Source: Polyangia bacterium (GTDB taxonomy: Bacteria; Myxococcota_A; Polyangia; Polyangiales; Sandaracinaceae). Taken from it: a stretch of 44,365 nt of DNA. The notes beneath the pieces were generated by a model, which saw nothing but the letters and a program-made list of their open reading frames with translations, had not been told where the DNA came from and did no database searches. Of the stretch, positions 1-44,365 are shown piece after piece. Where the stretch lies: contig JAUHXR010000032.1 of the NCBI GenBank assembly GCA_030426845.1, forward strand, positions 1 to 44,365, written 5' to 3'. The position numbers and the translations under genes are program-made. Position 1 is the stretch's first letter. Each line of letters opens with the position of its first letter.

Positions 1-175
1 ACGCGCGCTCCGCGTCGGCCACCCAGAAGGTGGGGTTGGACTGCCCGCCGCGGAACTTCCGCACGGTGAGCGGACCGACCGGCCCGACCCTCGGCGCCAT
101 CCAGTCGCGCAGGCGATCGGCGTCGAGGCGGTGGCGCTCGGAGGGCTCCCTCGTGTTGGGCGGCGGCGTCAGCAT
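1..175 (-). CDS. Phosphotransferase family protein (APH/ACAD10-11-like), N-terminal fragment
   Basis: Only the first 58 or so codons lie in the window; the gene runs off the left edge. Read on the minus strand from the ATG at 175, the protein begins MLTPPPNTREP and reaches LTVRKFRGGQSNPTFWV. The FxGGxSNPT(F/Y) string is the first nucleotide-binding strand and loop of aminoglycoside-phosphotransferase-fold kinases, especially the group linked to acyl-CoA dehydrogenases (ACAD10/11-like). Such proteins phosphorylate small hydroxylated substrates; the substrate cannot be inferred here. The ATG is preceded by a TAGGAT hexamer 6 nt upstream and has no clear ribosome binding site, so it may be leaderless. 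Family-level identification is fairly firm, the exact function is not. Confidence 0.7.
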   Translation of the reverse strand, partial: MLTPPPNTREPSERHRLDADRLRDWMAPRVGPVGPLTVRKFRGGQSNPTFWVADAERA

Positions 176-181
176 GAGGGG

Positions 182-187
182 ATCCTA
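182..187 (-). promoter_or_regulatory. -10 element (TAGGAT) of the phosphotransferase gene
   Basis: On the minus strand TAGGAT is followed by six bases and then the ATG at 175. The spacing puts transcription start at or next to the start codon, as at many other genes in this window. No good -35 was seen. Confidence 0.4.
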
Positions 188-270
188 CTCCGGGCCGGGC
201 GGTTGATGGGGTTCGCTCGTGGCTCGGTGCCGTGACCCGGGCGCGAGGCGCAGCGTGTCGTGCTTAGTAT

Positions 271-474
271 ATGTCCCAACTCCGGCTCCGGCTCCGGGCC
301 TGCGTCGAACCGTTCCTTCGCGCGGTCGCGCCGATCGCGGACGCCGGCCTCCTCGCGGAGGGCAGCCTGCGCGTGCCGCTCGGACCTACCTACCCGCCGC
401 TGGGCGCGAGCTGGGGCACCGGGTTCGGTCGCTTCCTCGGGGCCCAGCTCGCGCTCGGCGCCGTCTACGACTGA
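271..474 (+). CDS. Small hypothetical protein (67 aa), uncertain
   Basis: An ATG-started frame encodes MSQLRLRLRACVEPFLRAV...GAVYD. It ends 10 bp inside the convergent gene that stops at 465. Nearly every codon ends in G or C, as in the certain genes of the window, which favours real coding. I recognise no domain; the first half could form an amphipathic helix and the second half is Gly/Ala/Leu-rich. There is no Shine-Dalgarno. A TAGTAT hexamer abuts the ATG directly, too close for normal use of that start. The same AT-rich patch reads TATACT on the other strand and may instead be a minus-strand promoter. Confidence 0.4.
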   Translation: MSQLRLRLRACVEPFLRAVAPIADAGLLAEGSLRVPLGPTYPPLGASWGTGFGRFLGAQLALGAVYD

Positions 475-3400
475 GGCGGCTCCGCGGTCGGCGGCTCCAC
501 CCTCGACGGGACCGGGATGACCGCCGCCGGCTCCGGCGTGGCGCGGCGCGCGACGGCCGCGTCGATGCGAGGCTTGAGCGCGAGCCCCAGCGCGCCGACG
601 CCCACCACGCCCGCGACGAGGATCGCGGGCCACGCCGCGGCCGACAGGTAGCCGTGGCTCACCGCGAGGAGGATGACGCCGACGGCGGCGGTGAGCCCCG
701 CCCCGATCCCGAGCCGGCGGCGCGCGCGGATCACGCCCGGAGGGACCGCCTCGCCGAGGTCGCGGTAGGTCGCGAGGCTCGGCGGCACGTGCGCCCGGAG
801 CGCCAGCGGCAGGACGAGCCGCAGCCGCAGCACGGCCCCACCGAGGAGACCGAGGCAGAGGAGCAGCGCGCCGAGCACGCTGAGCCCGCCCACGAAGGGG
901 CGCCCCCAGCCGCTCACGTAGGCCATCGAGAGTCCGACGCGCTCGCCGCCGCGGCCCGCGTACATCTGCTGGAACACGTAGCGTGTCCCCTCGGTGGGCA
1001 CCTCCACCCGGAGCGCCGCCTGCGACGGGAGCCCGTCGAGCGCGTCGGTCGTGGCGTAGCCCCGCTCGAGGAGCGTCATCGAGGAGGACGGCTCGGCGTA
1101 GCTCGCGCCGTCCGGGACGAACACCTCCCAGCGCGTCCGCGTGACGACCACGTCCAGGCGCGGCAGCTCGGCCGAGAGCCGGCCGAACGCGCCGAGCTCC
1201 GACACCGGCGTCGCGTAGACCAGCTCGACCGGGAAGGCGTCGGCCGCGCTCACGATGTTGAGGAGCACCGCGCCCTCGCCGTCGTCGCCGCCGCCCTCGA
1301 GGGCCGGCGTCTGGCTGCGCCCGTCCACCTGGGCCGACCACACCTCGGAGCCCTCGGGGAGGCGGACCCTCAGGAACTGCTCGCGGCGGTTGCGCACCGA
1401 GAAGCGCGCCATCGTCACCGCGACGCCGCCGCGGGTGTAGAGGGTGCGGAAGCTCGCCTGGTCGATCACCGCGTGCGGCGTCTCGATCTCGGTGTGTCGG
1501 GTGATCGCGACCGTGAAGCGCGGCGCAGGGTCGGCCTGCGCGTAGCGGAACGCGTGGAGGATCGGGTTGTCGGTCCGCAAGAGGAGCTGCTCCGGGAGCT
1601 CCGACGGATCGACCGGGCTCAGCCGCTCGACCTCGGCCGCGTCGACCTGGAACGGCGCGAGCGCCTCGACCCCGAGCCGGCCGCGCTCGACCTCGGCGCC
1701 GACGACCCCGAGCACCGGGAGCGCGAGCTCCTCCTCCTGGCCGGTGATCCGCTCGCAGACCACCTCGACGCGGAAGCGCCCCTCCATCGGCTGGGTCAGC
1801 TCGATCGCGAGGCGGCGCGCGCCGCCGTCCTCCTCGAGCCGGTAGTGGCGGAGCGACGGCGCGCTCACCTCGAGGAGGTTGAGCCCCTCCGGCACCTCGA
1901 GCGCGAGGCGGTCGAGCGTCCCGCTCTTCACGTCGAGCTCGATCAGCGTGGTGACGGTCGTCGAGACGTCGCCGAGCGAGACGAGCGTGTCGACCTGCGC
2001 GTCGAAGCGCGCCGGCTCGGGCTCGTGGACCGCGCCGATCGCGACGAGGCGCGGCGGCTCGTCGAGGTAGCGCCAGGTGTGAGCGACCGTGCCCTCGATC
2101 CCTTCGCGCGCCTCGGGCGGCAAGAGGTTGTCGCCGACGCGGGTCACGCGCTCCTCCTCGCGCGGGTCGAGCTGCAGCTCGCGGGTGCGCAGGAGCGCGA
2201 TCATCCCGCGCTGGCGGCCCACGTCCTCGGCGCGCAGGAGCGGCACCTCGAACGCCTCGGTGGTGCGGGTCCGCGCGGGCCAGCTCCGCTCGTAGCGGAC
2301 CTCGAGCGCGAGCGCGCCCTCGACCTCGCGGTCGAGGAACACCTCGAGCCGCCGCCCGCGGCCCTCGCCGCTCACCCGCCAGTCGCTGATCACGCCGGCT
2401 GCGGACTCGACCGCGTTCACCTGCACGCCGTCGGGCACCTCGAGGACCGCGCGGCTCATCGCGCCGCGGGTGATCTCCCAGGTCGCGAGCGCGCGCACGC
2501 TCAGCACGCCCTCGTCGGGCCGGACGAGGTGCACGAGGTCGGCGTGGGCCCGCGTCTCGACCTCGGTGTCCTCGGGCACCGCCTCGGACCAGCTCAGATC
2601 GACGTGCGGCGACATCGGCACGTGGAAGGTGGCGACCGAGCGGCCGTCGCGGCGCACGACGGCCACGCCCGCCGCGGGGGTCACGCTGACGTCGCGCTCG
2701 CCGGGGAGCGTCAGCTCGAAGCGCGAGACCGGGGTCGGCGTGATGTCGAGCGCGATGCGCGGCAGGCCGTCGTCGCGCGTGACCGGCACCTGGAAGACCG
2801 CGTGGATGCGGTGACGCCCGCGGCCGCTGACCGGCACCTCGAAGACCCCGTCGTCGCTCGCCGCGATCGGCGCCTCCACGCGGTCGACCCGGACCTCCTC
2901 GAGCGCGAGGCTCGTCGACAGCAGCGGCACGCGCGCGGTCTGGCGGCCCTCGAGCTCGACCGTGAGCTCCGCCTCGAAGCGCACCGTGTCGCCCTCGAGC
3001 CGGCCCTGGTAGGTCGCGCGGCTGAGGGTGAGACCGCCGGAGTCGTCCACGCTCCACGCCATCTGCGCGCCCCGGCCCGCGGGGAGCGTCGCGGTGATCT
3101 GCGTGGCCGCGCCGACCGTCCGGACCTCGGACGCGCCGGCCGGGAGGACGGTGAGGCCGAGGTCCGCGCCCGGGACCGTGGCCGTCAACGAGGTGCGCGC
3201 CGGGGGCGTCGCGATCGAGAGCACCCTCCCCGCGCCGTAGGACCGCGTGTCGGTCGCGTAGCTCCAGCGGAGCCGGTGCTCGCCCGCGGCCCGGGTCGGC
3301 CAGCCGAGCGCGCCGCCCTCCATCACGAGCTCGGCCGGCTGTCCGTCGACCGTGGCGGTCGCGATCGCGGCCGAGTCGGCCGCGAGCGGGACGATCGTCC

Positions 3401-3662
3401 ACTCGTCGGCCAGCACGCGGACGTCGGCCTCGATCACGACCTCCGCGCGGCCCGCCTCGTCGACGCTGACGGTCGCGCGCGCCTCGCGGAACGCGTAGCC
3501 GACGGGGGCGCCGGGCTCGCGGCCGCCGCCCTGGGTGAGCCGCTCGTACTGGTCGAGCGGGATCTGCACGCTGCCCGGGGTCGGCTGCGCGAGCGCGGCG
3601 GTGGTCAGCGTGATCAGCGCGCACGTCACCGCCGCGCCCACGCCTCGATGGCTGAGCAACAT
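465..3662 (-). CDS. Large secreted/membrane-anchored protein of the ECF sigma operon (about 1065 aa)
   Basis: I chose the ATG at 3662 because it follows a strong AGGAGAAGGA ribosome binding site and opens a signal peptide (MLLSHRGVGAAVTC...ALAQ, cleavage near residue 26). Residues 30-920 look like a string of beta-sandwich segments rich in Val, Arg and Glu, with no motif I can name. Three hydrophobic helices follow at about 925-945, 985-1006 and 1011-1030, then a Pro/Glu-rich tail. The likely topology is a very large periplasmic region fixed in the inner membrane at its C-terminus. The gene lies 43 bp after the VWA/anti-sigma gene and is probably transcribed with it, so it may be the effector or sensor of that sigma circuit. 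No family is recognised. Confidence 0.85.
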   Translation of the reverse strand: MLLSHRGVGAAVTCALITLTTAALAQPTPGSVQIPLDQYERLTQGGGREPGAPVGYAFREARATVSVDEAGRAEVVIEADVRVLADEWTIVPLAADSAAIATATVDGQPAELVMEGGALGWPTRAAGEHRLRWSYATDTRSYGAGRVLSIATPPARTSLTATVPGADLGLTVLPAGASEVRTVGAATQITATLPAGRGAQMAWSVDDSGGLTLSRATYQGRLEGDTVRFEAELTVELEGRQTARVPLLSTSLALEEVRVDRVEAPIAASDDGVFEVPVSGRGRHRIHAVFQVPVTRDDGLPRIALDITPTPVSRFELTLPGERDVSVTPAAGVAVVRRDGRSVATFHVPMSPHVDLSWSEAVPEDTEVETRAHADLVHLVRPDEGVLSVRALATWEITRGAMSRAVLEVPDGVQVNAVESAAGVISDWRVSGEGRGRRLEVFLDREVEGALALEVRYERSWPARTRTTEAFEVPLLRAEDVGRQRGMIALLRTRELQLDPREEERVTRVGDNLLPPEAREGIEGTVAHTWRYLDEPPRLVAIGAVHEPEPARFDAQVDTLVSLGDVSTTVTTLIELDVKSGTLDRLALEVPEGLNLLEVSAPSLRHYRLEEDGGARRLAIELTQPMEGRFRVEVVCERITGQEEELALPVLGVVGAEVERGRLGVEALAPFQVDAAEVERLSPVDPSELPEQLLLRTDNPILHAFRYAQADPAPRFTVAITRHTEIETPHAVIDQASFRTLYTRGGVAVTMARFSVRNRREQFLRVRLPEGSEVWSAQVDGRSQTPALEGGGDDGEGAVLLNIVSAADAFPVELVYATPVSELGAFGRLSAELPRLDVVVTRTRWEVFVPDGASYAEPSSSMTLLERGYATTDALDGLPSQAALRVEVPTEGTRYVFQQMYAGRGGERVGLSMAYVSGWGRPFVGGLSVLGALLLCLGLLGGAVLRLRLVLPLALRAHVPPSLATYRDLGEAVPPGVIRARRRLGIGAGLTAAVGVILLAVSHGYLSAAAWPAILVAGVVGVGALGLALKPRIDAAVARRATPEPAAVIPVPSRVEPPTAEPPQS

Positions 3663-3705
3663 GTCTGTCCTTCTCCTCTCGCGGGCCGAGCCCGCGTGTT
3701 CGCGG

Positions 3706-6342
3706 CTACTGCCCCAGCGCGAGGGGGTCGCCAAACATCCGGCGGTGGGCCGCGTAGCGCAGCGCCCCCGCGAGGGTGTCCGACGGGATCGCCCCGGCGC
3801 CGAGCGCGGCGCCGAAGCGATCGTAGGCGGTGGCGTCGCGGGCGAGCGCCGGCTCGCTCGCGAGCTCGGGGTGCCGCGCGCGGGCGCGGTCGAGGCGCGC
3901 CCGGCCCTCGGCGAGGGCGGCCGTGGCGCCGGCGCGGTCACCCCGCTCGGCGCGGCTCGCCGCCTCGCGCAGGCTCGCCGCGAGCTCGTAGGCCAGGCGC
4001 TCCGCCTCCACCGCGCGCGCCTGGGGGCCCCGCGCGCCGGCGCCGCGCGCCAGCGTCAGGCGGTCGGTGAGCGCGCCGTTGCCGAGCCTCAGCAGGTCCT
4101 TGAAGCGCGCGGTGACGTCGAGCACCGGTCCGGGCCCCGGGACCACGAGGTCGAGCAACACGGTGTGCGAGTCTCCGGCGTAGAACGCGGGGACCACGAT
4201 CTGGATGCCGTCCTCGTCCTCGCCGCGATCGGCGGTGATCCCGAGGCGGCGCGCGAGCGCCTGGTCGATCGCCCGCTCGGACGCGCGGACCCGCTGGGCG
4301 GCGGCCTCGTCGAGCCGGCGCGAGCCGAGCACGTCGACGAGCTGCACGCCCTCGGCGAGCCGGAGGCGCAACCGCACCGCGCGCGCCACCACCCGGCTGA
4401 CCGCCGCGGCCTCGTCGCGCACGAGGGTGTCGGCCTCGCCCGGCTCCGAGAGCACCCGGCGCCGACCGTGGCCCGCGAGCGCGAGCCGCTCGAGGGCGTC
4501 GAGCGAGCCGCCGTCCCCGAGCCCCACCGCGGTGGTGGTCACCCCGGCGAGGGTCCCCGTGTGCGCGACCCGGCCGACCTCCTGGACGTCACGCGCGTCG
4601 AGCCCCGGCGAGACCACGAGCACGAGCGAGCTGCCGAGCGGGGACGCGTCGTCCTCGAGCTGCCCGATCGAGGTGACCGCGCGCTCGACCGCCGCCACCA
4701 GGTCGGTCGGCTCACCGGTCGGCGCGTCGAACGCCCGGCCGAGGGCGACCGAGACCTCGCCGAAGCGGAGCTGCCCGAGCGGGAGGAGCTCACCGCCGCG
4801 CGGCCCGGCCACGATCACGCCGGTCCGATCGGCGCCCTCGCGCGTCCGGGACAGGGCGGTGAGGAGCGCCCGCACCCGCGCCTGGCCCGCCTCGTCGAGG
4901 GGGCGGCGCAGGTCGAGCACCACCTGGGTGCGGAGCGTCGGCCGACGCCCGGCGCGCTGGGCCGCGCCGCGAAGGCCCACCGAGACGAGGACCCGCGAGC
5001 GCCCCTCGACGGCCGCGCGGTTCGCGGCGACCCGCAGGGCGAGCGCGCCCTGCCGCGGGGGATCGAGGCGCGGGTCCGCCGGGGCCGCGAGGGCCGCGAG
5101 GGCGGACGCCGCCGGGTGATCGACCAGCCGGCGCTGGAGGGTCCGCATCGCCGGATCGCCAGGGAGGTAGGTGTTCGCCCAGTAGCCGGTGGCGGGCTGG
5201 AACCGGAGCCCCTCGAGCGCGTCCGCCTCGTCGGGGGAAGGCACCACGTAGCCGAGCGCGTGGAGCTGCCGGTCGACGACGCTCGGCTCCACCGTGCTCG
5301 TCTCGCGGCTCGACCCGCTGGTGTCGGTCGGGCGGGAGTTGATCGCGCCGGTGTTCGCCGTGGCCGTGCCCCTCGGCGTCGTGCTGCCCGACTCCGGACC
5401 ACGCGCGCCGTTCAGCTCCTCCGCGTACCGGCCGCCACGAGGCTGCTCGCCGTCCTCCAGCAGGAGGTTGGACGCGATCTGCCGCCCCGACACACGGCTG
5501 CCGTCGTCGCTGCGCGAGAGCTCCGAGCCGCGCCGCTCCTCGACGCCGCGGTCTCGGCTCCGCAGGTCGAACGTCGAGGTGGGATCGAACCCCTCGCGCG
5601 CGCCGGTGAACCCGCGCACGTCGAGCTCCTCCTCCTCGTCGATCTCCCACTCGCCAGCCTGCGCGAGCTGACCCTGCTCGAGCTGACCCTGCGCGCGGTG
5701 TTGCTGCCACTCGAGGCCCTGCCCGAACGCGACCCGCTCGCCTTCGCCGTCACCGAAGTCGTCGTCGAGGTCACCGCCGAGGTCGCCGTTCACGACCTCC
5801 TCCGGCGTGTCGAGGACCCCGTCCCCGTCGTAGTCCACCAAGCCCGACTCCGCGCTGGTCTCGACGGTCGCGGCCGGGGGCTCGTCGCGCGCGCCGAGGG
5901 TCATGAGGCCGCCGCCCACGAAGAGCGCGAGCGCGGCCATCGCCGGGACCGCGACCCCGAAGCCGAGCCGCCACGCGCGCGGGGCCCGACCGAGCGCGGC
6001 GACCGGCGCGAAGAGGAGCCGGGCGATCGCCCAGAGCCCCGAGAGCACGCCCGCGACGCTCGCCGCGAGGAGCCCGCCGAGCCCGAGGTCGGGGCGGACC
6101 TCCGCGCTCTCCGCCGGCGCCGGCTGCGACCGCGCGGCCTCGAGGGTCCGCGCCATCAGCTCCGGGCTCGGCGCGATCGGCGCGAGCGCCGAGAGGCCAG
6201 CGTCCACCTGGCCGAGGGCCTCGGCGAGGCCGCGGCAGGCGTCGCATCCGGCGAGGTGCGCCTCGACCTCGGGGGCGAGCGGGGCGTCGCCCTCACGGTC
6301 GAGCAGGGCGGACTCGACGTCCGCGTGGGTCAGGGCGCTCAT
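3706..6342 (-). CDS. Zinc-finger anti-sigma protein fused to EF-hand and VWA-like region (878 aa)
   Basis: The ATG at 6342 overlaps the stop of the ECF sigma gene (ATGA) and sits behind GGGAGGAGC. The N-terminus holds the anti-sigma zinc motif H29-x3-C33-x2-C36. Two hydrophobic stretches (about 88-117 and 124-150) cross or dip into the membrane. A calcium-loop-like DYDGDGVLDTPEE (170-182) follows, then a long acidic Gln/Glu-rich linker. The second half (about 400-650) resembles the YfbK-type von Willebrand A region, with a family-like lead segment (LHALGYVVPSPDEADAL). At the metal-site position the usual DxSxS reads D477-L-R, so the MIDAS is degenerate. The C-terminus is helical. Likely role: a membrane regulator that holds the co-transcribed sigma factor through its cytoplasmic zinc domain and senses through the outer part. 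Confidence 0.85.
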   Translation of the reverse strand: MSALTHADVESALLDREGDAPLAPEVEAHLAGCDACRGLAEALGQVDAGLSALAPIAPSPELMARTLEAARSQPAPAESAEVRPDLGLGGLLAASVAGVLSGLWAIARLLFAPVAALGRAPRAWRLGFGVAVPAMAALALFVGGGLMTLGARDEPPAATVETSAESGLVDYDGDGVLDTPEEVVNGDLGGDLDDDFGDGEGERVAFGQGLEWQQHRAQGQLEQGQLAQAGEWEIDEEEELDVRGFTGAREGFDPTSTFDLRSRDRGVEERRGSELSRSDDGSRVSGRQIASNLLLEDGEQPRGGRYAEELNGARGPESGSTTPRGTATANTGAINSRPTDTSGSSRETSTVEPSVVDRQLHALGYVVPSPDEADALEGLRFQPATGYWANTYLPGDPAMRTLQRRLVDHPAASALAALAAPADPRLDPPRQGALALRVAANRAAVEGRSRVLVSVGLRGAAQRAGRRPTLRTQVVLDLRRPLDEAGQARVRALLTALSRTREGADRTGVIVAGPRGGELLPLGQLRFGEVSVALGRAFDAPTGEPTDLVAAVERAVTSIGQLEDDASPLGSSLVLVVSPGLDARDVQEVGRVAHTGTLAGVTTTAVGLGDGGSLDALERLALAGHGRRRVLSEPGEADTLVRDEAAAVSRVVARAVRLRLRLAEGVQLVDVLGSRRLDEAAAQRVRASERAIDQALARRLGITADRGEDEDGIQIVVPAFYAGDSHTVLLDLVVPGPGPVLDVTARFKDLLRLGNGALTDRLTLARGAGARGPQARAVEAERLAYELAASLREAASRAERGDRAGATAALAEGRARLDRARARHPELASEPALARDATAYDRFGAALGAGAIPSDTLAGALRYAAHRRMFGDPLALGQ

Positions 6343-6977
6343 CGCTCCTCCCGATCGGCGATCGTGGCGCGCCGCTGCATCGCCTGGGCGAGCGCGAGGC
6401 GGGCGCGGCGGACGCGCGTCTTGAGGGTGTTCACGGGCACGTCGAGCATCTCGGACAGCTCCTCGAGCGGGACGCCCTCGACGCTGTGGAGCAGGAGCGC
6501 CTCGCGCTGTTCGAGCGGCAGCTTGGCGATCTCGGCGTCGAGGAAGCCCACCGTCTGGCGCGCCTCGGCGCGGCGCTCGGGGTCGGGCTCGTCGGCGCCA
6601 CGGCCCTCCCCCGGGTCGGCGTGGAGGTGCGTGCCGGAGCGGACCTTCGCCTTGCGGAAGGCGTCGCGCACGGTGTTGATCGCGATCGTGAAGACCCACG
6701 CGCGGACCGGCCCCTCGGGGAGGCGGCGCTGGCTCGCGCGGTGGACCTTGCAGAAGACCTCCTGGAAGAGGTCGTCGCGCTCGCGGGCGGGGATGCCGCT
6801 GCGGGCCAGGTAGGCGTAGACGGGTCGTGCGTAGTGTTCCATGAGCTGCGCGAACGCCCGCTCGTCGCCGCCGAGGTGACGTTCGAGGAGCACGCGATCG
6901 GAGATCGGGACCACGTCGGCCTCGGCCGGCGGGACCCCTCGCTCCGTCTCGGCGACGGCGGGTTGGGTCGTCGTCAT
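6339..6977 (-). CDS. ECF (sigma-70 family) RNA polymerase sigma factor
   Basis: About 212 aa from the ATG at 6977. Region 2 is clear: FAQLMEHYARPVYAYLAR, then RDDLFQEVFCKVHRA and the WVFTIAINTVRDAFRK -10-recognition helix. Region 4 contains LPLEQREALLLHSVEG and the helix-turn-helix VNTLKTRVRRARLALA. It directs RNA polymerase to a dedicated promoter set. It overlaps the anti-sigma/VWA gene by 4 bp, so the pair is translationally coupled. There is no strong Shine-Dalgarno; on the minus strand a TACGAA hexamer (6983-6988) lies 5 nt before the ATG. A longer frame from a TTG at 7022 is possible but adds a non-conserved Arg/Pro-rich leader. Family assignment is secure. Confidence 0.93.
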   Translation of the reverse strand: MTTTQPAVAETERGVPPAEADVVPISDRVLLERHLGGDERAFAQLMEHYARPVYAYLARSGIPARERDDLFQEVFCKVHRASQRRLPEGPVRAWVFTIAINTVRDAFRKAKVRSGTHLHADPGEGRGADEPDPERRAEARQTVGFLDAEIAKLPLEQREALLLHSVEGVPLEELSEMLDVPVNTLKTRVRRARLALAQAMQRRATIADREER

Positions 6978-7052
6978 GAGCGTTCGTAGTGTGGAACGCG
7001 CCGGCCCCGAGCGGGGGTTCAAGAAAAATCGCGGCGCCCCCGAGGCGGGCGT

Positions 7053-7661
7053 TCAGGCGCACTCGATCAGCGCGGCGATCGCGACCAGGGCGAGGAGCGC
7101 GCCGCCGATCGAGAGCAGGACGCCGTGGGTGCGGCGCTGCTCGGCCGCGCGCTTCGGCGCCTCCTCGAGGTAGCGCTCGAGCTCGGCGACCTCGGTGATG
7201 TAGCCGTTGTGGAGCCGCCGCTCGCCGGCCTCGAGCGCGTCGGCGTAGGCAGCGAGGAAGGCCGCGAGGCTCTCGCCGTGCTCCGGGCGCGCGTCGTCGT
7301 CGTGGAGGAACTCGATCACCCTGCCGCTGCGGCAGTCCACCACGAGGAGCTGACCCGCGAGGTCGGTCCCGAACGGCACCCAGTCGCGGCTCCACCAGGT
7401 GTCCGGCCACCGCTCGTCGGCCGCGAGCTGGTCCATCATCGCCTTCTCGCGTGCCACGCCCTCGCGGTCGAGGAGGTAGAAGCCCTCGTAGAACGCCACG
7501 TCCTCGGGCAGCTGCCCGTTCCAGCGCGACAGCAACGGCCCGAGCACTCCGTCCACCGCCCGCACCCCGGCGTCGAAGAAGTCCGCGGCGACGTGCTCAC
7601 CGAACCAGCGCTCGACCCGATCCATCGCGCGCCGCAGCTCGTTCTCGTTGTGACGGTACAT
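7053..7661 (-). CDS. SMI1/KNR4 (SUKH) family protein with C-terminal membrane anchor
   Basis: A 202-aa protein from the ATG at 7661. The order LPEDVAFYEGF, then WPDTWWSRDWVPFGTDLAGQLLVVD and GRVIEFLHDDD, is the classic SMI1/KNR4 (SUKH-1) core. SUKH proteins often act as immunity proteins against toxins, or as adaptors. Here the fold is followed by a charged helix and one hydrophobic segment (about 179-200) ending IECA, so it should be tail-anchored with its SUKH domain in the cytoplasm. No toxin gene is adjacent. A TACGGT hexamer lies 12 nt before the start on the same strand; no Shine-Dalgarno is seen. Family confidence is good; an immunity role is only a possibility. Confidence 0.85.
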   Translation of the reverse strand: MYRHNENELRRAMDRVERWFGEHVAADFFDAGVRAVDGVLGPLLSRWNGQLPEDVAFYEGFYLLDREGVAREKAMMDQLAADERWPDTWWSRDWVPFGTDLAGQLLVVDCRSGRVIEFLHDDDARPEHGESLAAFLAAYADALEAGERRLHNGYITEVAELERYLEEAPKRAAEQRRTHGVLLSIGGALLALVAIAALIECA

Positions 7662-7673
7662 CGCGGACGGCGA

Positions 7674-7679
7674 ACCGTA
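7674..7679 (-). promoter_or_regulatory. Possible -10 (TACGGT) of the SUKH gene
   Basis: TACGGT on the minus strand, 12 nt upstream of the ATG at 7661. It would give a very short leader. No convincing -35 is present. Confidence 0.3.
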
Positions 7680-7707
7680 CCTCAGCCCGCGGCGATGTCA
7701 CCGGGGG

Positions 7708-9141
7708 TCAACGCGGCGGGCGCCGGGCCGCGAGCAGCTTGAGGATCCCGCGCGCGTCGACCATCGCCTCGACGGTCCAGCCCGGCCCGAGCTCGGCCAC
7801 GTCGAAGCTCCGCGGCAGCTTGAGCCGCACCTCGCCGCGGTGGCCCTCGAGCAGCCCCGGCACGTCCATCGGCAGGTCGGCGAACCCGACCCGGTCACGG
7901 TCGTAGCCGGGCCCGCCCCACGGCGGGTCCACCGCGAGGAGCGCGTCGGGGTGCCGCGGCGCGACGTCCCGGGCGTCCCCGGCCACGAAGGTCACGCGCT
8001 CCGCCACACCATAGATCCGCGCGTTGTGGGCCGCCATCGCGAGCCGCTCGGGGTCGCGGTCGACCGCGATCACCTCGGTCACGCCCGGCTGACGCGCGAA
8101 CGCGATCGTGAGCCCACCGACCCCCGCCGTCGCGTCGACCACCCGCCCGCGGGCGCCGGCAGCGAAGCGGAGCGCGAGAGCCTCCGGCGTGACACTGAAG
8201 AGCCCCTCCTCGTCCACGCGCACGCCCTCGGCCCATCGCGAGAACAGGCGCGCCTGCCGGGCAGCGCGCGGCTCGCGCGGCGGGGCGCCACGGCCCTTGC
8301 GGATCGACGGCTCGACCCGCACGCGGACGCGCGCGCCGCCGACCGCGAGGCCGTCCAGGTTGCGGAGCAGCCACCGCGCCCGCGCGGCCGAGACGGTGGC
8401 GCCCGGCGGCTCCCACTGATCGGGCCGCACGAAGCTCGGCGCCTCGATCGTGACCCGCACCGTCTCGGGGTCGGGACCGTCGAGCTGCGCGCCCAGCCAG
8501 TCAGCGAGCCCGGGCTCGTCGTCGCGGAGCAGGATCGCCCCGATCGCGAGCCCCAGGAGGCCGTCCGGAGGGGGCGCCTCGCCCGCGTCGAGGTGGGCCG
8601 CGGCCGCGTCGAGGATCGGCCAGCCGTCCGCCGCCGCCCGGTCCGCCCGCAGCGCGACGGGGCCCTCGGGGCCGCGAGCCCACCAGCCCGCCCGCACCCC
8701 GCCGAAGGTCGCCCCCGTCGCGCGCTCGCCATCGACGACCGCGTCGAGCCACCGATCGACCCGGCGCGCGGACAGGCCGAGGCCGCGGAGGGCCCGGCCC
8801 GGCCTCCGCCCGGACAGCGCGGCGAGGAGCGCGCGGCGCGTGTCCCGGAACGGCGCCCGGGAGGCGGGCAGGGCGGCGGCGGGCAGGTCGGCGGCGGGCG
8901 CGATGTCGTCGTCGAGGCGCGCCTCGAGGACCAACGTCGCTTCGTCCCGATCGAGGAGGCGAGGCAGGCGCGGGTCGCCCTCGAGCGCTCGGCGGCCCGC
9001 GAGCTCGCGGGCGAGGCGCGCCTCCGAGAGGGTGAGCGCGACCGCCGTAGCCGAGGCGTGCACCGCCCGGAGGCCCTCGCCGCCGCCCGCGCGCCGCACG
9101 GCGGAGAAGGGGCCGAAGGCGGCGAAGCGGGCCTCGTCCAT
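7708..9141 (-). CDS. SAM-dependent methyltransferase, TGS1/RNA-cap-guanine-N2-like catalytic domain with unknown N-terminal half
   Basis: A 477-aa protein from the ATG at 9141, which follows a G6 run that may serve as ribosome binding site. The C-terminal part (about 330-470) is a Rossmann methyltransferase: GRVVDATAGVGGLTIAFARQ is motif I, VIAVDRDPERL is motif II, and AVDPPWGGPGYD is the catalytic motif IV. The DPPWGG form is that of trimethylguanosine synthase-like (Methyltransf_15) enzymes, which methylate the exocyclic N2 of guanine. The first 300 residues are Ala/Arg-rich without a recognisable domain and might bind RNA or protein. Substrate unknown. It stands alone between the SUKH gene and the divergent exchanger gene. 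Confidence 0.8.
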   Translation of the reverse strand: MDEARFAAFGPFSAVRRAGGGEGLRAVHASATAVALTLSEARLARELAGRRALEGDPRLPRLLDRDEATLVLEARLDDDIAPAADLPAAALPASRAPFRDTRRALLAALSGRRPGRALRGLGLSARRVDRWLDAVVDGERATGATFGGVRAGWWARGPEGPVALRADRAAADGWPILDAAAAHLDAGEAPPPDGLLGLAIGAILLRDDEPGLADWLGAQLDGPDPETVRVTIEAPSFVRPDQWEPPGATVSAARARWLLRNLDGLAVGGARVRVRVEPSIRKGRGAPPREPRAARQARLFSRWAEGVRVDEEGLFSVTPEALALRFAAGARGRVVDATAGVGGLTIAFARQPGVTEVIAVDRDPERLAMAAHNARIYGVAERVTFVAGDARDVAPRHPDALLAVDPPWGGPGYDRDRVGFADLPMDVPGLLEGHRGEVRLKLPRSFDVAELGPGWTVEAMVDARGILKLLAARRPPR

Positions 9142-9205
9142 CCCCCCGGGATGCCACGCCGAGCGCGCGGTTGCCCGCTTTCCGTGCGAACGGGCCGGAC
9201 CGGCT

Positions 9206-9211
9206 TATAGT
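9206..9211 (+). promoter_or_regulatory. -10 element (TATAGT) of the Na+/Ca2+ exchanger gene
   Basis: TATAGT stands out in this GC-rich DNA. It predicts transcription start near 9218, at or just before the GTG at 9222 and the reading frame of the exchanger. No matching -35 at normal distance. Confidence 0.5.
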
Positions 9212-9229
9212 GGCGCCGGCGGTGACCCC

Positions 9230-10186
9230 CTGAGCTGGCTTCTCCCCATCGCGGCCGTGATCGTCGGCTTCGTCGTGCTCGTCTGGGCCGCGGACCGATT
9301 CGTCCTCGGCGCCGCCGGCGCGGCGCGCAACTTCGGGGTGAGCCCGCTGGTGATCGGCCTGACGATCGTCGGCTTCGGGACCTCCGCGCCCGAGTTCCTC
9401 GTCTCGGCCATCGCGGCCGCGACGGGCAGCGAGTCGCTCTGCGTGGGCAACGCGATCGGCTCCAACATCACCAACGTGACCCTGGTCCTCGGCATGTCGG
9501 CGCTCGTCGCGCCGATGGCGGTGGTCGGATCGGTGCTCCGGCGTGAGCTCCCGATCCTCATCCTCTGCATGCTCCTCGCGACCGGCCTGATGCTCGACGG
9601 CCACCTCGGCTTCGTCGACGGCTGGATCCTCGCCGGGGCGCTCGTCGTGATGATGGGCTGGATCGTCTGGCTCGGCATGAGGTCGGAGAGCCCCGACGAG
9701 CCGAGCGACGAGATCCCCGACGACATGTCCAACCTGATGGCCGTCGTGTGGATCGTGCTGGGCCTCGGCCTACTCCTCGGCAGCTCGCGCATGCTCGTCT
9801 GGGGCGCGTCCGAGCTGGCCCGCATGATGGGGGTCGGCGAGCTGGTGATCGGCCTGTCAGTGGTCGCGATCGGGACGAGCCTCCCGGAGCTGGCCGCGTC
9901 GGTGATGGCCGCGCGCCGCGGCGAGCACGAGCTCGCGGTGGGCAACGTCATCGGCTCCAACATGTTCAACACCCTCGGGGTGCTCGCGCTCCCCGGCATC
10001 ATCTCGCCGCACGAGATCGACCCGATGGTGCTGCGCCGCGACCTGCCGATGATGTTCCTGGTGACGCTGGTGTTCTTCCTGATGACGAAGTTCTTCCAGC
10101 GGCCGAGCCACGTCTCGCGCCTCGAGGGAGGCATCCTCCTGTTCGGGTTCGTCGCCTACATGGCGAGCGTCTACGTGATGCAGTGA
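9230..10186 (+). CDS. Calcium/sodium antiporter (CaCA family, YrbG-like)
   Basis: An inner-membrane exchanger with ten or so hydrophobic helices in two inverted halves. Each half carries the ion-binding alpha repeat: GFGTSAPE (Glu55) with GNAIGSN, and AIGTSLPE (Glu220) with GNVIGSN. Length (318 aa) fits E. coli YrbG (325 aa). The start is odd: there is no ATG, GTG or TTG in frame near the first helix. The CTG at 9230 (giving MSWLLPIAAVIVG) matches the family N-terminus best, and the GTG at 9257 would cut into helix 1. A GTG at 9222 is in another frame and stops after three codons; one extra C in the C5 run at 9226-9230 would put it in frame. The stop overlaps the next gene (GTGA). Confidence 0.9.
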   Translation: MSWLLPIAAVIVGFVVLVWAADRFVLGAAGAARNFGVSPLVIGLTIVGFGTSAPEFLVSAIAAATGSESLCVGNAIGSNITNVTLVLGMSALVAPMAVVGSVLRRELPILILCMLLATGLMLDGHLGFVDGWILAGALVVMMGWIVWLGMRSESPDEPSDEIPDDMSNLMAVVWIVLGLGLLLGSSRMLVWGASELARMMGVGELVIGLSVVAIGTSLPELAASVMAARRGEHELAVGNVIGSNMFNTLGVLALPGIISPHEIDPMVLRRDLPMMFLVTLVFFLMTKFFQRPSHVSRLEGGILLFGFVAYMASVYVMQ

Positions 10187-10374
10187 CCGACCCGGACCCG
10201 GCGCGCGTCGCGGCCGCCCTCGCCGCGGAGGGCGTCTCGGCCGACTACGCCCCGGACGTGGTCGCGATGAGCCGCGAGCCCCGGGAGCGCTGGCGCCCGT
10301 GCTGCGGGATGCTGTGCGATCCCTGCGTCATGACCCTGGCGCGGGTGGTCGACCGCCTCCGGCGCGAGGGCTGA
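10183..10374 (+). CDS. Small Cys-motif protein, Oxidored-like (63 aa)
   Basis: The GTG at 10183 overlaps the exchanger stop (GTGA), so the two are translationally coupled. The protein is MTDPDPARVAAALAAEG...RWRPCCGMLCDPCVMTLARVVDRLRREG. The CCxxxCxxCV core followed by a short helix resembles the small Oxidored-like domain (CCGSGCxxCVWDxY), thought to bind a metal or act in redox chemistry. The four cysteines could hold zinc or an Fe-S centre; this is inference. The first half is a short helix rich in Ala and Asp. Codon use matches the neighbours. Confidence 0.7.
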   Translation: MTDPDPARVAAALAAEGVSADYAPDVVAMSREPRERWRPCCGMLCDPCVMTLARVVDRLRREG

Positions 10375-10417
10375 CGCCGCTGACCGGCGACGGATCGTCC
10401 CGGCGGCCGGAGTCTGC

Positions 10418-10423
10418 TACCTT
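10418..10423 (+). promoter_or_regulatory. Extended -10 (TGCTACCTT) before the secreted protein at 10431
   Basis: TACCTT preceded by TGC lies 7 nt before the ATG at 10431. This spacing predicts a leaderless transcript. Confidence 0.45.
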
Positions 10424-10430
10424 GGGCGCG

Positions 10431-11015
10431 ATGCGACGATGGCTCGCGGTGGCGCTCCTCCTGCTCGGCTACGCGGCCCCCGCGAGCGCGCAAGACGGCG
10501 TGCTCGTGGTGGTGGTCGATCCCGGTGAGACCCAGGTCAACCAGGCCGCGCTCATCCGGGCGATCGGTCGCTCCGTCGAGCGCACCGCGATCCGCATGAC
10601 GGACGAGCGCGCGCCGTCGGCGACGGGGCGGCTGACGATCGCCTTCTCCCGGCCCAACCGCTGGGTGCTGCGCTACGAGTCGCGCGGCCAGGTCGCGTGG
10701 ATCAGCGATCGCGTGAGCCGACCGCACGAGCTCCGGAGCCGCCTCGCCGCGCTGAGCCGGCAGGTCGTGGAGCGGGTCGACGGACCGGCGCAGCCCCGCG
10801 GGCGCGGGAGCTGGGACGACGTGATCATCGCGCTGCGCGACGAGATCGTCGATCCCTTCGCCGAGGACCCGCCCATGCCGGATCGGCAGCCGGTGTCGGT
10901 GCTCTGGAGCGAGGTCGTCGACCCCTTCGCGGACGGGCCCGGCCGCGCGGCGCGCGAGGTGTGGACCGAGGTGCTCGACCCCTGGTCGAGCGAGGTGCGT
11001 CGGGCCCGCCGCTGA
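10431..11015 (+). CDS. Secreted hypothetical protein with triple DPF/DPW motif
   Basis: A 194-aa protein with a clear signal peptide (MRRWLAVALLLLGYAAPASAQ, cleaved near residue 21). The mature domain begins DGVLVVVVDPGETQ and has alternating beta-like stretches (about 22-110). The C-terminal third carries three short repeats of the form (L/W)-x-E-(I/V)-(V/L)-D-P-(F/W): RDEIVDPFAED, WSEVVDPFADG and WTEVLDPWSSE. Similar acidic DPF/DPW repeats can dock a partner protein; no partner is known here. No Shine-Dalgarno; a -10 hexamer lies 7 nt upstream. The next gene starts 1 bp after the stop, so they form an operon. Family unknown. Confidence 0.8.
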   Translation: MRRWLAVALLLLGYAAPASAQDGVLVVVVDPGETQVNQAALIRAIGRSVERTAIRMTDERAPSATGRLTIAFSRPNRWVLRYESRGQVAWISDRVSRPHELRSRLAALSRQVVERVDGPAQPRGRGSWDDVIIALRDEIVDPFAEDPPMPDRQPVSVLWSEVVDPFADGPGRAAREVWTEVLDPWSSEVRRARR

Positions 11016-11016
11016 C

Positions 11017-12222
11017 ATGAGCGAGCCGCCGCTCGAGCTATCGCTGCGCTCGGCCGAGCTCGTCCGGAGCCGACACCTCGAGGGGCTCGACTGGCTCGCC
11101 CCGGTCGCCCTCTTGCCGTTCACCCTGACGCCGTTCCTCGGCTGGCTGCTGTCGTCGCACGACCGGTTCCTCCTCGGGCTCTTCGCGATGGAGGGCCTGA
11201 CCCTCCTCGCGCCGTTCCTGCTGCTCCTCGGCGGGGTGCTCGCGTGGGTGATCGCGGGGCGCCGCCGGGGCACGGTCCGCGTCGACCAGGAGGGCCTCGT
11301 GCTCTCGCCCGGGGGCGCCGCGGTGCGCGTCCCGGCCGAGGACATCGCCCTCGCGTGGGCCACCGACGCGACGCGCGTCGAGGCGTTCACCCGGCAGGGC
11401 GATCACCTCCTGCTCCACCTCGCGACCTACGACGCGGAGCGACTCGTCGCCGCGATCCGCGCGCGCCAGTCGCGCGACCACGCCTACACCGTCCCCGGCG
11501 AGCACCGCATCGTCCGCTTCTTCCGCAAGAGCGTCGCGTGGATCTTCGGCGCGGGCGTCGGCACCGGCGCCGGCTTCATCGCCCCCGCCGCGCTGCCCCT
11601 CGTCGGCGTCTTCGCCGGCCTCGCGTGGCTCGCGGCCAAGGGCTCGCCGTCGGTGCGCTTCGGGGCGGACGGCGTCGAGGTGAGGGGCCGCTTTCGGCGC
11701 CGCTACGTCCCGTTCCGCGACATCGCCTCGGTCGAGATGCGCTCGTTCCTCGTCGGCTTCGACCAGGTCGTGGTCCGGCTCGAGGACGGCTCGCGCGTCC
11801 GCGTAGCGAGCTGGCTGACCGGCCACCGGGCGCGCCTCCTCGTCGCGCTCCTCGAGGAGGGAAGGCACATGGTCGGCGTCGGCGAGGCCGCCGGGGCCCA
11901 CGTCCCGAGCCTCGAGCGGGGCGCGGAGGACGAGGAGGCCTGGCGCGCGCGGGTCGCGAAGGCGGCGTCCGGCGGCGACTACCGCGGCGCCGCGCTCGAC
12001 CCCGAGCGCCTCTTGGCGCTGGTGCGGAATCCCGCCGCCCGAGCCGAGCAGCGGGTCGCGGCCGCCCTCGCGCTGCGGCGCGTCGACGGCGGCCCTGCGC
12101 GCATCCGCGTCGCGGCCGAGGTGAGCACCGACCCGGAGGTGCGCGACGCGCTCGAGGCGCTCGCCGAGGAGGAGCTGGACGAGCCGCGGGTGCGACGCGC
12201 GATCGCGGGGCTGGGCCGATGA
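11017..12222 (+). CDS. Membrane protein with PH-like and HEAT-like segments (401 aa), function unknown
   Basis: The ATG at 11017 is 1 bp from the previous stop. Hydrophobic helices lie at about 24-45 and 50-80 (LAPFLLLLGGVLAWVIAG), and again near 176-210. Between and after them are beta-rich segments such as TVRVDQEGLVLSPGGAAVRVPAEDI and VRFGADGVEVRGRFRRRYVPFRDI, which look like bacterial PH domains of the YdbS/DUF304 type. The last 100 residues (PERLLALVRNPAARAEQRVAAALALRR and on) look like short HEAT-type helical pairs. Probably an inner-membrane protein with cytoplasmic domains. The following gene overlaps by 4 bp, suggesting a three-gene operon with envelope roles. Confidence 0.8.
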   Translation: MSEPPLELSLRSAELVRSRHLEGLDWLAPVALLPFTLTPFLGWLLSSHDRFLLGLFAMEGLTLLAPFLLLLGGVLAWVIAGRRRGTVRVDQEGLVLSPGGAAVRVPAEDIALAWATDATRVEAFTRQGDHLLLHLATYDAERLVAAIRARQSRDHAYTVPGEHRIVRFFRKSVAWIFGAGVGTGAGFIAPAALPLVGVFAGLAWLAAKGSPSVRFGADGVEVRGRFRRRYVPFRDIASVEMRSFLVGFDQVVVRLEDGSRVRVASWLTGHRARLLVALLEEGRHMVGVGEAAGAHVPSLERGAEDEEAWRARVAKAASGGDYRGAALDPERLLALVRNPAARAEQRVAAALALRRVDGGPARIRVAAEVSTDPEVRDALEALAEEELDEPRVRRAIAGLGR

Positions 12223-13655
12223 CCCCGGGCTTCTCGAGCGCTTGGTCGCCGCGCCAAGCGCTCAGAAGGCTCGGACCGTCCCCTCTGGTGCTGGCGGCTT
12301 GCCTGGTCGCGCTCGTCCCGGCGGCGGCCCACGCGCACGGCCGCCCGCCGTCGGTGGGCGCGGTGACCTTCGTGCCGGACGCTCCGGGCCGCGTGGTGGC
12401 GCGGGCGACCTTCGGGCTGGCGACCAGCGACGACGACGGAGCGAGCTGGCGCTGGATCTGCGCGGCCGCGTTCGGCGTGGACGCGACCATCGAGGACCCG
12501 GACGTGCTCGCCCTGCCGAGCGGCGGGGTGCTCCTGGGCACCTTCGGCGGGCTCTTCCGCAGCCGGGTCGATCGCTGCGAGTGGTCGCAGCCGGCGCTCC
12601 GGCAGGTCTACGTCATCGACCTCGACGCCCGCCTCGACGCGCCCGAGACGGTCTACGCGATCGCGACGAGCGGCAGCGCCCCCGACCAGCTCCACGTGAG
12701 CTTCGACGGCGGCGAGACCTTCACCCCCCTCGGCCAGCCCGAGCCCGAGGTCCTCCTCGAGCGGGTGCGCGTCGCGCCGAGCGACCCGACGCGCGTCTAC
12801 CTCAGCGGCGCCCGCCCGAACGGGGCGATGCGGACGCGCGCCGGCTTCTTCTTCCGGTCCGAGGACGGGGGCGAGACGCGGACCGCGGTCGAGGTCCCGC
12901 TCGAGGACACCGAGCGCAACGTGCACCTGCTCGCGGTCGACCCGAGCGATCCCGCGCGCGTCCTCGTCCGCGTGACGCGACCGCCGATCGATCCGCGCCC
13001 CGAACGCGTGCTCCTGACCGAAGACGGCGGCCGCACCTTCACGGAGGTCCTCACCGCCCACGTCATCAGCGGCGCGGTCTTCTCCGCCGACGGCGCGCGG
13101 GCCTGGGTCACCGCGACGCGCGGCGACAACGCGGACGACGGGCCGCCGATCGGCCTGTTCCGGAGCGAGGACGCGGGCCGCACCTTCACCCAGCGACAGG
13201 ACCGCGACCTCACCTGCGTGGCGCGCAACGGCGACGAGCTCTGGGTGTGCCTCGAGGAGTCGTCCGAGGGCTTCTCGCTCGGACGCAGCCGCGACGGCGG
13301 CGACACCTTGGAGCCGGCGATGCGCTTCGCGCAGCTCGGCGCGCTCCCGGCCTGCGATCCGTGCAGCCGCGTGGGGATCGTCTGCCCGGGGTGGTTCCCC
13401 GACCTCGCGTTCGACCTGCGCCTCGACGCCGGCACGGCCGCGCTCCCCGACGGGAGCGTCACCGGCGCGCCCCGTGATGCGGCCGCCCCCGCGAGCTGCG
13501 GCGACGGGTCGGTGATCCTGGACGCGGGCCCCGGCGGAGGCGTCTCCGGCGGCTGCGGCTGCCGGGTCGGCCGCGACGTCGGCCCCTCGCGGTCCGTGGC
13601 GGGCGGCCTCTTCGCGCTCGCGCTCCTCCTCGGCCTGCGCCGGCGCTCGCATTGA
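12219..13655 (+). CDS. Secreted Asp-box (BNR/sialidase-repeat) beta-propeller with MYXO-CTERM-type anchor
   Basis: The ATG at 12219 overlaps the previous stop (ATGA). A signal peptide ends near AAAHAHG (about residue 42). Four Asp boxes (S/T-x-D-x-G-x-T) occur at about residues 161 (SFDGGETF), 214 (SEDGGET), 267 (TEDGGRTF) and 316 (SEDAGRTF), as in multi-bladed propellers of the sortilin/VPS10 and BNR type. The C-terminus has a Gly/Cys stretch (GGCGCRVG), one hydrophobic helix and RRR, which is the MYXO-CTERM sorting-signal plan: such proteins are cleaved and attached to the myxobacterial cell surface. This supports the taxonomic placement. Ligand or substrate unknown. Confidence 0.87.
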   Translation: MTPGFSSAWSPRQALRRLGPSPLVLAACLVALVPAAAHAHGRPPSVGAVTFVPDAPGRVVARATFGLATSDDDGASWRWICAAAFGVDATIEDPDVLALPSGGVLLGTFGGLFRSRVDRCEWSQPALRQVYVIDLDARLDAPETVYAIATSGSAPDQLHVSFDGGETFTPLGQPEPEVLLERVRVAPSDPTRVYLSGARPNGAMRTRAGFFFRSEDGGETRTAVEVPLEDTERNVHLLAVDPSDPARVLVRVTRPPIDPRPERVLLTEDGGRTFTEVLTAHVISGAVFSADGARAWVTATRGDNADDGPPIGLFRSEDAGRTFTQRQDRDLTCVARNGDELWVCLEESSEGFSLGRSRDGGDTLEPAMRFAQLGALPACDPCSRVGIVCPGWFPDLAFDLRLDAGTAALPDGSVTGAPRDAAAPASCGDGSVILDAGPGGGVSGGCGCRVGRDVGPSRSVAGGLFALALLLGLRRRSH

Positions 13656-13675
13656 CGCCGCCGCTCGCGCCTCCG

Positions 13676-13681
13676 TACATT
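13676..13681 (+). promoter_or_regulatory. -10 element (TACATT) of the TPR-PEGA gene
   Basis: TACATT lies 11 nt before the ATG at 13693, in the 37-bp gap after the Asp-box gene. It gives a leader of only a few bases. Confidence 0.4.
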
Positions 13682-13692
13682 GGGCGCGACCG

Positions 13693-14793
13693 ATGAAGAG
13701 CCTCCTACTCGCCTCCCTCACGGCTGGGCTCGCGCTCGGCCTCGTCACCCGCGCCGCGGCCCAGGACGACGACGCCCGCGCCCAGGCCCGGCAGCACTTC
13801 ACCACCGGCGTGGCGCGCTTCGAGGCGCACGACTACCAGGGCGCGCTCGAGCAGTTCCAGGAGGCCTACCGCCTGGCGCCGCATCCGTCGGTGCGGGTGA
13901 ACATGGCCAACTGCTACGAGCAGCTCGATCGCCCGCTCGAGGCGCTGCACCACTACGAGGGCTTCCTCGCCGAGTCGGAGAACCCGACCCCGCAGCAGCG
14001 GCGCGAGGTCCAGGCGGCGATCCGGCGGCTCCAGGGCCAGCTCGGCGCGCTCCGGCTGGTGGTCGCGCCCGACGGGGCGACGGTGACGATCGACGACGCC
14101 GAGACACGACGCGCGCCGATTCTCACGCCGATCATGCTCGAGCGCGGCACCCACACCCTCGTGGTCAGCGCGGACGGGTTCGTCACGGCCCGTCAGCAGG
14201 TGCAGATCGCCGGCGGCGACACCCAGCGCGTGTCGATCCGCCTCGAGCGCGGCGAGGACACCGAGCCGGCGGTCGCGAGCGCCGAGCCGGAGCCGACCGA
14301 GCCGCTGGCCACCGCCGAGCCCGACCCGATCCCGGAGGACGAGCCCGCGGCCTACGGCGCCGAGGGCGAAGGCATGCCCGCCGAGGGCGGCCCTGGCTGG
14401 AGCTTCACGCTGAGCGCGCCGGTCGTCATCTCGGGCATCGCCACGATCGTCTTCGCTGCGGCCGCGATCACCACCGGCGTCCTCGCGCTCGACTTCAACG
14501 ATCAGTACGAGGCCGCGGTCGTCCGCGTGAACAGCGCCCCGAACGAGGCCGAGCGCGCGATCGCGCGCGAGGAGGGCCTGAGCGCGGCCGACAACGCCAA
14601 CACGCTCTCGATCCTCACGGACGTCTTCCTCATCACCACCATCGCGGCGGCGGGGGCGACGATCTTCTTCGTCATCGTCGACGGCATGCCGGGCGACGAC
14701 GACGACGCGTCGGCGCGCCGCGGACCGGACCTCCGCCTCGGCGGCGGGGTGACCCCCGAGGGCGGCGGGGTGTCCCTGACCGGGCGGTTCTGA
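13693..14793 (+). CDS. Periplasmic TPR plus PEGA domain protein
   Basis: A 366-aa protein with signal peptide MKSLLLASLTAGLALGLVTRAAAQ. Residues 28-115 form tetratricopeptide repeats (ARQHFTTGVARFEAHDYQGALEQF, then VNMANCYEQLDRPLEALHHY). Residues 118-190 are a PEGA domain (LRLVVAPDGATVTIDD ... GTHTLVVSADGF), a small surface-binding beta fold common in myxobacterial secreted proteins. An acidic Pro/Glu linker follows, then two transmembrane helices (about 237-258 and 310-330) and a short Gly-rich tail. It is probably an envelope scaffold. It has its own -10 and is followed 1 bp later by the lipoprotein gene. Confidence 0.87.
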   Translation: MKSLLLASLTAGLALGLVTRAAAQDDDARAQARQHFTTGVARFEAHDYQGALEQFQEAYRLAPHPSVRVNMANCYEQLDRPLEALHHYEGFLAESENPTPQQRREVQAAIRRLQGQLGALRLVVAPDGATVTIDDAETRRAPILTPIMLERGTHTLVVSADGFVTARQQVQIAGGDTQRVSIRLERGEDTEPAVASAEPEPTEPLATAEPDPIPEDEPAAYGAEGEGMPAEGGPGWSFTLSAPVVISGIATIVFAAAAITTGVLALDFNDQYEAAVVRVNSAPNEAERAIAREEGLSAADNANTLSILTDVFLITTIAAAGATIFFVIVDGMPGDDDDASARRGPDLRLGGGVTPEGGGVSLTGRF

Positions 14794-14794
14794 G

Positions 14795-16486
14795 GTGACG
14801 CGCGCGCCCGCGATCGCGGTGACCGCGACCCTCCTCGTCGCGTGCAGCGCGATCGTGAACCCCGACCCCGACCGGCTCGGCCGGGGGACGGACGGCGGCG
14901 CGCCGGTCGACGGAGGTGGGCGCGACGCGGGCGCCTCCTCCGACGCGGGCCCGCCCTGCCCCGGCGGGTGCGACGACGCGATCCCCTGCACCGACGACCG
15001 CTGCGAGGACGGCCGCTGCCTTCACGAGGCGGTCGACGCGCGGTGCGACGGCGAGGAGCGCTGCAACCCGGTGATGGGCTGCGTGCCGCGCCTCTGCGAG
15101 CAGGACGCGCAGTGCGACGACGGAGCCTTCTGCAACGGGGCCGAGCGCTGTGAGCCGGGCGCCTCCGACACGGGCTGCCTCCCGGGCGTACCGGTCGCCT
15201 GCGACGACGGCGCGAGCTGCACCGCGGACGCCTGCGACGAGGACGCCGACCGGTGCGCCTACACCCCGATGGAGGGCGCGTGCGGCGACGGGGTCGACTG
15301 CACCGTCGATCGCTGCGACCCGATGGCCTCGGGGGAGCCGAGCGGCTGCGTGCACGCGCCCGACGACGGCCTGTGCGCCGCAGACTTCTGCGTCGTCGGC
15401 CGCGTCTGCGACCCGAGCGGCGGCTGCTCCGGCGGCGCGCCGCGCGCCTGCAGCGACATGAACCCTTGCACGGTCGACACCTGCGACGAGGCGGCCGACC
15501 GCTGCGAGAACGTCACGGTCGACGCGGACGGCGACGGCTTCCCGGCCGAGAGCGTGATGGGCGTCGCGTGCGGCGGGTCCGACTGCGACGACGCGGCGCC
15601 CGGGGTGAACCCGGGGGTGGCCGAGGTCTGTGGCGACGGGATCGACAACAACTGCCGGATGGGCATCGACGAGGGCTGCCAGCCGGACAGCTGCGCGGAC
15701 GCGAGCGCGATCGTCCTCGACGCGACGGGCGCCGGCCGCGCGACCGGGAGCCTGACGGGGCTCGCCGACGACTACCAAACCTCGTCGGTGTGCAACGCCC
15801 AGAGCGGCGGGCGCGACGCGGTCTACTACGTCGACCTCCCGGCCGGGACCTGGGACGTCACCATCGACACGAACGGCTCGACCGCGGACACCGTCCTCGG
15901 CGTCGGCTTCGCCTGCTCGAACGCCGGCTTCCAGACGATCTGCAACGACGACCAGGAGGTGGGGACCACCACCGCGAGCCGGATCTGGCTGCACAACGTC
16001 GGGCGCCCCGGCGGGTCGACGCGCGTGTTCATCCTCGTCGACGGGTTCCGCAGCTCGACGGCCGGCGCCTACACGCTCAACGTCCAGCGCGAGGCGGCCC
16101 ACCCCGACGGCTGCGTCAGCGTCTCGGGCATGGGTCCGCTCGACATGACCGGCGGCGGCTCCGCGCTCGGGGTGATCCGAGGCAGCTTCGGCGCGACATC
16201 GGGCTCCTGCCAGTCCGGCTTCAGCGGATCCGAGGGCGTGCTGCGCTTCGACGCGAGCGGCAGCTTCGAGGTCGACGTCTACAGCGCGGACTTCAACCCC
16301 GAGATCTACCTGCGCCGGGGCGGCTGCGCGTCGGGCACCGAGATCGGCTGCGACAACGGCGGCTCGGTCGGCGGCGGCATCAACCTGGCTTCGCTCAACC
16401 GCTCGGTGAGCGCGGGGACGACCGTCTACCTGTTTGTGGACAACGCCGGCTCGGGCGACGCCTACGCGGTCTACTACCGACCGTGA
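14795..16486 (+). CDS. Cys-rich lipoprotein with MopE-type metal-binding motif
   Basis: A 563-aa protein from the GTG at 14795, one base after the previous stop. The lipobox LVAC17 marks it as a lipoprotein. Residues 50-240 are a Cys-rich region of repeated CxDxxxCTxDxC units (for example DGASCTADACDE, GVDCTVDRCDP), typical of myxobacterial surface proteins. Residues 243-296 match the MopE-type putative metal-binding motif: DADGDGFPAES, SDCDDAAPGVNPG, EVCGDGIDNNC. Two beta domains follow (about 300-425 and 430-563; AVYYVDLPAGTWDVTI, then VYLFVDNAG), resembling secreted PPC domains. Ligands may be calcium or copper, by analogy with MopE. Role unknown. Confidence 0.85.
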   Translation: MTRAPAIAVTATLLVACSAIVNPDPDRLGRGTDGGAPVDGGGRDAGASSDAGPPCPGGCDDAIPCTDDRCEDGRCLHEAVDARCDGEERCNPVMGCVPRLCEQDAQCDDGAFCNGAERCEPGASDTGCLPGVPVACDDGASCTADACDEDADRCAYTPMEGACGDGVDCTVDRCDPMASGEPSGCVHAPDDGLCAADFCVVGRVCDPSGGCSGGAPRACSDMNPCTVDTCDEAADRCENVTVDADGDGFPAESVMGVACGGSDCDDAAPGVNPGVAEVCGDGIDNNCRMGIDEGCQPDSCADASAIVLDATGAGRATGSLTGLADDYQTSSVCNAQSGGRDAVYYVDLPAGTWDVTIDTNGSTADTVLGVGFACSNAGFQTICNDDQEVGTTTASRIWLHNVGRPGGSTRVFILVDGFRSSTAGAYTLNVQREAAHPDGCVSVSGMGPLDMTGGGSALGVIRGSFGATSGSCQSGFSGSEGVLRFDASGSFEVDVYSADFNPEIYLRRGGCASGTEIGCDNGGSVGGGINLASLNRSVSAGTTVYLFVDNAGSGDAYAVYYRP

Positions 16487-16490
16487 GCGA

Positions 16491-16511
16491 CCCGGGGCGC
16501 GCGGCCCCGGG
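16491..16511. terminator. GC hairpin between convergent genes
   Basis: CCCGGGGC and GCCCCGGG form a perfect 8-bp stem with a 5-nt loop in the 45-bp gap between the lipoprotein gene and the E2 gene, which converge. It lacks a T run, so bidirectional termination is plausible rather than proven. Confidence 0.5.
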
Positions 16512-16531
16512 CAGCCCCGGCCGCGGGCCGA

Positions 16532-17881
16532 TCAGATCTCGAACTCGCCCGCCTCGAGCAGCTCGTGGATACGGTAGAGGAAGCCGTTCGCCTCCACGCC
16601 GTCGACCACGCGGTGGTCGTAGCTGAGCGCCACGTACATCACGGGGTGGATCGCCATCGTGTCGACCCCGTCGTTCTCGACGACCACCACGCGCTTCTTG
16701 ATCTCGCCCATGCGGAGGATGCCGACGTTGGGCTGGCTGATGATCGCCCCGCCCACGAGGTTGCCCTTGCGGCCCGGGTTCGAGACGGTGAACGTCTTGC
16801 CTGCGAGGTCGTCCGGCGTGAGCTGACCGTCCCGCGCGCGATCCGCGAGGTCGCCCACCGCGCGGGCGATGCCGCGCACCGACAGCTCGTCCGCGTGGCG
16901 GATGACCGGCACGACCAGGCCGTCCGGAGTCTCCACCGCGATGCCGAGGTTGATCGCCTTGATGACCGCGTACTCGCCGTCGAGCACCCGCGAGTTCATC
17001 ACCTTGTGCTCGCGCAGCGCCTTGGCCGTCGCGGCGAGGACGAACGCGAGGTAGGTGAGGTTGATGCCCTCGGAGCGGAGCGCGCGCTTGTGCTGCTCGC
17101 GGAGCTGGGCCGTCTTGTGGAGGTCGATCTCCGCGAAGGTGACCACGTGGGGCGAGGTCAGCTTCGAGTAGACCATGTGGTCGGCGATGATCCGGCGGCG
17201 CCGGCTGAACGGGATGACCTCGTCGCCCGGCTGCGCGCGGAACGGGGGGACGCGGAACGCGCCCGGATCGAAGCGCATCGCCGCCGGAGCGCCGCCGGAG
17301 GACGCGGGACGCGGCGCCGGGGGCGCGGAGGCCACGCGGGGGGCCGACGCCTGCCCGGCGGACGACTGCCCCGCGGACGACTGCCCCGCGGACGACTGCC
17401 CCGCGGACGACTGCCCCGCGGACGACTGCCCGGCCGAGAGCACGTCGTCGCGGGTGATGCGACCGCCTTCCCCCGTGCCCTGAACGCGCTCGAGATCGAC
17501 GCCGCGCTCGCGCGCGAGCTTGCGGACGGACGGCGGCGCGGCGGGCGGCGCGGCCGGCCCGGCGGCGGACGCCGGCTCCTCGGCCGCGACCGGCTGGGGC
17601 GCGCTGGCGCCCCCGCTGGACCCGCCTCCGGCCGTCGCCTCGGCCCCCGCGTCGATCTCGCAGAGGGCCGCGCCGACGCCGACCACGTCGCCCGTCTGGG
17701 CGTGGATCTTGGTCACGACGCCCGCCTCGGGCGCGGGGATGTCGGTGTCGGTCTTGTCGGTCAGGATGGTCACGAGCGGCTGATCGCGCTCGACCCGCTG
17801 GCCCTCCTGGACGAGCCAGTCGCCGATCTGTCCTTCGACGATGCTCTCGCCGAGCTGAGGCATGCTCACGGTGGTCGCCAT
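16532..17881 (-). CDS. Dihydrolipoamide acyltransferase (E2) of a 2-oxoacid dehydrogenase complex
   Basis: A 449-aa enzyme from the ATG at 17881, behind GAGGAGG. Residues 1-78 are a lipoyl domain with Lys43 (LTDKTDTD) as the attachment site. A Gly/Ala/Pro linker leads to the subunit-binding domain (VRKLARERGVDLERVQGTGEGGRITRDDV). A second linker contains six SAGQ(S/A) repeats. The C-terminal catalytic domain (about 215-449) ends SYDHRVVDG, the HxxxDG acyltransferase active site. It transfers acyl groups from lipoamide to CoA. The catalytic region looks more like succinyl- than branched-chain E2, but this is unsure. No E1 or E3 gene lies nearby, so it serves in trans. Confidence 0.93.
   Translation of the reverse strand: MATTVSMPQLGESIVEGQIGDWLVQEGQRVERDQPLVTILTDKTDTDIPAPEAGVVTKIHAQTGDVVGVGAALCEIDAGAEATAGGGSSGGASAPQPVAAEEPASAAGPAAPPAAPPSVRKLARERGVDLERVQGTGEGGRITRDDVLSAGQSSAGQSSAGQSSAGQSSAGQSSAGQASAPRVASAPPAPRPASSGGAPAAMRFDPGAFRVPPFRAQPGDEVIPFSRRRRIIADHMVYSKLTSPHVVTFAEIDLHKTAQLREQHKRALRSEGINLTYLAFVLAATAKALREHKVMNSRVLDGEYAVIKAINLGIAVETPDGLVVPVIRHADELSVRGIARAVGDLADRARDGQLTPDDLAGKTFTVSNPGRKGNLVGGAIISQPNVGILRMGEIKKRVVVVENDGVDTMAIHPVMYVALSYDHRVVDGVEANGFLYRIHELLEAGEFEI
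17358..17432. repeat. Five tandem 15-bp units in the E2 linker
   Basis: The 15-bp unit GCGGACGACTGCCCC (plus strand) occurs five times head to tail; the last copy ends in G. In frame it encodes the SAGQS repeats of the E2 linker. The near-perfect identity suggests recent expansion by slippage. Confidence 0.9.
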
Positions 17882-17901
17882 CAATCCTCCTCGGGGTCCC
17901 T

Positions 17902-17930
17902 CGTATCGCGCAAAACGGCTGCGAGTTCAA
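17902..17930 (-). promoter_or_regulatory. Sigma-70-type promoter of the E2 gene
   Basis: On the minus strand TTGAAC (17930-17925) and GATACG (17907-17902) are 17 bp apart and lie about 20 bp before the ATG at 17881, which has a good Shine-Dalgarno. This is the most conventional promoter in the window. Confidence 0.5.
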
Positions 17931-17992
17931 CGGCCTCGGAACCCGGTGGACCTCCCAGTGTCCACTTTGCACCGCTCGCAGGAGGGACCAAG

Positions 17993-18187
17993 ATGCGTAG
18001 GCCGGTGGCCGATCTAGAGCGAGACGCGTTCAAGCGGGACTCACGATTTCTCGTGCGCCTCATCCTCATCCTGATCGTGGGCACGCTGGCCGGGGTCTGG
18101 ATGTTCGCCCAGCTGACGGGCGAGCAGGTGGCCGGCTGCGCGGCCCAGGCGTTCGGAGGGGTGACGGAGACCGCCCCTTCCGAGTAG
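17993..18187 (+). CDS. Small single-pass membrane protein (64 aa)
   Basis: The ATG at 17993 follows GGAGGG at 6 nt spacing. The protein starts with a charged cytoplasmic part (MRRPVADLERDAFKRDSR), has one membrane helix (FLVRLILILIVGTLAGVWMF, about 19-40), then a short outer tail with one cysteine. No family recognised. Its stop codon TAG doubles as the first three bases of the -10 hexamer of the next gene. The size, Shine-Dalgarno and codon use make it a credible gene that a length cutoff would miss. Confidence 0.75.
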   Translation: MRRPVADLERDAFKRDSRFLVRLILILIVGTLAGVWMFAQLTGEQVAGCAAQAFGGVTETAPSE

Positions 18188-18190
18188 ATT
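18185..18190 (+). promoter_or_regulatory. -10 element (TAGATT) of the TerB-like gene, built on a stop codon
   Basis: TAGATT includes the TAG stop of the preceding gene (18185-18187) and is 7 nt from the ATG at 18198. A weak -35 (GTGACG, 18161-18166) sits 18 bp upstream. Confidence 0.5.
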
Positions 18191-18197
18191 GCCGCGC

Positions 18198-18527
18198 ATG
18201 AGCATGAACCAGCTGAGCAAAGAGGACCGCCTGCGCCTGATGAAGTTCGTCTGCTCCTTCGCGTGGGCGGACCTGCACATCGCCGAGTCCGAGCGGCGCA
18301 TGGTGCAGAAGCTGGTCCGCCGGCTGAAGCTCACCAAGGACGAGCGCGAGATCGTCGACGGCTGGCTCGAGATCCCGCCGCGCGCCGAGGAGCTGGACCC
18401 GGGGCAGATCCCGGACGCCCACCGCGCGCTGTTCCTCACCACCGCGCGCGAGATGATCGAGGTCGACGGTGACATCGCGCCCGAGGAGGTCGAGAACTTC
18501 GAGCTCCTCGAGCAGCTGTTGACCTGA
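18198..18527 (+). CDS. TerB-like (tellurite-resistance TerB fold) protein
   Basis: A 109-aa, all-helical protein from the ATG at 18198 (MSMNQLSKEDRLRLMKF). The pattern FVCSFAWADLHIAESERRMVQ, a middle helix, and TTAREMIEVDGDIAPEEVENFELL matches the TerB fold, which repeats an acidic metal-coordinating motif (AD-x2-I-x2-E and VDG-x-I-x3-E). TerB-like domains are linked to envelope stress and metal binding. There is no Shine-Dalgarno; ATG lies 7 nt after a -10 hexamer. A TTG at 18189 would add MPR and is unlikely. The next gene begins 13 bp downstream and may share the transcript. Confidence 0.83.
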   Translation: MSMNQLSKEDRLRLMKFVCSFAWADLHIAESERRMVQKLVRRLKLTKDEREIVDGWLEIPPRAEELDPGQIPDAHRALFLTTAREMIEVDGDIAPEEVENFELLEQLLT

Positions 18528-18540
18528 CGAGCCGGCGTCG

Positions 18541-20391
18541 GTGGACGTCGAGCTCGCCATCCTCGCGGGCCGGATCGACGCGCTGCTCGCGCAGGCGAGC
18601 GGCGCGCGCTCGATCGCGGAGCGGCGGCACGCGCTGGACGCGCTGGCGCGGGGGCTGCTCCTCGCCGATCCGGGCGCGGTCGATCGCGCGAGCCTCGACG
18701 CGGCCCGGGCGCTCCGGGTCGACCCGTCGACGGTCGCCGCCGCCTCCGCCCCGCGCCCGCCCCACGCGGTCGACGCGCCGCTCGTGGCCGAGGGCGCGAG
18801 CCTGGTGCGCCAGGTGCTCGTCACCTACGACCCGGTGGGGCGCGCGTCCGACGGCCTGCTCGGCGTCACGGCCCGCCGCTGGTGCGCGCTCGCGATCGAG
18901 CAGGCAGCCCGCGACGCCCCGGCGCCCCGCGAGCCGTCTGCCCACCGGCTCGTCCCCGCCCAGCCGGCGGCCCTCGCACACGCGCGCATCGACGGTCCGT
19001 CCCTCGGCGCGGCCACCTACCTGTCCGCGGTCGCCCTCTTCTCGAGCCGCCGGGTCGCGCCCGATCTCGTCGTCACCGGCGCGGTCCAGGGCGAGGCCGT
19101 GCTCGGGGTGGGGGAGGTCGCGAGGAAGGTCGAGGCGGCGGCCGCGCGCGGAGCCCGCCTCCTCGTCCCGGCCGCAGACCTCGCGGCGGCCCGCGCGCAC
19201 GCGAGCGCCCAGGGCCTCCCGCTCACGATCGTCGGCGCGGCGACCACCGGCGAGCTCCGCGCCCTCGCGCTCGAGGAGGGGCCGCGGGCCGCCGCGCCCG
19301 AGCAGCGCCTCGCCGACGCGAAGCGACAGTTCGGGGGCGGCTGGGACGGCTACCGGTGGCCGTCGATCCGCGAGTCGCTCACCCGGCTGAGCGCGACCCT
19401 GCCCGAGGGGCGCGTCGAGCTGCGCGTCGAGGCCCTCACCCGGCTGGGCGGGGCCGTCCGCCACCTCGGCGATCCGGCCGGGAGCCTCCGCTGGCTCGCC
19501 GAGGCGCGCGCGCTCGCGGACTCCGACCTCGGCCGGCGCGGGGTTCCGGACGGGCCGCTCAGCTACCTGTGGCTCCAGACCGCGATGACCCACCGGCAGC
19601 TCGGCGCGTTCGGGGAGGCGGCGCGGGCGGCCCGGCGGGCCAGCCAGGTCGCCCGCCGCGCCCGCCTGCGCCGCGAGCTGATCAAGGCGCTCGGCTGCGA
19701 GGGCCTGGTCGCGATGTCGCGCGGCCAGGTCGATCGCGCGATCGCCCGGTACGAGGAGTCCCTCGCCGTCGAGCTCGAGCTCGACCCCGAGCGCACCGCG
19801 CGCACCCGCGCCTACCTGATCGAGGCTCAGGGCGCGGCCGGGCGGGCGGAGGAGGTGGCCCGCCACTTCGAGGCGGCGCGCGCCGAGCTCGCGGGCGCGC
19901 CGGCGGACGCGGCCGAGCGGGCCTGGGTGCACACGAGCCACGCCGGCGCGCTGCTCGCCCTCGGGCGGCCGGCCGACGCCCTCGCGACCCTGAGCGGAGA
20001 GGCGATCGGGGCCTGCCTCGAGGACGCGCCGCTGCCGGGGCTCACCGCCCGGCGCCACCTCGGGCGCGCCCTCTGCGGGGTCGGCGAGACGCGCCGCGGC
20101 TTCGAGGTCCTGGCCGCCTCGCCGCTCGTGCACGGCCGCGCGCTCGAGCCACACCTGTCGTTCCTCGCGCACCTCAACGTGCTGGTCGAGGCCGAGGCGC
20201 GGCTCGCCGCGGGCGCCTGGGGCCCCGACATCGCGGGCCGCGCGCGGGTCGCTCTCGAGCGCGTCCCTCGCCACGACGCGGTGCAGGCGCTCCTCGGCCG
20301 CGCCCTCGCGCGGTTCGCGCGCTCACTCGACGGCCGCCCGAGCCGCCGCGCGCTCGCGACGCTCCTCGCTCGGTGCGAGCGCGTGCGTTAG
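18541..20391 (+). CDS. Lon-protease-fold (S16-like, probably inactive) protein with TPR region
   Basis: A 616-aa protein from the GTG at 18541. Residues 85-260 resemble the proteolytic domain of Lon: D151-G-P-S154-L-G matches the DGPSAG nucleophile motif, and VVTGAVQGEAVLGVGEV matches the strand before the catalytic lysine. In Lon the sequence continues GGLKEK; here it is GEVARK, so the catalytic Lys is Ala194 and only the second Lys (Lys196) remains. Residues 280-600 form TPR-like helical pairs (ELIKALGCEGLVAMSRGQVDRAIARYEESL). It may be a substrate- or partner-binding pseudoprotease. The fold resemblance is good; inactivity is inference. Confidence 0.75.
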   Translation: MDVELAILAGRIDALLAQASGARSIAERRHALDALARGLLLADPGAVDRASLDAARALRVDPSTVAAASAPRPPHAVDAPLVAEGASLVRQVLVTYDPVGRASDGLLGVTARRWCALAIEQAARDAPAPREPSAHRLVPAQPAALAHARIDGPSLGAATYLSAVALFSSRRVAPDLVVTGAVQGEAVLGVGEVARKVEAAAARGARLLVPAADLAAARAHASAQGLPLTIVGAATTGELRALALEEGPRAAAPEQRLADAKRQFGGGWDGYRWPSIRESLTRLSATLPEGRVELRVEALTRLGGAVRHLGDPAGSLRWLAEARALADSDLGRRGVPDGPLSYLWLQTAMTHRQLGAFGEAARAARRASQVARRARLRRELIKALGCEGLVAMSRGQVDRAIARYEESLAVELELDPERTARTRAYLIEAQGAAGRAEEVARHFEAARAELAGAPADAAERAWVHTSHAGALLALGRPADALATLSGEAIGACLEDAPLPGLTARRHLGRALCGVGETRRGFEVLAASPLVHGRALEPHLSFLAHLNVLVEAEARLAAGAWGPDIAGRARVALERVPRHDAVQALLGRALARFARSLDGRPSRRALATLLARCERVR

Positions 20392-20406
20392 ACACGTAGA
20401 GAGGGG

Positions 20407-21834
20407 ATGGGCTTTCGCGACGAGACCGAGGCGCTGCGGGCGCAGATCGAGATCCTCGAGCGGGATCTCGCCGACGCGGAGCGGCGGGCCGAGGAGCTGG
20501 AGGAGGCCCGGCGGGAGCTCATCGTGCTGCGCGCCCGGGTCGCGGACCTCGAGCGCGAGCTCGGCCGCGCCCCGCCCAGGCCCTCGCGGGTCCGGGCGTG
20601 GATCCTCCCAGGTCTCGCCGCCGTGGCCGCGATCGCCGCCGGGGCCGCGTACATGGCCTACCAGTCCTCCGACGCGCTCGACCTGCGCGCCGCGCCGATG
20701 GAGGGGGCGCGCGACCTGGCCGCGATCGTCGCCGCGCCTCCCACGCGCGGGACCGCCGAGGGCCGCTACGCCGCGGACGAGCTCGGAGCGGGCTGCACCG
20801 GGTTCCTCCCGGGGGCGCCGCTGCTCGTCCTGAGGGTGGCCGAGGCGACGCCCGCGCGGGTGTGGACGGACTCGACCGACGACCTGGTGCTGGCGATCCA
20901 GGGCCCGGACGGGCGCGTCCGCTGCGACGACGACTCGGGGCAGCGCTTCAACCCGCGGCTCGCCTTCACGCTGACGCCCGGCGAGCACCGAGTCTGGGTG
21001 GGCACCTTCGAGGAGGGGAGCCGCGCGAGCTTCGCGCTGCACGTCGAGTCGGGGGAGGCCCCGGACGACTCGGGGCTCCACCCGGAGGCGCCGCCGACCG
21101 TCGCCGCGCTCACGCCCGAGCTGCCGATCTGGGGGCACACCGCGTCAGGGGACACCGTCGGCGAGATCCCGGCCGCCCGCGCGCGCGCCGGGTGCGCCGG
21201 GCACGTGCCCCTCGGGCCGCACGTGCGGCTCACGCTGGAGGAGCCGCGCGTGGTGCAGCTCGACGCGACCTCGGCCGACGACCTCGTGCTCCTCCTGCGG
21301 CGCCCCGACGGGCGCTTCCTCTGCGACGACGACGGCGGCGGCGGCCTCGCTCCGCGGATCCGGGCCGGCCTCGCGCCCGGCACCTACGAGGTCTGGGTGG
21401 GGACCTTCGAGGTGGCGGCCAACGCGGAGTTCGAGCTCACCATCGCCGCGAGCCGGCACGCGGAAGCCGCGGAGGAGCCGCCCCGGCTCGGGCGGTGGGA
21501 TCTCACCGAGGAGCCGCTGCTCTCGTTCAACGGGACGGTCGAGCCCACCGCGCCGGTGCCCACGCGCCAGCCCGGCTGCCTGGACCTCTGGGCCTCGGGC
21601 CTGCCGGACCTCGAGCTCGATCTCGGCCAGCCGCGCGCGGTCACGCTCGTGCTCAACGGCCCGCCGGCGCTCCGCGCCCTCATCCAGCGGCCGGACGGCA
21701 CCTGGATCTGCGCGGCCGAGGGAGGCCTCCCGCCGACCCACTTCGGCGCCGGGACCCACCGCGTCTGGCTCGGGCTCCCCGGCGACGCGCGCCCCGCGCA
21801 CTTCCGGCTCGTCGCTCAGGCGCAGCCGGAGTAG
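20407..21834 (+). CDS. Coiled-coil membrane protein with three tandem outer beta repeats
   Basis: A 475-aa protein from the ATG at 20407, preceded by GAGAGGGG. Residues 5-56 are a coiled coil (TEALRAQIEILERDLADAER and on), followed by one membrane helix (about 65-86). The outer part has three repeats of about 115 residues (105-220, 230-350, 365-475). Each has an early Cys (GCTGFLPG, GCAGHVPLG, GCLDLWASG) and a later CDDD/C-containing loop after PDGR, plus a (V/R)VW(V/L)G motif, which suggests a disulfide per domain and PPC-like folding. The N-terminus would be cytoplasmic. It lies 15 bp after the Lon-fold gene, whose stop overlaps a TAGACA hexamer at 20389-20394. Function unknown. Confidence 0.8.
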   Translation: MGFRDETEALRAQIEILERDLADAERRAEELEEARRELIVLRARVADLERELGRAPPRPSRVRAWILPGLAAVAAIAAGAAYMAYQSSDALDLRAAPMEGARDLAAIVAAPPTRGTAEGRYAADELGAGCTGFLPGAPLLVLRVAEATPARVWTDSTDDLVLAIQGPDGRVRCDDDSGQRFNPRLAFTLTPGEHRVWVGTFEEGSRASFALHVESGEAPDDSGLHPEAPPTVAALTPELPIWGHTASGDTVGEIPAARARAGCAGHVPLGPHVRLTLEEPRVVQLDATSADDLVLLLRRPDGRFLCDDDGGGGLAPRIRAGLAPGTYEVWVGTFEVAANAEFELTIAASRHAEAAEEPPRLGRWDLTEEPLLSFNGTVEPTAPVPTRQPGCLDLWASGLPDLELDLGQPRAVTLVLNGPPALRALIQRPDGTWICAAEGGLPPTHFGAGTHRVWLGLPGDARPAHFRLVAQAQPE

Positions 21835-21847
21835 CCGGGCTCCGGAT

Positions 21848-21878
21848 TTGACACGATTGCGGGCGGGGCCCGACGATT
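21848..21878 (+). promoter_or_regulatory. Promoter of the sigma-like gene (TTGACA)
   Basis: A perfect -35 hexamer TTGACA (21848-21853) is followed 19 bp later by ACGATT (21873-21878), which lies 9 nt before the GTG at 21888. The -10 is weak, the -35 is the best in the window. Confidence 0.45.
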
Positions 21879-21887
21879 CGCGTCGTC

Positions 21888-22658
21888 GTGCCGCTGCCTC
21901 CGCCCGAGCCGCTCTTCGAGGAGCTCTGCGCCCTGCGGGACGCCGCCGATCCGGCCGGCCCTCAGCACCAGGCCCGTTGGCGGCGGGTGGCCGACTGGCT
22001 CGAGCGCGCGTTCCCGGGCCAGCGCCCCGAGCTCGAGGACGCGCGTCAGGAGACCCTCATCAGCCTGCTACGCCACGTCACCGAGATGCAGGCCGAGGCG
22101 CCGCTCCAGGCCGCCAAGTGGGTCAGCACGATTCACCGCCGCAAGCGCCTGGACGGCCTCCGAGCGCGCAAGAACGACCCCGTCCGCCAGGCGCTCGCCC
22201 GCGAGCCGTCCCGCGCCGACGCGACCCCGATCCTCGAGCGGGTCGAGGCCGCCGACGGCCGGGTGCTCACGCCCGCGATGCTCGACCGGCTCGTGACCCA
22301 GGTCCTCGAGCACGTGCACCGCGCGATCGAGGAGACCGTCAAGAGCGCGCGCAAGCGGCAGCTCCGGCGCACCCAGGCCCAGGCCGCGCTGCTGCGGCTG
22401 CTCTGCGGGTGGGACGCGGACGCGATCATCGCGGCGCTCGACTACGGCGAGCCGATCGGCAAGGACCGGCTCTACAAGTGGGTCGAGCGGGGGCGCGATC
22501 CGGTCAAGATCGGCCTCGATCGCTGGGCCTCGCACGACCCGGAGTCGGCCGACGTGGTCGAGATCCTGCGCGAGATCATGGACGACCGGCGCGCGGACGC
22601 GGGCAAGGCGCGCCCCGACCGACGCAAGGTGGCCAGCCCCGAGGACGGCGCGTCGTGA
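21888..22658 (+). CDS. Divergent sigma-70-like factor (256 aa)
   Basis: Start GTG at 21888; no Shine-Dalgarno. Residues 45-105 resemble sigma region 2: ELEDARQETLISLLRHV, then AAKWVSTIHRRKRLDGLRARK, equal to the DxxQETF and W-x-I-R-x2-D-x2-R pattern of ECF factors. Residues 155-215 (TQAQAALLRLLCGWDADAIIAAL, then KDRLYKWVERGRDPVKIGLDRW) sit where region 4 should be and look like a helix-turn-helix, but differ from standard ECF region 4. It could be a sigma factor of an unusual group or a DNA-binding relative. The next gene, 130 bp on, may encode its partner. Confidence 0.65.
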   Translation: MPLPPPEPLFEELCALRDAADPAGPQHQARWRRVADWLERAFPGQRPELEDARQETLISLLRHVTEMQAEAPLQAAKWVSTIHRRKRLDGLRARKNDPVRQALAREPSRADATPILERVEAADGRVLTPAMLDRLVTQVLEHVHRAIEETVKSARKRQLRRTQAQAALLRLLCGWDADAIIAALDYGEPIGKDRLYKWVERGRDPVKIGLDRWASHDPESADVVEILREIMDDRRADAGKARPDRRKVASPEDGAS

Positions 22659-22682
22659 GGGGGCCGCGCGCGATACGAATCG

Positions 22683-22698
22683 ACCTCGCTCGCGAGGT
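22683..22698. repeat. Perfect 16-bp inverted repeat between the sigma-like gene and its neighbour
   Basis: ACCTCGC-TC-GCGAGGT is a perfect 7-2-7 palindrome in the 130-bp gap. With no T run it looks more like an operator than a terminator. Confidence 0.5.
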
Positions 22699-22788
22699 TC
22701 ATGCACGAAACCGTCAGTCCACCCGCCCCGCCCGCGTCCAGGGGGCCGTGATGCACCGATCTGCGGAGCAGCGACGAGGGAGCGAGCG

Positions 22789-23721
22789 ATGACCGCACCG
22801 ACCGACGGCGACGGACGGGGCCCGACGACGGGCCCGCACGAGCAGGGCTCGAACGACGAGCAGCCCCCCCACCCGCGAGGCTCGCTCGAGCACGGCCTGG
22901 TCGCGCAGTGGCGTACCCTGACGCGCGAGGCCCAGGCGTGGAGCCCCGGCGAGGAGCTCGACCCCGTCCTCGAGGCGCTCGCCCTCACCGTGGCGCTCGA
23001 GCTCACCGGGGGTCTGCACGACACCGCGGCGGGGGAGCGCGCCGCGCTGCGCAAGCTGGGCCAGCGCGCGCTGCTTCAGGTCGGCGGGCAGGACCTCGAC
23101 GAGGATGAGCTGGAGGCGCTGCGGATGTGCGCCGCCCTCGCGCGCGATGGTCTGCGCGCGCTGCGCGACGCCGCCGGCGAGGCCTCGACCGGGGGCCCCG
23201 CGACGATCAGCCACGCGGGAGCCGACGGCGCCGAAGGAGCGCCGGACACGCGCGTCGTGATCCCGCCGGCGGACTTGACGCGGCTGCTCCGCGGCGAGCT
23301 CGACGGCTTCGCCGCGGCCTCGCTCGCGATGAAGGTGCGGCGCTCCGCGGCCGCGCAGGCCGAGCTGAGCACCCTGCTGCGGCTCCACGCCGGCGAGCCG
23401 GCACGCACCCTCGCGCTCGCGGCGGCCAGCGCGGAGCCGGTGCTCGATCCGGCCCGCGGGCGGATGGTGGGCGTCCTGCCTGAGCTCGGGGCCGAGGCGG
23501 TCCTCTTCGAGGTCCCGGGAGAGCCGAGGCGCCTGGCGATCTACGCCGAGGATCCGGCGCCGCTCCGCCTCCTCGCGACCGAGCTGACCACCGAGGACGT
23601 CCGCGAGGGCTACTGGGTGGGTCGCCTGGCCGACGGGGCGCAGCGGGTCGAGGCCACCCTCGAGGTCGGCGAGCAGGCGGCGACGTGGACGCTGGACCTG
23701 GGGCCCCCCGCCTCGTCCTGA
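22789..23721 (+). CDS. Hypothetical protein, possible partner of the sigma-like factor (310 aa)
   Basis: ATG at 22789 behind GAGGGAG. The N-terminal 35 residues are Gly/Pro/Asp-rich and probably disordered. Residues 35-130 are helical (LEALALTVALELTGGLHD, then RAALRKLGQRALLQ). Residues 160-205 (VVIPPADLTRLLRGELDGFAAASLAMKVRRSAAAQAEL) resemble the helical sigma-binding segment found in some anti-sigma proteins, which begin with a similar D-L-x2-L-x2-G-E-L-x8-V pattern. The C-terminus (about 220-310) is beta-rich. There is no membrane helix and no zinc motif. The anti-sigma idea rests on gene order and this loose pattern; no family is certain. Confidence 0.75.
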   Translation: MTAPTDGDGRGPTTGPHEQGSNDEQPPHPRGSLEHGLVAQWRTLTREAQAWSPGEELDPVLEALALTVALELTGGLHDTAAGERAALRKLGQRALLQVGGQDLDEDELEALRMCAALARDGLRALRDAAGEASTGGPATISHAGADGAEGAPDTRVVIPPADLTRLLRGELDGFAAASLAMKVRRSAAAQAELSTLLRLHAGEPARTLALAAASAEPVLDPARGRMVGVLPELGAEAVLFEVPGEPRRLAIYAEDPAPLRLLATELTTEDVREGYWVGRLADGAQRVEATLEVGEQAATWTLDLGPPASS

Positions 23722-23807
23722 GGCTCCGCGAGTCCGTGCGCGGGGCGGAACGCGCGCCGATCGTCTGCGCCGCGGATCGGCGCGCCCACGCGCCACTCTC
23801 CCGACCT

Positions 23808-23822
23808 CGAGAACGGTTCTCG
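23808..23822. promoter_or_regulatory. Fur-type operator upstream of fur
   Basis: CGAGAAC-G-GTTCTCG is a perfect 7-1-7 palindrome. The same GAGAA-N3-TTCTC core occurs between tonB and chaN at 43807-43819. A TGCTAT hexamer at 23838-23843 could be the -10, so binding would block the promoter. Autoregulation by Fur is inferred. Confidence 0.6.
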
Positions 23823-23925
23823 AACCACGCTCGGTCATGCTATGGCGTTGTTTCGAGGGGATGTGGGGGCGCTGGGTTTCCCGGAGCCCCGGCCGACCGC
23901 GCTGCGGCGGGCCACCTCACGACCG

Positions 23926-24345
23926 ATGGGTATGCCGGACCGACTCGAAAAGCTCTGCGCCGACAAGGGCCTCCGCATGACGGAGCAGCGGCGGACTATC
24001 GCGCGGGTGCTGTCGGAGTCCGACGATCACCCGGACGTCGAGACGGTCTACCAGCGCGCCTCCGAGGTCGACCCGAAGATCGGCCTCGCCACGGTGTACC
24101 GGACCCTCCGGCTCTTCGAGGAGGCGAACATCCTCGAGCGGCACGACTTCGGCGACGGTCGAGCGCGCTACGAGGAGGTCCCCGAGGAGCACCACGACCA
24201 CCTCATCGACGTGAAGTCGGGGGCGGTCATCGAGTTCCGCAACGAGGCGATCGAGAAGCTGCAGCACGAGGTCGCGCGCAAGCTCGGCTACCGGCTCGTC
24301 GATCACCGCCTCGAGCTGTACGGCGTCCCCCTCGAAGAGGACTGA
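23926..24345 (+). CDS. fur: Fur family ferric uptake regulator
   Basis: A 139-aa protein if started at the ATG at 23926 (MGMPDRLEKLC); an ATG at 23932 is equally possible and an upstream ATG at 23842 would overlap the predicted promoter. The winged helix (MTEQRRTIARVL ... DVETVYQRASEVDPKIGLATVYRTLRLF) is typical, as is the metal-site HHDHLIDVKSGAVIEF. The CxxC zinc motif found in E. coli Fur is absent (DVKS replaces CLDC), as in the alphaproteobacterial Fur/Mur type. It represses iron-uptake genes in the presence of Fe(II). Its gene has an upstream palindrome shared with tonB/chaN. The stop lies in a hairpin with the rsgA stop. Confidence 0.92.
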   Translation: MGMPDRLEKLCADKGLRMTEQRRTIARVLSESDDHPDVETVYQRASEVDPKIGLATVYRTLRLFEEANILERHDFGDGRARYEEVPEEHHDHLIDVKSGAVIEFRNEAIEKLQHEVARKLGYRLVDHRLELYGVPLEED

Positions 24346-24358
24346 GCGCGAGCGCTCA
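24343..24358. terminator. 16-bp palindrome holding both stop codons of fur and rsgA
   Basis: TGAGCGC-GA-GCGCTCA is a perfect 7-2-7 inverted repeat. Its left end is the TGA of fur, its right end the TCA (stop of rsgA on the minus strand). The hairpin could end transcripts from both sides; there is no T run. Confidence 0.45.
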
Positions 24359-25270
24359 GCGCTCCTCGCCGCGGCGGATGCGCAGGTACGAGTCGTACCG
24401 CGCCTCGCTGATCTCCCCCGCCTCGACCGCCGCGCGGATCGCGCAGCCGGGCTCGGCGTCGTGGGCGCAGTCCGCGAACCGGCACGCGCCGAGGTGCGGG
24501 CGCATCTCGGGGAAGCATTCGGCGAGCGAGCCCTCGGGCAGCTCGAACGAGGCGAGCTCACGGATCCCCGGGGTGTCGGCCACCCAGCCGCCCACCGACA
24601 GCGGGTGCAGCTCGGCGACCCGGGTCGTGTGGCGGCCCTTGTGGAGGGTCCCGCTGATCTCGCGCACCGCCGCCTCGAGGCCCGGCTCCACCGCGTTGAG
24701 GAGGCTGCTCTTGCCGACCCCCGACGGGCCGACCACCGAGGAGAGCGCGCCCGCCATCCGCGCGCGGAGGGCGTCCACCCCGACCGGCGTGAGCGCGTCG
24801 GTGTAGTGCACCGGGTAGCCGAGCGCGGCGTAGGGCGCGAACGCCGCCTCGGCCTCGTCGCGGCTGACCTGGTCGACCTTGTTGGCCACGATCTCTACCG
24901 GGATGCGGTCGAGCTCGGCGAGCACGAGGAACCGGTCGAGGAGCCGCGGGTTCATGGGCGGCGAGCCGCAGGCGAAGACCACGAAGAGCACGTCCAGGTT
25001 CGCCACCAGGACGTCCTCCTTGTAGCGCCCGCGCGAGCCCGGCTGGCGGCGCGCGAAGCGGTTGGTGCGCTCCTCGACCTCCTCGAGGATCCCCTCGCCC
25101 GGCTCCTCCTCGAGCCGCGTGAGGCGCACGCGGTCGCCGATCACCGCGAGGTCGGTCACCGCCCGTCGGCCGCGCTTGAGCCGGCCGCGCATGCGGCAGT
25201 GCACCACCCCGTGGTCCGTCTGGACCCAGTACTGCCCGCTCTGCGACCGGAGGATGAGCCCGCGCTCCAC
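24356..25270 (-). CDS. rsgA: Ribosome small subunit-dependent GTPase RsgA
   Basis: A 304-aa protein from the GTG at 25270. An OB-fold N-terminus (about 1-75) is followed by a circularly permuted GTPase: ANKVDQV (G4) precedes GPSGVGKSS (G1, about 181-189), then T-rich switch residues KGRHTTR and ADTPGIREL (G3). The C-terminus has the zinc-knuckle C-x5-C-x7-C pattern (CRFADCAHDAEPGC). RsgA helps late 30S ribosome maturation. The order G4-G1-G3 and the zinc site fix the family. It converges with fur; no Shine-Dalgarno is obvious. Length is usual for the family. Confidence 0.95.
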   Translation of the reverse strand: MERGLILRSQSGQYWVQTDHGVVHCRMRGRLKRGRRAVTDLAVIGDRVRLTRLEEEPGEGILEEVEERTNRFARRQPGSRGRYKEDVLVANLDVLFVVFACGSPPMNPRLLDRFLVLAELDRIPVEIVANKVDQVSRDEAEAAFAPYAALGYPVHYTDALTPVGVDALRARMAGALSSVVGPSGVGKSSLLNAVEPGLEAAVREISGTLHKGRHTTRVAELHPLSVGGWVADTPGIRELASFELPEGSLAECFPEMRPHLGACRFADCAHDAEPGCAIRAAVEAGEISEARYDSYLRIRRGEER

Positions 25271-25369
25271 GGGCGATGCGTGTCACGCCGGAGGCCGCCG
25301 CGCACGCGGCCTCGCCTCCGCCTCCAGCGCGGCCCGGAACGAGATCGGCTACCCTGAGGCGACTCACCC

Positions 25370-25774
25370 ATGGTCCCCGACTACTCCTTCTTCGCGCTCC
25401 TGTTCGTCCTGGCCCAGGCCCTCGCGCCCGGCGCGACCCAGGAGCTCACCTGGGTCAACGGCGCGCACCCCGACGAGCTCATCACCTGGACCCGCGAGGG
25501 CGACGGCTGGACCCTCAAGGTGAACGACCACACGCTCGGCGCGCACCGCCGCCAGGGCGACGAGGTCACGTTCCTCCTCGAGGGCGCGGAGGCGCCGGAG
25601 CGCTACCGGATCGACGCGCTGATGGCGCCGTTCCAGCCGAGCGATCGGACGGTGAGCCTGCGCGGCCGCTTCGCGCCCACGGTGCTCTCTCTCGACCGAG
25701 CCGGGCGCGCGGCACGCCTGCGCGATCCGGACGGTCGGGTCCTCGGCGTCCCGCTGACCCTGCGCTCGCGCTGA
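25370..25774 (+). CDS. Secreted small hypothetical protein (134 aa)
   Basis: The ATG at 25370 opens a signal-like segment (MVPDYSFFALLFVLAQALAPGA). The rest is beta-rich (LTWVNGAHPDELITW, VTFLLEGAEAPERYRID, RTVSLRGRFAPTVLSL) and may be a single small beta barrel or sandwich. There is no Shine-Dalgarno; TACCCT (25350-25355) lies 14 nt upstream. The promoter region overlaps the 5' end of the divergent rsgA. No family recognised. Confidence 0.7.
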   Translation: MVPDYSFFALLFVLAQALAPGATQELTWVNGAHPDELITWTREGDGWTLKVNDHTLGAHRRQGDEVTFLLEGAEAPERYRIDALMAPFQPSDRTVSLRGRFAPTVLSLDRAGRAARLRDPDGRVLGVPLTLRSR

Positions 25775-25810
25775 GTCGCGCGGGCGCGCGCGGCGAGGCA
25801 GCCCGAGCGC

Positions 25811-26377
25811 TCAGAAGACCACGGGCATCGGGGCGTTCGAGCGGAACACGGGCGCGCTCGGCGAGTCGGCCCAGCGGCCCTCCTCGACCGGCTCCGCCGC
25901 GGGCTCGAGCTCCACCCGGACGGCCACCCGGGTCGGCTTGTCGTCGAAGACCGAGACCTCGGGGACCTCGGGCGCGCCGAAGAGCTCCTCGTCGGTGACC
26001 GCGTCTCCGAGCGTGTCGGCGTCCGCGTCGGCCAGCTTGTTGAGGTCGTCCTGGGCGATCCCCATCGCCACCAGCCACGCCCAGCCGCTCACGAGCGAGA
26101 GCGCAGCGACGACCGCCACGACGCCGGATCGATCGGAGTGCTCGTGGCCGAGGGCGCGCATCTCCTCGTGCACGATGCGCGCGTTGCGGTAGCCGGCCCA
26201 GATGCCCCAGATGCCGAAGGTCGCGATCGCGAGGAGCACGTCCACGCCGGGCCTCAGCTCGTCTCGACCGGTCTCCTCGCGGAGCTCGTCGGTCGTCTTG
26301 TACAGCCAGTAGTAGGCGTAGACGCCGAAGGTCAGCAGAGAAAGGGCCACGACGGCGAGGGGGTTGCGCTTGGTCAC
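25811..26377 (-). CDS. DUF4234-type membrane protein
   Basis: A 188-aa protein from the GTG at 26377. The start NPLAVVALSLLTFGVYAYYWLYKTTDELREETG is the hallmark of DUF4234: hydrophobic helix, aromatic patch, then a charged amphipathic helix. Further helices are at about 45-62 and 88-108. The last 70 residues are acidic and Pro/Val-rich (LFGAPEVPEVSVFDD), probably cytoplasmic and disordered, and not part of the usual domain. Function of the family is unknown. A GGAGG lies 11 nt upstream of the start. Confidence 0.8.
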   Translation of the reverse strand: MTKRNPLAVVALSLLTFGVYAYYWLYKTTDELREETGRDELRPGVDVLLAIATFGIWGIWAGYRNARIVHEEMRALGHEHSDRSGVVAVVAALSLVSGWAWLVAMGIAQDDLNKLADADADTLGDAVTDEELFGAPEVPEVSVFDDKPTRVAVRVELEPAAEPVEEGRWADSPSAPVFRSNAPMPVVF

Positions 26378-26404
26378 TCGACGATGCCTCCAGACCCTTC
26401 TACG

Positions 26405-26432
26405 GGGCCTCCCGGGAGCCTATTTCAGGCCC
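26405..26432 (-). terminator. Hairpin after the PLP enzyme gene
   Basis: GGGCCT (26405-26410) pairs with AGGCCC (26427-26432) and encloses CTCCCGGGAG. It begins directly after the stop codon of the PLP gene on the minus strand. No T run; possible terminator. Confidence 0.35.
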
Positions 26433-27629
26433 TCACAGAAAACAGCGCCCCTGCCCGCGATAGGTTGGCTCCACCGCCACCGCCTCGCCACCCGAGACGA
26501 GCAGGTAGGCGTCGAAGCGCTCGGCCAGCTCGCCCGCCTTGGCGTGACGGAAGATCACCGGAGCGCCGATCGCGGGGCGCTCCCCCCGGACTCGCAGCGG
26601 GGTCTGCACCTCGCCGGCCCCCTCGGCCGACACGTACGCGAGGCCCTCGGGGAGGTGGGGCAGCGGGAGCCGGTCCCAGCCGGGCTCGCCGCTCGCGACG
26701 TAGCCCCCGCCGAGGCAGGTCACCACGCCCTCGGTGGGCCAGCGGCACACCTCGAGGGCGAAGAACGCGGCCGGCTCGAGCGCGCTGCGGCGGTAGTAGT
26801 CGAAGAGGTGCGGGCACAGGAAGCCGGAGCCCGCGGTGACCTCGGTGACCCAGGGCTCGGTCACGGTGGAGGCGAGGCTCCCGGTGCCGCCGCCGTTGAC
26901 CAGCGCCAGCTCGACCCCGGCCTCCTCGAGGGCCGCGACGGCGCGCCGGCGACGCTCGGCGATCTGCGGGATCGACAGCCGCTTGATCGCGCGCCGCGCC
27001 GGGTTCAGCGCGCGGCTGAACGGCGTCTCGTCGGGCAGGCCCGCGACCTGGGCCTCGTAGCCCATCAGGCCCACGACGCGGACGCCGTCGAGCCCCTGCG
27101 CCCGCCGCGCCAGCTCCCCGACCTGCGCGGGCTCCCGCAGCGGGCTCCGCAGCACGCCGAGGTGCAGCCCGCCCGGCGGGCGGTAGGCCATGTCGAGCTC
27201 GAGCAGCACCTCGAGGGTCACCCCGGCCGCGCGGCCCGCGTCCGCGTACGCCGCGAGGTGAGCCGGGTCGTCCGCCATCAGCCGGATGGTCGCGCCCCGA
27301 GCGACCGCCTGCGCGACCGCCTCGAGCCCGGCGCGGTCGACGCTCGGGTAGGCGACGAGCAGATCGTCGAAGCCCTCGCCGAGGAGGAACGCCGCCTCCG
27401 CGGGGGTGAAGCACATCAGCCCACGGAACGCGTCGGTGTGCGCGAGCAGCCGCCGCAGGAGCCCCACGTGCCGCACCGACTTGGACGCGACGCGCAGGGT
27501 CTTGCCCGAGCCCGCGAGCGTGGACGCGAGCCGCGCCGCGTTGCGCGCCATCGCGTCGAGGTCGACGACCGCGCAAGGGAGCGCGCGCCCCTCGAGGATC
27601 CGGCGGAAGTCCCGGTAGCCCAGCCCCAT
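26433..27629 (-). CDS. PLP enzyme, amino acid deaminase/aldolase (alanine-racemase N-terminal fold)
   Basis: A 398-aa protein from the ATG at 27629. The start LPCAVVDLDAMARNAARLAS and RVASKSVRHVGLLRRLL matches the fold-III PLP enzymes, with Lys50 (ASKS) the likely PLP lysine. Further family landmarks are GLMCFTPAEAAFLL, ELDMAYRPPGG, VNGGGTGS and CLGGGYVASG. Members act as D-threonine aldolase or D-amino-acid deaminase; substrate specificity cannot be read here. TACCCT is 8 nt upstream of the ATG and there is no Shine-Dalgarno. An in-frame upstream start would add a Pro/Arg-rich leader not expected for the family. Confidence 0.87.
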   Translation of the reverse strand: MGLGYRDFRRILEGRALPCAVVDLDAMARNAARLASTLAGSGKTLRVASKSVRHVGLLRRLLAHTDAFRGLMCFTPAEAAFLLGEGFDDLLVAYPSVDRAGLEAVAQAVARGATIRLMADDPAHLAAYADAGRAAGVTLEVLLELDMAYRPPGGLHLGVLRSPLREPAQVGELARRAQGLDGVRVVGLMGYEAQVAGLPDETPFSRALNPARRAIKRLSIPQIAERRRRAVAALEEAGVELALVNGGGTGSLASTVTEPWVTEVTAGSGFLCPHLFDYYRRSALEPAAFFALEVCRWPTEGVVTCLGGGYVASGEPGWDRLPLPHLPEGLAYVSAEGAGEVQTPLRVRGERPAIGAPVIFRHAKAGELAERFDAYLLVSGGEAVAVEPTYRGQGRCFL

Positions 27630-27637
27630 CGCCCGCG

Positions 27638-27643
27638 AGGGTA
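27638..27643 (-). promoter_or_regulatory. -10 element (TACCCT) of the PLP gene
   Basis: On the minus strand TACCCT is 8 nt from the ATG at 27629, predicting a leaderless or near-leaderless transcript. Confidence 0.4.
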
Positions 27644-27670
27644 GCGGATCGGCGGCGCCGGGACGCGCGC

Positions 27671-27709
27671 GTGGGCGCGGTTCCACGCCGACGTGGGCGT
27701 GCTCCCACG
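27671..27709. repeat. Two tandem dyads 22 bp apart upstream of pbpC
   Basis: GTGGGCGCGGTTCCACG (27671-27687) and GTGGGCGTGCTCCCACG (27693-27709) are direct repeats, each with GTGG...CCAC dyad symmetry, spaced 22 bp (two helical turns). They lie in the 251-bp gap between the divergent PLP and pbpC genes and could be a paired operator. The rest of that gap has no other clear element beyond a TTGTAC hexamer near 27771. Confidence 0.5.
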
Positions 27710-27880
27710 GCCGTGTCCCCCTTGGTCGACGTGGGTCGACATGGACCGCGCGCAGCGATCGGCGCGGTTCTTGTACGGCGAGGGCCCGTGCTCGGCGAGG
27801 CGAAGGTGAGCCCGCCGCGCGCAGGGAGCGGTGCGCGCGGAGCCCGAGGGCGACGCCGGCGGGCGACCTGCGCGCGGTGG

Positions 27881-30040
27881 ATGAAGCGAGGCGTGTTGCG
27901 CGTCGCGGCCGCGATCGGCGTCGCGGTCGCCGCGTACCTCCTCGTGCCGCCCTACCCGCGCGCCGGGCTCGAGACGCGCTCTCTCGCGTCGACCCGCATC
28001 CTCGATCGCCACGGCGCGCTCCTCTACGAGCAGCGGGCGAGCGCGGGGGGCTACGGCCGCTGGGTCGAGCTCGACGCGATCGCCGAGCCGCTGGTGCTCG
28101 CGACGCTCTCGAGCGAGGACGCCGGCTTCTATCGTCACCCCGGCGTCGACCCCGGCGGGGTGGCTCGGGCGCTCTGGCTCAACGCGCGGGCCGGCCGGGT
28201 GGCCTACGGGGGGTCCACGATCACCCAGCAGCTCGCCGGCCTGCTCCAGCCGCGGCCGCGCGACCTGCGCGGCAAGCTCCTCGAGGCGATCGACGCGGTG
28301 CGGCTCGAGCGCGCTCTCGATAAGCAAGCGATCCTGACACACTACCTCAACCGCGCGTACTACGGGCGCCTCGCCTACGGCGCGGAGGCGGCGGCGCAGC
28401 GGTTCTTCGGCGTGCACGCCGACGCGCTTCGGCTCGATCAGGCGGCGCTGCTCGCCGCGCTCCCGCGCGCCCCGAGCGCCTACGACCCCGCCCGGCACCC
28501 CGAGGCGGCGCTCCGGCGCCGACGCCACATCCTCACCCACATGGCCGCCCGCGGCTGGATCTCCGAGGGCGACGCGGAGGCGGCCGCGGCCGCGCCGCTC
28601 GACCTGGTCGACGCGACCCAGACGCCGCACGCGCGCCACCTCCTCGACCACCTCCAGCTCACCGGGGCGATCGCGCCCGGCGCGCCGGAGGCCCGGACCG
28701 CCCTCGACCTCGGGCTCCAGCGCCGCCTCGAGGCCCGGCTGCGGATGCACCTCGAGGACGTGCAGGACCGCGGCGTGACCCAGGCCGGCGTCGTCGTGAT
28801 CGACAACCGCACGGCCGAGGTCCTCGCGATGGTCGGCTCGCGCCGCTACGGCGAGCGCGACGTGCAGGGCGCGGTCAACGCGACCACCGCCGCGCGGCAC
28901 CCCGGCAGCGCGCTGAAGCCCTTCGTCTACGCGCTCGCGCTGGAGCGGGGCGACGCGCCGTCGAGCCTCGTGCTGGACGCGCCCGCCGAGTGGCGCGACT
29001 ACCACCCGCGCGCGCTCGACCTCCGGCACCGCGGCCTCGTGACCTACCGGGACGCGCTCGGCGGATCGCTCAACGTGCCCGCGGTCCGGGTGGCGGAGCG
29101 GGTCGGGCTCGACGCGCTCGGCCGGCTGCTGCGCGACGCGGGGATGGACACCGTCGACGAGGACCCACGCCGGTACGGGCTGGCGCTCGCCCTCGGCGCC
29201 GCGCCGGTGCGCCTGATCGATCTCGCGGGCGCGTACTCCGCCCTCGCGCGCGGCGGCGTCTACCGGCGACCCGCGGTGCTCGCGGGCGAGGGCGGCGAGC
29301 CGCGGCGGATCCTCTCGGAGGCGACCGCGTACCAGCTCTCCGACATGCTCGCCGACGCCGGCGCGCGGCGGGCGGTGTTCGGGCCGGAGACGCCCCTCGA
29401 GCTGCCGTTCGCGGCCGCGGTCAAGACGGGCACCTCCCAGGCCTACTGCGACAACGTCGTCGTCGGGTACACACCCGAGGTCACGGTCGCGGTGTGGGTC
29501 GGCAACTTCGACGGGGAGCCCATGCGCGGCGTGCTGTCCATGGTCGGCGCGGCCCCGCTCTGGCGCGACGCGATGCTCGCCGCGATGGAGGGCCGGGCCC
29601 GGCGCGGCTTCGCGCGGCCCGCGTCGGTGGAGCGACGCCCGGTGTGCCCGGCGTCGGGCCAGCCCGTCGGGCCGAGCTGCCCGCACGCCCGGATGGAGGA
29701 GCTGCGAGCCGGCGTCGAGGCGACGTGCGATGTGCATGGGTCCGGCGCGGCGCCGGGCGGCGCGCGCGGACCGCGCATCCGGAGCCCGGCCGACGGCGCG
29801 ATCTTCGTGATCGACCCCGCGCTGCCGCGGAGGAGCCAGGCGATCCCGCTGCGCGCGGACCTGCCGGCGTCCGATCCACGGGCGCGGTGGGCGGTGGACG
29901 GGGTGCGCGTCGCGGAGACCGACGCGCGGGGGACCGCCTACTGGGCGCCGACCCCGGGGCGGCATCGAGTCGGGCTGAGCAGCGCGTCGGGCGAGGCGCA
30001 GATCGAGCTGACGGTGGAAGGGCCGGAGGAGGAACGATGA
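27881..30040 (+). CDS. pbpC: Penicillin-binding protein 1C (bifunctional peptidoglycan synthase)
   Basis: A 719-aa protein from the ATG at 27881. An N-terminal signal anchor (about 4-22) is followed by the glycosyltransferase family 51 domain: E79-D-A-G-F-Y-R-H and GGSTITQQLA. The transpeptidase domain has S343-A-L-K346, S396-L-N398 and K515-T-G517. The C-terminus (about 610-719) is the BiPBP_C domain (IRSPADGAIFVIDPALP). It polymerises and cross-links peptidoglycan in the periplasm. Its stop overlaps the ATG of the alpha-2-macroglobulin gene (ATGA), the usual arrangement of this pair. All catalytic motifs are intact. The upstream gap holds paired dyads. Confidence 0.95.
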   Translation: MKRGVLRVAAAIGVAVAAYLLVPPYPRAGLETRSLASTRILDRHGALLYEQRASAGGYGRWVELDAIAEPLVLATLSSEDAGFYRHPGVDPGGVARALWLNARAGRVAYGGSTITQQLAGLLQPRPRDLRGKLLEAIDAVRLERALDKQAILTHYLNRAYYGRLAYGAEAAAQRFFGVHADALRLDQAALLAALPRAPSAYDPARHPEAALRRRRHILTHMAARGWISEGDAEAAAAAPLDLVDATQTPHARHLLDHLQLTGAIAPGAPEARTALDLGLQRRLEARLRMHLEDVQDRGVTQAGVVVIDNRTAEVLAMVGSRRYGERDVQGAVNATTAARHPGSALKPFVYALALERGDAPSSLVLDAPAEWRDYHPRALDLRHRGLVTYRDALGGSLNVPAVRVAERVGLDALGRLLRDAGMDTVDEDPRRYGLALALGAAPVRLIDLAGAYSALARGGVYRRPAVLAGEGGEPRRILSEATAYQLSDMLADAGARRAVFGPETPLELPFAAAVKTGTSQAYCDNVVVGYTPEVTVAVWVGNFDGEPMRGVLSMVGAAPLWRDAMLAAMEGRARRGFARPASVERRPVCPASGQPVGPSCPHARMEELRAGVEATCDVHGSGAAPGGARGPRIRSPADGAIFVIDPALPRRSQAIPLRADLPASDPRARWAVDGVRVAETDARGTAYWAPTPGRHRVGLSSASGEAQIELTVEGPEEER

Positions 30041-33000
30041 GCGGGAACATCCAGAGGAGCGCGCGGTGGGTGGTCGCCCTCGCGATCGGGGCGGTGGCGG
30101 TGACGACCTGCGGGCTCGCGACGCTGGACGGCGGGGAGGCCGAGGGCCAGCTCGCGCCCGTCGCGCCGCCGGTCGCCCGGTCGACGCGGGGCCAGCCGGC
30201 GCCGAGCCCGCGCGCCTGCCAGGCGGCGAGCGGCGAGCCGAGGCTGCTCGAGGCGCGAACGACCTGCGCGGGCTGCGCGCCCGACGCGGTGGTGGTCGAG
30301 CTCACGTTCGATCGGGTGGTGGACACCGTCGAGACGCTCGGACGCATCCAGGTGTCGCCCGACGCGCGGCTCGAGTCGCGCTCCTCCCGGTGCGCGCGGC
30401 GCGTCCTCGTGGGCGGCGCGCTCGCGGCCCAGACCGACTACACGTTCACGATCCCTGGCGCGCCCGGCGAGCCGCCGCGCGAGCTCCTCGTGGAGACCGG
30501 CGGCGGCTACCCGCAGCTCCGGATGCCGGCCCCGATGGCGGTCCTCGCCCCGGGGGCGGGCCTGCCGATCCAGCTCACGCAGGTCCGGCGCCCGCGGCTG
30601 CGCGTCCTGCCGCTGACCGCCGACGAGATCCCGACCGCCGCGCGTGCCTCCGGTGTCGTGCCCTCGGACCGCCGCGCTGAGGATCTGCTCCCCGAGCAGT
30701 GGCGCGGCCGGCTCACCGAGGTCGCGCTCGATCCCGCGGCCGCCGACGAGGACGGCGTGCAGCACGTCGATCCGTTCGGCGCCGGGGACGGGCCGGTCCT
30801 CGCGATCCTCGAGGCGCCCGGGGCCGCGAGCCGCGTCACCATCGCCCAGCGCGCGCACCACTCCGTCGTGCTCAAGGTCGGCCGCGCGGGCGGCGTGGTG
30901 TGGGTCGCCGAGCCCCGGACGGGGCGACCGGTGAGCGGCGCGGCGGTCACGATCTACGAGGGCACCGACCGTCGGTTCTCCGGCCGGACGGACGGGGACG
31001 GCCTCCTCCGGCTGCCCGAGGAGTCGCGGCTCCGCCGGGGCGCGGCGGTCGACGGCTCCCCGCCGCGACGCGGCCGCCGCCGGATGGTCTCGAGCGTCGC
31101 CGCGCCGCTGCGCGCGGTGGTGAGCGCGGGCGGGCGCGTGACCTACGCGAGCGAGGCGTTCCGCACCGGCATCGAGCCGTGGCAGCTCGGCCTCCCCCAC
31201 GGCTACGGCGCGGGCGAGGCGCGCGGCATGATCACGGCGGAGCGCGGCATCTACCGGCCGGGCGAGACGGTGCACCTCCTGGGGATCCTCCGCGAGCTCT
31301 CGCCGGAGGGCGCGCTGCGGGCGCCGCGCGGGCGCGTGCGGATCACCGTCGTCGACCCGGACGGCACCGCGCTGCGAGACACGCAAGTCGGCTTGAGCCC
31401 ATACGGCACGCTTCGCGAGGAGCTCAGCCTCGGCGCTGGGGCGCGCCTCGGGCGCTACCAGGTGGCCGTGCGCACGCCGAGCGGCGCGGAGCTGCGCGGT
31501 CGCTTCGAGGTCGGTGAGTACCGCGCGGACTCCTTCGCGGTCGAGGTCGCCCCGCCGGGGCCGGCCGAGCTGGACGGCGGCGAGCTCGTGCTCCCCGTGT
31601 CCGCGCGCTACCTCTACGGGGCGCCGCTCGCCGGCGGCCAGGCGGAGTGGACGCTGCACTGGCGACCGCGCCGCGTGCAGGTCGCGGGCGCGCCGGGCTT
31701 CGTGTTCGGCGACCCGGAGGTGGACGACTACGCGCGCTTCGTGACGTCAGGCCAGGTGGCGCTGGACGCGACCGGGCACGCCGAGGTGCGCCTGCCGCGC
31801 GCGCTGCTGCCCGACGGGGAGGGCGCGCAGGCGATGGAGCTGATCTTCGAGGCGTCGGTGATGGACGAGGCGGGCGACACGGTGGCCGGCCGCACGGTGC
31901 AGTCGCTCTCGACCGGCGACGTCTGGGTCGGGCTCAAGACGGACCGCTGGGCGGTGTCGCACCAGGCGGGCTGGACGATCCAGGTGGCGGCCGTAGACCC
32001 GCAGGGCGCCCTGGTGGCCGGCCACCCGATCCGCGTGCGGCTGGTCCGGCCCACGTGGCGCACCCACGCCGAGCGCGGTCGCCACGGCGTCCGCTACGAC
32101 GGCGAGTGGGAGGACGTGGAGATCGCGGCGCGCGAGCTCACCTCGGGCACGGCGCCTCGCGAGGAGCGCTTCGCGCTGCCGGGCGGCGGGCGCTACCGCG
32201 CCGAGCTGCTCGACGAGGGCGGCCGCGTGCTGGCCGAGGTCCAGGTCTACGCCTACGGCGGCGAGGTCGACGCGCCGGTGCTGAACCACCCGCGCGTGGA
32301 TGTGCTCGCGGACCAGTCGAGCTACCGGCCGGGCGACACCGCGTCGCTCTTCCCCCAGGTCCCGTGGGCGCGCTCGCTCGCGCTCGTCACGGTGGAGCGC
32401 GAGGGCGTGATGGAGGCGCGGGTCGAGACGCTCGATGGCCCGGGCACCCCGATCCGCGTGCGCGTCGACGATCGCCACGCGCCCAACGTCTTCGTCGGCG
32501 TCGCCGCGCTCCCGATCGGCGGCGAGAGCCCGGCGAGCGGTGTCCCGCTGCGCGTCGGCTACCGCGAGCTCACGGTGAGCCCCGAGCAGCGGCGGCTCGA
32601 CGTCGAGGTGCGGCCGAGCGAGCGCGAGCTCGAGCCCGGGGAGGAGGCGGAGGTCGATGTGACGGTGCGGGATCACCGCGGCCGCCCCGTGCGCGCGGAG
32701 GTCACGCTCTGGGCCGCCGACGAGGGCGTCCTGCGGCTGACCGGCTACCAGACGCCCGACCCGTTCGCGCCGGTGCACGCGCGCCGCAGCAGCCAGGTCA
32801 CCACCGCGGCGAGCCTCGCGCAGTGGACCCAGCCCGACCCCTACACCTGGCCTGACGGCGGCGGGGACGCGCCGGCCGAGGGGGCGTCGGCGCTTCGCTC
32901 CCGCTTCCTGAGCACCGCGTTCTTCTCGCGCCGCGCCGTCGTCACCGACGGGGCGGGCCACGCGCGCGTGCGCTTCGAGATGCCGGACAACCTCACCGAG

Positions 33001-34974
33001 TGGCGGGTGATGGCCGCGGTCGCCGATCGCGGCGACCGGTTCGGCAGCGCCGAGGCGCGCGTGACGACGAGCAAGCCGCTGAGCGCGATGCCGAGCCTGC
33101 CGCGCTTCCTCACCCAGGGGGACCTCGTCGACGCGGGTGTGGTCGTGCACAACCACACCGGCGAGGCCGGCACGGCCACCGTGCGGCTCGCGGTCACCGG
33201 CCCGGCCCGGATCGTCGGCGGGGACGTGCGACGCGTCGAGGTCGCGGACGGCGAGCGGATCCCGGTGCGCTTCACGGTGGTCGCGGCGGGGACCGGCGAG
33301 GTCGGCGTCCGCGCGATCGCGACGCTCGGCGAAGCACAAGACGGCTTCCAGGTCGCGATTCCGTCGCACCCGCCGACCACGGTGACCACGCGCCGGATCA
33401 GCGACGGTGAGCTGAGCGGCTCGCGGGAGCAGTGGCTCCGCGTCCCCCGCGGCGCGCTCCCCGGCGAGTCCGAGCTCGTGATCAATGTCTCACGCGGCGT
33501 CTACTCCGAGATGGAGTCGGGCATCGACTCGCTCATCGAGTATCCGCACGGCTGCGTCGAGCAGACCACATCGCGGCTCATCCCGATGGTGCTGCTCGAG
33601 GAGGTCCTGCGCGACATGGGCGACCCGAGGCTCTCGGGGGACGCGCACCGACGGCGCATGGACGAGGCGATCGCCCACGTCCTGCGTCACCAGAACGACG
33701 ACGGCGGGTTCGGGCTGTGGCCCACCTCGAGCTCGGAGGGGTTCTTGACGGCCTACGCGCTGTGGGGCCTGCTCACCTCGCGCGACCACGGCTACTCCGT
33801 CGACGCGCAGGTCATCGAGCGGGCGACCGCCTACCTGGAGGAGCACGCGAGCCACGGCGACGACATGCACGGGCAGTTCTCCGACCGCGAGATCGAGCCC
33901 TTCGCCGCCTACGTGCTCGCCCAGGCGAGGCGCGACGATCACGGGCTCGCGGATCGGCTCTCGGCCGAGCACGGCACCCTCAGCCAGTTCAGCCTCGGGC
34001 TCCTCGCGGACGCGCTCCAGCGGCGCGAGCGCGCGGGCGTGGCGCCGCTCCTGGCCTCGATCGACCAGAGCGCGCGGCCGTCCTCTGGCGGCGCGCTGAT
34101 CGAGGACCCTCGCGGCGCCGGCGACTACATGAGCTACGGCTCCGACGTCCGCGCGACCTCGAGCGCGGTCCAGGCGATGATCGCGAGCGGCGATCGCGAC
34201 GGAGCGGCGCGGCTGATCGGAGGGATCCTCGGCGAGCGCCGCCGCGACGGAGGCTGGGGCACGACCTACAACAACATGTGGGCGCTCTACGCGCTCACCT
34301 CCTACGCGCGCTCGGCGCCCGCGCCCCGCGGCGAGGCGGCGAGCGTCGCGGTGCGGATCGACGGACGTGAGGTCGGGCGCATCCCGCTCGGCGCGAACGC
34401 GGCGTCCCGTCAGATCCGGATCCCGGCGTCGTCGCTGCCGGCTCCTGGGGGCGGAGCGTCGCTCGTCCTGACGCCGCCGCGCGGCCAGAACCTCCGCTTC
34501 AGCGCCCGGCTCCGGTACGTGCCCGGGGCCGATCAGCAGCCGCCGGTCAACCGTGGGCTCCAGGTCACGCGCGAGCTCCACGACGCGGTGACCTCCGCGC
34601 CGGTCGCTCACCCACAGGTGGGCCAGCTGGTGCGGGTCACGCTGCGCCTGCGGGCGAGCCGGGACACCGAGCAGGTCGCCCTCACCGACTACCTCCCGGC
34701 CGGGCTCGAGCCGGTGGATCAGCGCCTGGAGACCCGCGGCGGCGCCGGGGTGGACGTAGGCGGAGCGGGCTGGGAGTGGGTCGCGATGCACGACGAGCGC
34801 GTGACCTTCTTCGCGCGGAGCGTCCGCGGCGATCGGGTGGCCGAGTACCTGGCGCGGGTGACCCGGAGCGGCGAGTTCGTTCGGCCCGCGCCTCGCGCGG
34901 AGGCGATGTACGACCCGGAGGTCTACGGCGTCGGCGCGCTCGAGCGCGTGGTGATCACCCAGCCCGCTCCCTGA
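30037..34974 (+). CDS. Bacterial alpha-2-macroglobulin (thioester type), partner of PbpC
   Basis: A 1645-aa protein from the ATG at 30037, behind GGAGGAGGAACG. Residues 10-25 form an export segment ending VTTC25; the -1 Thr is unusual for a lipobox, so lipidation is likely but not certain. Macroglobulin domains run to about 950 (for example YRPGETVHLLGILREL, RGIYRPGE). The A2M core (FEMPDNLTEWRVMA) leads to the thioester motif GC1173VEQ; Val replaces the common Leu of CLEQ, and the Cys and Gln that form the bond are present. A thioester-domain helical toroid and a receptor-binding-like C-terminus follow. The protein is thought to trap attacking proteases in the periplasm while PbpC repairs the wall. 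Confidence 0.95.
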   Translation: MSGNIQRSARWVVALAIGAVAVTTCGLATLDGGEAEGQLAPVAPPVARSTRGQPAPSPRACQAASGEPRLLEARTTCAGCAPDAVVVELTFDRVVDTVETLGRIQVSPDARLESRSSRCARRVLVGGALAAQTDYTFTIPGAPGEPPRELLVETGGGYPQLRMPAPMAVLAPGAGLPIQLTQVRRPRLRVLPLTADEIPTAARASGVVPSDRRAEDLLPEQWRGRLTEVALDPAAADEDGVQHVDPFGAGDGPVLAILEAPGAASRVTIAQRAHHSVVLKVGRAGGVVWVAEPRTGRPVSGAAVTIYEGTDRRFSGRTDGDGLLRLPEESRLRRGAAVDGSPPRRGRRRMVSSVAAPLRAVVSAGGRVTYASEAFRTGIEPWQLGLPHGYGAGEARGMITAERGIYRPGETVHLLGILRELSPEGALRAPRGRVRITVVDPDGTALRDTQVGLSPYGTLREELSLGAGARLGRYQVAVRTPSGAELRGRFEVGEYRADSFAVEVAPPGPAELDGGELVLPVSARYLYGAPLAGGQAEWTLHWRPRRVQVAGAPGFVFGDPEVDDYARFVTSGQVALDATGHAEVRLPRALLPDGEGAQAMELIFEASVMDEAGDTVAGRTVQSLSTGDVWVGLKTDRWAVSHQAGWTIQVAAVDPQGALVAGHPIRVRLVRPTWRTHAERGRHGVRYDGEWEDVEIAARELTSGTAPREERFALPGGGRYRAELLDEGGRVLAEVQVYAYGGEVDAPVLNHPRVDVLADQSSYRPGDTASLFPQVPWARSLALVTVEREGVMEARVETLDGPGTPIRVRVDDRHAPNVFVGVAALPIGGESPASGVPLRVGYRELTVSPEQRRLDVEVRPSERELEPGEEAEVDVTVRDHRGRPVRAEVTLWAADEGVLRLTGYQTPDPFAPVHARRSSQVTTAASLAQWTQPDPYTWPDGGGDAPAEGASALRSRFLSTAFFSRRAVVTDGAGHARVRFEMPDNLTEWRVMAAVADRGDRFGSAEARVTTSKPLSAMPSLPRFLTQGDLVDAGVVVHNHTGEAGTATVRLAVTGPARIVGGDVRRVEVADGERIPVRFTVVAAGTGEVGVRAIATLGEAQDGFQVAIPSHPPTTVTTRRISDGELSGSREQWLRVPRGALPGESELVINVSRGVYSEMESGIDSLIEYPHGCVEQTTSRLIPMVLLEEVLRDMGDPRLSGDAHRRRMDEAIAHVLRHQNDDGGFGLWPTSSSEGFLTAYALWGLLTSRDHGYSVDAQVIERATAYLEEHASHGDDMHGQFSDREIEPFAAYVLAQARRDDHGLADRLSAEHGTLSQFSLGLLADALQRRERAGVAPLLASIDQSARPSSGGALIEDPRGAGDYMSYGSDVRATSSAVQAMIASGDRDGAARLIGGILGERRRDGGWGTTYNNMWALYALTSYARSAPAPRGEAASVAVRIDGREVGRIPLGANAASRQIRIPASSLPAPGGGASLVLTPPRGQNLRFSARLRYVPGADQQPPVNRGLQVTRELHDAVTSAPVAHPQVGQLVRVTLRLRASRDTEQVALTDYLPAGLEPVDQRLETRGGAGVDVGGAGWEWVAMHDERVTFFARSVRGDRVAEYLARVTRSGEFVRPAPRAEAMYDPEVYGVGALERVVITQPAP

Positions 34975-35020
34975 GGGGCGCCGGCGCGTCGCTCCTCGAC
35001 CCAACCGCCTCGCGCGGAGG

Positions 35021-35026
35021 TAGACT
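35021..35026 (+). promoter_or_regulatory. -10 element (TAGACT) of the kinase gene
   Basis: TAGACT lies 7 nt before the TTG at 35034, in a 59-bp gap. It predicts a leaderless transcript starting at the TTG. Confidence 0.45.
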
Positions 35027-35033
35027 GCGCCCC

Positions 35034-38000
35034 TTGCTGCGCGAGAAGCTCCAGGCCAACGACCGGATCGGGCCCTACCGCGTCGTCGACGTCCTCGGCC
35101 GCGGCGGGATGGGGGTCGTCTACCGCGCCGAGGACCCCCGCGGCGAGGCGGTCGCGCTGAAGACGGTGTTCAGCGAACGCGCGCACCACGTCGCCTCCAT
35201 CCGCCTCGAGATCAGCACCCTGGCGCGCATCCGGCACCCGGGGGTCGTGCGGGTGCTCGACCACGGCCTCCACGACGGCGCGCCCTGGTACGCGATGGAG
35301 CTGCTCGAAGGCCAGACCCTGCGGGACATCATCCGGCGAGACGACGCCCCCGCCCCGCTCCCGCTCGGCGAGGCCCTGCGGCTCGCGCACCGGGTGTGCG
35401 AGCCGCTTGCCTTCCTGCACGGCGAGGGCGTGGTCCACCGCGATCTCAAGCCGAGCAACGTGTTCCTGCGCGACGGGCGGGAGCCGGTGCTGGTCGACTT
35501 CGGGCTCGTGCAGCGCTTCGGGGGCACGGGGCGCCGCGAGACGCTCCAGGAGGGCGAGCAGCCGCCGGCGGGGACCTACCTCTACATGTCGCCCGAGCAG
35601 CTCGCCGAGGGCGTGCTCGATCCGCGCGCTGACATCTACGCGCTCGGCTGCCTGCTCTACGAGATGGTCGTCGGGCGGCCGCCGTTCCGCGGCAACGTCC
35701 TGCAGCTCACCGTCAAGCACCTGCAGGAGGACCCGACCCCCGCGTCCGCCCGCGTCGAGGGGGTGCCGCGTGAGCTCGACGATCTGCTCGCCAGCATGCT
35801 GCAGAAGCGCCCGACCGATCGCGCGGGCTACGCGGCCGACGTCGCGACCCGGCTCGAGCGCGTCGCGGCCGCGATCGGCGCGCCGCTGCAGGCCGGCGCG
35901 CCGGGGCCCACGCCGCGCGACTACCTCTACCGACCGGACGTCGCGGGCCGCGAGCGAGAGCTGCGCGAGGTCGAGCGAGCGATCGACGATCCCGCCACCA
36001 CCCTCGTGCTCCTTCACGGCCCGAGCGGGGTCGGCAAGACGCGCGTCGCGACCGAGCTGGCCAAGCGCGTCCGGCTCGCGGGGCGACGCGTGGCCAAGGG
36101 CTCCTGCGAGCCGCTCGCCGGCGCGCGGCGCGGGGCCGGAGGCGCGCCCCTGCACGGGCTCCGCGGGGTGCTCCGAGAGGTCGGCGACGTCTGCCGCGGC
36201 GCGGGCGAGGCGACGACGCGCCGGGTGTTCGGGCCGCGCGTCGCGGTGCTGGCGATGTTCGAGCCGAGCCTCGAGGACCTCGTGCCGCGCGAGGCCACCG
36301 CCCCGGCGTGGCTGCCCACGACGGAGGCCTCCCGGCGCCGCCTGCACACGTGGCTGGCGGAGACGCTCACCGCCTACGCGCGAGAGCAGGGGCTCGTGGT
36401 CTTCGTCGACGACGTGCAGTGGGCGGACGAGGTCTCGCTCGGCTTCCTGCGCGCGGTGGCGGAGCGCAGCGTGCCGACGACCGGGCTCACCGTCGTCTGC
36501 ACGTGCCGCGACGAGAGCCCGTCGATCGAGGCCCTGACCACGCCGCGCGGCGGGCTCGACGTCCGGGTCGGTCCGCTCGGCCCGGGCGCGGCGGCCTCGC
36601 TGATCGGCGACATGCTCGGCCACGCGGTGGTCCCGCGCGAGCTGACCGAGCGCGTGATGGAGCGGACCGCGGGCAACCCGCTGCATCTCAGCGAGTTCCT
36701 CCACGCCGCGGTGGCGCGAGGGGTCCTGCGGCGGGACGCCGAGGGCGTGTGGCGGCTGCGCGACGAAGCGGGCGCGCTCGCGGCGCCCCAGACGATCGGG
36801 GAGCTCGCCGCGCTCCGCATCGACGCGTACGGCCAGGTCGCGCGCCAGCTCCTCGAGCTGTTCAGCGCGGCTGGGACCAGCGCCTCGACCGACCTCCTCG
36901 CCGACGCGTCCGAGCTCGGGGAGCTGGACGTCCTCGAGATCGCCGGCGAGCTGATCGCCCAGGGCGTGCTCGAGGAGGACGAGCAGGGCGCGCTGCGCTT
37001 CGCCCACGCGGCGCTGCGCGAGTCGGTCTACGCGCGGATCGAGCGACCCCGCCGGCGCGCGCTTCACCGCCGCGTGGCGGAGGCGCTCGAGGCGCGGGGG
37101 GGCGCGGATCCCGCGGCGCTCGCGACCCACTGGGACCGCGCCGGCGAGCCCGGCCGCGCCGCCCCGCGCTACCTCGAGGCCGCGATGCGGGCGCAGCGCC
37201 AGACCGCGTCCGCGCGCGCCTACGAGCTGTTCGAGCGGGGCTTCGCGCTCGAGCAGGAGACCGGGCGCGCGCCCGACGACGATCTCGACCGGCGTCGCCT
37301 CGAGCTCGCCTACGGCGCGGCGCTCTCCGGGACGGGGCGGCTCGAGCAGGCCGAGCGGGTGCTCAAGCGCACCCTCGAGGCGCTCGGGGCGGCCCTCCCG
37401 ACCCGGCGCGCGGGCTGGGCCGCTCACTCGCTGCGCCAGCTCTTCGGTCACGTCAGCGGCCTTCGCCGCGGGCCGGCGGGCCCCGACGAGACCGACCTCG
37501 CGCTCGAGGCCCTCGAGCTGCTCAACGCAATTCTCATGGCGCGCGCCGACACGCTCGGCCAGGTCGCGACCGCGCTGACCGCCGGCAACCTCGCGGCCAG
37601 CGCGCGGCGCGGCGACGCGAGCGCGGTGGGCCACGCGCGCATGGCGGTCCTCGCCGGCCTCGCGGGGATGGAGTCCCTCTCGGAGCGCTACCTCTCGCAG
37701 GCACGCGACGCGAGCGCGGGCCAGCCAGTGCCGCCTCGTGTCTACGCGAGCGAGGCGCTCGTGCACCTCGCGCGGGGCCGCTGGCATCGGCTCGAGGCGC
37801 TCGTCGAGCCCGCCGTCCAGGCGTGTCAGACAGCGGGCGACTTCCAGTCCGAGGTCCAGATCCGGCTGTACGCGGTGGGCGCCGCGGTCGTGCGCGGGCG
37901 CCCGGTCGACTGCGCGCGTCAGCTCGAGCCGGCCCTCGCGCTCGCCGAGAGCCACGGCTACGCGATCGAGCGCGTCCACCTCCTCGGGAACCGCGCCGCC

Positions 38001-38588
38001 GGCCTCGTGCTCGCCGGTGACACGCGGGCTGCGCGCGATGCGCTGGACGCTCACGCGGCCTCCCTCGTGAGCGGCGAGGATCCCGTCGCGACCACGCTCG
38101 CGCGCGTGCTCGACGCCGCGGTGACCCTGATGGAGCGACCGAGCCGCGCGCGCCCCGCCGCCGACGCGGCCCGCGCCGCGCTCGCGAGCGTGCCGCGGGG
38201 CAGCCCGGGCTACGTCGTCCACCACCTGTTCCTCCCGGCCGTCTACCTCGGCCTCGCGGAGCGCGGAGACCGCACGGCGCTCGGGCCGGCGCGCGCGCTG
38301 ACCGACGCGCTCGCCCGGCAGGGTCGGGCGCAGCCCGCGGCTCGGCCGGTGGCGACGCTCTTCCGCGCGATCGCCGAGCGGCTCGCAGGGCGGCCGGACG
38401 ACGCCGCGCGCACGCTCGACGAGGCCGAGGACGGAGCGGCTCGCCTGGGGCTCGACTGGGCCGCGGGAGTGGCCGCCTTCGAGCGCGCGCGGGCCGGCCG
38501 CGCGTCGAGCGACGAGGCGCGCCGACGGCTGTCCGCGATCGGCGCGGCGCACCCGCCCTACCTCTACGCTCGGCCGGGCGAGAGCTGA
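35034..38588 (+). CDS. Ser/Thr protein kinase fused to AAA/STAND-type ATPase and TPR region (1184 aa)
   Basis: Start TTG at 35034 (MLREKLQANDRIGPYRVV), chosen because the kinase domain starts at once and a -10 is 7 nt upstream; no Shine-Dalgarno. Kinase domain about 10-280: GRGGMGVVYRAED, ALKTV, H135-R-D-L-K-P-S-N, D155-F-G, SPEQL. ATPase domain about 300-560: Walker A G329-P-S-G-V-G-K-T, Walker B VVFVDDVQWADE. The rest (about 700-1184) is TPR-like helices. It is probably cytoplasmic, with no membrane helix. Such proteins sense a signal through TPRs and the NTPase and phosphorylate targets. The cyclase-oxygenase gene begins only 12 bp downstream, but with its own -10. Confidence 0.93.
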   Translation: MLREKLQANDRIGPYRVVDVLGRGGMGVVYRAEDPRGEAVALKTVFSERAHHVASIRLEISTLARIRHPGVVRVLDHGLHDGAPWYAMELLEGQTLRDIIRRDDAPAPLPLGEALRLAHRVCEPLAFLHGEGVVHRDLKPSNVFLRDGREPVLVDFGLVQRFGGTGRRETLQEGEQPPAGTYLYMSPEQLAEGVLDPRADIYALGCLLYEMVVGRPPFRGNVLQLTVKHLQEDPTPASARVEGVPRELDDLLASMLQKRPTDRAGYAADVATRLERVAAAIGAPLQAGAPGPTPRDYLYRPDVAGRERELREVERAIDDPATTLVLLHGPSGVGKTRVATELAKRVRLAGRRVAKGSCEPLAGARRGAGGAPLHGLRGVLREVGDVCRGAGEATTRRVFGPRVAVLAMFEPSLEDLVPREATAPAWLPTTEASRRRLHTWLAETLTAYAREQGLVVFVDDVQWADEVSLGFLRAVAERSVPTTGLTVVCTCRDESPSIEALTTPRGGLDVRVGPLGPGAAASLIGDMLGHAVVPRELTERVMERTAGNPLHLSEFLHAAVARGVLRRDAEGVWRLRDEAGALAAPQTIGELAALRIDAYGQVARQLLELFSAAGTSASTDLLADASELGELDVLEIAGELIAQGVLEEDEQGALRFAHAALRESVYARIERPRRRALHRRVAEALEARGGADPAALATHWDRAGEPGRAAPRYLEAAMRAQRQTASARAYELFERGFALEQETGRAPDDDLDRRRLELAYGAALSGTGRLEQAERVLKRTLEALGAALPTRRAGWAAHSLRQLFGHVSGLRRGPAGPDETDLALEALELLNAILMARADTLGQVATALTAGNLAASARRGDASAVGHARMAVLAGLAGMESLSERYLSQARDASAGQPVPPRVYASEALVHLARGRWHRLEALVEPAVQACQTAGDFQSEVQIRLYAVGAAVVRGRPVDCARQLEPALALAESHGYAIERVHLLGNRAAGLVLAGDTRAARDALDAHAASLVSGEDPVATTLARVLDAAVTLMERPSRARPAADAARAALASVPRGSPGYVVHHLFLPAVYLGLAERGDRTALGPARALTDALARQGRAQPAARPVATLFRAIAERLAGRPDDAARTLDEAEDGAARLGLDWAAGVAAFERARAGRASSDEARRRLSAIGAAHPPYLYARPGES

Positions 38589-38594
38589 TACAAC
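38589..38594 (+). promoter_or_regulatory. Extended -10 (TGATACAAC) of the cyclase-oxygenase gene
   Basis: TACAAC directly follows the kinase stop TGA and is 6 nt from the GTG at 38601. The stop codon supplies the TGn extension. A leaderless start is predicted. Confidence 0.45.
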
Positions 38595-38600
38595 CCGCGA

Positions 38601-41582
38601 GTGAGCGACATCGATCGGGCGGCCCTCGACCGGGCCATCGAGCGCGGCCTCGCCGCGGTGTGGGCCCACCAGCTTCCGGGCGGCGCGATCGACGGGACGA
38701 ACCGAGGCGGGCCGCTCTACGCCGGCATCGCCCTCGCCGCGCGCGCGCAGATCGGCGCGCTCGACGCGCAGGATCGCGGGGCGGTGGTCGACTGGATCCG
38801 CACGACCCAGCTCCCCGACGGCAGCTACCCGGCGAGCCCGCGCAGCACCTGGGGCACCCTCGACTCGACCGCCGCGACCTACGCGGGTTTGAAGGCGGCG
38901 GGCGTCGACGACGACGACCCGGCGCGCTCGCGCGCGTGGGCGTACATCCAGCGCCACGGGGGCCTCGCGAAGGTGAACCCGATGTACTTCCCGACCCTCG
39001 CGGTGTCGGGCCTGCTCTCCCCCGAGGAGCTGCCGTCGCCGTACCTGTTCGTGCAGCTCGTGCCCTTCCTCCAGACGGTCATGGGGCGGCACTTCAACCA
39101 GTGGATCGGGATGAGCGCGGACCTCAACCCGCTCATCACGCGCGGGCTCCTCGACGCGGGCCACCGCGCGTCGTGGCTGGTCCACCCGCTGCGTCGCCTC
39201 GAGGAGGAGCGCATCCTCGACTTCATCCGCGACGTCCAGAACCCGTCGGGGAGCCTCTCGGGCGTGCTCATCTACACCGCGCAGCTCGTGAGCAGCTTCG
39301 CGCTCATGGAGGTGCCGGAGGAGGACCCGCACTTCGTCGCCGCGCGCGAGGCCCTCGTCAGCTTCCGCGTCCCGAACGAGCACGGGATGGAGTACATGCC
39401 GTGCACCGCGGAGATCTGGAACACCGCGGAGGCGATCCGCGCCACGATGCGCGCGGGCGGCGACCCGAACGAGCCCAAGGTCGCGGCCGCGATCGAGTGG
39501 CTGCTCGCGCGCCAGACCACGGTGGACGCGCCCGAGAGCTGGCAGAACCCGCGCCCGCTCGCGCCGCGCCAGGGCGGCTGGCCGTTCGAGGCGACGAACG
39601 TGCAGAACCCCGACTGCGACACGACCGCCGCCGCGCTCCACGCGCTCGCGTTCGTGCTCCGGCGCGAGGAGCTCCCCCGGGTGCGCGAGGCGATGCGGCG
39701 CGGGATCGACTGGCTGCTGCCGATGCAGAACGACGACGGCGGCTGGCCCAGCATGACGCGCGGCGTCGGGAGCAAGCCGCCCGGCCCGTTCCACAAGCAA
39801 CCTTTCTGGCCCCCTACGACCCTCCCCGAGATGCTCAAGGTGGCGATCCACCCGCCGCTCGAGCTGCAGGACCCGGCGACGGCGGCGATGACCGGCCGGA
39901 TCATCCGCGCGATCGCGGACTGCGGCGTCGACGAGGCCGGCCAGCGACAACTCCGGGAGGCGACCGCGTTCCTGGAGGCGCAGCAGTACATGGACGGCTG
40001 GTGGGGCCGCTGGGAGGTGAACTGGATCGCGGGCACGGCCTACGGCCTGATGGGCGTGGCCGGGGTCGACGTCGACCCGCGCGCCTCGTGGGTGCAGCGC
40101 GCCGCCGCGTTCATCGCCGCGCGCCAGAACGCGGACGGGGGCTTCGGCGAGGGCACCGAGACGTACCGCGACGATCACGCGAAGGGGCCCTGGCCGTCGC
40201 GCGCCGATCTCACGGGCAAGGCACTGCAGGGCCTCGTCGACGCGCGCGGGGTCGAGGACCCGGCCGTCCAGCGCGCCGCGCGCTACCTCCTGGACACCCA
40301 GCGCGAGGACGGCACGTGGGAGATGGAGGACGGCGAGTACGTGATCCTGCCGCCCGACCTCTTCTACACGAACCCGCTCTCCAACCTCGTCGACGCGGTC
40401 GAGGGCCTCGTCTACCTGCGGGAGCGGCTCGACGGCGAGCAGGACGCACCGCTGACCACCGACTGGTCGGACGACAAGCTCGACCGGATGCGGCAGCTCG
40501 GCGACGAGCGCGCGGACGCGGTGGTGAAGGCGCTCTTCGAGGCGCACTCGACCGAGGAGGTGAGCCGCGTCTTCCACGCGCTCGTGAAGAACGACGAGCC
40601 GGTCCCGGACGACCTCCCGCCGGCGGTGCGCGCCTTCTTCGACGAGACCGAGGGGCTGCCGAGCTGGGCCAACGACGCGCTCATCGAGCGCGGCGAGGAG
40701 GCGTTCGGCGAGCACGGGATGAGCATGATCTGCGGGCTGTTCTGCAGCGCGCTGCCCCACGCCTACTGCGCGGCCAAGGGGGCCACCGTGCTCCTCGAGA
40801 CCGGGCGCATGGTGAGCGACTTCACGCGCCGGATCGTCGAGACCGCGCAGTTCGTGATGGACGTGATGGCGCCCGGGGGGCTGCGCGGTGAGGGGCGCGG
40901 CCTGCGCACGACGCAGAAGGTCCGGCTCATCCACGCCGCCGTCCGCCACATGCTGCTGCAGCGCGGGTGGGATCGGGAGGCGCTCGGCGTGCCGCTGAAC
41001 CAGGAGGACCTCGCCGGGACGCTCCTGACCTTCTCGATCGTCATCCTCGACGCGCTCGACGTCATGGGCATCGCGCTGCGCCCGGAGGAGCGCCGCGCCT
41101 ACCTGCACTGCTGGCGCTGCGTAGGCCACACGCTCGGGCTGCGCGACGACATGATCCCGAAGGACCTGGAGGACGCCTACGCGCTCTACGCCGCGATCCG
41201 GCGGCGTCAATTCCGGCCGAGCCCGCAGGGACGCGAGCTGACGGGCGCGCTGCTCGACGCGATGGCGGGGTATCTGCCCGGCACGATGTTCGACGGCGCG
41301 TCCGCGGTCTACGTGCGCCGCTTCCTCGGCGACGACCTCGCGGACGGCCTGGGCGTGCCGCCGACCAACTGGACCAAGCTCGTGTTCGACGCGGAGACCT
41401 TCGTCGCCCGCCTCTTCGATCACGAGACGGAGCGGAGCGCGTTCCTCGCGAGCCTCACCGGCAAGTTCGAGCGCCGGCTCATGGAGGGCCTGTCCGCCGC
41501 CTACCGCGGCGGCAAGCAAGTCGACTTCCGCATCCCCGCCACGCTGAGCGCGCGGTGGGGGATCGCGCCGAGGTCAGGCTGA
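38601..41582 (+). CDS. Squalene-hopene-cyclase-like terpene cyclase fused to MpaB/Lcp-type heme oxygenase domain (993 aa)
   Basis: Start GTG at 38601. Residues 1-640 match the whole length of bacterial squalene-hopene cyclases: QW-type repeats (QLPDGSYP, QNDDGGWPS, QNADGGFGEG, QREDGTWEM), the strongly conserved W468-G-R-W-E-V-N-W-I, and ELQDPATAAMTGRI. The acid motif DXDDTA reads D338-C-D340-T-T-A: the middle catalytic Asp is kept, the next Asp is Thr. Residues about 685-930 match the MpaB/rubber-oxygenase (DUF2236) domain: R769-T-T-Q-K-V-R-L-I-H-A-A-V-R and YLH836CWRCVGH843TLGL, with His candidates for heme. No transmembrane helix is obvious. It may cyclise a triterpenoid or related lipid and then cleave or oxidise it. 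Both domain calls are firm; the reaction is not known. Confidence 0.88.
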   Translation: MSDIDRAALDRAIERGLAAVWAHQLPGGAIDGTNRGGPLYAGIALAARAQIGALDAQDRGAVVDWIRTTQLPDGSYPASPRSTWGTLDSTAATYAGLKAAGVDDDDPARSRAWAYIQRHGGLAKVNPMYFPTLAVSGLLSPEELPSPYLFVQLVPFLQTVMGRHFNQWIGMSADLNPLITRGLLDAGHRASWLVHPLRRLEEERILDFIRDVQNPSGSLSGVLIYTAQLVSSFALMEVPEEDPHFVAAREALVSFRVPNEHGMEYMPCTAEIWNTAEAIRATMRAGGDPNEPKVAAAIEWLLARQTTVDAPESWQNPRPLAPRQGGWPFEATNVQNPDCDTTAAALHALAFVLRREELPRVREAMRRGIDWLLPMQNDDGGWPSMTRGVGSKPPGPFHKQPFWPPTTLPEMLKVAIHPPLELQDPATAAMTGRIIRAIADCGVDEAGQRQLREATAFLEAQQYMDGWWGRWEVNWIAGTAYGLMGVAGVDVDPRASWVQRAAAFIAARQNADGGFGEGTETYRDDHAKGPWPSRADLTGKALQGLVDARGVEDPAVQRAARYLLDTQREDGTWEMEDGEYVILPPDLFYTNPLSNLVDAVEGLVYLRERLDGEQDAPLTTDWSDDKLDRMRQLGDERADAVVKALFEAHSTEEVSRVFHALVKNDEPVPDDLPPAVRAFFDETEGLPSWANDALIERGEEAFGEHGMSMICGLFCSALPHAYCAAKGATVLLETGRMVSDFTRRIVETAQFVMDVMAPGGLRGEGRGLRTTQKVRLIHAAVRHMLLQRGWDREALGVPLNQEDLAGTLLTFSIVILDALDVMGIALRPEERRAYLHCWRCVGHTLGLRDDMIPKDLEDAYALYAAIRRRQFRPSPQGRELTGALLDAMAGYLPGTMFDGASAVYVRRFLGDDLADGLGVPPTNWTKLVFDAETFVARLFDHETERSAFLASLTGKFERRLMEGLSAAYRGGKQVDFRIPATLSARWGIAPRSG

Positions 41583-41594
41583 GCCGCGTCCGCG

Positions 41595-42215
41595 ATGTCC
41601 TCCCCCCACGAGGCCCTGCGCATGCTCGCCGACGCGCCCCGGTGGCCGCCCGCACGGACCGAGGCGCTCGAGGGCGACGTCGACGGGGTGATGCTCAAGG
41701 CCTGGGCGATGCGCGTGGACCGCCGGCACGGGCGCGGCGCGTCCCGGCGGGTGCGCGCCGCGCTCGGCCCGCTCGCCGAGGCGATCCCCGACGCGCCGCA
41801 GCTCGGGCAGCGGCTCGCGGTCGCCCAGCAGCTCCGGCTGACGGAGACGATCGCGGAGGAGCTCCACGGCGGCGACCTCGCGGCCCTCGCGGCCGCGGTG
41901 CGGGACGACTTCCAGCGCGACATCCCGCTCGCCGGTCGGCTCGGCCTGCGCGCCTACGGCGCCGAGCGCGCGCTGCGCCGGGCGCCCGACGCGCACGCGC
42001 GTCTCTACGGCGACGCGGGCGAGGTCGCCGCCGAGGTCGCTCCAGGTCAGGCGACCATCACCTACTCTGGCGCGCCCCTCTTCGCGCACCCGACGTGGCG
42101 GCTGATCGTGGTGACCGCGCTCGCGGTGATGGTCGAGAGCGGGGCCGGCCACCCGGCGCGCGACGTCGAGCTCGCGCCCGACCCCGAGGCGCTCCGGGTG
42201 CGCCTGCGCTGGTAG
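41595..42215 (+). CDS. Hypothetical protein, DUF2378-like (206 aa)
   Basis: ATG at 41595, 12 bp after the cyclase stop, so probably co-transcribed. The sequence (TEALEGDVDGVMLKAWAMRVD at the start, then TIAEELHGGDLAALAAAVRDD and GAPLFAHPTWRLIVVTALAVMVESGAG) has the layout of the myxobacterial DUF2378/TIGR02265 paralogue family: helical start, middle amphipathic helices, beta-strand region near the end. That family is of unknown function. The match is by pattern only and could be wrong. Its 3' end begins the tandem repeat at 42207. Confidence 0.6.
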   Translation: MSSPHEALRMLADAPRWPPARTEALEGDVDGVMLKAWAMRVDRRHGRGASRRVRAALGPLAEAIPDAPQLGQRLAVAQQLRLTETIAEELHGGDLAALAAAVRDDFQRDIPLAGRLGLRAYGAERALRRAPDAHARLYGDAGEVAAEVAPGQATITYSGAPLFAHPTWRLIVVTALAVMVESGAGHPARDVELAPDPEALRVRLRW

Positions 42216-42263
42216 ATCGGCGCTGCTCGGTCGGCGCTGCTCGATCGGCGCTGGTAGATTCGG
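42207..42263. repeat. Four tandem 14-15-bp units spanning a stop codon and the next promoter
   Basis: Units CGCTGGTAGATCGG (42207), CGCTGCTCGGTCGG (42221), CGCTGCTCGATCGG (42235) and CGCTGGTAGATTCGG (42249) run head to tail. The first holds the TAG stop (42213-42215) of the DUF2378-like gene. The last holds TGGTAGATT, an extended -10 (TAGATT at 42255-42260) that is 6 nt before the GTG of the YdcF-type gene. Confidence 0.8.
42255..42260 (+). promoter_or_regulatory. Extended -10 (TGGTAGATT) of the YdcF-type gene
   Basis: TAGATT preceded by TGG lies 6 nt before the GTG at 42267. It sits in the last tandem unit described above. Confidence 0.45.
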
Positions 42264-42266
42264 CGC

Positions 42267-42908
42267 GTGCGCCAGCGCGCGAACCCGGGCCTCTTCGCCG
42301 CCGCGACGCTCGCGGTAGCGACCACGATCGCGAGCGCGGCCCCTGGCTGTGGCCTGCCGCTCGGCCGCGAGCTGCTCGTGCCGCCGGTGACCCTCACTCC
42401 GGCCGACGCCATCGTCGTGCTCGGGAACCGCCCCCCACGCGGCCCCGACGGATCGGTCGCGCCCGAGACCGCGCGCCGCGTCCGGCGGGGCGTGGCGCTG
42501 TTCGACGAGGGGCTCGCGCCCCGGCTCGTCGTGACCGGCGGCCCCGCGCCGGGCGGCGGCACCGAGGCCGAGGTGATGAGCGCCTACGCGCGATCGCTCG
42601 GCGTGCCGGCCGGCGCGATCCTCGAGGAGCGGGCCTCGCGCGACACGGTGGAGAACGCGCGCCTCAGCTTCGACCTGCTCTGCCCGCCAGGGGCCCGGTG
42701 CCTCCGTCGGGTGATCGTCGTCACCTCGCCCTACCACCTGCGGCGCGCGCGGCGCCTCTTCGCGTGCGCCGGCTTCGAGGTGCAAGCCGCCTCCACCGAG
42801 CTGGTGGACGACGCGGGCTACCAGGCGACCTTCACCGCCTACGAGTACGCGGTCGGCCTCGCCGGCGCGGTCTCGGACCCGTGCGGTCGCGCCCGCCCGG
42901 ACCGCTGA
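42267..42908 (+). CDS. YdcF/ElyC/SanA-type envelope protein (DUF218)
   Basis: A 213-aa protein from the GTG at 42267. An N-terminal export segment (FAAATLAVATTIASAAPGC) may be a lipobox-like signal (SAAPGC). The DUF218 core is clear: DAIVVLGN, RVRRGVALFDEGLAPRLVVTGG, TEAEVMSAYARSLGVPAGAILEERASRDTVENA, and VIVVTSPYHLRRA. Relatives (ElyC, SanA, YdcF) affect cell-wall precursor pools and envelope barrier functions. A leaderless start is likely (extended -10, 6 nt). It converges with tonB, 35 bp away. Confidence 0.87.
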   Translation: MRQRANPGLFAAATLAVATTIASAAPGCGLPLGRELLVPPVTLTPADAIVVLGNRPPRGPDGSVAPETARRVRRGVALFDEGLAPRLVVTGGPAPGGGTEAEVMSAYARSLGVPAGAILEERASRDTVENARLSFDLLCPPGARCLRRVIVVTSPYHLRRARRLFACAGFEVQAASTELVDDAGYQATFTAYEYAVGLAGAVSDPCGRARPDR

Positions 42909-42943
42909 CCGACGCCGACGGCCTCGCGGAGAAGACGCAGCTT

Positions 42944-43783
42944 TTATTGCAGCTGATAGGTAACGGGCAGCGGCAGCTCCTGGGTCTCGTCCCAGGGCAG
43001 CCCGGCCGGCGGCGCGGGTACCGTCTGCATCCCGCGCACCGAGGCGAGCGCGGCCTCGTCGAGCGTCGGGTGGCCGCTCGAGCGCGACAGGCGCACCGCG
43101 AGCACGCGCCCGGTGCGGTCGAGCCGCATCCGCAGCACGACCACCCCCTCGGCGTGCTCGCGCCGCGCGACGACGGGGTAGCTCGTGTGAGCGGCGATGT
43201 GCTGGCTCAGCGGGCCGCGGATGTAGCCGAGCAGCCGCTGGCGAAGCTCGGCGCGGCTGAAGCGCGGGCGCGGCTCGGGGGTGGCCTCGCTCGCGGCCGG
43301 CGCGACCGCCTCGCCGGTCCCCGTCCCGCCGGGGGTGCCGCCGAGCGTGCCGCCCTCCTCGCCCTCGGGGTGGGCCCACTCGGCCGGACCGGGGGCGGAC
43401 TCCGGCGCGGTGAGGACCGGCGCGGGCGGCGGAGGCTCCGCGGCGCGCGGGGTGGGGCGTGGCGGCGGCGGGGTCGGCGCGGCCGCGGGGGGAGGCGGCG
43501 CGATCTCCGGCTCGGGCTCGGGCTCGGGCTCGGGCGGGGCCGGCTCCGGCTCCGGCGGCGACTCGAGGACCACGAAGTCCATCTCGGTCGGGAGCGACGA
43601 GAGATAGACGCTCGGCGGCGGCAGGTAGCCGACCGCGAGCAGCACCGCGGCGTGGAGGGCGATCGAGGCCCCGAGCACGACCGGCAGGTTGAGGGCGCGC
43701 GCCGCCTGCGGGGTCGCGGTCGCGGTGGGCTGAAGGCGCGGGGCCGTCCCAAGCTCTAGATCGTCTGCGGCGCTGCTCTGCAC
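42944..43783 (-). CDS. tonB: TonB energy transducer
   Basis: A 279-aa protein from the GTG at 43783. One N-terminal membrane helix (about 35-55, VVLGASIALHAAVLLAVGYL) is followed by a long Pro/Glu-rich rigid spacer (EPEPAPPEPEPEPEPE and PPPPAAAPTPPPPRP) and a C-terminal TonB domain (YPVVARREHAEGVVVLRMRL, then GHPTLDEAALASVRGM). It couples the proton motive force to outer-membrane siderophore and vitamin receptors. No exbB or exbD is adjacent. The start codon is close to a GAGAA-N3-TTCTC operator, so Fur repression is likely. Confidence 0.92.
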   Translation of the reverse strand: MQSSAADDLELGTAPRLQPTATATPQAARALNLPVVLGASIALHAAVLLAVGYLPPPSVYLSSLPTEMDFVVLESPPEPEPAPPEPEPEPEPEIAPPPPAAAPTPPPPRPTPRAAEPPPPAPVLTAPESAPGPAEWAHPEGEEGGTLGGTPGGTGTGEAVAPAASEATPEPRPRFSRAELRQRLLGYIRGPLSQHIAAHTSYPVVARREHAEGVVVLRMRLDRTGRVLAVRLSRSSGHPTLDEAALASVRGMQTVPAPPAGLPWDETQELPLPVTYQLQ

Positions 43784-43793
43784 GAAAGGCTCT

Positions 43794-43820
43794 CGAGAAT
43801 GGTTCCGAGAATCGTTCTCA
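43794..43820. promoter_or_regulatory. Fur-type operator between tonB and the ChaN-like gene
   Basis: CGAGAAT-C-GTTCTCA (43806-43820) has a perfect GAGAA-N3-TTCTC core (43807-43819). A second, weaker half-array, GAGAATGGTTCCG, lies just to its left (43795-43807) and overlaps it, giving the repeated-hexamer look of Fur boxes. The operator covers the CATTCT hexamer that could be the tonB -10. Confidence 0.6.
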
Positions 43821-43952
43821 ACGAATGTGGCGCGGGCAACCGTGCCCCGTCAAGCGAAACGGATCACGGGCGCTCCGGTGGAGGGGGCCCCGCCGACCTT
43901 GGGGCGCCGCGCGCGGAGTCGGCCCCCGATGGCGGCCGGCGGACGCGGCTGC

Positions 43953-43958
43953 TACCCC
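43953..43958 (+). promoter_or_regulatory. Extended -10 (TGCTACCCC) of the ChaN-like gene
   Basis: TACCCC preceded by TGC is 6 nt before the GTG at 43965, a leaderless arrangement. It is about 130 bp from the Fur-type operator. Confidence 0.35.
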
Positions 43959-43964
43959 GCGGCG

Positions 43965-44365
43965 GTGCGTCGTAGCCTCGTGTGGTTGGCTCTCGGTCTG
44001 GGGTTCACCGCCTGCGGAGGGGCCCCCCGGCCCGAGACTCCGTCGGCCCCGGCCCCGCGGATCGTCCGCGCCTCGGACGGAGCCGAGCTGACCTTCGACG
44101 GCCTGGTCGACGCGCTCGCGCCGGCGCGCGTCGTCCTGCTCGGCGAGCGCCACGACCAGGCGGGTGACCACGAGATGCAGCGCGCGGTCACCGCCGCGCT
44201 CCTCGATCGTTCGCCGTCGACCGCGCTCGGCTTCGAGATGTTCCAGCGCCCCTACCAGGCCCCGCTCGACGCCTACCAGGCCGGCGCGATCGACGAGGAC
44301 GCGATGCTCGCCCAGACCGAGTGGGCGGACCGGTGGGGCTACGACTTCGCGATGTACCGGCCCCT
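43965..44365 (+). CDS. ChaN-like iron-regulated lipoprotein, N-terminal part
   Basis: The gene runs off the right edge. The GTG at 43965 gives MRRSLVWLALGLGFTAC, a lipoprotein signal with lipobox FTAC. The next domain contains PARVVLLGERHDQAGDHEMQ, the ExxHDxxxxH motif of the ChaN/heme-binding (Cofac_haem_bdg) family, then TALGFEMFQRPYQAPLDAY and WADRWGYDFAMYRP. ChaN binds heme at the outer membrane and is iron-regulated, which fits the position across the operator from tonB. An in-frame ATG at 43929 would add 12 residues before the signal peptide and is less likely. Confidence 0.8.
   Translation, partial: MRRSLVWLALGLGFTACGGAPRPETPSAPAPRIVRASDGAELTFDGLVDALAPARVVLLGERHDQAGDHEMQRAVTAALLDRSPSTALGFEMFQRPYQAPLDAYQAGAIDEDAMLAQTEWADRWGYDFAMYRP

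Follow-up and report, generated by a model that had tools for sequence, protein, structure and literature searches.

An uncultured myxobacterium carries, in the 44,365-nucleotide stretch of DNA analysed here (the window), a gene that joins a class II terpene cyclase of triterpene type to an MpaB/Lcp-type haem oxygenase (Table 1). Two conserved active sites and the genetic linkage of the two families lead us to infer that the product is, on balance, probably a bifunctional terpenoid enzyme, combining cyclisation with oxidative C=C cleavage of one isoprenoid.

One frame encodes two complete folds

The reading frame is free of internal stops over all 993 codons. Pfam searches of its translation returned SQHop_cyclase_N (residues 49-146, E = 1.3e-24) and SQHop_cyclase_C (271-576, 1.8e-57), both above cut-off, together with MPAB_Lcp_cat (PF09995; 727-930, 6.3e-30, 105.4 bits against a gathering cut-off of 23), and a PDB sequence search found squalene-hopene cyclase (7.9e-47) and LcpK30 (1.4e-26) as solved relatives. 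For the AlphaFold model (mean pLDDT 87.3, pTM 0.72) the window protein was aligned with 34 proteins encoded at related loci, and both folds are covered over their whole length. A preliminary description of this DNA had read the gene as a cyclase fold and an MpaB/Lcp-type oxygenase in one protein and had proposed structure prediction as a check; the intact frame, the Pfam and PDB matches and the predicted structure, in which a complete cyclase and a complete LcpK30-like oxygenase are modelled, bear that reading out. Both halves had been recognised correctly but their extents need revision, as the cyclase ends near residue 612 rather than 640 and the oxygenase occupies about 360 residues (617-978) rather than 300. 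Because independent MAGs carry the fusion as well, an assembly artefact could be ruled out as its source.

Table 1. Positions of the fused gene, its parts and its immediate neighbours in the window.
Feature	Coordinates	Strand	Basis or remark
Fused gene, class II terpene (triterpene-type) cyclase + MpaB/Lcp-type haem oxygenase	38601..41582	+	993 aa, GTG start
Cyclase half, residues 6-612	38616..40436	+	VIA-align to 2sqc: Z 46.9, rmsd 2.5, 573 residues
Acid motif D338-C-D340 (= AaSHC D374-V-D376)	39612..39620	+	alignment to AaSHC
Short linker, about residues 613-621	40437..40463	+	low-pLDDT block near 611-620
MpaB/Lcp-type oxygenase half, residues about 617-978	40464..41534	+	VIA-align to 5o1l (LcpK30): Z 29.7, rmsd 3.8, 339 residues
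R744 to T748 (= LcpK30 R164 to T168), active-site Arg and Thr	40830..40844	+	alignment to LcpK30
H778 (= LcpK30 H198), proximal haem ligand	40932..40934	+	alignment to LcpK30
Ser/Thr kinase-AAA_16 protein, upstream	34776..38588	+	Pkinase 3.4e-44, AAA_16 2.1e-20; start uncertain
Downstream gene, 206 aa	41595..42215	+	12 bp after fused gene; no Pfam family

The cyclase half departs from hopene cyclases

Comparison of the AlphaFold model with VIA-align identified the double alpha-barrel fold of the class II triterpene cyclase superfamily throughout the cyclase half. Seven QxxxGx-type repeats occur there (at residues 24, 70, 213, 376, 462, 509 and 567), five of them in the form QxxDGx[WFY]. The fold and the QW-type repeats are shared with the squalene-hopene cyclase of Alicyclobacillus acidocaldarius (AaSHC; 1sqc/2sqc), as are the acids D374 and D376 and residues W312, F365 and W489, although the two proteins are only 25% identical and the window cyclase is fused to an oxygenase. 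D338 and D340 are kept in every cyclase relative aligned. A full DxDD motif is the squalene-hopene cyclase form, oxidosqualene cyclases carrying other forms; the window cyclase reads DCDT, with T341 at the place of the third Asp (AaSHC D377), and the full motif is present in 12 of 12 other fusions aligned. AaSHC D447 and S309 correspond to A429 and A270, so that the window copy is unlike most relatives, which keep Asp, Asp and Ser/Thr at the three positions. The change of AaSHC H451 to Arg is common to nearly all other bacterial cyclases aligned and is therefore no mark of decay.

The C-terminal segment, which steadies late cations in these cyclases, reads GFP..FYL.Y..Y in the ordinary cyclases aligned and PPDLFYTNPLSN in the window cyclase, and an altered late-ring segment of this kind makes incomplete cyclisation plausible. 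The half scored 220.1 bits with the squalene-hopene cyclase equivalog TIGR01507, far below the curated cut-off of 431.1.

On another contig, the same genome encodes an oxidosqualene-type cyclase, squalene-epoxidase-like and squalene-synthase domains and an ERG2-like gene. Since a separate sterol-type cyclase is present, the fused enzyme is not the housekeeping copy, and this gene set suggests that the host probably makes squalene and has the fused enzyme as an extra cyclase. Sterol synthesis is known in Sandaracinaceae (PMC12004948). The squalene-epoxidase-like and squalene-synthase domains share one 1143-aa frame in the window's genome (L144:1135-4566; L numbers denote loci), followed by the ERG2-like gene, and are also found in one frame at L190:6488-10786 and L189:1258-4782 (minus strand). 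Three relatives in the window's family join a squalene-epoxidase-like flavoenzyme to an oxidosqualene-type cyclase in one long frame (L190:3669-7160; L191:2888-6352 and L189:5693-12571, both minus strand). Two of these frames encode about 1,150 aa, and in L189 the start is probably overcalled.

The oxygenase half keeps the haem-site residues of LcpK30

Beyond sharing the fold of LcpK30 (5o1l/5o1m), the oxygenase half places R744, T748, R775, H778 and R782 where LcpK30 has R164, T168, R195, H198 and R202, and all five are identical in 49 of 49 MpaB sequences aligned. The haem ligand residue is present, and a b-type haem site is predicted in this half. In LcpK30 the H198A and R164A muteins are inactive and T168A retains 2% of activity (Ilcu and others, PMC5522427). 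Two positions differ: the window protein has K726 for E148, a position that is not conserved in the MpaB alignment, and E747 in place of the distal ligand K167. E148 is conserved in characterised Lcps and its muteins have strongly reduced activity, and K167 is just 59% conserved among Lcps (PMC5522427). As the oxygenase half stands behind a cyclase, it is probably no secreted rubber enzyme.

These two differences would suit a haem half that oxidises the cyclised product without cleaving it, by hydroxylation, epoxidation or dehydrogenation, as the Rieske oxygenases encoded beside sister cyclases (L041, L044, L046) presumably do; an amine-oxidase-type flavoenzyme at L178 and L173 points the same way. 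We consider this unlikely, as the equivalents of R164, T168 and H198 are invariant, the K167 position varies among the Lcps themselves, and C=C cleavage is the reaction of the characterised MpaB and Lcp enzymes in the excerpts of PMC12724181 and PMC5522427 on which we draw. Cleavage, which we favour, is what the same excerpts of PMC12724181, with the work cited there, ascribe to MpaB-family enzymes, on isoprenoid or alkene chains. MpaB of mycophenolic acid biosynthesis and bacterial C=C cleaving oxygenases such as Nro1 (Purwani 2024, via PMC12724181) share the family MpaB/PF09995 with the window protein and act on isoprenoid or alkene double bonds; unlike it, they are described in those excerpts as single proteins, with no terpene cyclase partner mentioned.

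Fusions and split pairs recur in Myxococcota

Full-length fusions numbered 14 including the window's, all in Myxococcota. Within the window's order, 4 of 184 genomes have one, all in a single family. A scan of named genomes yielded nine further fusion loci, in MAGs named Myxococcaceae, Archangium, Archangiaceae or Myxococcales, and relied on two cyclase peptide patterns, so that fusions elsewhere may have been missed. A draw from the phylum (3 of 379 genomes with a fusion) contributed one more, L169, in a distant family. The preliminary description had raised conservation of both the fusion and the kinase beside it; the fusion is conserved across these genomes, but the upstream kinase only in part.

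Five loci have the cyclase and mpaB as separate neighbouring genes, in both orders: cyclase first in L042/L068, L049 and L070, mpaB first in L071 and L038. A frame split in relatives had been named beforehand as evidence against the fusion. Such splits do occur in these five loci, yet the split copies adjoin, with a 4-bp overlap in L042 and L049, and thus support the pairing rather than refuting it. At about 15 MpaB loci of the subfamily we found no neighbouring cyclase.

To determine the number of fusion events we relied on quick trees with long branches. The oxygenase-half tree placed twelve fusions in one group (support 100), and the cyclase-half tree recovered the same twelve (support 95) with a solo cyclase, S_G180, and the split pair L068 inside, which suggests that the oxygenase half was lost or split off there. 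The window cyclase paired with a solo cyclase of G356 (support 99). Forcing the window together with the 12 other close fusions, as one origin of all fusions would require, was rejected on the cyclase half (AU p 0.0007); on the oxygenase half a single clade of fusions was not rejected (p 0.52 and 0.78). Because the trees were quick and long-branched and the group to be tested was chosen with the tree already in view, a separate fusion event in the window's lineage, or an exchanged cyclase half, is likely but not proven.

The rarity of the fusion in the samples of order and phylum is what one would expect from a chance joining of two unrelated neighbour genes that share no pathway. That account is highly improbable: neighbour pairs occur in both orders, distant families have fusions, the halves were probably joined more than once, and the cyclase partner is exchanged as described below.

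Candidates for further fusions of MpaB with long N-terminal parts (L170, L172, L187) were rejected as overlong frames, those parts having no cyclase match and no mutual likeness and looking, by eye, Arg/His/Gly-rich. A 789-aa protein has two MpaB domains (L180:1988-4357), and MpaB is fused to a DUF2515-like part at L188:7883-10129 and to a TerB-like part at L184:2663-4597, both on the minus strand.

The same oxygenase subfamily accompanies a second cyclase family

In five related loci (L047, L048, L051, L053 and L182) the gene directly after a same-subfamily MpaB encodes a transmembrane terpene cyclase of Pyr4 type (PF25129; scores of about 70 to 93 bits, cut-off 27). These cyclases fill the same role as partner gene but are unrelated membrane proteins, encoded by a neighbour gene instead of a fusion. 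A whole-genome search of the four host genomes found five PF25129 genes, exactly those beside MpaB; at L181, a sixth MpaB is adjoined by a PF25129 match on the opposite strand. As the loci were retrieved with an SHC-MpaB protein as query, there was no selection for the Pyr4-type gene. A search of the window's own genome found no Pyr4-type cyclase.

A genetic tie of this oxygenase subfamily to terpene cyclases of two unrelated kinds thus recurs, and nothing speaks more strongly for the oxygenase working with a terpene cyclase of whatever fold than this swap of partner. Together with the fusions and split pairs, it makes the MpaB subfamily look like a dedicated partner of terpene cyclases. We found no publication on MpaB paired with Pyr4, nor, in literature on SHC or terpene cyclases with MpaB, rubber oxygenase or latex clearing protein, a description of the cyclase-MpaB/Lcp architecture, both searches covering papers outside subscription. 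A fungal paper retrieved for DUF2236 and terpene cyclases was set aside as unrelated on the strength of its title and abstract. Both parent families are known singly; their joining was not found described.

Proposed function

Both folds are complete in the one polypeptide, which also keeps the acids of the cyclase and the haem-site residues of Lcp/MpaB. Of the two-step conversion suggested in the preliminary description, the idea that two enzymes of one protein work on one isoprenoid is supported by the folds, the catalytic residues, the 14 fusions, the five split pairs and the Pyr4-type swap. In the proposed mechanism D340 would act as the acid that protonates a terminal isoprene, the chain folding into one or more rings, and the haem half would bind O2 on its H778-ligated haem and cut a C=C bond of the same chain to carbonyl ends. 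Our first choice of order is cyclisation followed by cleavage of the remaining tail, because the altered late-ring C-terminus may leave an uncyclised tail.

The reverse order is nearly as likely. Taken as an explanation of its own, a variant of the one we prefer, it is possible, if somewhat doubtful, that the haem half first cuts a long polyprenoid down to a chain with a carbonyl end, which the cyclase then folds with oxygen terminating. Squalene-hopene cyclases accept short oxygen-bearing chains, which counts for this order. So does the presence of -CH2-CHO and -CH2-COCH3 ends on Lcp cleavage products (excerpts of PMC5522427). The order of domains in the protein gives no direction.

Weighing against a bifunctional enzyme in either order are the low hopene-cyclase score (220 against 431 bits), the departures at D377, D447 and S309, the lack of conservation at E148, and the roughly 15 MpaB loci without an adjoining cyclase. 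From the fusions, the split pairs and the Pyr4-type swap taken together one would predict that a terpene cyclase's substrate or product is what the oxygenase subfamily acts on; if true, this would give a substrate class to this subfamily of haem proteins. Cyclic terpenoids with cut chains would then become accessible, and one catalyst would carry out both cyclisation and ozonolysis-like cleavage; the data suggest an undescribed biosynthesis of cut or oxidised terpenoids. As a tentative generalisation, Myxococcota may possess kinase-linked single-protein synthases that ring-close and oxidatively cut one isoprenoid into shortened cyclic terpenoids (apo-terpenoids), with a second cyclase family, unrelated to the first, served by this oxygenase subfamily as well.

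Neighbouring genes

The kinase-ATPase regulator that had been noted next to the fused gene was confirmed by Pfam as a Pkinase and AAA_16 protein; its kinase domain lies at 35076-35831 and the gene ends 12 bp before the fused gene. In L169, L173, L174 and L071, too, a kinase-AAA_16 gene of the same orientation stands immediately upstream, as do other kinases in L070 and L146. Of 93 adjacent genes in related loci 14 encoded kinases, compared with 12 of the 436 other genes (Fisher p 1.7e-5), an indicative figure, obtained with a simple gene caller on loci chosen by likeness to the fused protein. The window's own genome has at least 151 kinase matches.

An upstream Ser/Thr kinase and this enrichment would fit a protein in which one half alone is catalytic, the cyclase barrel having become a lipid-binding or sensory module, which would hand a terpenoid to the oxygenase or signal to the kinase, and so would the changes in the window copy at D377, D447 and S309. 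This is quite unlikely: D338 and D340 occur in every relative, the 12 other fusions aligned have the full DxDD, and replacement by another cyclase family is easier to reconcile with a common activity than with a common binding fold. For the bifunctional enzyme that we prefer, the upstream kinase probably regulates the protein or its expression.

The downstream gene had been taken for DUF2378-like, an assignment that fails, as it matched no Pfam family even at E 10 and a profile built on the DUF2378 proteins of seven related loci gave it -1.8 bits. A DUF2378 family gene does adjoin the fusion in seven Myxococcales loci (one by Pfam, the others by likeness).

Upstream of the kinase, the window encodes a large bacterial alpha-2-macroglobulin (28990-34974). 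Directly downstream of sister cyclases that lack MpaB lies a gene for a Rieske ring hydroxylase, at L041:10521-11612 (assigned by Pfam) and at L044:10693-11802 and L046:11303-12568 (by likeness), and related solo cyclases are adjoined by an amine-oxidase-type flavoenzyme gene at L173:5473-7344 (minus strand) and L178:1842-3512.
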